38,859 bases of DNA, from NCBI GenBank assembly GCA_022601155.1, contig JAHZJA010000848.1:1-38859 (forward strand), given 5' to 3'. The DNA comes from Deltaproteobacteria bacterium. Lineage in GTDB: Bacteria > Myxococcota_A > Polyangia > Nannocystales > Nannocystaceae. The notes beneath the pieces were generated by a model. That model was not told the origin of the DNA. It saw nothing but the letters and a program-made list of their open reading frames with translations, and did not search any database. Both the position numbers and the translations under genes were made by a program. Positions 1-38,859 of this stretch are shown piece after piece. Each line of letters starts with the position of its first letter. The stretch's first letter is position 1.

Positions 1-1509
<1,509 letters not shown>

Positions 1510-1511
1510 TC

Positions 1512-1569
1512 AACGTCATATCGTTGTATTAGTCAACGATTTGAAGTTGATGAAACGTCATTTCGTTGT
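1512..1569 (-). promoter_or_regulatory. Repeat array upstream of katG (candidate operator region)
   Basis: An AT-rich patch lies 70-125 bp upstream of the katG start. Two 16-bp near-identical copies, AACGTCATATCGTTGT (1512-1527) and AACGTCATTTCGTTGT (1554-1569), are 42 bp apart start to start, about four helical turns. Each is itself an imperfect inverted repeat (AACG...CGTT). Between them is a third inverted repeat, TCAAC-N8-GTTGA (1533-1550). The spacing and symmetry suggest binding sites for a dimeric regulator of katG, perhaps a peroxide-responsive one. The sites do not look like textbook OxyR or PerR boxes to me. Function is inferred. Confidence 0.5.
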
Positions 1570-1968
1570 TCGTTTAGACCGCCGTCGAACCCGCACGGAT
1601 CGCTGGCGCCCTCTGCGACGGACGCATGCAGAGCGGCTGCGGCTGACATGAGCGAAGCGAGCTCGCGACACCGGCGAGCGCCGAGCCGTAGTGCGTGGGA
1701 GGACGGGCATTCCAACCCTCGACGCGGATGCATCACTCCAAATCGTGGGCGGGCTCGGAGTGTGATGCGGACGAGGTGTCGTCCAGGTCGCTCCTAGGGT
1801 GATCACGGGCCGCCGCTCGTGCAGCCGTCGGCATACCCGCTCGAAATCGGACGGCGCTCTTTCTACGGGGGTCGTGCTCGCGATTCACCATCGGCGCAAG
1901 AAAACCCAGGTGAGGATTCGACGACGCCATTGGTGATCATGAGGGGCTCGTCCCGGACCACCCCGTGC
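1570..1968. other. Divergent intergenic region, no gene seen
   Basis: This lies between the divergent katG and metalloprotease genes. Short open frames exist on both strands, but they lack family resemblance and a plausible ribosome binding site. The sequence AGGTGAGG at 1908-1915 is the only Shine-Dalgarno-like stretch. It is 17-24 bases before alternative starts (GTG 1933, ATG 1939) of the protease gene, which is long for a working site. Confidence 0.5.
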
Positions 1969-4803
1969 ATGACGACAGCCCCCTTTCGTTCTGTCCTGCT
2001 CGGGGCGGTGCCACTGTTGGTCGCCCTGAGCTCGAACACCGCCGAGGCCATATCCCAGGTCCATCCGCAGGTCGCCGCCTCGACGATCCACTACCAGTGG
2101 GTCACGGTTCCGGCATTCTCCGAGTACAGCTGGGAGACCACCGAACTTAGTCCGGGCGCCGACACGGTGATGCACCTGTGGGACTGGGGGACCGGGACGG
2201 AGCAGGCCTACAACGACGACTACCAGGGGCTGCGGTCCCGCGTCAGCTTCTCCAACGACACCGGCTTCGACCGCCAGTTGCTGCTGGTGGTGCGCTCGTA
2301 CTCGACCGCCAGCCAGGGCACCGCGCGGCTGCTGGTCAACGGCTACACCCTCGCGTCGCAGATCCCCGTGGGAGGTACGCACATCGACGTGGAGAACGAC
2401 CCCGGCTATCAGCACGAGACAGCCCAGGCCCCCGGGGGGGCGACATCTCCATACTTGCTCGCGCTCAGCCCATCGCGGCACCTGGTCGACATCGACTTCA
2501 CCAGCGGGGTTGGCTATCAGGCCCGGGTCGAGCACTCCAGCACCTGGCGGGTGGTGGTGGGCACCACCTTCGGTAGCGGGCCGGTCAACCTCTATAGCAA
2601 CGACGTCGAGGCCGACAACGACGGTGACGGCCTTGGGATCGGGCTCGAGTACGACCTGGGTACTTGTGATGTCGCGGCATGGGCTCACTGCAGCGACGTC
2701 CACAACCTCCAGGACACCGATCGCGACGGGTTGTCCGACTCGGCCGAGGTCTTCGGCATCGACGATGGCTGGTATCCGCAGCACCTGGCCGCCTGGGGGG
2801 CCGACCCGCGGCACAAGGACGTGTTCGTGGAGCTGGACTGGAGCGCAGATTTCCCGGGCCAGCCGTTCACCGCGGCCGATGCCGAGGCGGCACAAGCCAT
2901 CTTCGACGAGGGGGCGGCAGCCGATCTGGTCAACCCCGATGGCATCGATGGGGTGCGGCTTCATCTCGACACCGGGGTTGCCCCCTCCAACCCCAGCCTG
3001 GCGACGCTGGTGGGCGACTGGGGGGGCGCCGGATCGGTCCCCGCGGGAACGAGCTACAAGACCGCCCCCACCCAGTACCGGGCCTTGGTTCGCAGTGGTG
3101 TGTTTCGCTATGGCCTCCTCAACCCCGGCAATGGCGGCGGCCAGGCCAAGGGCTCCCCTACGGACCGCTTCAACTGGGGCGTGACGATGAGTAACCGCTA
3201 CGTCGTCACCTTCGCCCACGAACTGGGCCATGCCTTGGGGGTCGACCACTGGGGTCACGACCAATGGGGCAAGGCCAACGGCAAGGCCAACTACCAGAGT
3301 CTGATGAGCTACACGTACTCGCAGCCGCACTTCTCCCAGGGCAGCAGCGAGGTGATCCTCGATCCGTCGTTCGTGCACGAGCAGGCGGGGATCGGGGCCG
3401 ACGCGACCTTGCTGAGCCAGTCCCCGTACGACCGCGAGATTGGCATGAACGACGAGGTCGACTGGGACTTCGACGGGACGTTCGCGGGCGGAGGCTTCGT
3501 GTCGACTCGGGGCCCGGTGACCTACGCGACAGGGGCCAGCACCAACGCGCTCGACAAGAACCGACAGGACCTGCACACCGACACGGACCTGGCCGCAACC
3601 ACGCCGTCGCTGGTGCGGGGACCAGGGGGACGACTGTACGCGTTCTACGTCGACGACGGCCGGATCTTCTACCGCCACGGACTGATGAACGGTGACCGGT
3701 GGAAGGGCTCGTGCCCGGGGGGAGACGAGCTCGGTGATGCGTGCACCACATGGAGCAGCGCGATCGAGGTCCCTACCGAGACCGACGCTCGAGGCGTGAC
3801 CGCGTTGGGCGGCGAGGAGCAGGTACTGCTCGCCTTTCGCACCGAGTACGACAGCCTGCGGACCATCGTGACCAACGGCGCGACGGGCGGGGGAACGCTG
3901 ACCGACTGGGGCGCAGAGACCTATCAGGGCGTGTACACCGACAAGGAACCCGAGGTCGACTGGATGCGCGTCGAGCCGGAGTCGTTCGACGGCTACGACA
4001 AGCTCATCGGGTTGTTCTACCGAGAAAAACAAAGTGGTGAGTACCGCTGGATGACGATGACGCACCCCGGGGCCGAGTCCGCGACCAGCCAGGGGCCCAT
4101 GCGAGACCTGTCCGGTGGCTTGCTGCACGGTACGCAGAGCCCCACGTTCACCGCCTGGCCCTACGACCCGATGACCACCGATGCGGGCACGATCTGCGGA
4201 GCCATTACCGACGTCGAGGGCAAGGTTGGCTTCTACTGCTACGACCGGCTCGCCAATCGCTTCGCGGATCTGTCGTGGAGTGCGTTCCCCACCGCGACCA
4301 AGCCCATCAGCGCGGGCAAGCCTGGGCTCGCTTTTCGCAGCTATCGCTCGTGGATCGGATTGCCTCAGTCCGGTCATGTCGAGCGCGGCGCGATGTGGCT
4401 GAGCGTCGTGGTCGCTCACCCCAAGTGGGACTACGTCAACGTATGGATCTCCGATCCGGTGAGCGACGCAGGAGGCGAGTCACTGTCCGAGATCTACTTT
4501 CCCGCCGAGCGAAGGGGGAAGTTTGGGAGCGTCTGGACCAACGCCGTCGATGGCTCGGGCCTGGCGCTCTATGACGACGCGGAGCTGGGATCGATGAAGG
4601 CTCTGTGGCTGTCGGACGAGATCAACGATGAGGACGCTGACCCCGAGGAAGACAGCGACATGGTCCGGTTCCAGCCGTTCGCCGACGGGACGTTCCGTGC
4701 GCAGCTGACCGATGGCAACGATTTCCAGGTGATGGAGCGCGGAATCTGTCGCGGCCTGGCCAGCTCCAGCTACTGCGGCCCTTCCTCGTTCGGGCTCGAC
4801 TGA
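1969..4803 (+). CDS. Secreted metzincin-like zinc metalloprotease
   Basis: Exported protein of 944 residues. The signal peptide runs about residues 1-27, ending in TAEA. The zinc site is HELGHALGVDH at residues 417-427 (two zinc His, catalytic Glu, third His), followed by a Met-turn SLMSY with Met446, so this is a metzincin-type peptidase. Before it lie two Asp-rich calcium-binding-like motifs (DNDGDGLGIG and DTDRDGLSDSAEV) and the segment HKDVFVELDW, which I recall from bacterial secreted metalloproteases of this class. After the catalytic domain are about 450 residues of Trp/Tyr/Gly-rich sequence that could be a beta-propeller or other beta domain; I cannot name it. In-frame starts at 1939 (ATG) and 1933 (GTG) are possible, but the ATG at 1969 gives the tightest signal peptide. 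The stop overlaps the next gene's potential start (TGATG at 4801-4805). Protease class is confident, substrate unknown. Confidence 0.88.
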   Translation: MTTAPFRSVLLGAVPLLVALSSNTAEAISQVHPQVAASTIHYQWVTVPAFSEYSWETTELSPGADTVMHLWDWGTGTEQAYNDDYQGLRSRVSFSNDTGFDRQLLLVVRSYSTASQGTARLLVNGYTLASQIPVGGTHIDVENDPGYQHETAQAPGGATSPYLLALSPSRHLVDIDFTSGVGYQARVEHSSTWRVVVGTTFGSGPVNLYSNDVEADNDGDGLGIGLEYDLGTCDVAAWAHCSDVHNLQDTDRDGLSDSAEVFGIDDGWYPQHLAAWGADPRHKDVFVELDWSADFPGQPFTAADAEAAQAIFDEGAAADLVNPDGIDGVRLHLDTGVAPSNPSLATLVGDWGGAGSVPAGTSYKTAPTQYRALVRSGVFRYGLLNPGNGGGQAKGSPTDRFNWGVTMSNRYVVTFAHELGHALGVDHWGHDQWGKANGKANYQSLMSYTYSQPHFSQGSSEVILDPSFVHEQAGIGADATLLSQSPYDREIGMNDEVDWDFDGTFAGGGFVSTRGPVTYATGASTNALDKNRQDLHTDTDLAATTPSLVRGPGGRLYAFYVDDGRIFYRHGLMNGDRWKGSCPGGDELGDACTTWSSAIEVPTETDARGVTALGGEEQVLLAFRTEYDSLRTIVTNGATGGGTLTDWGAETYQGVYTDKEPEVDWMRVEPESFDGYDKLIGLFYREKQSGEYRWMTMTHPGAESATSQGPMRDLSGGLLHGTQSPTFTAWPYDPMTTDAGTICGAITDVEGKVGFYCYDRLANRFADLSWSAFPTATKPISAGKPGLAFRSYRSWIGLPQSGHVERGAMWLSVVVAHPKWDYVNVWISDPVSDAGGESLSEIYFPAERRGKFGSVWTNAVDGSGLALYDDAELGSMKALWLSDEINDEDADPEEDSDMVRFQPFADGTFRAQLTDGNDFQVMERGICRGLASSSYCGPSSFGLD

Positions 4804-4844
4804 TGTCCACGCTCATCTCACTGCATCTACGCCACAGGTTCATC

Positions 4845-5348
4845 ATGCAATCCAATCGAATCCCCGCTCTTTGTTCTTCGCTGCTCGCGGCGGTCATCGC
4901 CTGCACCCCGACCGGTGAAGAGGGTCCGTTGCCGCAGCCGGAGACACTGGCCCAACTCGACACCCTGCCGGCCGAGCACCTCGGCGCGGACATGCCAGCT
5001 GCCGACTTCGGTCGAGTCGAGCCCCTCGCGACCCCCGAACCGGACCCCGAGGGGCTCGCAGGGTGCCACCAACCGCCGGACGAGGCCGTGGCCGACTCCG
5101 CGGACCAGCCCCGGGCACCCGGGGTCAATGACCCACGCTACCGCGTGATCGAAGATCAGGTGCAGGCTTCGAGAGACGCTCCTACGGACCCCTCGTCCGA
5201 GCCCTTCGCCCCGCCGCCTCCGGTGAGGCCGGAGGTCCTGGCTGCGCAGTCCCGGTACCTCGCCGAGATGGCGAAGGCGGATGTCGACGGCGGCGTCACG
5301 GCGGAGGCGCGGGCCGATCGCAAGTCCGAGATCATGGGCTCGCTGTAG
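4845..5348 (+). CDS. Small Pro-rich lipoprotein next to metalloprotease
   Basis: A 167-residue predicted lipoprotein: the start MQSNRIPALC leads into a short hydrophobic stretch and lipobox VIAC, with the anchor Cys near residue 20. The rest is rich in Pro, Glu, Asp and Ala and probably largely disordered, ending in a charged segment (YLAEMAKADVDGG, then ARADRKSEIMGSL) that may be helical. An in-frame ATG at 4803 overlaps the protease stop and would add 14 residues before the signal peptide. I prefer 4845 because it begins directly at the signal peptide, although the overlap suggests the two genes are translated together. I recognise no family. It could be a chaperone, inhibitor or anchor for the protease, but that rests on position only. 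Confidence 0.7.
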   Translation: MQSNRIPALCSSLLAAVIACTPTGEEGPLPQPETLAQLDTLPAEHLGADMPAADFGRVEPLATPEPDPEGLAGCHQPPDEAVADSADQPRAPGVNDPRYRVIEDQVQASRDAPTDPSSEPFAPPPPVRPEVLAAQSRYLAEMAKADVDGGVTAEARADRKSEIMGSL

Positions 5349-5363
5349 TCGCGGTGGTCACGG

Positions 5364-5390
5364 GTGCTCCGCGCGATTTGAGCGGAGCAC
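5364..5390. terminator. Hairpin between convergent genes
   Basis: A perfect 9-bp stem GTGCTCCGC / GCGGAGCAC with a 9-base loop lies 16 bases after the lipoprotein stop and 80 bases past the kinase stop on the other strand. There is no T-tract, so it is a candidate bidirectional transcription stop judged by position and stem strength. Confidence 0.5.
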
Positions 5391-5470
5391 GGCCGAACCG
5401 GGGGGAGACCGGTCGTCTCCGCTCCCGCGTTCGGCCTCACTGGTCGAGGCGCTTGGGTGCGCGCCGTGGC

Positions 5471-8400
5471 TCAGCGAGACGACCTCACCGTGTGGGTCGC
5501 GAGCCACTGCTCGGCCCTGGGCGCCCCGTCGTCACCGGCCGCCCCCGCGGCCTCGAAGTCCTTCAGTGCCTCCTGCACCAAGGCCTCGGCGCGCGCTCGG
5601 TCGCGTCCGGCCCCTTCGAGCGCCCACAGCGTCTCGGCCAGTACCAGGCTGGCTTCGGCGCGCTGTTCGGCGGGGATGTCCGACTGCTGACAGCGGTGCC
5701 AGGCCTGCTCCGCCAGCGGCAGCGCCTCCTGGGCGCGATCGAGCCCCAGCAGCACCATGGCGAGGTCGGCTCTGGTGGCCACGCCGTGAGGGTGTTCGGG
5801 GCCGAGGCGGGCCTCGATGGAGGCGAGGGCCGTCCGTAGCTGCGTCTCCGCGGCGGCGTATTGTCCTCGATGCAACAACACGTTGCCGAGGGTGTTCCGT
5901 GCGATGGCGACCTGGGGGTGCTCGGGGCCGAGCGCCTCGACCCTCGCACCGACCACGGCTCGTATCTCGGTCTCGGCTTCGTCGTACTGACCCTGGCGAC
6001 CCAGGGCGACGGCGAGGTTGTTCCGCGAGTTCAATACACTCGGGTGCTCCGGTCCCAGTGCGGTCGCGTTCCCGAGCGCTGCGGCCCTGTACTCCGCCTC
6101 TGCGAGTGCGTACTGCCCCCGGGCGAGCATGACGTTGCCCAGGTTGTTGCGAGCGCTGTGGACCGTGGGGTGATCGGGACCGTACCGCTCGAGCGTGGCG
6201 GTCAGCGTTGCTAGGTAGTGCTCCTGTGCCTCTGCGTATCTTCCCTGGTTGTACAAGGCATTGCCCAGTGCGCTCCGGGCATCGCTCGTGTACGGGTGGT
6301 CGAGTCCCAGGGCGCGCTCCATCACGGCGAGCGCGGCACGCATCTCGGTCTCGGCTTCGACGTGCTTGCCCTGGAAGACCAGGACCATGCCGAGGTTGTA
6401 TCGAGAGTCGGCGACGTCGGGGTGTTCGGAGCCCAGCGCTCGCGTCGTGAGCTCCAGGGCGAGACGGAACTCCGCTTCCGCTTCGTCGTGCTTGCCCAGG
6501 CGACTGAGGTCGCTACCCAGAGCATTCCGCGAGTTCGCGATCCTCAGCGGGCTGGGGCTGGGCGCGCGCTCACGCAGCGCCAGCGCGCGTCGATGCTCTT
6601 GCGCTGCTCTTTCGTACTCGCCCTCTTCCCGCAAGAGATTCGCGATCGCCGTGCGCGCGATGGCTTCTAGGACGGGATCTCCATGGGCGAGGCCGAGCAA
6701 CTGTGGCTCGAACAACGCGGCTGCGTTGGCGCGCTGTTTCAATTTGCCGGAGACCCTCATCAGGCCAACGATCGTGTGCACCATCAGTCTCCGCTGCCCC
6801 CATCGCGAGGCCTGTCCCACCGCTTTGCGTAGGACCCCTTCGGCGGCTTCATACTCGCCGAGGTGATCGAGGATGACGCCTCGGGTCAACATCAACTCGC
6901 TGAAGACGGGCCCATACTCCACGCCATCCAGTGCCGCTGCGGCCTGGTCGACCGCATGCCGGGCCGGCTGGTATCGCCCCGCCGTTCTCAGGGTCTTGGC
7001 GCGTGCCAACAGCCGCCGCGCCTCCGCGACGGCGTCGGCCTCGGCGGGGAGCGGTGGCTCGACGTCCGCCTCCAGGGCCTCGATATCGCTACAGCGCCAC
7101 AGCGGGGGCAGGTTCGCGACGAGCTCGTGTGCCTTGCGAATGACCTTCGGGTCGGCGTCGGCGAGCGTTTCTACCGTGGCAGACAGTTGGTCGGCCGCGC
7201 GGTGCAGACACGACATCCGCAGATCCATGATGCGAGGCGAGACCTCGCCGCGGACCGTCGTCGCTTCGCAGGCCTCGGTGTGCCCCTGGGTCCAGGCATC
7301 GGCGTACTCGTCCAGCGCGCCCAGCGTCCGTGCCCGTACACCATCGGCGTAGGACTCGTTGCTGTGGACGATTGCGGTCTCGACTTGGGACCGGCGCGCC
7401 TCGTCCCAGGTGCTGGAGAGGGCGTCGCGGGCTCCCGTGCATGGTGGTGTATGGGCTTCGTTCAGTGCTCTGACGGTGGTCGCCCCGAGGCCGACCGCCG
7501 CCATTGCGGCCGCCGCCAGTGTCCAGCGGTTGCGGCGACGGTGGGGATCCCACGATAGCGCGAGCAGCAGCCTCTCCATCGACGGCCAGCGCTCTTCCGG
7601 ATCGACGCAGAGCCCGCGCCGCAGCGCCTCGACCACGGTCCTGGGCACCGGGGGGGCTCGATTCGGCCAGCGAGGGGGACCTGCCAGTTTTTTCTGGTGG
7701 AGGTTGTCGACATCCCTCGCCTCGAAGGGGCGGCGTCCTGTCAGGCCCTCCCACAAGGCCACGCAGAATGCGTACTGGTCACTGCGGTCATCGGCCCCCG
7801 TGGCGGTGAACTGCTCGGGTGCCATGTACGCCGGAGTGCCCAGCACCGCTCCCGTGAGGGTCAACGTCTCGCAGGCCGAGGCGACCGAGTTCATGGCGAA
7901 GTCTGCGTCGAGCGACTCGTCGAGCTCGTGGGACGACAGTCGCGCGATGCCGAAGTCGACCACCTTCACGATGCCGTCGTCGCCGCGCATGATGTTGCTG
8001 GGCTTGAGGTCGCGGTGCACGAGCTCGGCTTGGTGTGCGGCCGCCATCCCCCGCCCCGCCTGCACGAAAGCGTCCAACACCTGAGCCCACGGCGGGTTGG
8101 TGCTCAGCCACGAGTCGAGGCTCTGCCCTCGGACATACTCCATGGCCAGATAAAACTGTGCGTTGCTCCAGCCGACCTCGTGGACCGCGACGACGTTGGG
8201 GTGGGACAGCCGGGCCAGCGCTTGTCCTTCACGCTGAAACCGTAGGCGCTCTTCGTCCGAGGGGACTACGTCTTCGAGCATGATCTTGACGGCGACCTTG
8301 CGGTCGAGCTGCTCGTCGTACGCGGCGTAGACCATGCCCATGTTTCCCCGTCCGAGGGGGGTGAGCACGCGAAACCGGCCGATGTGGAGGTCTGCGCTGG

Positions 8401-8482
8401 GCGCGTCGAACAAGCGCCGTCGGACCCGGGCCGCGATGTCGAGGGGGTCGCCCGTGGAGGGGGTCGAACTGATCTGATCCAT
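5471..8482 (-). CDS. Membrane Hanks-type Ser/Thr kinase with TPR array (copy A)
   Basis: A 1003-residue receptor-like kinase. Kinase domain at residues ~36-310: Gly loop LGRGNMGMV, Lys66 in VAVKIM, catalytic HRDLKPSN (Asp158), DFG 176-178, APE 221-223. The active-site residues are intact, so it should be an active kinase. A single hydrophobic helix at ~320-340 follows basic residues (HRRRNR), placing the C-terminal half outside the cytoplasm. That half has a ~170-residue segment with four cysteines (348, 405, 425, 464), then about seven 42-residue kinesin-light-chain-like TPR units (consensus like LGPEHPxVAxxRNNLG) and a helical tail. The start MDQISS matches the paralogue downstream on this strand (8698-11700), whose start is MDQTIG, and the bases just upstream are also conserved. 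It is probably a second-generation duplicate of that gene. The signal sensed is unknown; TPRs usually bind proteins or peptides. Confidence 0.95.
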   Translation of the reverse strand: MDQISSTPSTGDPLDIAARVRRRLFDAPSADLHIGRFRVLTPLGRGNMGMVYAAYDEQLDRKVAVKIMLEDVVPSDEERLRFQREGQALARLSHPNVVAVHEVGWSNAQFYLAMEYVRGQSLDSWLSTNPPWAQVLDAFVQAGRGMAAAHQAELVHRDLKPSNIMRGDDGIVKVVDFGIARLSSHELDESLDADFAMNSVASACETLTLTGAVLGTPAYMAPEQFTATGADDRSDQYAFCVALWEGLTGRRPFEARDVDNLHQKKLAGPPRWPNRAPPVPRTVVEALRRGLCVDPEERWPSMERLLLALSWDPHRRRNRWTLAAAAMAAVGLGATTVRALNEAHTPPCTGARDALSSTWDEARRSQVETAIVHSNESYADGVRARTLGALDEYADAWTQGHTEACEATTVRGEVSPRIMDLRMSCLHRAADQLSATVETLADADPKVIRKAHELVANLPPLWRCSDIEALEADVEPPLPAEADAVAEARRLLARAKTLRTAGRYQPARHAVDQAAAALDGVEYGPVFSELMLTRGVILDHLGEYEAAEGVLRKAVGQASRWGQRRLMVHTIVGLMRVSGKLKQRANAAALFEPQLLGLAHGDPVLEAIARTAIANLLREEGEYERAAQEHRRALALRERAPSPSPLRIANSRNALGSDLSRLGKHDEAEAEFRLALELTTRALGSEHPDVADSRYNLGMVLVFQGKHVEAETEMRAALAVMERALGLDHPYTSDARSALGNALYNQGRYAEAQEHYLATLTATLERYGPDHPTVHSARNNLGNVMLARGQYALAEAEYRAAALGNATALGPEHPSVLNSRNNLAVALGRQGQYDEAETEIRAVVGARVEALGPEHPQVAIARNTLGNVLLHRGQYAAAETQLRTALASIEARLGPEHPHGVATRADLAMVLLGLDRAQEALPLAEQAWHRCQQSDIPAEQRAEASLVLAETLWALEGAGRDRARAEALVQEALKDFEAAGAAGDDGAPRAEQWLATHTVRSSR

Positions 8483-8632
8483 GGACTGGCGTCGATTCGT
8501 CGGGAGCACGAGCGGCGGATGCCGTCGGCTCGATTGCGAGCGCGATTGCGATACGACGACGGTCCATCGATACGAGGGCCAGCGCCTGCGAACCGAGGCG
8601 CACCAACACTCACGGCGGAGCCGCTCTACATT

Positions 8633-8662
8633 TTGGACACCAGCTCGGGTTCGGCTTCCGAC
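8633..8662 (-). promoter_or_regulatory. Conserved upstream element of kinase copy A
   Basis: This ~30-bp block about 150 bases upstream of kinase A matches a block upstream of kinase B (11896-11925). On the plus strand both begin TTGGACACCA and end CTTCCGAC or CCTTCCGAC, with a few differences in between. The sequence around it has diverged, so the block may be a retained promoter or operator. The only other matching upstream stretch I see is the ~20 bases directly before the two ATGs. Confidence 0.4.
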
Positions 8663-8697
8663 ACTCGCGTGACAAATGGCTCGACTCGATGGCCTGT

Positions 8698-11600
8698 CTA
8701 GGAGCCCGCGGGGTGGGTCGCGAGCCACTGCTCGAGGTGCTGCGTCTTGTCGCCCACCGCTCCCATCCCGCGGAAGGACTGTAGGGCGTCTTCGGCGAGG
8801 GCTCGGGCACGCGCCCGGTCGCGCTGCGGCGATTCCACCGTCCACAGGGCCCGAGCCAGCACGGAGGCGGCGTCGGCCTCGGCGTCCTCGGGCGTGTCGT
8901 CGCGGCGGTGCCGTTGCCATGCCAGCTCCGCCAGCGGCAGTGCCTCGCTCGCGCGGCCGAGGTCGCACAGCGTGTCGGCGAGGGTCGACCTCACCTGGGC
9001 TACCTGCGGATGGTCGGATCCGACGGCGTCTTCACTCGTGGCGAGCGCGATCCGAAGCTGTGCCTCCGCTTCCTCGTGCTTGCCTTGCCCGTGCAGCATG
9101 ACGCCCAGCGAGTGCGTTGCGATTCCGGTTCTGGGGTGCTTTGGGCCGAGCACCTCCCGCCAGACCTCCAGCACCTTGCGGATCTCGGTCTCGGCATCTT
9201 CGTACTTGCCCTGCCGCTCCAGCGCCACGGCGAGGTTGTTTCGCGAGATCACCACGACCATGTGCTCGGGGCCCAGGCGCTCCAGTTTCGCGGCGAGCGA
9301 GCTCCGGTACAGGGCCTCGGCCTCCGCGAAGCGTCCGTTGGCGATCATGATGCCGGCCAGGTTCTCCCGGTCTTTGGCCACCCTGGGGTGAGCCGGGCCC
9401 AGCACGGACTCGTTGATCCTCAGCGCGGCCTGGTACTCGGCCTCGGCTTCGGAGTACTTGCCCTGGTCGAACAACGTGTGGCCCAGTGAGCTCCGGGCGT
9501 TGGTCGTGTCGAGATGGTCGGGCCCGACCGCGTGCTCGAGTCCGGCCAGTGCCGCGCGAGCCTCGAACTCCGCCTCGTCGTGCTTGCCCTGCGACCGCAA
9601 GGCGATGCCGAGGTTGTGCCGGCACTCGGCGACCTCGGGGTGCTGGAAGCCCAGCGCCCCCGCCGTGAGCTCCAACGAGGCACGAAACTCCGCTTCCGCC
9701 TCTGCGTACTTGCCCAGCTCGTTCAAGATGGCTCCGAGCCGCTTGCGCGATCTCGCGAGGACGACCGGGTCGGGAGCGGGCACGCTGTGTTCGAGTGCGA
9801 GCACCTGCCGGGCTTCGGCCTCGGCCGCCTCGAACTCGCGGCGCTGGGAGAGCAAGGCGACGATGGCTGATCTCGCCACCGCTGCCTGGGACGCCTCGCC
9901 GTCGGCCAGCCCACGAAGCAGGGGCTCGAACAGCGCAACGGCCTCGACGCGCTCCTGCGAACCACCGACGACCCTGACCAGACCACCGAGCGCAGTCGCC
10001 ATCAGCCTGGGCTGCTGCCGCTGGGAGGTGTATCGGATGGCCTCCAGCAGGGCTCGCTCGGCGGCTTCGTTCTGCCCGAGGTCTTCGAGCACGCCCCCGC
10101 GAACGAGATTGATCTCCGCCAGGACCGGGCGGTAGGTCACACCATGCAGGACCTCGGCCGCCTCGTTGACCGCATCGCGGGCGGGCTCGTAGCGCCCGGC
10201 GGTTCTCGAGCTCTTGGCACGGGCCAACAACTGTCGGGCGAGATCGACGGCAGCGGCCTCGGCCGGCAGCGGCGGCTCGCCCTCGGCCTCCAGCGCCTCG
10301 ATGTCCGCACATCGCAACAGTGGCGGCAGGTTCGAGGTGAGCCGATGCGCCTTGCGTACGACGTCCGCGTCGGCATCGGCGAGGGTGTCGACCGTGGCCG
10401 ACAGCTGGTTGGCTGCGCGGTGAAGGCACGACATGCGCAGGTCCATGACTCGAGGCGACTGCTCGCCGCGGATCGTCGTGGCCTCGCACGCCTCGGTGTG
10501 CGCCGTGGTCCAGGCATCCGCGTAGTCGTCGATCGCGGCGAGGGTTCTCGATCGCACGCCCTCGGCATACGAGGCGTCGGCGCCTGCGATCGCGGTCTCG
10601 ACGTCGGACCGTCGCGCTTCATCCCAAACGCCGGTCAGCGATGCACGGGCTCCACTGCACTGCGGCGTGCTGCCCTCGTTCCACGCATTCACGGTCGTCG
10701 CTCCCAGGCCGACCACCGCCAGCACGGCCACGGCGAGCGTTCGGTTGTTGCGGCGGCGCTGGGGATCCCACGATAGCGCGGCGAGTAGCTCGTCCATCGA
10801 TGGCCAGCGCTCGAGCGGATCGACCGAGAGTCCGCGTCGCAGCGCCTCGACGACGACCTTCGGGACCGGAGCCGCCCGGTTCGGCCAGCGGGGGGGACCC
10901 CCGAGCTTGACCCCAAGCAGCGAGTCGATGTCCTGTGCGTCGAACGGGCGGTGCCCCGTGAGCCCCTCCCACAGCGCGACGCAGAAGGCGTACTGATCGC
11001 TCCGGTCATCGGCCCCCGTGGATGTGAACTGCTCGGGCGCCATGTAGACCGGCGTTCCCAGCACCACTCCGGTGCGGGTCAGCGTCTCGCACGCGGAGAT
11101 GAGCGAGCTGGAGGCCGAGGTCACGTCGAGTGACTCTTCGAACTCGTTGGGCGTGAGCCGGGCGATGCCGAAATCGACGACCTTCACCGCGCCCTCGTCG
11201 CTGCGCATGATGTTGCTGGGCTTGAGGTCCCGATGCACGAGGTCGGCCCGGTGTGCGGCGGCCAGCCCCCGCCCGGCTTGTACGAAGGCGTCCAATATCT
11301 GGTGCCACGCGGGCTTGGTCGTCAGCCATCGATCGAGGCTCTCGCCTCGCACGTACTCCATGGCCAGGTAAAACTGCCCGTTACTCGAGCCGACTTCGTG
11401 GACGGCGACGACGTTGGGGTGCGAGAGCCGAGCTAGGGCTTGGCCCTCACGTTGGAACCGCAGACGATCTTCTTCCCAGGGGAGCGCGTCATCGAGCATG
11501 ACCTTGACCGCGACCTTGCGGTCCAGCTGCTCGTCGTACGCCGCGTAGACCATGCCCATGTTGCCCTGGCCCAGTGGCTCGAGCACACGGAACCGGCCAA

Positions 11601-11700
11601 TGTGGAGATCTGTGCTTTGCGCGTCGAACAACCGCCGTCGGACCCGGTCGGCGATATCCCCGGTGCTACTGGTGGTAGGCGTCCCAATGGTCTGGTCCAT
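8698..11700 (-). CDS. Membrane Hanks-type Ser/Thr kinase with TPR array (copy B)
   Basis: A 1000-residue paralogue of kinase A with the same architecture and the same residue numbering through the kinase core: LGQGNMGMV, Lys66, HRDLKPSN, DFG 176-178, APEQF at 221. One membrane helix follows (TLAVAVLAVVGLGATTV). The extracytoplasmic linker keeps all four cysteines (TPQC, TEAC, RMSC, LLRC), and about seven TPR units of 42 residues come next. The most conserved parts are the first ~60 residues, the kinase core and the Cys-containing linker; the TPRs differ more, which fits a shared output with separate ligands. The start at 11700 (MDQTIG) is chosen by alignment with copy A; an in-frame TTG 60 bases upstream is possible. 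The gap between the two genes is 215 bp and holds a separate copy-A upstream element, so each may have its own promoter. Confidence 0.95.
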   Translation of the reverse strand: MDQTIGTPTTSSTGDIADRVRRRLFDAQSTDLHIGRFRVLEPLGQGNMGMVYAAYDEQLDRKVAVKVMLDDALPWEEDRLRFQREGQALARLSHPNVVAVHEVGSSNGQFYLAMEYVRGESLDRWLTTKPAWHQILDAFVQAGRGLAAAHRADLVHRDLKPSNIMRSDEGAVKVVDFGIARLTPNEFEESLDVTSASSSLISACETLTRTGVVLGTPVYMAPEQFTSTGADDRSDQYAFCVALWEGLTGHRPFDAQDIDSLLGVKLGGPPRWPNRAAPVPKVVVEALRRGLSVDPLERWPSMDELLAALSWDPQRRRNNRTLAVAVLAVVGLGATTVNAWNEGSTPQCSGARASLTGVWDEARRSDVETAIAGADASYAEGVRSRTLAAIDDYADAWTTAHTEACEATTIRGEQSPRVMDLRMSCLHRAANQLSATVDTLADADADVVRKAHRLTSNLPPLLRCADIEALEAEGEPPLPAEAAAVDLARQLLARAKSSRTAGRYEPARDAVNEAAEVLHGVTYRPVLAEINLVRGGVLEDLGQNEAAERALLEAIRYTSQRQQPRLMATALGGLVRVVGGSQERVEAVALFEPLLRGLADGEASQAAVARSAIVALLSQRREFEAAEAEARQVLALEHSVPAPDPVVLARSRKRLGAILNELGKYAEAEAEFRASLELTAGALGFQHPEVAECRHNLGIALRSQGKHDEAEFEARAALAGLEHAVGPDHLDTTNARSSLGHTLFDQGKYSEAEAEYQAALRINESVLGPAHPRVAKDRENLAGIMIANGRFAEAEALYRSSLAAKLERLGPEHMVVVISRNNLAVALERQGKYEDAETEIRKVLEVWREVLGPKHPRTGIATHSLGVMLHGQGKHEEAEAQLRIALATSEDAVGSDHPQVAQVRSTLADTLCDLGRASEALPLAELAWQRHRRDDTPEDAEADAASVLARALWTVESPQRDRARARALAEDALQSFRGMGAVGDKTQHLEQWLATHPAGS

Positions 11701-11895
11701 AGCTGGCGTCGATTCGTCGGGGGCACCATCGGTGGGTGCAGTTCGCTCGATTTCGCGCAAGGTTGAGAACGACCAGGGTCAGCGCTGCGAGTGCGGAGCG
11801 CGAACGAGTCGCTCACCCCACCCTCTGCAACGATGATTGCCCTTTTTTCTCTCGGGGAGCGGCCGCGGTGAGACCACCACGATCCGCCCTGCAGC

Positions 11896-11925
11896 TTGGA
11901 CACCAACTCGGGTCGGCCTTCCGAC
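11896..11925 (-). promoter_or_regulatory. Conserved upstream element of kinase copy B
   Basis: Partner of the block at 8633-8662, here about 195 bases before the kinase B start. It reads TTGGACACCAACTCGGGT on the plus strand and then ends CCTTCCGAC. Next to it, further from the gene, is a 15-bp tandem repeat. Regulatory role is inferred from conservation between the paralogous leaders only. Confidence 0.4.
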
Positions 11926-11940
11926 GGTCGCCACAAAGAG

Positions 11941-11985
11941 ATCAGCGAAAACGACGTCAGCGAAAACGACGTCAGCGACAAGACC
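11941..11985. repeat. 15-bp tandem repeat, three units
   Basis: Units are ATCAGCGAAAACGAC, GTCAGCGAAAACGAC and GTCAGCGACAAGACC; the first two differ by one base and the third is degenerate. The unit length is a multiple of three, so open frames cross it, but I see no protein family there. It could be a multi-site operator upstream of kinase B or a simple slippage product. Confidence 0.75.
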
Positions 11986-12217
11986 AAACGCTCCCGCGCC
12001 TCCTACCGGGGTCCCCCAGGTCTCGCCCATCGGGGGCAAGCGACAGGACCTGGTTGACGGGCAGTGCTCCGCTTGTCGGCGCAGAGGCCGTCACCGTCCG
12101 GGTTGGACTTGCTCGGATGGCACGAGCTCGCGAAGGGAGGCGCCGTGCTCCGCCAAGGGATCGGACACGTCGCTTCTTTTCGCGAGGCGGGCGGTGGGGC
12201 TCGACCGCGGGGAGCGA

Positions 12218-12470
12218 TGAGGCTTTGCCGCTCAGGTCGAGATGCACGCGAAGGGCGGTCGTTTGCGTGACGATGTCTCGATCGATGGGGGTCGTGCTCA
12301 GCAGCGCACCGTCGATGTCGTCGCGCGACAGCCCGCTGGTCTCGGGATGCAGGGCGGCGATGGCGTCGAGGACACAGTGTGGAGCGGGGTGTTCCCGCCG
12401 CCACATCCTGTCTCGCCGTGCTCCCCGACACAGGGCCTCGAGCGGAAGTCCGTTGGTGTTGGACTGGCCC
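12218..12470 (-). pseudogene. Possible relic of a coding sequence
   Basis: On the minus strand one frame across this piece has the codon composition of a real gene (G/C in the third position in most codons) and protein-like sequence, for example LDAIAALHPETSG, DDIDGALLSTTPIDRDI and ALRVHLDLS. The same frame both before and after reads as low-complexity Arg/Ser/Pro, and no convincing start or Shine-Dalgarno is present. I do not recognise the family. It may be the remains of a gene, or chance in GC-rich DNA. Confidence 0.25.
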
Positions 12471-12547
12471 GGTGAGGGGAGTGAGCTGCCGACCCGGCCC
12501 CTGTCCGTGGCGATCCCACGCAGGCCATTTTCAGCCCATGTGGCAGT

Positions 12548-12580
12548 GGCGAGGCATGGTCTTGATGGCCATGCCTCGCC
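12548..12580. terminator. 12-bp perfect hairpin downstream of M57 peptidase gene
   Basis: Left arm GGCGAGGCATGG and right arm CCATGCCTCGCC pair perfectly around the 9-base loop TCTTGATGG. It starts about 60 bases beyond the peptidase stop codon. No T-tract. Likely a transcription stop or mRNA 3'-end stabiliser. Confidence 0.55.
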
Positions 12581-12601
12581 TGTGGTCGAGGATCTCTGCT
12601 C

Positions 12602-12620
12602 CGGCCAAACGTGTTGGCCG
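12602..12620 (-). terminator. Second, smaller hairpin after M57 peptidase gene
   Basis: Stem CGGCCAA / TTGGCCG with the 5-base loop ACGTG, beginning 22 bases past the stop codon. Together with the 12-bp hairpin just beyond, it makes a double stem-loop at the gene's 3' end. Confidence 0.45.
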
Positions 12621-12641
12621 TCTCGAGAAACCGGACGCAGC

Positions 12642-13529
12642 CTAGTACAGCGTGGTGAAGGCCTGAACGTCCTGGCCTCGGAATTCCCCGTTGGAGTTGC
12701 CGAAGCACGCGGCCATGATCGAGTTGGTGGTGAAGTTGGGGCTGCCCGGAATCTGCGATGCGCCGAGCTGCGGCTCAGGGTCAAAGAAGCCGCAGCTGGC
12801 ACGGTTTTGCCAGTCGGAGTGGCGCATGCCCAGCGCGTGCCCGATCTCGTGGGTTGCGACGTGCTCGTGGATGTTGACGTTGAAGCCCGTGAGTCCAGAG
12901 AACAGTCGAACCGTGGCGCCCGCCGCCCCGCCCGACGGGAAGTCGGCCACACCACCTGCCGGTCCTCCCGTCTGGTAGATGAGGATCGTCGAGTCGCAGC
13001 CGTTGAGGCTGGCGCTGACGTTACCGCTGGAGTTGACGCTGCCTGCCCGCGAGTCGATGTTCAGGCTGAAACCAGGGCCCAGGTTGTTGTAGTTGTCGCG
13101 GGCCATGCTGACCGCCTGCTGCATCGTTCCCGTCAGGATGAACTGAGCGAAGTTGGACGCGCCGCCAGTCAGCGGTACCAAGCAGACGGTGGTGTTGGCG
13201 TTGACGATGGTGGGCGTTCGCCAGTGACGGAACTCCATGTCCGTCCCATCGAGCATCTCGCGGGATGTCTCGAGGGTGATATGGACATCTCCGTCGAGGA
13301 ACACGCCCACCTCGGGCCCGCCGAGCTCCGCCTCACCGCGAAGTGACTCGAACTCGCGAATCTCGATGTGCTCCTCCAAGAATCCGGCTTCGAGCAAGTT
13401 CTCGACGATCTCCGCGTTGCGATCTTCGGTGTCGAATTGATCGTCGGTGTCCGTCGCACACCCAAAAGCGAGTGCCGAGCCAACCAGACAAACCGAAAGA
13501 AACCCTGTTCTCGTTGCTATCTTGATCAT
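12642..13529 (-). CDS. M57-type 'HEIGH' zinc metallopeptidase lipoprotein
   Basis: A 295-residue predicted lipoprotein peptidase. The signal MIKIATRTGF... ends in lipobox LAFGC with Cys24 as anchor. The zinc site is HEIGHALGMRH at 227-237, with a Met-turn-like NSIMAAC (Met272). The HEIGH sequence and overall length match the dual-action HEIGH metallopeptidase family (Peptidase M57), common in myxobacteria. The ~90-residue region after the anchor (EIVENLLEAGFLEEHIEIRE...) is probably a propeptide-like segment. The start at 13529 is supported by AGGGG seven bases upstream; an ATG 39 bases earlier would put extra residues before the signal. Two hairpins follow the stop. It is unrelated in detail to the metzincin at 1969-4803, so the region carries two different HExxHxxGxxH secreted proteases. 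Confidence 0.92.
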   Translation of the reverse strand: MIKIATRTGFLSVCLVGSALAFGCATDTDDQFDTEDRNAEIVENLLEAGFLEEHIEIREFESLRGEAELGGPEVGVFLDGDVHITLETSREMLDGTDMEFRHWRTPTIVNANTTVCLVPLTGGASNFAQFILTGTMQQAVSMARDNYNNLGPGFSLNIDSRAGSVNSSGNVSASLNGCDSTILIYQTGGPAGGVADFPSGGAAGATVRLFSGLTGFNVNIHEHVATHEIGHALGMRHSDWQNRASCGFFDPEPQLGASQIPGSPNFTTNSIMAACFGNSNGEFRGQDVQAFTTLY

Positions 13530-13592
13530 TGTTGCCCCTAGCCTGTGTTGGCAACGTAGTGGCTTCACTGGTGCCTATCAAGTCTTGACTTT

Positions 13593-13614
13593 TCTCGACT
13601 GGCCATTGTCGAGA
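13593..13614. promoter_or_regulatory. Inverted repeat upstream of M57 peptidase gene
   Basis: TCTCGAC, an 8-base spacer, then GTCGAGA: perfect 7-bp arms about 65-85 bases upstream of the peptidase start. A small palindrome AGTCTTGACT lies directly beside it on the gene side. Position and symmetry fit an operator; no regulator is known. Confidence 0.4.
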
Positions 13615-15119
13615 GTGCAGGCGCGTTGTCGCAATGGGGGCAATCCCACCGATGCCAATGGAGCTGTCATTGTAGAGGTTGCCGTGGTGTTCGAGGGGAC
13701 GTTGATGGCATCATGGTGAGAAGATTTCGAACTGATGATGCGAATCAATCGATCGAACGGGCTCTGCCGCTAGAGTGGCGGGGTTTACAGTGGGGGCAAC
13801 CTTGCGCCGGGCCGGTGTTCTCGGGGCGTCGGGGGCTACCGTGTGCACACCGCAGGCACGTTTTGGTCCGGATCGAATGCGTTGATTAACTGGCCGTGAC
13901 GTTGTGGAATCTGTGTCGGTTTTTCGTCGATTTCATGTCGAATAGTGAACAAGGGCATTACATGCAACAAGTTTGCATTTGACGGTTGTCATGGTGGCAG
14001 GATGTCTGGACTGCGCACACATCAACGTGTGAGTCGCGATGCGAGTGGGTGTTGGTCAGGGCGGTGGGGCGGCCCGTGTCGTCGAAGAGGAACTCGTCTC
14101 GGCATACCGCGCGATCGGCCTCTCCTCGCGGGTGCTCTTGCGGCCGTCGGTCGTCGAAGACCGACCGGCCGTCGGACGAAACGCCTGCGCGGGCGCGATC
14201 CCGATGGGTGATGTCGGCTCGTCGGGTGATGTCGGCTCCATACCCGGGTCGCGAACCCCGTTCTCTCATGGCGCGCAGGCTGATACCGCGCGTGGCCTCG
14301 CGCTCGGGCTGAAGACGATTGGATACCAGGTCGTACGAACTGCACGTGGGTCCTCTCGCCAAGATGACCGATGACCGTACCGGCCCGGTTCGCGGTCGTC
14401 AGTGGACCGCAACCGCTGCCCATGCAGGAGAGACCGGGGCGATGCCGGGCGCCGCCTGATGGTTTGGGCAAGACAACCCTCATCGAGGGTCTTCGGGGGA
14501 GGCAGGAGGGCATGGTGGGCACACCGCCCCGAGCGGTGACGCTCGACCAGACCGGCGTCGGGCTCGCCAGCGCGCGGAACATCTCACCAGGGCGAGCTGG
14601 CACGGGCGCGGCGGCCTCGTCCCGCCGACCGTGGCCGATCGGCGTACTTGTCACACAATGGTGCCGCAGCGGTCGCATGCTCTTGGGGCGTACGCTCGAT
14701 TTTTCACACTGTGGAGCGGAGCCGATTGTGTAACGGGTTACGGCGTCGTGCGTACCGGGGGCAGCGGCGGCCCCGATGCGAAAGCGATCGGCCTTCGCGT
14801 CGCACGGTTTCGGTATGGAGCCTCGCTGCCGAAAGGTGGTGGAAGGCGTGCGCTGATGCGCCCCGGCCACGAACAAGCAGTATGGGGCTTCCGGGGTCGA
14901 CCGATGCGGTCGGCCGTTGCGCCCAGACGCGATCGTCCCGAGCGTGTGGGGCGCCAGCCACCGCATCCGTGAGCGTGTCGAGGGGGGGCCGTGCACCGCT
15001 CGAGCCGCACCGAATATCAATCGCCCGCCCCGGTGACTTACACGGACGGATGGCACGGACGTCGGAACGGAGTGATGCGACGGGTCCGTGCATCAACCCA
15101 GGCCGTCAGGAGACAGCGC
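13615..15119. other. 1.5-kb gene-poor region with lower-GC patches
   Basis: No frame here gives a recognisable protein. Open frames on both strands read as Arg/Pro/Ser-rich low-complexity sequence and lack ribosome binding sites. From about 13660 to 14000 the sequence is visibly lower in GC than the rest of the window. Small structures include ATGCAA-N5-TTGCAT (13962-13978) and the 18-bp tandem repeat at 14206-14238. One plus-strand frame near 14371-14733 has a Walker A-like GLGKTTL but nothing else supporting an ATPase. The region probably contains the promoters for the M57 peptidase and the lipase and may include decayed DNA. Confidence 0.5.
14206..14238. repeat. 18-bp tandem repeat, two units
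   Basis: GGGTGATGTCGGCTC occurs at 14206-14220 and again, identically, at 14224-14238, separated by GTC. It lies inside the gene-poor region; purpose unknown. Confidence 0.7.
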
Positions 15120-16265
15120 ATGATGAACACGAGTAAGGATCAACTCTACCCACGGAACGCGGCAGGCTCGGCGGCTCGAGTGTGCGTGTCGCTGTGCCTG
15201 CTACTGACCGCGTGCGGCGAGCAGGCCGAGGCCGACGGCTACGACGGAGCAGTGTTCCGCGGTGAGACCTCGACCGATTTCGCACGTCGTGTGAGCGACA
15301 TGGCGTGGGTGGCCGACGTCGCCTATGAGGACGGAACCGGACAGCAAAGTCCGATCTTGCATCTGGTGAAGGATGACGGCTCGACGATCGAGCACGTGCA
15401 TCGAGCTGGTCTGAGTACCGATGCCATTCAAGTATGGGAAGGCGACGACTTCGACGGTCCCACCAGCATCATCGTGGCATTCCGAGGCACGCAAGCGTCG
15501 CCGTTCAAGCCCATCAAGCCAATTTGTGGCATTGGTGACATCTTTCGCGATATCGAGGGGTCCCTCATTCAAGAGGGGGATCTCCACAATCCCTGGGCGA
15601 GTGAGCTCGGCGTCGAGGGGCACGTCGGGAGAGGGTTCAACACTCGGGTCAGGAACTACATGGAATCCAACCAGGGGCAGGGCCTGCTGCTGCGGTTGGA
15701 TGAGCTCATCCATGAGGGCGAGACCTTCGAGATCCACATCGTCGGGCATAGCCTGGGTGCGATCGCATCCCAGATCTTCAGCCTGTACGTGGCTCAATAC
15801 ATGGAACACCTGCGCCCTGACGCCAGTCAGTACAAGATCTTCAACTTCGCCTACAACGCACCACGGGCGGTCGATCTTCGGTACAGTGAGTCATACATTC
15901 GCGCGATTCAAGACGATCCAGCGTTCTACGGGTTCAACTTCACCGTCAAGGGGGATCCCGTCAGCACTCTTGGGCTGAGTTGGTGGGAGGGGAGCATCAA
16001 CGCTCCCAACTCCCTCAGCACGAAGTTCAGCTTCGAGTACCAAGGTGAACAACGGACCGCAGATATCGGGTACTGCGCCCATGGGCAGCTCGACTCGGTG
16101 GGGTGGAACATGTTCAACCACGACCTGAACGACAAGGTCTACTCGTGGTGGGCGAATCCCGGTTCGTTCGCCGGGGAGGATACGTGGCCGCAAGACGTCG
16201 CCGAGTGCATGGCGGGCGGGTACTCTCCCTCCGTGCTCACGGCGGGCTCCTTTACGCGGCTGTAG
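15120..16265 (+). CDS. Class 3 lipase-like lipoprotein
   Basis: A 381-residue alpha/beta-hydrolase of the fungal-type class 3 lipase family (triacylglycerol or phospholipid esterase). Lipoprotein signal with lipobox LLTAC, Cys32. Family landmarks: SIIVAFRGTQ around residue 122 (oxyanion region), nucleophile elbow HIVGHSLGA with Ser211, a downstream Asp in VKGDPVS (Asp279), and His candidates at 321 (GYCAHGQ) and 334 (FNHDL). The start at 15120 has AGGAG seven bases upstream; a second ATG follows immediately. It ends 207 bases before a strong hairpin shared with the convergent Asp-rich gene. It may act on membrane lipids of prey or self at the cell surface; substrate cannot be read from sequence. 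Confidence 0.9.
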   Translation: MMNTSKDQLYPRNAAGSAARVCVSLCLLLTACGEQAEADGYDGAVFRGETSTDFARRVSDMAWVADVAYEDGTGQQSPILHLVKDDGSTIEHVHRAGLSTDAIQVWEGDDFDGPTSIIVAFRGTQASPFKPIKPICGIGDIFRDIEGSLIQEGDLHNPWASELGVEGHVGRGFNTRVRNYMESNQGQGLLLRLDELIHEGETFEIHIVGHSLGAIASQIFSLYVAQYMEHLRPDASQYKIFNFAYNAPRAVDLRYSESYIRAIQDDPAFYGFNFTVKGDPVSTLGLSWWEGSINAPNSLSTKFSFEYQGEQRTADIGYCAHGQLDSVGWNMFNHDLNDKVYSWWANPGSFAGEDTWPQDVAECMAGGYSPSVLTAGSFTRL

Positions 16266-16471
16266 CCTCGGCGTCGGTGCCCGGTCGCCCATGACCCCAC
16301 GCCCGGCCGCATGGCGTCCGCTGGGTGCCCTGCGTCGACGGCTCCACTGCGTGCGGGTGGTGATTGTTGGCCACCCCCACGTCCCAGCCGTGGTGCGGAT
16401 CGCCAAGTCCCTGTCGCGTGCATGATCCTGTTCATGACGTCGTCGCGAAACCATCGAGGGGCCGGCAAAGC

Positions 16472-16500
16472 GGCGGCCCCCCATCGGGGGAGGCCGCCGA
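16472..16500. terminator. Strong GC hairpin between convergent genes
   Basis: An approximately 12-bp stem (CGGCGGCC... pairing with ...GGCCGCCG, one mismatch) ends 5 bases from the stop codon of the minus-strand Asp-rich gene and lies 207 bases after the lipase stop. Probable bidirectional terminator without a T-tract. Confidence 0.6.
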
Positions 16501-16504
16501 CCAT

Positions 16505-17938
16505 CTACTGGCAGCCGGATTGACCGCAGAGCTCTTCGATGAAGGCGGCCTGCTCGGCGGCGCGAGCAAAGAGGGTGTTGATGCGTTCCTCGATGCTCCC
16601 TGCATCCTGCGACCACGTTACGGACGACTGGTACGCGTCGACGGGTGGCTGGGTGGTGCCGTAGCCAGGGGAGCGCGCGACGATGACCGTGGGTTGGCTC
16701 GGAGGGCGGTCGGGATCGACGAGGATCAGCGGCCCGGTGTCGTCTTCAGGCAGGGGAGGCCAGACCGGACCCGCCTGTTCACCGATGCCGGGCTGAGTGG
16801 TGCCGTCGTCGCCGAGGGCAGGCCACGCGGGCGGCGGGCCGCTGTTTCCACAACCGTCGAGATCGGGGTTGCAGGGCATCTCCTCGTCATCACCCTCGTC
16901 CTCGTCCTCTGTCGTGGTTCCGCTCGAATCGTCGGTGGTGGTGTCGCCGCTGCCGTCGTCGTCGCCCGAGTCTTCGGTGGTGTCGCCGCTGCCGTCGTCG
17001 CTGCTGTCGTCGTCGTCATCGTTGTCGATCACGTTGACGTTGCCTTCCGGGTCGACGACCACGATGGGGGCGTCGTCGTCGTCCGCATTGTCGACGATGA
17101 CCGAGTCGTCCTCCCCTTCCTCTTCGCCCGAGTCCTGCTCGTCGTCGCCGTAGTCGGGCAGGTCGGGGTCGTCGCCGGGCCCCACGGTGTCGTCGAGGTA
17201 GTCGTTCCACTGATCGCCGGTCTTGTCGACCTCCGGATCGTTGGCGTCCGGAGAGTCTCCGGGCGGGGCAGGATCGTTGACATAGTCCTCCCACGCATCG
17301 CCGGAGCTGCCCTCGGGCGGTTCGTAGGAGCCGTCGTCCTGGAGCAGCCCCGAGAGGTTGGAGAAGAACCCGCCCAGGCCGCTCTCGAACAGGGTATGGG
17401 CGCTGGATGTGGCCTCGTCCAGCGCGCTGTCGCCGAGGCCTTCGGGGCTCTCGAGGCCGTGGAGGGACTCGACGAGCAGCCCGTTGCTGGCGATCGTGTC
17501 GGTCAAGACCTCGGAGGTGGCAACAGCCCACTCGAGGGTGTCGAGCGCGAGCGCGGGATCCATGGTCGAGAGCACGTCGTGCGGCCCAGCACTCAGTGCC
17601 GCATGGAGCGGACCGAGGATCGCAGCCGTGTTCATGGCCTGGTCCAGGCGTTGTTCGTCGGACTGGGCCTCGCTCTGTTCGTCGGACGGGACGTTGGCAA
17701 TGACGAGGTTGCTGATGTCGTACAGGCCGTCCACGGTCGCCACGCGGTAGGTCGGCGAGTCGTCGGTCTCGGATTCCTGTTGGGCGTCGTCGGACTCATC
17801 GGCCGCCGAGGCCCCGGGGGTACCCGTGGTGAGGGCGATGGTGGCCGCCAGCAGGGCGGCGATACGGGGCAGACGGGCCCGGTGATGATGGCGAGGTCGA
17901 ACGAGGGAATGGCGAACGGGGGGATGGGGGAGCTTCAC
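16505..17938 (-). CDS. Exported Asp-rich acidic protein
   Basis: A 477-residue exported protein of unknown function. I chose the GTG at 17938 because GGAGAG sits eight bases upstream and the product begins with a basic n-region (several Arg/His) and a hydrophobic stretch ending GASA-A near residue 45. Residues ~50-230 look helical (AMNTAAILGPLHAALSAGP...). A central ~180-residue region is extremely acidic, with runs such as DNDDDDDSSDDGSGDTTED and EDEDEGDDEE. The C-terminal ~100 residues contain CNPDLDGCGNSG, then a Pro-rich stretch and a helix ending CGQSGC. The acidic block could bind calcium or act as a charged surface spacer; no domain is recognised. The four C-terminal cysteines might form disulfides. 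The DUF2330 gene follows on the left-pointing strand 295 bp upstream. Confidence 0.85.
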   Translation of the reverse strand: MKLPHPPVRHSLVRPRHHHRARLPRIAALLAATIALTTGTPGASAADESDDAQQESETDDSPTYRVATVDGLYDISNLVIANVPSDEQSEAQSDEQRLDQAMNTAAILGPLHAALSAGPHDVLSTMDPALALDTLEWAVATSEVLTDTIASNGLLVESLHGLESPEGLGDSALDEATSSAHTLFESGLGGFFSNLSGLLQDDGSYEPPEGSSGDAWEDYVNDPAPPGDSPDANDPEVDKTGDQWNDYLDDTVGPGDDPDLPDYGDDEQDSGEEEGEDDSVIVDNADDDDAPIVVVDPEGNVNVIDNDDDDDSSDDGSGDTTEDSGDDDGSGDTTTDDSSGTTTEDEDEGDDEEMPCNPDLDGCGNSGPPPAWPALGDDGTTQPGIGEQAGPVWPPLPEDDTGPLILVDPDRPPSQPTVIVARSPGYGTTQPPVDAYQSSVTWSQDAGSIEERINTLFARAAEQAAFIEELCGQSGCQ

Positions 17939-18233
17939 GGTGGTCTCTCCGGGGTTGGGGGCGATCGGCGATCGGGGCCGAGCGCGAGAGATAGTCCGGA
18001 CAGAGGCCGCCGTGATCACGAGTGCGGCGAATTGGGTACCGGCCGTGGAGCCAGGTCTCGACGGCCACTGCGGCGGCCGTCGAGTGAGGAATGCGGCAAC
18101 GATTCTTGCCGGGATGGGGTGCGTGCCTCGACGGTCGTCGTGAGGTCGACCCCTCTGCGACACGACGAACCGGGGCTGGCCGAACCGTTCCCGCCGACCA
18201 TGCCCCGGGGGCGCTTCGCCGTTCGGGCGCGGT

Positions 18234-20048
18234 TCAGGACGCGCGGCGGCGTCGGACTCTCAAGCCCAGCAGGCTCAGCCCCAACAACAGGGCCCCACCG
18301 CGACCGGGGGCTCCGCTGCGGCACCCGCAGCCACCCGCCGAATCGTCATCTTGGCCTGCGCTGCCGCTACCGGTGGCACCGGTGTCACCCGTGCCTCCGC
18401 TGGCGCCGCCACCGGACCCGGTTCCACTGGTCGCTCCAGGCGGGTTCCCGCAGACCTCCGCCGACGGGTAGTCGTACTGACAGTTGTGCTCGAAGAGCCC
18501 GGCGTCGATCACCTGCGTCTGGTCGACCAAGACGATGGGAGCTCCGGCCATTGCGATCTCCTGAACCTCCTCCTCCCAGGGCATCTGTGCGTCGAAGTCG
18601 GGCCACACGCCGCCCGGCACGAAGACTTCTCGTCCGTCGGGAAGGGTCCACACCTCGTCTGGGCCGCAGTCGACCTCGCGGGTGGCGATATCGCTGCGAT
18701 GATCCACCTCGGGCAGGTCGGGGTTTTCGTGGAAGAACGGGTCCTCGGTCATCTCGCCAGGCGAGATGGTCGTGTACATGCGGGTGAGCGTCGGATAGGC
18801 GCTCAGGATGGTCTGTGCGTGGAGGCCGGGCGCGATGATGCGCTCGTCGAGGAGGGTCGAGAACGCGAGGCCGTCCCACACGGTGGGATCGATGAAGCCC
18901 TCGAAGGCGAGGGGATCATCGTAGTACTCGCTGTCGTCTGCACCCTGCGGGACGGGGAGGTACTGCTCCACGATGGAGGGAAGCAGCGGGTGGTTGAAGG
19001 TACACTGCAGCTCGAACGTGAAGTCGCAGGTGAGCAGGCCCTGAGCCTTGAGCAGCTCGATGGCCTGGACGGCAGCGGGGGCGGCTTCGAACGCGGCTGC
19101 GTCCCATGCCGGTTGATGAAGTCCTCCGGTCGAGACCACGTCGCTGGGCCCGGCATACTCGGTGACGAATGCACGACCGTTGGCTTCGTCGGCGTCCACC
19201 GCCAGCGTGATCACCTCCGAGTAATTGGCAGCACGGTTTGGCCAGTCGAGCTTGAGCGGGTTGACCTCGACGTGTTTGTACGACTGCGGGACGACGCGTG
19301 AGTCGGCAAGGAAGAACGTCCGAATGTTCATGTCTTCCACCGCGGCGATCCGGGTCAGTCGCAGCGGCACACAGGCTTCTTCCACGGGGAAGCGCAGCAC
19401 GATCGGGTGGATGTCGGCCGTCTCGGCGTCGTTGGTGAGCCTGAACGCCGCGAACAGGTAGTTCTCTGCGAGGTAGGCGTCGAAGATCGGCAGGGCCTCC
19501 GGATCTTGTTGGTAGCCGTTGTCGTCGAGCCACATCACCAGCTCGTCGGCGGTCCCGCCCTGCAGTACGGTGACCTCGAACGCCCCCACGACGGTCTGGA
19601 GGACGATGTCGGGGCCGGGGCCCGCGGTATCGTCACCGCCGCCGCCACCGCCGGTCGTACCTCCGCCGCCACCGCCGGTTCCACTGTTGCATCCGTTCCC
19701 GTTGAACACGGTCTGGAAGCCATAGCTGGGCACCGTCCCGCCGAGCACCGCGTCGAACATTGGCTGCGATCCCACCTCGAACTCTGGGACCGCCATCAAT
19801 GGCACCACCCAGGCAAACTCGTCAGCCTCGGCGTCGGGGTCGTACTGGATCTGGATGTGGGCCTCGGTCTGGCCCTCGCCCATCACGAACAGAATGTTCT
19901 CGCCGGTCTGATCGACCGGCATCGCGGTGGGTCCCGCATCGCAGAACGTTCCGCCGCAGGCCTCGGCTTCGTTGGGAGCCAGCGCCACCGCCAGGCTCGC
20001 CAACAGGCCGAGCGATGCAAAGCATGTCTTTAGGGTCGTTGTATTCAT
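18234..20048 (-). CDS. DUF2330-type exported protein with MYXO-CTERM tail
   Basis: A 604-residue exported protein. The signal peptide ends near residue 30 (NEAEA) and is followed at once by CGGTFCDAGP, typical of DUF2330 proteins, then the conserved-looking sections EFAWVVPLM and PIVLRFPVEE. A Gly-rich insert (CNSGTGGGGGG... and TTGGGGGG) interrupts the N-terminal domain around residues 115-140. The C-terminus has a Gly/Ser/Thr linker, GGCGCR, a hydrophobic helix (GALLLGLSLLGL) and RVRRRR: a MYXO-CTERM sorting signal, which in myxobacteria leads to processing at the Cys motif and surface anchoring. The start at 20048 begins the signal peptide; an upstream in-frame start would add 16 residues without improving it. 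Biochemical function of DUF2330 is unknown to me. Confidence 0.9.
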   Translation of the reverse strand: MNTTTLKTCFASLGLLASLAVALAPNEAEACGGTFCDAGPTAMPVDQTGENILFVMGEGQTEAHIQIQYDPDAEADEFAWVVPLMAVPEFEVGSQPMFDAVLGGTVPSYGFQTVFNGNGCNSGTGGGGGGTTGGGGGGDDTAGPGPDIVLQTVVGAFEVTVLQGGTADELVMWLDDNGYQQDPEALPIFDAYLAENYLFAAFRLTNDAETADIHPIVLRFPVEEACVPLRLTRIAAVEDMNIRTFFLADSRVVPQSYKHVEVNPLKLDWPNRAANYSEVITLAVDADEANGRAFVTEYAGPSDVVSTGGLHQPAWDAAAFEAAPAAVQAIELLKAQGLLTCDFTFELQCTFNHPLLPSIVEQYLPVPQGADDSEYYDDPLAFEGFIDPTVWDGLAFSTLLDERIIAPGLHAQTILSAYPTLTRMYTTISPGEMTEDPFFHENPDLPEVDHRSDIATREVDCGPDEVWTLPDGREVFVPGGVWPDFDAQMPWEEEVQEIAMAGAPIVLVDQTQVIDAGLFEHNCQYDYPSAEVCGNPPGATSGTGSGGGASGGTGDTGATGSGSAGQDDDSAGGCGCRSGAPGRGGALLLGLSLLGLRVRRRRAS

Positions 20049-20270
20049 GACAAGTCGTATCGATCTCGGGGAACGAGCGCCCCGGTGGATCGACATGTGT
20101 CGACCTGCCTCCGATCAATTGCCGCGAACGAAGAAAAACCGAAAAAGGGGCGCGTGGGGTCGAGGACGAGGCGTTGCCCGGGCTGTGGGAGGCCCTGCGC
20201 CCGTTGCGTGGCCGCGCCGAGGGCGGGCCGCATGCTCGTCCTCCCGCCGATGAGCCCTGACTCGCCTGTG

Positions 20271-21113
20271 CTAGGAGCCGTACTTGGCCGTGCCGACCGT
20301 GAGCCGATTGTGCCCGCACACGGAGTAGTAGTACCGGTCCCGAAACCACAGCATGCGCCGCAAGGTATCGGTGATGCCGGCATCGGGATGCAGAACGAGG
20401 GTCTCGACGGCCTGGTCGCCCGACTTCGTCTCGACGTCGAAGGACATGCCCGAGGCCCGGACGTTTGCGTGGTGGTTGGCGGGCAGCTCGACTCGCGTGC
20501 CATTGAGCTCCACGACGACATCGGATGTGCTCGAATTGTCGATCGTGACGAGCGAGCCTCCCGGGTAGCCCGAGAGGATCGCCACCACGATCATGAGCAG
20601 TGTGGCCCTGACGTACGGTCGCAGACTGACTTTTTCGTACTGACCCGAGCGCACGCCAACGGCGATCGCCAGCACGACGACGAGCATGAGGCAGACGAGC
20701 CCGATCAGCGTCATCTGGAGACCGGCGAAGAAACTGCCCATGTCGAAGCCCTGCTCGATTTCCTCGTTGGTGTTCGAGCGCCCGACATAGGTGAGACTCG
20801 CGCCTCCACCGCCCCGAGTGGTGACCGACGTGGGCAATGCCTCACCCGCGACGAGCTGGGTCCGATACCAATGGAAGCGCTGCTGTGGGTCCGACGCGGC
20901 GCCCGATACCGACTCGAGTTGGTCACAGTGCTGCTCGTCGATGTCTTCGACGTCGCGCGCCCCGAGCTCCCCCATGCAGCCGAGGGCCGGGAACAGGAGA
21001 AGTCCGAGCAGCAAGAGCATCAGGCCCGCAAGGCTCGTCGCGCGTGGTCGCTGCAGGCGGTGACTCGGGGAGGGGTTGTGCGGGTTGTACGGTCGAAGGA
21101 ATGACGAAGGCAT
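20271..21113 (-). CDS. Membrane protein with signal-like N-terminus and two further TM helices
   Basis: 280 residues, family not recognised. An N-terminal hydrophobic run (MLLLLGLLLFPALGC) with a possible lipobox Cys46 is followed by a ~75-residue soluble segment with a Gly-rich patch (TRGGGGASL), a long TM helix at ~127-155, a short basic loop, another TM helix at ~168-188, then a ~90-residue beta-like C-terminal domain (VVVELNGTRVELPANHHANV...). The C-terminal part reads like a small immunoglobulin-like or carboxypeptidase-regulatory-like fold, but that is only an impression. It sits 136 bp downstream of the ECF sigma gene on the same strand, so it could be in its regulon or operon. Confidence 0.75.
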   Translation of the reverse strand: MPSSFLRPYNPHNPSPSHRLQRPRATSLAGLMLLLLGLLLFPALGCMGELGARDVEDIDEQHCDQLESVSGAASDPQQRFHWYRTQLVAGEALPTSVTTRGGGGASLTYVGRSNTNEEIEQGFDMGSFFAGLQMTLIGLVCLMLVVVLAIAVGVRSGQYEKVSLRPYVRATLLMIVVAILSGYPGGSLVTIDNSSTSDVVVELNGTRVELPANHHANVRASGMSFDVETKSGDQAVETLVLHPDAGITDTLRRMLWFRDRYYYSVCGHNRLTVGTAKYGS

Positions 21114-21249
21114 GCTCGATGGACCCCTTGTTCATGGAGCGTGACGAGCGTCAGGCTCATCGTTTGCGGCCCGGGGCGCCGATCCCCACGAAAACACGCC
21201 ACATGACACCAAGGGGCCGATGGTGGCGTCTCGTCGCCGTCGGTGAAGC

Positions 21250-22086
21250 TCAGACCGAGGGCGTGCGGTCCCAAAGCTCGCTCATGTATCGCAGCAACAA
21301 GTCGTGTACCCGGCTGTCGCCCACATCGAGTGGCACCTGCCGTACGACGGCGAGCCTTCGGGTGAGTTTTTCATCCGGGTCGAGGCTCTCGTCGGCGATG
21401 GGCTCGACCTTCCGTCCTCGCTTGTCTGGCGGGCAGTAGTCGCGCAGTTTGTTGCACTGGTAGCAGACCCCCTGCTTGCCCACGAGCGCGCACAGTCCCT
21501 CGAAGCCCTCACGCATCGTCACCCGCGCCGCGGTGAGCCGGTGCCGAAACGTGGACTCCGACATGTCGAGCACCTTGGCTGCGTCGCGGCTCTCGAACAG
21601 CAGGAGCTCTTTGAGCAACAGCGCTGCACTCTGCTCGGGGGGCAGGGTTCGGCCCACGCAGCTGAGACAGTAGGCGACGTGCTGGCGGTACTCGTAGACG
21701 AACTCGGGCTGCTCGATGGTCGCGTCGACGGTGCCCTTCATCTCGGGGTCGCCGAGGGTGCGCTGCTCGCCGCGGCTCTGGGCGTCGAGTGGCCAGCGCT
21801 TGCGCTTGCGCAGCAGATCGAGCCCCTTGCGGGTGCCGATGGAGAACAACCAGGTGCGAAAGCTGGCCTCACCCCGGAACCCCGCGATCTTCTGGAAGGC
21901 AGTCAGCAGGGTATCTTGGGCCACATCGGCCGCGTCGTCCGGCTGACACACGAGTCGATAGATGAACGTGCGCAGCGAAGGCACGTGCGGAGCCACCAGG
22001 CTGTCGAAGGCCCGGCGATCGCCCGCACGCGCGGCAGCGATGAGCTGTTGCTCGTCGGGTGGAGACGATTGCCCTGCCGTCGGCAC
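21250..22086 (-). CDS. ECF-type sigma-70 factor with Cys-containing C-terminal extension
   Basis: A 278-residue RNA polymerase sigma factor. Region 2 spans ~25-97 (DAADVAQDTLLTAFQKI, FRGEASFRTWLFSIGTRK), region 4 spans ~145-195 (LPPEQSAALLLKELLLFE, then helix-turn-helix ESRDAAKVLDMSESTFRHRL). Beyond a normal ECF length it has about 80 extra residues containing C199, C208, C211 and C218 (CYQCNKLRDYC), spaced like a zinc site, then a charged tail. No anti-sigma factor gene is adjacent. The gene immediately upstream encodes a SnoaL-like protein with only 21 bp between them, so the two are probably one transcript. In some ECF groups (ECF41) a SnoaL domain is fused to the sigma C-terminus and controls it; here the domain is separate. 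Control by this partner is my inference. Confidence 0.93.
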   Translation of the reverse strand: MPTAGQSSPPDEQQLIAAARAGDRRAFDSLVAPHVPSLRTFIYRLVCQPDDAADVAQDTLLTAFQKIAGFRGEASFRTWLFSIGTRKGLDLLRKRKRWPLDAQSRGEQRTLGDPEMKGTVDATIEQPEFVYEYRQHVAYCLSCVGRTLPPEQSAALLLKELLLFESRDAAKVLDMSESTFRHRLTAARVTMREGFEGLCALVGKQGVCYQCNKLRDYCPPDKRGRKVEPIADESLDPDEKLTRRLAVVRQVPLDVGDSRVHDLLLRYMSELWDRTPSV

Positions 22087-22107
22087 GGCTGGGACGATAG
22101 CAGCCCG

Positions 22108-22500
22108 CTACATCGGCGGCAGCTTGCTCGCGTCGAACACGTTGTCGACTCGCGTGATGCGTCCTCCCCGGATGGTCAGGTGATCACACAGGATCTGGAA
22201 TTCGGGTGCAGGTCGGAGCTTGAACCAGTACAGGGCCAGTACCCGACAGATGTCGCCCGCCTCGACTTGCGTGATGGCCTCGATGCGGATCGACTCGATT
22301 GCCTGCTCGAGGAACTGGCCGACCGCGGCCGCCACGGTGTCTCGGCCCTCGGCCTTGAGGAGCAGCCCATTGAAGACGATGTCGTCGTGGAAGAACTCGG
22401 CCGCGTTGCCGAGGTCCTTGCGGTCTTGGGCCTCGAGGTAGAGCCGTACTGCCGTGCCGGTCGGTCCGTCGGGGAGTTGAATGCCGTCGAGAAGTGCCAT
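22108..22500 (-). CDS. SnoaL-like (NTF2-fold) protein paired with ECF sigma factor
   Basis: 130 residues with the layout of a SnoaL/ketosteroid isomerase-like NTF2 fold: N-terminal helix (VRLYLEAQDRKDLGNAAEFF), FHDDIVFNG, a helix (AAVGQFLEQ), and a curved sheet ending LCDHLTIRGGRITRVDNVFD. The ATG at 22500 gives a family-length protein; GAAGGGAA lies about 15 bases upstream. Members of this fold bind small hydrophobic ligands or are enzymes. Because it immediately precedes the sigma factor, it may act as a ligand-responsive modulator in trans, or it may be an unrelated enzyme under sigma control. Confidence 0.85.
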   Translation of the reverse strand: MALLDGIQLPDGPTGTAVRLYLEAQDRKDLGNAAEFFHDDIVFNGLLLKAEGRDTVAAAVGQFLEQAIESIRIEAITQVEAGDICRVLALYWFKLRPAPEFQILCDHLTIRGGRITRVDNVFDASKLPPM

Positions 22501-22958
22501 GGTCGTTCGTGGTTCCCTTCGCCCCTTCGTGGGGTTCATGGGTTGGACGTCACGAGCGGCGTGGCGGCGCCAAGCGCTTGGAATCAATGGCGATCGGGAG
22601 CCTGTCGCGTCGTGTCGAGAGCCGTGACACCGGCATGATGCGAGGCGGGCCGAGACCCGGAGCCTTCATTGGGTTGGAAAGGTTGCTCCACAATGGGAAG
22701 TACCAGCCGCAGTACGCACCCGGTGAAGCCGAGGTGGGCCCGCGGAGGCACGGCAGCGACGGGGCGACCAGCTGGGGCGCGAGGCGGCCCTCAGACGCGA
22801 AGTCGAGGCCGACTCTCAGACCGGGGGGAGGGTGTCGGCTCTCAGAGCACCGAGATGGAAACAGCGTGCTCCCGCGCCTGGTCGTCGAGGCCTTCGTCGA
22901 CCCGTGGTTCGGTGGAGGCCTCGCCAAGACTCCGGTGGGCGGGCGGTGATCCTCGGCG
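22501..22958. other. Intergenic region, no gene seen
   Basis: About 460 bp between the SnoaL-like gene and the flavoprotein stop. The open frames crossing it are rich in Pro, Arg and Ser and match nothing I know. It should contain the promoter for the SnoaL-sigma pair, but I cannot point to a clear -35/-10 or autoregulatory ECF motif. Confidence 0.45.
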
Positions 22959-24602
22959 TCAGCGCAGCGCCTTCATCAGCAGGTTGTCGCCCGTGATCGC
23001 CGAGGCGGTGAGGAACCCCGACAGCAGCGCTCCACCCACGCCGCACGTGCAGATGTCCTGCCCGGTCAGCCACAGGTTCTTCAGTGGGGTCTTGGGCCGC
23101 AAGAACTTCTGCTCGAACCGCACGGGGTCGTGGTTGAGCCCGTAGATCTCACCAGTTTGGTACGCGGTGAAGTGCTTGGTCGACAGGGGAGTCGACAGCT
23201 CGCGGTAGGCGATGGCGTCTCGGGTCTGGGGCTCGAAGCGGTACAGCTGCTCGAGCAATCGCTCGGTCAGCTGCTCCTTCTTGTCCTTGTACTCGCCGCC
23301 ACGCTTCATCCACGGCTCGCTGTCCCACTTGGCGAACCGCTCCCAGGGCGCGAGCGTGACGATCTCGATGGTCGACTTGCCGGGGTGACGCCGGTCGAAA
23401 TCCGGGTCCTTGGCGGAGGGAAACGAGATGTACGCCACGGGGAGCGGGGCGTCCTCGTCCTCCATGAAGCGCGCGACGACACTGTCGTGGTCGTAGTCGT
23501 CGGGGTAGATCCAGTAGTTGGCGCGCGGCAGGTTCAGCTCCTGCGCGGTGCCGTTGAGGCCGAGGTAGAGGCTCACGTGCGAGGCCGACGGGGTGAGCTT
23601 GTCGAGGGCGTCGCCGAGCTTGAGCCGGGGGCGGTCGGCTTCGGGGACCAGGCGCTTGAAGGTGTTGTGGACGCCCGCGTTGCTGACGACCATCGGCGCC
23701 GAGATCTCGCGGCCGTCTTCCATGCGGACCCCGGTGACCTTGCCCTGCTCGACGAGGAGACCACTGACCGCCGCGTTGGTGAAGGCAGCACCGCCGGCCG
23801 CCTCGATACGCCCGATGATCGTCTCCGCGATCCGAGCCGAGCCGCCCACGGGGTAGCAGCCGCCCGCGAAGTAGTGCTTGACCAGCGAAGCGTGCATCCC
23901 AAAGCTGCTCTGCTTGGGCGGCAGGCCGTAGTCGCCGTACTGCCCGGTGAGCACGCCGATGAGCTTGGGGTCGTCGGTGAACGAGCGCAGCACATCCCAC
24001 GTGGTCTTGCGGGTGTAGCTGAGGTATTTGTTCCGCATCAGGCCGCCGGCTGCCCATGCGCCCACGCTGCCCAACGCCTTCTCGGTGAAGTAGCTTCGCG
24101 AGGCCTTGACCGCGTCGAACACGGCGTCGACGTACTGGTCGATCGCTCGTTTGTGGGCGGGGGTGGGGAACGCCTCGCGAAGCCCATCCTTGAACGCCTG
24201 GACGCCGGCGCGGAGCGGATACTCCTGGTCACCAAAGATGATCCGGTCGTAGACCTCACCCATCTGGGCCCACTGCAGCTCGCCGTCGGTGACGTGATCG
24301 AACAGCTGGCGGAGCACGCTGTGGGGTCGGTGAACCTCGCCCACGTAGTGGACGCCCACGTCCCACTCCCACTCCTTGCGCCGAAACACGTGGGTGAACC
24401 CGCCCAGCACGTAGTGGCGCTCGAGCACAGCGACCTTGTGACCCCGCTGCGCCAGCAGCAACGCGGTGGTCATCCCGCCGAGGCCAGAACCGATCACGAT
24501 CGCGTCGTAGCGATCCTCCGCGGGGGTTTGCTTGTAGGACCGACCAACCCTGGGCACCAGCGGGTTATACGCCACTCGTGACCTGCCCGGCCGGTGTGCC
24601 AT
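22959..24602 (-). CDS. FAD-dependent oxidoreductase, CrtISO/RetSat-like
   Basis: 547 residues of the phytoene desaturase superfamily. An N-terminal Rossmann FAD motif AIVIGSGLGGMTTALLLAQ (Gly38, 40, 42, 43) continues into VLERHYVLGGFTH, the pattern seen in carotenoid isomerases and all-trans-retinol 13,14-reductase-like proteins. VGVHYVGEV and a C-terminal FAD-contact segment NLWLTGQDICTCGVGGALLSGF complete it. Likely chemistry is desaturation, saturation or isomerisation of a polyene or other lipid; the exact substrate cannot be told. No other carotenoid gene is in view. The ATG at 24602 has no strong Shine-Dalgarno; a GTG at codon 10 is an alternative start. It is divergent from the SLC12-like gene, with 76 bp between. 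Confidence 0.9.
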   Translation of the reverse strand: MAHRPGRSRVAYNPLVPRVGRSYKQTPAEDRYDAIVIGSGLGGMTTALLLAQRGHKVAVLERHYVLGGFTHVFRRKEWEWDVGVHYVGEVHRPHSVLRQLFDHVTDGELQWAQMGEVYDRIIFGDQEYPLRAGVQAFKDGLREAFPTPAHKRAIDQYVDAVFDAVKASRSYFTEKALGSVGAWAAGGLMRNKYLSYTRKTTWDVLRSFTDDPKLIGVLTGQYGDYGLPPKQSSFGMHASLVKHYFAGGCYPVGGSARIAETIIGRIEAAGGAAFTNAAVSGLLVEQGKVTGVRMEDGREISAPMVVSNAGVHNTFKRLVPEADRPRLKLGDALDKLTPSASHVSLYLGLNGTAQELNLPRANYWIYPDDYDHDSVVARFMEDEDAPLPVAYISFPSAKDPDFDRRHPGKSTIEIVTLAPWERFAKWDSEPWMKRGGEYKDKKEQLTERLLEQLYRFEPQTRDAIAYRELSTPLSTKHFTAYQTGEIYGLNHDPVRFEQKFLRPKTPLKNLWLTGQDICTCGVGGALLSGFLTASAITGDNLLMKALR

Positions 24603-24632
24603 TGCCGCGGCGCGGACTCCTCCGTCCCCGTG

Positions 24633-24660
24633 TTGCGTTGGATCCGACGGCGGTTATCAT
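24633..24660 (+). promoter_or_regulatory. Candidate sigma-70-type promoter for SLC12-like gene
   Basis: TTGCGT, a 16-base spacer, then TATCAT, ending 18 bases before the ATG at 24679. Reasonable match to -35/-10 hexamers in an otherwise GC-rich divergent region; not tested. Confidence 0.35.
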
Positions 24661-24678
24661 GGCGCCCGCCGGCCGCAC

Positions 24679-27261
24679 ATGAGTGCTCAGGATCCGCAGT
24701 CGCCCGGGAACCCGCCCGGAGCCGTCCCTGCCGCGCCCGCGCCAGGTGGCACGCCATCTCCGGGCGCGCCGTACCCCGGCGCCGCGCCGGGCGGTCACCC
24801 GCCGCCCCCGATGCAGGGGCATGGTGCGCCCGTCGGTCACCCCGCCCCACACCCGGGCGCGTACCCGCCGGGCGCGATGCCTCCGGGTGGTGTGGCTGGT
24901 GCCCCGACGGGGGCCGCACCCGTGCCGGGCCAGGGATATCCAGGCGGCCCGCCGATGGTGGGTGGACCTCCGATGCCTCCGGGGGGCTCGCCCGCCGATC
25001 CTCCCATGTCGGATACCGCGGTGCCCGCGACGCCCGAAGCCACGCAGGGTCGGTTCGGCACCTTCGGCGGCGTGTTCACGCCGGTCGTGCTCACGATCCT
25101 CGGCGTCATCATGTTCATGCGCGCCGGCTATGTCGTCGGCTACGCAGGGCTCTGGGGAGCGCTGGCGATCTTGGCGCTGTCCAAGGCGATCACCAGTCTC
25201 ACCACGCTGAGCCTGTCGGCGATCGCGACCAACCTCGACGTTCGCGTGGGCGGGGTCTACTTCATGATCTCGCGGGTGCTCGGCCCCGATTTCGGGGGCA
25301 GCATCGGGATCACCCTGTTCATCGCCCAGGCGGTGAGCGTCGCCTTCTATACGATCGGGTTTACCGAGGCGATCTTCGGGATCATCGCCAACTTCTCGCC
25401 CGATGCCGCGGCGGGCCTCACCGACGCCATGGTCCCGCAGATCATCTCGGCGATCGTGGTCACGGGCCTGTTCGTGCTGACCTTCAAGGGGGCCGATGTC
25501 GCTCTCAAGGCGCAGTACGTGGTGCTGGCGGTGCTGCTGCTGTCGGTCGCGGCATTCCTCATCGGCGGGGCGATGGAGTTCGACGCCGATACGTTCGAGG
25601 CCAACCGCAGCGCCGCGTTCACCTCGGACGTCGGCTTTTGGACCGCCTTTGCGATCTTCTTCCCTGCGGCCACGGGCATCTCGGCCGGGGCGAACATGTC
25701 CGGCGACCTCAAGGATCCGGCGCGGGCGATCCCTTCGGGCACGATCCTCGCGATCATCTTCACCGCCGTGATCTACACGGTGCTGATGATCCTCACCGCC
25801 GGTTCATCGCCCCGGGCCGACCTCCAGGGCAACGCCTTCCAGGCGCTGCAACAGATGAGCCTGTGGGGACCGCTCATCGTCGCGGGTGTGTTTGCGGCGA
25901 CGCTCAGCTCGGCTTTGGGCTCGTTCCTCGGAGCGCCACGGATCCTCCAGGCGATGGGCCAAGACCGGCTGATGAAGCCGCTCGAGTTCTTTGGCAAGGG
26001 CTCGGGTCCCGCCAACGAGCCCCGCCGTGCCACCGTCCTCACCTTCATCATTGCCCTCGCGGTGATCTTGGCGGGCGACCTCAACGCGGTGGCCGAGGTC
26101 ATCTCGATGTTCTTCCTGATCGCCTACGGGATGATCAATACCTCCGCGTTCGTGGAGAGCCGTAGCGCCAACCCGAGCTTCCGCCCGCGTTTCCGCGCGT
26201 TCCACTGGACCCTGGCCCTGGGTGGGGCCATCGGCTGCCTCGTGGCGATGGTGAAGATCAACGAGACCTACGCCCTGGTCGCGCTGGGAATCACGAGCCT
26301 GCTGTACTTCTACCTGCGCAACCGCGACATCCAGACCAGCTGGGGCGACGCCAAGCAGGGCTACATCTTCCAGCGCACCCGCGATGCGCTCATCTATCTG
26401 GGGCAGACCAAGACCCACCCCAAGAACTGGCGCCCCATCCTCGCCGCGGTCGGTCCCGAGCCGATCAACGAGCCGCGGCTGGTGCAGATGGGTGCATGGC
26501 TCGAGTGTCGCCGTGGCCTGTACACGGTGGCGCACATCTACGAGACGCCGGAGCCCAGCCTCGGTGACCGCCTCCGGGCCCGAGACCACCGTCGCGACGA
26601 GCTGCGTAGCCACCTCAATGCGCTCGACATCGTCGGGTTTCCCGAGGTGGTGGCGGTGGAGGAGTACCGCGAGGGCCTGACCACCTTCATGCAGAGCTAC
26701 GCGATCGAGGGGGTCCGGCCCAACACCGTGCTCGCCTCGATTCCACCCCTGGCCGACACCAAGGGCCGCGAGCGATTGCTGGAGACCGAGGAAATCCTGC
26801 GGGCCTTCAACTGCAACCTCGTGCTGCTCAAGGGGGGCGACATGGCCCTCGACAAGCCGCAGCGCGTGATCGATCTGTGGTGGCGGGGCGATCGCAACGG
26901 CAGCCTCATGGCGCTGCTGGCCTACCTGATGACTCTCGATCGTACGTGGCGAACGGCTCGGCTCCGCATCTTCCGGGCCGTCACCGACCCCAGCGCAGAA
27001 GCCTCGGCGCGCAAGCACTTGGGCGAGCTGCTGATCAACGCGCGGATCGACGCCGAGATCCACGTGTTCGTGGCGACGAGCCATCCCCACGACTTCATTC
27101 CCGAGCACTCCGGCACGGCCGCGGACATCGTGATGCTCGGGCTGTCGACCGTGGACATGGAGCAGTTCGGAGACTACTTGGCGGCGATGGAGCCGATGCT
27201 CCAGCGGCTGCCAACGACGTTGCTGGTGCGCAGCAACGGCGAAGCCGACCTGTTCGCCTGA
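24679..27261 (+). CDS. SLC12-family cation-chloride cotransporter homologue
   Basis: 860 residues: a ~125-residue Pro/Gly/Ala-rich N-terminal tail (probably disordered and cytoplasmic), a 12-helix APC-fold core at ~130-565 and a ~290-residue C-terminal cytoplasmic domain, the same plan as animal NKCC/KCC proteins. Family segments are unmistakable: SLSAIATNLDVRVGGVYF, ISRVLGPDFGGSIG, FFPAATGISAGANMSGDLKD, FAATLSSALGSFLGAPRILQ and the loop NPSFRPRFRAFHW. Tyr224 (AFYTIGF) matches the potassium-site Tyr of K-transporting members. Ser410-Ser411 match the TM8 serines of sodium-coupled NKCC/NCC that KCCs lack. From this I predict Na-K-Cl type symport, used for ion or volume homeostasis. The C-terminal domain (e.g. 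LVQMGAWLECRRGLYTV) also follows the SLC12 pattern. The -35/-10-like pair ends 18 bp upstream. Confidence 0.93.
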   Translation: MSAQDPQSPGNPPGAVPAAPAPGGTPSPGAPYPGAAPGGHPPPPMQGHGAPVGHPAPHPGAYPPGAMPPGGVAGAPTGAAPVPGQGYPGGPPMVGGPPMPPGGSPADPPMSDTAVPATPEATQGRFGTFGGVFTPVVLTILGVIMFMRAGYVVGYAGLWGALAILALSKAITSLTTLSLSAIATNLDVRVGGVYFMISRVLGPDFGGSIGITLFIAQAVSVAFYTIGFTEAIFGIIANFSPDAAAGLTDAMVPQIISAIVVTGLFVLTFKGADVALKAQYVVLAVLLLSVAAFLIGGAMEFDADTFEANRSAAFTSDVGFWTAFAIFFPAATGISAGANMSGDLKDPARAIPSGTILAIIFTAVIYTVLMILTAGSSPRADLQGNAFQALQQMSLWGPLIVAGVFAATLSSALGSFLGAPRILQAMGQDRLMKPLEFFGKGSGPANEPRRATVLTFIIALAVILAGDLNAVAEVISMFFLIAYGMINTSAFVESRSANPSFRPRFRAFHWTLALGGAIGCLVAMVKINETYALVALGITSLLYFYLRNRDIQTSWGDAKQGYIFQRTRDALIYLGQTKTHPKNWRPILAAVGPEPINEPRLVQMGAWLECRRGLYTVAHIYETPEPSLGDRLRARDHRRDELRSHLNALDIVGFPEVVAVEEYREGLTTFMQSYAIEGVRPNTVLASIPPLADTKGRERLLETEEILRAFNCNLVLLKGGDMALDKPQRVIDLWWRGDRNGSLMALLAYLMTLDRTWRTARLRIFRAVTDPSAEASARKHLGELLINARIDAEIHVFVATSHPHDFIPEHSGTAADIVMLGLSTVDMEQFGDYLAAMEPMLQRLPTTLLVRSNGEADLFA

Positions 27262-27480
27262 GTCGAGCGCGACCGCAGGTCGACGGGCGGTGTCGCGCAG
27301 GTCCTCGTGCGGTCCGCGGTCCCGCTGCCCGGGCGCCTCGATGGGTGCGCGGTCGATGAGGTCGTGGGTGAGGTACGGCCGCCGCGGCATCCGTTGGTAG
27401 GGGCACGAGGCTGACGCATCGATCAGCCCACGACCAACAACACGGCCACCTTGGCCACAGCCGACAGGACCTTTGCCCCC

Positions 27481-27984
27481 ATGAAGACCATCACCACGAG
27501 CATTGCCTCGATCGTACTCGCCACCGCAGCTGCGCTCACCGCTACACCGGCCTCGGCCGCCGATTCGAAGATCTACGCGGGCGAGATGTGCAGCCCCAAC
27601 AAGGACGACTCCACGGTTTCGCACTTTTGGGGCCGCCTCAAGAATGCCTCGGCGACCACCACCAACTTCGAGTGCCCCGTCGTCCGCGACCAGACCGGTA
27701 CCAAGATCAACCACGGTGACGCCTGGGTCATCAACCAGAACTACAACCAGAGCCTCAGCTGCACCCTCGGCCTGCTGTTGCCGCTGAGCGGTGGAGTGAG
27801 CGGAGCCAGCGGGTTCTTCTCCACTCGATCGACCGCCGTCGTCAGCTCGGCGCCCCAGAAGCTCGCCTCGTTCGGGAGCCTCGGCCACCTGTTGAACGGC
27901 TACGCAGCGATGATCTGCAGCATCCCTGGCGTCTACAACGGCCAGCAGTCGGGCCTGGTCTCGTACCACGTCAACGAGGCCTGA
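27481..27984 (+). CDS. Small secreted protein with conserved-looking Cys pattern
   Basis: 167 residues. Signal peptide ~1-26 ending TPASA-A. The mature part has four cysteines (GEMCSP, FECPVVRD, LSCTLG, MICSIPG) and a beta-rich look. The order 'C ... N-s-x-t ... CPvvRD ... sC' resembles small exported proteins I have seen in many myxobacterial genomes, but I know no function. Start at 27481 chosen for the signal peptide; AGGA lies about 12 bases upstream. An in-frame ATG 30 bases earlier exists. The 219 bp between it and the SLC12-like stop hold no clear gene. Confidence 0.8.
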   Translation: MKTITTSIASIVLATAAALTATPASAADSKIYAGEMCSPNKDDSTVSHFWGRLKNASATTTNFECPVVRDQTGTKINHGDAWVINQNYNQSLSCTLGLLLPLSGGVSGASGFFSTRSTAVVSSAPQKLASFGSLGHLLNGYAAMICSIPGVYNGQQSGLVSYHVNEA

Positions 27985-28000
27985 GCGCCGCCACTACCGA

Positions 28001-28026
28001 GGCCGGCTCGCAACCGCGGGCCGGCC
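28001..28026 (+). terminator. Hairpin after small secreted protein gene
   Basis: GGCCGGC and GCCGGCC arms with a 12-base loop, 17 bases past the stop at 27984 and 25 bases before the next start. Could be a terminator or an intercistronic stem-loop. Confidence 0.4.
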
Positions 28027-28050
28027 ACCCTCGCCACCGGGACTGCTTCG

Positions 28051-28689
28051 ATGTCTACCATCAAGATCATTGCCATCACTCTCTCGATCGCGGCCGTGGG
28101 ATCGGCCGTGGTGTTGATGACCACCCCCAAGGACAGGCCCGCGCGCAGCAAGAACGCTCGTGCCGCGGCCCCTGCTTCACCATCATCGGCCAACCCATCA
28201 TCCTCGGATGACGAGGGCCGAGAGCTCGCCGAGTTACGCCACCAGGTGAGGGCGCTGGCCGAGGTCTCCGATCACGCGAACGCGGCGGTCGCAGCCGAGC
28301 CCACCCCACCGGTCGAGGTCGAGCCCACCCCGACGGCAGAGGTCACTGCCGACGACCTGGTCGACCTGGTCGACGGCTTCGATGTCCACCTCGCCGAGCA
28401 ATCCCATGACCCGGGAGCCACCGCGGAGGCCAGCGCACACATCGAGAACCTGCTCGCCGATGCACAGGCGGGGCGGTTGCTGTCGGTCGACTGCGGCGAG
28501 ACGTTGTGCCGGAGCACGCTGGAGTTCGGTGACCTCGGCCAGCGGGATGCACGGCTGATGGAGATCGGCTCGCTGATGCCCTGGGATGCCGACGGCTTCT
28601 TCAACACCGATCCCGAGGATGATCTGCGGGTGTCGGTGTACTTCAGCCGAGACGGTCAGGCACTGCCGACGCCCGGCGAGGCGTCGTAG
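28051..28689 (+). CDS. Membrane-anchored protein with CGETLCR motif
   Basis: 212 residues. One N-terminal hydrophobic helix (IIAITLSIAAVGSAVVLM) probably stays as an anchor, followed by an Ala/Ser/Pro/Glu-rich linker, a short coiled-coil-like stretch (ELAELRHQVRALAEV), an acidic Pro linker and a C-terminal globular domain. The domain contains SVDCGETLCRSTLEF; a 'DC-x-E-x-LCR' motif like this recurs in exported myxobacterial proteins of unknown function, and the two Cys may form a disulfide. The end (DDLRVSVYFSRDG) is a beta strand. No known enzyme motif. Confidence 0.75.
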   Translation: MSTIKIIAITLSIAAVGSAVVLMTTPKDRPARSKNARAAAPASPSSANPSSSDDEGRELAELRHQVRALAEVSDHANAAVAAEPTPPVEVEPTPTAEVTADDLVDLVDGFDVHLAEQSHDPGATAEASAHIENLLADAQAGRLLSVDCGETLCRSTLEFGDLGQRDARLMEIGSLMPWDADGFFNTDPEDDLRVSVYFSRDGQALPTPGEAS

Positions 28690-28704
28690 ACGGCGCCGGG
28701 TCAG

Positions 28705-28743
28705 GGGGCACGGGGCGAGCGCAAGACGCACGCGGCGTGCCCC
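28705..28743 (+). terminator. Hairpin after CGETLCR-protein gene
   Basis: GGGGCACG and CGTGCCCC arms around a 23-base loop, 16 bases past the stop. Long loop but perfect 8-bp GC stem. Confidence 0.35.
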
Positions 28744-28895
28744 GCCCCGCGTGCGGCCACGGGCTGTCAGGCGGGCACGTGTGGCCCTTCGCAGATTTTC
28801 GTCGCCATCGGAATCGAATCGGGGCGGGTCGTCACGATAACTCCCGAGTGCGAGGCCCATCTCGGGGCGGCGCTCGACCGATTGGAACAAATCTC

Positions 28896-29474
28896 ATGCG
28901 CGTACTTGGCTTTCGACCCCTGTCCATCCTCTCCACTCTCGCTCCCGCCCTGTTGCTGGGTGCCACGCCTGCCCACGCCGAGACGACCGGGGTCGATACC
29001 GACGACACCGTGGAGTACGCGGTTCAGATCACCTCGCCGCTGAACATGGCGGGCGTGGGGGATGCCCCGGCGGAGTTCACGGTGGACGTCTTGGCCAGCG
29101 GCTCGGGCCTGTTCGGCACGGAGCTGGAGCTGTTGGTCGACGGCGTCGCGCTCGAGGAGGTGTGCGCCGACACGTCGACGTGCATGTTCGACGTGGAGCT
29201 CACCACGCCGGGCGAGCACACCCTGGAGGTGAGGCTCCTCGATGTCGAGATCGTGCTGGCCAGCGACGACATCATCGTGCTCGTGGGCACGCCGGTGGAT
29301 GGCAACAGCAGCAGCAGTGATGATGGCGGTGGTGGTGGCGGCGCAGACGAGGGCGGCGGCGGGAGCAAGGGATGCTCGGTGGATGCGTCCGGCTCGTCGG
29401 GGGCTGCCATGGGGGGCGCGCTGTTGATGCTGGCGTTGGGGGCGGGCAGTCGACGACGTCGGTCACGGTCGTAG
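28896..29474 (+). CDS. Exported protein with MYXO-CTERM-like tail
   Basis: 192 residues. Signal peptide ending AHAE near residue 27. The mature part is one ~95-residue beta domain that reads like a Big/Ig-like module (AVQITSPLNMAGVGDAPAEF ... LELLVDGVALEEV ... TPGEHTLEVRLLD). Then comes a linker of Ser, Asp and Gly runs, KGCSVDASG, a hydrophobic helix (MGGALLMLALGAG) and SRRRRSRS. This is a MYXO-CTERM-like surface-anchoring tail, with a single Cys in place of the usual paired one. The start at 28896 begins the signal peptide; only a weak GGAAC lies upstream. Confidence 0.82.
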   Translation: MRVLGFRPLSILSTLAPALLLGATPAHAETTGVDTDDTVEYAVQITSPLNMAGVGDAPAEFTVDVLASGSGLFGTELELLVDGVALEEVCADTSTCMFDVELTTPGEHTLEVRLLDVEIVLASDDIIVLVGTPVDGNSSSSDDGGGGGGADEGGGGSKGCSVDASGSSGAAMGGALLMLALGAGSRRRRSRS

Positions 29475-29493
29475 CCGCGGGCCAAGCGGGCCG

Positions 29494-29515
29494 CGAGACC
29501 CGAGGCTGGGTCTCG
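29494..29515 (+). terminator. Perfect 8-bp hairpin after MYXO-CTERM-like gene
   Basis: CGAGACCC, loop GAGGCT, GGGTCTCG; 19 bases past the stop at 29474. Good candidate terminator though without a T-tract. Confidence 0.5.
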
Positions 29516-29656
29516 TCGCCGCATGGTCAGGGGGTGCTCGGGCGCCCCACGTCGCGTGGGTCGGGGTCTGGAGGGGCTCAGTCCACGTGTGGTGGTGGGC
29601 CACGACCGAGCATCCGCCGTCGGCGCGGGGTTCCGCTAGACTGGCGGTGCTTCGGT

Positions 29657-30265
29657 ATGAAACGGACGCCGCACCTCGCATTGTTCTGTGTCGCGGCCTG
29701 CTCGCGCTCGGCCACCACTGCTCCCGTGCCGCCGACGGAGGCCGCCCCCGTCGTTGCCGCGGCAACCCCGACGGTGGCCGAACGAGTGGCCAGTCCTGCT
29801 GCCTCGCCCGGTCCCGCGTGTGCCGAACACCGGGCACAGCTCCGCAATGAGCTGTGTGATCCCGACGACCAAGAGCCCTGCCATGCGGAAGATTTTCCTT
29901 GCTCGGTGACGCTGGACCTCGACGGTGATGGTGAGCCCGAACTCGTCGAGCTCGCCCGCAGTGAGGATAGGACCGTGCTTCGCGTCCAATGGGCGACCGG
30001 CGCTGAGGAGCTGGTCGGGGCCGAGCCGGTTGCTCTCACCGAGTACCGGGAGCCCGATGACCACGGCCGTACGCTCGACGGAGGGTTGTCGTGGGTCGTC
30101 GCGTGGTCGGCGGCAACCCGGGAGGGGCGGGACCTGCAGCACGGTGGTCGCACCTTCGACGCGTTCGTCGGTCGCGGCGACGGCCTGTGGATGAGTGGAA
30201 CCGATGCCGCGGCGATGCTCGTGTCGACCGATGACGGTTGGTTGATCGTCGAACTGGGCTACTGA
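29657..30265 (+). CDS. Small lipoprotein with FG-GAP-like calcium motif
   Basis: 202 residues. The start MKRTPHLALF leads to lipobox VAAC (Cys15) and an Ala/Pro/Thr/Val-rich linker to about residue 50. The globular part contains four cysteines (PACAEH, NELCDP, EPCHAED, FPCSVTL) followed by LDLDGDGEPELVELA, the Asp-rich loop seen in FG-GAP/VCBS-like repeats that bind calcium. Later sequence is beta-like (LSWVVAWSAA, GWLIVELGY). Only one such repeat is present, so it is not a full propeller. Function unknown; a surface-exposed role is likely. Confidence 0.8.
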   Translation: MKRTPHLALFCVAACSRSATTAPVPPTEAAPVVAAATPTVAERVASPAASPGPACAEHRAQLRNELCDPDDQEPCHAEDFPCSVTLDLDGDGEPELVELARSEDRTVLRVQWATGAEELVGAEPVALTEYREPDDHGRTLDGGLSWVVAWSAATREGRDLQHGGRTFDAFVGRGDGLWMSGTDAAAMLVSTDDGWLIVELGY

Positions 30266-30427
30266 CGTTCGAACCTCCAGCGGGTCGGCTCACCGTCTTC
30301 GGGTCACATCGATGGCAGTCGCCTTCGAGCTCGTGCCGCTGGCTCCGGAGACACGAGATACGCACGAGGCGAGGGCGGTCGACGACAGCGGAGGTGAAGA
30401 CCATGACGCAGCGAGACCTCTGCACCG

Positions 30428-30465
30428 AGCGTCGCGACGCGAGCGTGTTTCCGAAACGCGACGCT
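30428..30465. terminator. Hairpin between convergent lipoprotein and valS genes
   Basis: Perfect 9-bp arms AGCGTCGCG and CGCGACGCT around a 20-base segment that itself can fold (GTTT-CCG-AAAC). It lies in the 290-bp gap between the stops at 30265 and 30556; I see no gene in that gap. Confidence 0.45.
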
Positions 30466-30555
30466 GCGGCGAACTGGTGGCACTTGCGCACTCGAAGCCC
30501 ATCGTCGAGGCCGGCGGACCACCGTTGACGGTCGCGGATGCTGCGGAGACGCGTC

Positions 30556-33255
30556 CTACGCCTTTGGCGTCTTGGGAGCCTTGACCGGCTTGTCCTCGAA
30601 GTCGATCTCGGCCACCTCGAACACGCCCTCCGGGAGGTCTTCGTTGGCGCGTAGGGTGTGCGCCTGCACCCGTCCGGCGGCCAGTACGTCGGCCAACACC
30701 GGCACGAGGCCATCGAGGTCGGCCTGGCGGGCGGTGAGCACGAGCGACCGAACTCCACGCCCCACACCGACGCCCGCGCCCGTCTTCGCCCGATTGAGTG
30801 AGTTCAGAGCCGCGACCGCGGTCTCGAACGAGCCGGCATGCTCCGGAGGCGGCACGGCCTCGAAGTCGGCTGCACTCGGCCACGCGGCGGCATGCACACT
30901 GGGCGAGCCGAACTCCTCGGCAAAGGCCCAAGACCAGACCTCCTCGGTGATGTAGGGGAGCACGGGGGCGAACAGCCGCAGCAGCACCTGGAGCCCCAGG
31001 CGCAGCGCGCCGATAGCGGAGCCACGGCCGGCGTCGTCGGCCTCGTCGCGGGCCCGGTTCTTGACCAGCTCGAGATAGCTGTCGGTGAAGCTGGTCCAAA
31101 AGAAGCTCTCGGTCGTGCGCAGGGCGGGGCCGAACTCGAACTGGTCGTACGAGGCGGTCGCGTCCCCGACCACCCGCAGCAGCTGATGGCAGAAGCCGCG
31201 ATCGATCTCGTGGCTGACCGGCTGCACCGAGCCACCCTGGGCGAGCACGAATTTGCTGGCGTTGAAGATCTTGGTGACCAGCCGCTTGCCCATCGACAGC
31301 ATCTTCTCGTCGAAGGCCGTGTCGACGCCCAGTCGAGCGCTGGCCGCCCAGTAGCGCACGCCATCGGAGGTGTACTTGTCGAGCAGGTCGTGGGGGGGCG
31401 GGATGGGCTGACGCTTTTGCTGCTTGTCTTGCTTGGACTTGGAGATCTTCTCGTTGCCACCACTGGCGGCGCGTTGCACCACCCAGCCGCTGATCACCAC
31501 GTCCTGCCACGGGATGCGGTCTTCGTGCAGCATGGCCTTGGCGATCGTGTAAAACGCCCACGTTCGGATGATCTCGTGGGCCTGCGGGCGCATGTCGGCG
31601 GGGAACAATCGAGCGTGGCGCTCGGGGTCCACCTGCCAATGACTCGAGATCTGGGGCGTCATCGAGCTGGTGAACCAGGTGTCGAACACATCGGCCTCGG
31701 CCTGGAACCCACCGGGCTGCCCGCGCTGCGATGGGTCGTACCCCGTGGGAGCGGTCACGGTAGGGTCGACCGGGAGCTGATCGAGACTGGCGAGCAAGGG
31801 CTCGTCGTACTCCGGCTGCCCCGCGTCGTCGAGCCGGTACCACACGGGGAACGACACCCCGAAGTAGCGCTGTCGGCTGATGCACCAGTCGAGCCCGAGG
31901 TTCTCGGTCCAGGTGCGGAAGCGGTGGCCCATGAACGACGGATGCCACTGGACCTCGTTGCCCTTGGCCAGCAGTCGTTCCTTCTGGTCGAGTAGGCGGC
32001 AAAACCACTGTCGTGTGGGCACCAGCTCCAGCGGGCGGTCGCCCTTCTCGAAGAACTTGACGGCGTGGGTGATCTGCCGCTGCCCGCGTAGCGGTGCCTC
32101 GTCCCCGCTGACGGCGGCGGAGGGCTCGGCGAGCAGCTCCAGCACCCGGGCGCGGGCCTGCTCGGGCCGCTTGCCCGCAAGCTCGGCGTAGGCTCGATTG
32201 GCCGCGTCGGCATCGACGCTCTCCCAGCCCTCGGTCCCGTACTCCACCGGGAGCAGACGCCCGGCGAGGCCGATGATCTGTCGCAAGGCGAGCTTCTGCT
32301 CGCGCCACCACTGCACGTCGGTCTGATCGCCGAACGTACAGATCATCAAGATCCCGGTGCCCTTGTCCTTCTCCACCATGTCGCTGGCGAAGATGGGAAC
32401 CGGCACGCCAAACAGCGGGGTGATGGCGCGCCTGCCGATGAGGTGGGCGTAGCGCTCGTCTTCGGGGTGGGCGGCGACGGCTACGCAGGCGGGAAGCAGC
32501 TCGGGCCGAGTGGTCGAGATGACGAACTGCTCCGCCGAGCCCTCGACCCCGAATGCGATGTCGTTGAAGGTGCTCGACAGCTCGCGGTCGTCGAGCTCGG
32601 CTTGAGCGACGGCGGTCTGGAAGTCCACATCCCACATCGTGGGGGCGTACGAGCTATACAGCGCTCCCTTGGCGTGCAGGTCGAGGAACGAGCGCTGCGC
32701 CATCGCGCGACAGTGGTCGTTGATGGTGGCGTACTCCTGGCGCCAGTCCACCGACAGCCCCATGCGTCGCCACAGGGCGAGGAACGCCTTCTCGTCTTCG
32801 ACCGTCAGCTGACCGCAGGCCTCGATGAAGTTGGGCCGCGACACCAGCCGAGGCCGCTTCTTGCGGATCTTGGCGGACGCGGGCTCGAAGCGCATGCCCT
32901 CCTCGTACGCGAGGCTGGGATCGCAGCGGATGTGATAGAGATTTTGAACGCGGCGCTCCGTGGGCAGGCCGTTGTCGTCCCATCCCATGGGGTAGAAGAT
33001 GTTGAGCCCGCGCATCCGCTTGTGGCGGACGATCACATCGGTATGGGTGTAGCTGAACACGTGCCCCACGTGCAGCGAACCGGAGACCGTCGGCGGTGGG
33101 GTGTCGACGACGAAGGTCTGATCGCGCGGCCGTTGGGGGTCGTAGTGATAGAGGCCCGACTCCTGCCACTGGCCATCCCAGCGTTGCTCGGCCGCGGGGG
33201 CGTCGAAATGCTTGGGCAGCGTGGCGGGGTCGATGGTGCGGAAGGCATCGGTCAT
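30556..33255 (-). CDS. valS: Valyl-tRNA synthetase
   Basis: 899-residue class I synthetase that charges tRNA-Val. The HIGH motif appears as LHVGH (62-65) in PPPTVSGSLHVGHVF, and the KMSKS loop as EKISKSK near residue 600. FYPMGWDDNGLPTERRVQN is a ValS signature of the kind I recall from actinobacterial-type enzymes. The editing domain is between, and the anticodon-binding helical domain near the end (FEFGPALRTTESFFWTSF). The C-terminus lacks the long coiled-coil arm of E. coli ValS and ends EDKPVKAPKTPKA. The start at 33255 gives a family-typical N-terminus (LPKHFDAPAAEQRWDGQWQ); earlier in-frame starts add unrelated sequence. It is divergent from the AgmX-like gene with 108 bp between. Confidence 0.97.
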   Translation of the reverse strand: MTDAFRTIDPATLPKHFDAPAAEQRWDGQWQESGLYHYDPQRPRDQTFVVDTPPPTVSGSLHVGHVFSYTHTDVIVRHKRMRGLNIFYPMGWDDNGLPTERRVQNLYHIRCDPSLAYEEGMRFEPASAKIRKKRPRLVSRPNFIEACGQLTVEDEKAFLALWRRMGLSVDWRQEYATINDHCRAMAQRSFLDLHAKGALYSSYAPTMWDVDFQTAVAQAELDDRELSSTFNDIAFGVEGSAEQFVISTTRPELLPACVAVAAHPEDERYAHLIGRRAITPLFGVPVPIFASDMVEKDKGTGILMICTFGDQTDVQWWREQKLALRQIIGLAGRLLPVEYGTEGWESVDADAANRAYAELAGKRPEQARARVLELLAEPSAAVSGDEAPLRGQRQITHAVKFFEKGDRPLELVPTRQWFCRLLDQKERLLAKGNEVQWHPSFMGHRFRTWTENLGLDWCISRQRYFGVSFPVWYRLDDAGQPEYDEPLLASLDQLPVDPTVTAPTGYDPSQRGQPGGFQAEADVFDTWFTSSMTPQISSHWQVDPERHARLFPADMRPQAHEIIRTWAFYTIAKAMLHEDRIPWQDVVISGWVVQRAASGGNEKISKSKQDKQQKRQPIPPPHDLLDKYTSDGVRYWAASARLGVDTAFDEKMLSMGKRLVTKIFNASKFVLAQGGSVQPVSHEIDRGFCHQLLRVVGDATASYDQFEFGPALRTTESFFWTSFTDSYLELVKNRARDEADDAGRGSAIGALRLGLQVLLRLFAPVLPYITEEVWSWAFAEEFGSPSVHAAAWPSAADFEAVPPPEHAGSFETAVAALNSLNRAKTGAGVGVGRGVRSLVLTARQADLDGLVPVLADVLAAGRVQAHTLRANEDLPEGVFEVAEIDFEDKPVKAPKTPKA

Positions 33256-33363
33256 GGTGAAGGCACCGGGGAACGGCCCGCAACGACACCACAGGCGCAC
33301 GAATGCCGGCAAGCAGGCCGTCCTGGGGTGAGGCCCTGATGACGTGGACGTTGGCTTTTCGTA

Positions 33364-34371
33364 GTGTTGCGCCCAACCACGGTGAGCACTCGGTCCCACG
33401 ATCCCCACGCCCGGCGAAGGCGCCTGTCGGTGCTCGTGGCGGTCGTGGCCGCGGTGGGACTGCACGCGGTCGCCGTGTGGGGGCTGAGCTTGCTCCCTCC
33501 CCGACCCACCGTGTGCCCGGAGATCGCGACGCGGTGCAGGGCGCAGTGCGATGGTCGAGCCCTGACGGTGCCCGCCCGCTGTCCCGCGCTTCCCGATTGC
33601 CGCTGCTCGCTGTACGTCTACGAGGACCTGGAGCCGGTCGAGCCCGAGGCGTTGGTGCCCCCGGCCGTCGTCGAGGAGCCTGCCGTCGAGGCGAACACGA
33701 TGAAGGAGGTGAGTGCCGAGGAGTTCGCGCCGCAGCCACCTCCCGAGGGGGTGCCCACCGAGCCCGATCCCGCCGTGACCGCCAAGGAGATCGCCGATGC
33801 CCGCTCGATCGCGGTCGTCAAGGTGTTGGGAAGCTATGGCGGTGCCGAGGCCGGCACGGTCCTCGATGTCATCGAGTCCACCGACAACGACCTCGGGGAG
33901 CTGTTCGCTCAGGCCTCCGGGACCCGTACCGCTGGTGGTGGTGAGGTGACCGCACGGGGTGGTGGAGCCCTGGCTCCCGCCGCGGGCGGCCAGGCGCAGG
34001 GGCTCGCGACATCCGGCACCGTGGTCGACAGGGGCCCGGCGCGGGTACGAGGGCGGGCCACGACGTCCGAGCCGATCGTCGACGGAGGCCTCGAAGCGCA
34101 GGCGGCTGCGGCGTTCGTCCGACGCAGGATGGGGACGCTGCGGGCGTGCTACGAGCGGCAGCTCCGGGTCGCACCGACTCTGGCGGGCACCGTCGAACTT
34201 CGTCTCGAGCTCACGTCGATGGGGTCGGTCGATGACGTCGAGATCGTCGCCGACACGACCGATTCGCCGCCGCTGCAGGCCTGCCTCGTGGGCAAGACCA
34301 AGGCGTGGCGGTTCGGCTCGGCCGAGGCTCCGAGCACCGTGCGCTTCAGCGTAGTGTTCAGCGCGCAGTGA
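33364..34371 (+). CDS. AgmX/PglI C-terminal domain protein (TonB-like architecture)
   Basis: 335 residues. A cytoplasmic basic start and one TM helix (SVLVAVVAAVGLHAVAVWGL, about residues 22-41) lead to a Cys-rich segment with six cysteines (VCPEIATRCRAQC, ARCPALPDCRC), a Pro/Glu-rich spacer, a Gly/Ala-rich stretch and a C-terminal domain at ~245-335. That domain (VRRRMGTLRACYERQL ... LRLELTSMGSVDDVEIV ... LQACLVGKTKAWRF) matches the AgmX/PglI type, linked in Myxococcus to gliding motility, and recalls TonB C-terminal domains. The usual two Cys of this domain are present. Translation likely begins at GTG 33364 or GTG 33382; neither has a good ribosome binding site. It probably spans the periplasm from the inner membrane; the partner is unknown. 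Confidence 0.85.
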   Translation: MLRPTTVSTRSHDPHARRRRLSVLVAVVAAVGLHAVAVWGLSLLPPRPTVCPEIATRCRAQCDGRALTVPARCPALPDCRCSLYVYEDLEPVEPEALVPPAVVEEPAVEANTMKEVSAEEFAPQPPPEGVPTEPDPAVTAKEIADARSIAVVKVLGSYGGAEAGTVLDVIESTDNDLGELFAQASGTRTAGGGEVTARGGGALAPAAGGQAQGLATSGTVVDRGPARVRGRATTSEPIVDGGLEAQAAAAFVRRRMGTLRACYERQLRVAPTLAGTVELRLELTSMGSVDDVEIVADTTDSPPLQACLVGKTKAWRFGSAEAPSTVRFSVVFSAQ

Positions 34372-34395
34372 TCGGCGACGGCCGAGCCGACGGGC

Positions 34396-35100
34396 TCAGC
34401 CACCCGCGACGATGACCCCGCAGGCAATGCGCGCTCCGGGGCTGGGCATCGTGGATAGATCGTCCTCGCCTTCGTGCACGATGATCGCTCGCCCGATGAT
34501 GTCGGTGTCGTCGCCGGTGCCGACCGTCCACTGATCGGTGGTGATCGTCAGCAGGCCGTCGCCGTTGGCCTCGACCACCGCATTGCCCATGTCACCCAGG
34601 TGCGACTCGCCCATGCCCAGCATGCCGTGCTGCATGCCAAACGGATTCCAGTGGCCGCCGGCCGAGGTTCCGTCCTCCGCCGAGCAGTCGCCCACTTCGT
34701 GGATGTGGGTGCCGTGGAGCCCCTCCGGGGTGATGTTCTGCAGATCGAGGACGAGGGTGATGTCATCGCCCTCGCGTGTAAACACGGCCGAGCCCATGCC
34801 CTGGTTGTCGCCCAGGCCCGAGATGTCGGCGCTGGCGACCGCCGCCTCGCCAGTCCCAGACGAGTCGGCTCCAGTCGTGTCGCCGCTGGTGCCGGGATCC
34901 ATGGTCGTACCCGGCTCGCCCGACGAGGATCCCGGACCGGAGCCCGTAGTGTCATCCCCGGGATCGCCCGTGGTCGGGGTATCGGCGGTGGTGCCGGTCT
35001 GCACCGTACTCGTGTCACCCGCCGTGTCTCCGCCGCTGTCGTCTCCACAGCCCACGAGACACAATCCAAGTGCCGCCACTGCAAGCAAGGTTCTTTGCAT
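34396..35100 (-). CDS. sodC: Cu/Zn superoxide dismutase, lipoprotein form
   Basis: 234 residues. Lipobox LVGC with anchor Cys18, then a ~65-residue Thr/Gly/Asp/Ser linker typical of Nannocystis-type lipoproteins, then a Cu/Zn SOD domain. Metal ligands are all visible: GTHIHEVGDC (two copper His and a disulfide Cys), GGHWNPFG (bridging His), MQHG, SHLGDMGN (zinc His and Asp), and the last copper His in AIIVHEGEDD. The final Cys of the disulfide is in ARIACGVI. It dismutates superoxide outside the cytoplasm. It converges on the AgmX-like gene with 24 bp between stops, where a 5-bp stem GAGCC/GGCTC overlaps the sodC stop. With lipoprotein KatG at the other end of the window, the cell has surface-located defence against both superoxide and peroxide. 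Confidence 0.95.
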   Translation of the reverse strand: MQRTLLAVAALGLCLVGCGDDSGGDTAGDTSTVQTGTTADTPTTGDPGDDTTGSGPGSSSGEPGTTMDPGTSGDTTGADSSGTGEAAVASADISGLGDNQGMGSAVFTREGDDITLVLDLQNITPEGLHGTHIHEVGDCSAEDGTSAGGHWNPFGMQHGMLGMGESHLGDMGNAVVEANGDGLLTITTDQWTVGTGDDTDIIGRAIIVHEGEDDLSTMPSPGARIACGVIVAGG

Positions 35101-35311
35101 GAGCGGAGGCTACGCGGGCGTGGGGACCGTTCCAAGCGCTCGCTGGGTGGGCGACGGCACCGTGTGGGCAGTCGATGACGCTCGGCAAGGGGCACGAAGA
35201 AACCGACGGTGCCTCGCCCGTTGCGCTGGGTGTGTGGGGGCCCACGTGGCGAACCGGTTCGAGCCGCAGTCGGGGGTCAAAAGCCACACGGCCCTCGGGT
35301 ACCCTGGGCAC

Positions 35312-37066
35312 GTGAAGACTTTCGAAGAGGTCGCAGCGTTCATCCGACAGAACGAGGTTGGCCGGCGGGCGTGCGTGGAGACGCCGTTTGGACGGCGGCT
35401 GATGTTCTACGCCGATCTGACGGCGACCGGTCGCTATCTTCACTTCGTGGAGCGCTGGATCCAGCGTATTCGCCCGTTCTACGCCAACACCCACACCGCG
35501 GTGTCGTCGACGGGGCGGATCACGACCGCGCTGCGCGAGAAGGCGCGCGAGGTGGTGGCACGCGCGGTGCGAGCGGGTGCCGACGACGTCGTGTTGTTCA
35601 CGGGCGCGGGCGCGACCTCGGCCATCAACAAGCTGGTGGGGTTGCTGGGGCTGCGCATCGACGAGCCACTCGAGCGTCAGTACGGGCTGTCGGCCAACAT
35701 TCCCGCGGGGGAGCGACCCGTGGTGTTCATCGGGCCCTACGAGCACCACTCCAACGAGCTTCCGTGGGTCGAGTCGGTCGCCGACGTGGTGGAGATCGGT
35801 CTCGACGAGTCGGGGCGGATCGACATCGTGGACCTCCAGCGCAAGCTGTTTGCCCACGCCGATCGTCCCCTCAAGGTGGGGACCTTCTCCGCCGCTTCCA
35901 ACGTGACCGGGGTCCTCAGTGATGTGGCCGAGATCGCGCGGGTGCTGCACCGCGGGGGAGCGTTTGCGTGCTTCGACTACGCGGCGGCGGGGCCCTATGT
36001 GCCGATCGACATGCATCCCGCCGATCCCGAGGCGCGGATCGATGCGCTGTTCCTGTCCACCCACAAGTTCGTGGGCGGTCCCCAGGCTTCGGGCCTGCTG
36101 GTGGCGCATCGCGATCTGTTCCGCACCACCCGACCCGAGCGACCCGGAGGCGGGACGGTCTCCTATGTCTCGGGCTCGGGGCGCGATTCGATCGACTACG
36201 TGGAGCGCCTCGATGAGCGTGAAGAAGGCGGCACGCCGTCGATCATCGGCGACGTGCGGGCGGGGACCGCGTTCTTGGTGCGCGAGATGATCGGGGCGGA
36301 GCGGATCCGAGAGCACGAGGTTCTGTTGGCCCGGCGGGCGCTGGAGCGGCTGTCCAAGCATCCGCGGATCCACCTGCTGGGGCCCCACGACATCGAGCGT
36401 CTGGCGATCCTCTCGTTCAACATCGAGGACCTGCACCACGACCTGGTCTCGGCTCTGCTCGACCACCTGTTCGGGATCCAGAACCGAGCCGGGTGTTCGT
36501 GTGCGGGACCCTACGGGCACCGCTTGCTGGGGATCGATCGCGAGACCTCCGAGCGCTACCGCAAGCTCATCCGTCGAGGAATCGATGGGATCAAGCCGGG
36601 CTGGGTTCGGGTGACGATCCCGTTCTATGCCAACGAGCACGACGTGGAGTTCCTGCTGTCGGCGATCGAGTTCGTGGCCGACTACGGGCGTGCCTTCGTG
36701 CCCCGCTACCGGCTGAGCTGGAGCGACGGGGTGTGGCGGCACATCGAACGACCTGCGCCCGACATCGAGCCGATCGAGCTGACGGTGGAGGCGCTCCAAG
36801 AGGCAGCTCAGAGCTTCGCGGCCGGAGATCACGAAGCTCCGATGTCGGACCTGCAGGTGTTGGGCGAGCGGGCTCGGTACTTCGAGGAGGCCCGGGAGCT
36901 CGCGCGACGGCTGGAGGCGCGTTGGCGCCGGGAGCCTCCGGCATGGAACCCGAGCTGTGGCGACCCCGCCGTGGATGCTCTGGCGTGGTTCGAGCACGTT
37001 CACAGTCACTCGATGCCCGCGGCCGCGCTCGAGGACAGCGCCGACACCACCGAGGTTGCTCAGTAG
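35312..37066 (+). CDS. Class V aminotransferase-like PLP enzyme (cysteine desulfurase/selenocysteine lyase-like)
   Basis: 584 residues. Fold-type I PLP enzyme: ADLTATGRYLHFVERWI near the N-terminus, VLFTGAGATSAINKLVG (PLP phosphate), EHHSNELPW, FDYAAAGPYVPID (Asp222 to the pyridine nitrogen) and LSTHKFVGGPQASG with the Schiff-base Lys252. A later RAGCSCAGPYG resembles the catalytic-Cys loop of desulfurases, so sulfur or selenium chemistry is possible. It is about 180 residues longer than a typical SufS/NifS; the extra C-terminal part (residues ~440-584) is helical and charged (ERARYFEEARELARRLEARW). GTG at 35312 is the likely start because homology begins there, although the frame stays open far upstream, antisense to sodC. 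It stops 12 bp before the exonuclease gene. Confidence 0.88.
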   Translation: MKTFEEVAAFIRQNEVGRRACVETPFGRRLMFYADLTATGRYLHFVERWIQRIRPFYANTHTAVSSTGRITTALREKAREVVARAVRAGADDVVLFTGAGATSAINKLVGLLGLRIDEPLERQYGLSANIPAGERPVVFIGPYEHHSNELPWVESVADVVEIGLDESGRIDIVDLQRKLFAHADRPLKVGTFSAASNVTGVLSDVAEIARVLHRGGAFACFDYAAAGPYVPIDMHPADPEARIDALFLSTHKFVGGPQASGLLVAHRDLFRTTRPERPGGGTVSYVSGSGRDSIDYVERLDEREEGGTPSIIGDVRAGTAFLVREMIGAERIREHEVLLARRALERLSKHPRIHLLGPHDIERLAILSFNIEDLHHDLVSALLDHLFGIQNRAGCSCAGPYGHRLLGIDRETSERYRKLIRRGIDGIKPGWVRVTIPFYANEHDVEFLLSAIEFVADYGRAFVPRYRLSWSDGVWRHIERPAPDIEPIELTVEALQEAAQSFAAGDHEAPMSDLQVLGERARYFEEARELARRLEARWRREPPAWNPSCGDPAVDALAWFEHVHSHSMPAAALEDSADTTEVAQ

Positions 37067-37078
37067 AAGGAGTCTGCG

Positions 37079-37963
37079 ATGCGTCTACACCTGGTCGACG
37101 GAACCTTCGAGTTGTTTCGCGCTCACTACGGCAAGCGGCCCGATCACCACGGGCCGGACGGGCAAGATCTCAAGGCCACGCTCGGGGTGGTGTCGTCGAT
37201 CCTCGCCTTGTTCGACGATCCCGACGAGCGGGCCACCCACATCGCGGTCGCGTTCGACAATCCGATCGAGTCGTTTCGCAACGAGATGTTCGACGGCTAC
37301 AAGACGGGCGAAGGGATGGAGCCGGTCCTGGTCGCGCAGATGGGCCCCGTGGAAGAGGCGGTGCGCGCAGCCGGAGTGGTGGTGTGGTCGATGGATCGGT
37401 GGGAAGCCGACGACGCCCTGGCGACCGGCGCCCGACGGTGGGCCGAGCAGGTCGAGCAGGTACGGATCATGACGCCGGACAAGGACCTGGGGCAGTGCCT
37501 GCAGGGCGACCGTGTGGTGCAGGTGGATCGGATTCGGCGGCGGGTCATCGACGAGGCGGCGGTGCGGGAGCGACGAGGCGTGGGCCCGGCCAGCATCCCC
37601 GACTACCTGGCCCTGGTGGGCGACACGGCCGACGGCATCCCGGGCTTGCCCGGGTTCGGAGAGAAGGGCACGGCGGCCCTGCTGGGGGAGTACGAGCACA
37701 TCGAGCGCATCCCTGCCGACACGGCGGCGTGGGCGGTCAAGCCTCGCGGTGCGGCCAAGCTCGCCGCCACCCTGGCCGAGCGTCGTGAAGACGCGCTGCT
37801 GTACCGTCGACTCGCGACGCTGGCCTACGACGTCCCGCTGGAGGAGACGCTCGAGGATCTCGAGTGGCGAGGCGCACCGAGGCAGAAGTTTCTCGCGTGG
37901 TGTGACCGGGTTGGCGCGCGAAACCTTCGCCAGCGACCGTCGCGTTGGCGCGACGAGGGGTGA
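37079..37963 (+). CDS. Stand-alone 5'-3' exonuclease (PolI N-terminal domain / FEN-like)
   Basis: 294 residues. Acidic metal-binding motifs of the 5'-3' exonuclease family in order: LHLVDGTFELFRAHYG (Asp7), AVAFDNP, RWEADDALAT, IMTPDKDLGQCL, and LVGDTADGIPGLPGFGEKGTA, which carries the late Asp pair and the helix-hairpin-helix. Cuts 5' flaps or RNA primers on DNA; it is not attached to a polymerase. AAGGAG eight bases before the ATG supports the start. Spacing of 12 bp from the upstream gene and 2 bp to the P450 gene indicates an operon. The chromosomal polA should have its own exonuclease domain, so this may be a supplementary repair enzyme. Confidence 0.93.
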   Translation: MRLHLVDGTFELFRAHYGKRPDHHGPDGQDLKATLGVVSSILALFDDPDERATHIAVAFDNPIESFRNEMFDGYKTGEGMEPVLVAQMGPVEEAVRAAGVVVWSMDRWEADDALATGARRWAEQVEQVRIMTPDKDLGQCLQGDRVVQVDRIRRRVIDEAAVRERRGVGPASIPDYLALVGDTADGIPGLPGFGEKGTAALLGEYEHIERIPADTAAWAVKPRGAAKLAATLAERREDALLYRRLATLAYDVPLEETLEDLEWRGAPRQKFLAWCDRVGARNLRQRPSRWRDEG

Positions 37964-37965
37964 CG

Positions 37966-38859
37966 ATGGGAGCGCTTCCCCCTGGCCCCTCGGCTCCGTC
38001 GATCGTGCAGGCGGTCCAGTTCGGGCGCGACCCCACCGGGTTCCTCGAGCGCTGTGCCGCGCGCTACGGCGACGCCTTCACCATGCGCCTGCCCAACGAT
38101 CCCCCGCGCGTCATCTGCAGCGACCCCGCCGACATCAAGAAGATCTTCGCGCTGCGCCCCGACGCCTATCGCTCCGACAACCAGAGCATCCATCTCAACC
38201 TGGGGAGCAACTCGGTGCTGTTCCAGGACGGCGATCGGCATCGGCGTCAGCGCAAGCTCATGGTGCCCGTGCTGCAGGGGCAGCGACTGCGTGCCTACGC
38301 TCAGCTGATGGCGGACGTGACCCGCGAGGAACTCGACGGCTGGCCCCGCGGGTCCTCGTTTCGGCTGCATCCGCACATGCAGGCCATCTCGCTCGACGTG
38401 TTCTTGCGCTGTGTGTTCGGGCTGGAGGGGCAGCGGCGCCAGGAGCAACGCCGACGGGTCTTGGACTGGCTGCAAGGGACGATGTCACCGCAGATGTTCG
38501 CGACGGGGATGCTGGTCAGTGCCAATCGGCTGCGCCGGCTGCTGGATCGTGCCGTGGATCAGGCTCGGTCCAACGGACGACGGCCGCTGTTGTTTCGTGG
38601 GGTGGCGCAGGCCAAGGTCGATCTGCTCGCCCTGCTCCAGGGGGAGATCGACGCGTGTCGGGAGCAGGGGGTCGAGCACCGTGAGGATGTGCTGTCGTTG
38701 CTGGTGCAGGCGCGCTACGAGGATGGCGACCCGATGGAGGACGAGGACATCCTCGATCAGCTGATCACGCTGCTGGTGGGCGGCCACGAGACCACGGCCA
38801 ACTCGCTGTCGTGGGCGGTGTCGCTGATCGTCGATCATCCGCGGGTGCTGGCCAAGGTC
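37966..38859 (+). CDS. Cytochrome P450, 3' end outside window
   Basis: 298 codons of the N-terminal two thirds. PPGPSAP proline-rich start, GDRHRRQRKLM (C-helix; the usual Trp is His), a long hinge with many basic residues, DVLSLLVQARYEDG, and the I-helix LLVGGHETTANSLSWA with the oxygen-activating Thr pair at ~276-277. The ExxR and haem-Cys motifs lie past the right edge. No TM anchor is visible, so it is probably a soluble bacterial form; the style recalls the CYP110-like group of cyanobacteria and myxobacteria. ATG at 37966 with GAGGGG six bases before; a GTG at 37960 overlaps the upstream stop. Substrate unknown. Confidence 0.93.
   Translation, partial: MGALPPGPSAPSIVQAVQFGRDPTGFLERCAARYGDAFTMRLPNDPPRVICSDPADIKKIFALRPDAYRSDNQSIHLNLGSNSVLFQDGDRHRRQRKLMVPVLQGQRLRAYAQLMADVTREELDGWPRGSSFRLHPHMQAISLDVFLRCVFGLEGQRRQEQRRRVLDWLQGTMSPQMFATGMLVSANRLRRLLDRAVDQARSNGRRPLLFRGVAQAKVDLLALLQGEIDACREQGVEHREDVLSLLVQARYEDGDPMEDEDILDQLITLLVGGHETTANSLSWAVSLIVDHPRVLAKV

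Follow-up and report, generated by a model that had tools for sequence, protein, structure and literature searches.

A bacterial CCC/SLC12 family transporter from the Nannocystaceae carrying the Tyr and Ser-Ser cation-site residues of its bacterial relatives

The gene and its surroundings

The window analysed here, a stretch of 38,859 nucleotides from a genome assigned to the Nannocystaceae (assembly GCA_022601155.1, contig JAHZJA010000848.1), carries on its forward strand at 24679..27261 the gene of a CCC/SLC12 family transporter, in the following called the window CCC. The open reading frame starts with ATG, has no internal stop codon and encodes 860 amino acids (residues 1-860). Its GC content of 0.65, 0.50 and 0.88 at the first, second and third codon position is the pattern of a coding gene, and the start codon is supported because the orthologue of Paraliomyxa miuraensis begins alike (MSSRDPQTP versus MSAQDPQSP in the window CCC). 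It is a real gene and a homologue of the CCC/SLC12 proteins. Since all homology falls in the forward frame, an antisense open frame at 25804-27969 (minus strand) is most likely a shadow frame of the high-GC sequence. Scanning for promoters and terminators at the gene gave nothing useful.

The protein begins with a tail rich in Pro, Gly and Ala (24679..25047, forward strand, residues 1-123), the length of which differs from homologue to homologue. It continues with a LeuT-fold transmembrane (TM) domain that is homologous to SLC12 proteins over TM1-TM12 according to phmmer and Foldseek. The cytoplasmic C-terminal domain of the CCC type (26440..27258, forward strand, about residues 588-860) was recognised by Pfam SLC12, AlphaFold2 and Foldseek, and the secondary structure of the AlphaFold2 model is mixed alpha/beta in this part. 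A motif search over the whole 860-aa protein found no RFx[V/I] SPAK motif; hence, animal-type phospho-regulation via SPAK docking is not expected.

Divergent from the gene lies that of an FAD-dependent oxidoreductase resembling carotenoid desaturases/isomerases (22959-24602, minus strand), the only neighbour common to the window and the P. miuraensis locus. No link of the neighbourhood to ion homeostasis was found around the window CCC gene. On a plasmid of Peptoclostridium acidaminophilum, another bacterial CCC gene (L015) adjoins a divergent gene for a ClC H+/Cl- exchanger, a neighbourhood consistent with chloride handling.

Family assignment and predicted fold

Among the Pfam families, the window CCC matches AA_permease (E 1.5e-59) and the SLC12 C-terminal domain (PF03522, E 9.8e-14, 51.6 bits, above the cut-off of 27). 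The NCBIfam model TIGR00930 (K-Cl cotransporter) gives 526 bits, which is under its cut-off of 953.4 bits. As none of the genomes sampled across the phylum reaches this cut-off, it appears tuned to eukaryotic members, and TIGR00930 is a subfamily model that does not define the CCC family. The best phmmer matches among solved structures (PDB) are NKCC1 with 339 bits, KCC2 with 326 and NCC with 301, and the homology to NKCC1, NCC and KCC spans the full length of the protein; amino acid permeases score far below the CCCs. When the second half was used as the sole query, KCC4 (241 bits) came before NKCC1 (230 bits), whereas residues 318-560 are in direct alignment 45% identical to NKCC1 and 39% to KCC4. 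The nearest relatives belong to the Nannocystaceae, among them P. miuraensis. Paraliomyxa is a marine genus.

An AlphaFold2 model built from 12 bacterial sequences reached a mean pLDDT of 76 and a pTM of 0.54, and in a Foldseek search it matched human NKCC1 first. Compared with entries comprising the TM domain only, the TM domain gave a target-normalised TM-score of 0.79 with NKCC1 (3.5-3.7 A, 37% identity, 475 columns), followed by NCC with 0.77 (35% identity) and KCC1 with 0.70 (28% identity). These scores and identities place the transmembrane core nearest to the N(K)CC branch and bear out the statement of the earlier note that the core follows the animal SLC12 proteins closely. The PDB entry 3g40, which we take to be MaCCC of Methanosarcina acetivorans, covers only the C-terminal domain of this prokaryotic CCC. 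It shows a weak profile similarity to the C-terminal domain of the window CCC (E 5e-13), gives no match in a single-sequence search at E 0.001 and is far nearer to the C-terminal domain of a divergent Myxococcota protein (L062).

Residues at the ion sites

For comparison we collected 57 bacterial CCCs, including the window CCC, from genomes, plasmids and a family search; most are from Myxococcota, and six phyla are represented (Myxococcota, Cyanobacteriota, Bacillota, Bacteroidota, Planctomycetota and Fibrobacterota). The K+ site of NKCC1 is formed by Y383 together with N298, I299, P496 and T499, to which N298 contributes a backbone carbonyl (PMC7889885). The Tyr is conserved in K+-using CCCs, whereas NCC carries His (PMC10043231), and according to the literature it occurs in KCCs, too. 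Y224 of the window CCC (25348..25350, forward strand) lies within VSVAFYTIGFTE, which aligns without gaps and with high confidence to VAVAMYVVGFAE of NKCC1 and puts this residue onto human Y383, so its proposed identity as the K+-site Tyr holds. The TM6 segment FFPAATGI (25657..25680, forward strand, residues 327-334) supplies P329 (P496) and T332 (T499) of the K+ site and G333-I334 of the second chloride site. The position of N298, which is Asn in animal CCCs, is occupied by T139, and Thr stands there in all 57 bacterial proteins.

The sodium-site serines were located equally well. The TM8 segment ATLSS (25897..25911, forward strand, residues 407-411) corresponds to the LeuT Na2-type Na+ site with A407 at A610, S410 at S613 and S411 at S614, and it lies in a gapless, high-confidence block (AATLSSALGS versus SATLSSALAS in NKCC1). 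S613 and S614 have been assigned to the Na+ site of NKCC1, and NCC shares this Ser-Ser site (PMC9784483). The earlier note had been right in reading S410 and S411 as these serines and in stating that KCCs replace the pair by Gly-Ala, as KCC4 reads STCGAGLQS in our alignment; the window CCC has no such replacement and unites the K+-site Tyr with the Ser-Ser pair. Judged from the alignments, the mapping of Y224 and of S410/S411 is far beyond chance.

Both chloride sites can be traced as well. The unwound segment of TM1, LTILGVIMFMRA (25090..25125, forward strand, residues 138-149), corresponds to LNIWGVMLFIRL of NKCC1 (L138 to L297, T139 to N298, R148 to R307), with G142-V143-I144 at the G301-V302-M303 of the first site. 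The second site consists of G333-I334-S335 and the TM10 residue Y483 (26125..26127, forward strand), which aligns with human Y686 and is conserved in 56 of the 56 bacterial sequences extending that far. The two motifs are kept except for their third positions (M303 to I144, L502 to S335), and W300 is replaced by L141. Altogether, the side-chain ligands of the K+, Na+ and second Cl- site of NKCC1 are all identical (Y224, T332, S410, S411, Y483), as is P329. The gate pair of NKCC1, R307 in TM1b and E389 in TM3, is kept as R148-E230; at this pair, the bacterial proteins L037, L048, L057, L064 and L016 show G/M, L/K, L/E, L/D and R/Q, respectively. Of three bumetanide contacts (PMC9784483), L671 and A675 are conserved and V385 is Ile (I226) in the window CCC, so bumetanide sensitivity does not follow and is not predicted with confidence.

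Distribution among bacteria and descent

The cation-site residues are shared by nearly all bacterial CCCs. The Tyr at the Y224 position is found in 57 of 57 sequences, and the positions of T332 and P329 are likewise invariant. The Ser-Ser pair is kept in all but four, with Ser in 53, Thr in three and Leu in one at the S410 position, and Ser in 54 and Ala in three at that of S411. Hence, the view that animal ion-site residues were specially retained in this protein had to be given up. The assignment as NKCC-like by Tyr and Ser-Ser survives only for the combination, since the Tyr alone is also found in KCCs and the Ser-Ser pair alone in NCCs, and even the combination does not mark the window CCC as NKCC-like, because it is near-universal among the bacterial proteins. 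Going by the sequences compared, it is the bacterial default rather than an NKCC-specific mark, and this state is probably ancestral. The ATLSS sodium-site signature was already reported in 2024 for bacterial CCC ancestors (PMC11641049).

The closest known counterparts of the window CCC are found in the bacterial clade of TCDB 2.A.30/SLC12, for example the CCC group treated in PMC11641049 and WP_012305600 from the Picosynechococcus plasmid pAQ7, which is annotated as 'amino acid permease'. The latter protein is 39% identical and has the same architecture; the Tyr, Ser-Ser, TM6 and TM10 residues of the clade are the same, while the long Pro/Gly-rich N-terminal tail distinguishes the window CCC. 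The published bacterial ancestor reads LNIL (PMC11641049) in place of LTIL in the window CCC, with Thr in all 57 sequences. Animal NKCC1 (SLC12A2) shares the LeuT fold of the TM domain, the two cation sites, the two Cl- sites and the CCC-type C-terminal domain, and differs in the substitutions mentioned above (N298/T139, W300/L141, L502/S335), at 37% TM identity, and in the SPAK motif that the window CCC does not have. Animal KCC1-4 (SLC12A4-7) share the fold, the Cl- sites, the K+-site Tyr (from the literature) and similarity in the C-terminal part, but have Gly-Ala in place of the sodium-site serines.

A tree was calculated from TM6 onward with the sodium-site columns removed and with NKCC1, KCC2 and KCC4 as the only animal rows. 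In the best tree, the window CCC falls together with P. miuraensis and other Nannocystaceae into a bacterial clade of 20 rows (support 99) that contains neither NKCC1 nor the KCCs. Constrained trees in which the window CCC was forced to group with NKCC1 were not rejected (p 0.09-0.18), hence this tree neither shows nor excludes a specific kinship with NKCC1. The window CCC belongs to a bacterial branch that has been described before, and is an ordinary representative of it.

Three Myxococcota CCCs (L060, L062 and L068 from genomes G038, G062 and G117) are without the sodium-site serines and read STFTAALSS or STALAALSS. Their grouping with the KCCs was rejected in a tree test (p 0.0003), and on the tree the loss of the sodium site amounts to two changes, one in KCC and one in this Myxococcota clade. 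Judged from sequence comparison, the Na+ site disappeared from this clade in an event separate from that in KCC, and its members are natural candidates for Na-independent bacterial CCCs.

A second, longer CCC paralogue exists in the Nannocystaceae. The copy of the source genome (L027, G000:C764, complement) is 35% identical to the window CCC, and further copies are L028, L029, L030, L031, L032 and L033. Complete versions have about 1,700-1,840 amino acids, in which the CCC core with intact K+- and Na+-site residues is followed in the same frame by an extension of ~1000 amino acids, comprising long helices, then a P-loop domain of the AAA_16/AAA_22 type with GEIGAGKTALC and a Walker B-like MFDDLEMWW, and finally a stretch similar to a winged helix. 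In the structure prediction, the C-terminal part is similar to ATPases of the Orc1/Cdc6 and STAND types, though the TM-score is low. Since at least seven genomes of the Nannocystaceae carry the paralogue, the CCC-AAA+ fusion is not an assembly artefact; similar long frames occur in relatives at class or phylum level (G128:C92 and G062:C11 with 1734 and 1611 aa). The domain composition suggests an ATPase-regulated salt transport, and our literature search found no description of such a fusion. Another frame of the source genome (L013, G000:C143) joins a start similar to RND-type outer-membrane efflux lipoproteins to an APC permease and also has stress-protein-like and PTS-IIA-like parts; its first part may stem from a joint made in the assembly or between frames.

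Probable transport activity

A literature search found no transport measurement for any bacterial CCC, and the activity has to be deduced from the conserved sites. As the cation and chloride ligands are all in place, Na-K-2Cl cotransport is the likeliest of the activities considered, and we regard this prediction for the window CCC as probable, with some reservation. The K+-site Tyr argues for K+ as a substrate, and the Ser-Ser pair is a point for Na+ coupling, as the Na+-independent KCC carries Gly-Ala at these positions. Na2-type sites are widespread in Na-coupled LeuT-fold transporters (PMC9784483), so this site predicts the coupling to Na+, not the 1:1:2 stoichiometry. The Thr at the N298 position in all bacterial homologues and the differences in sites and pocket (L502 to S335, V385 to I226) count against Na-K-2Cl cotransport.

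A rival reading is a NaCl or loosely Na-coupled transport, in which both cation sites would accept Na+ as in NCC (2Na:2Cl) and K+ would not be obligatory. The Na+ site is intact and the same in NCC (PMC9784483), the predicted TM fold is almost as near to NCC as to NKCC1, and Thr in place of Asn298 changes the surroundings of the K+ site. However, Y224 is kept here and in all other bacterial CCCs compared, where NCC has His (PMC10043231), and we consider this activity unlikely. K-Cl cotransport, with a serine pair that is structural and does not carry Na+, seems quite unlikely. It could draw on the nearest NCBIfam model, which is that of the K-Cl cotransporter, albeit under the cut-off, on the higher KCC4 score of the second half, and on the consideration that KCl efflux could serve volume regulation in a bacterium with high internal K+. 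But the serine pair is kept, whereas it is absent from KCCs and from plant CCCs, which move K+ and Cl- without Na+ (PMC11641049), residues 318-560 are closer to NKCC1 than to KCC4, and the predicted TM domain is structurally nearer to NKCC1. A non-salt APC-type permease that uses the CCC fold for an amino acid or polyamine is very improbable and 'amino acid permease' was rejected as the function, because this RefSeq label of close relatives, like the Pfam match to AA_permease, is a generic domain name, the scores of amino acid permeases are far below those of CCCs, both Cl- and both cation sites are essentially intact, and the CCC C-terminal domain is present.

The family, the predicted fold and the positions of the residues were established here; for Na-K-2Cl cotransport by the window CCC, we infer ions, stoichiometry, direction, dimerisation and physiology as follows. 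The LeuT-type TM domain with its CCC-type cytoplasmic domain would probably form a dimer, as in the animal relatives, and would cotransport Na+, K+ and Cl- electroneutrally at 1:1:2. For K+, the predicted ligands are Y224, P329, T332 and the carbonyls of T139 and I140, while Na+ would occupy the Na2-type site made of L138, L141, A407, S410 and S411. One Cl- would sit at the GVI site of TM1 and the other at the GI(S)/Y483 site of TM6 and TM10. If the bacterium lives exposed to salt, Na+ flowing in down its gradient could thereby drive the uptake of K+ and Cl- and help to adjust osmolarity or cell volume. A search of the source genome, the assembly of which is 72% complete, for the sodium pump component NqrA gave no match, so there is no support for a sodium cycle in this bacterium.

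Extended to the family, it is a tentative and rather doubtful idea that bacterial CCCs in general are Na+-driven importers of K+ and Cl- with an ancestral Na+ site, in which the invariant Thr at the Asn298 position would give a cation selectivity or stoichiometry unlike that of any animal CCC, and that the Na+ site disappeared on two or more occasions, with KCC-like transport as the result, in the eukaryotic KCCs and in the Myxococcota clade.

The window CCC gene itself is a good example of its branch and adds little beyond. Its bacterial relatives carry no annotation other than 'amino acid permease'. The SLC12 family includes important drug targets, for which bacterial CCCs could offer simpler models, and the natural variants with losses of the Na+ site or of the gate pair are ready-made comparisons. 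Moreover, the activity of bacterial CCCs bears on the question whether Na-K-2Cl coupling is ancestral in SLC12.
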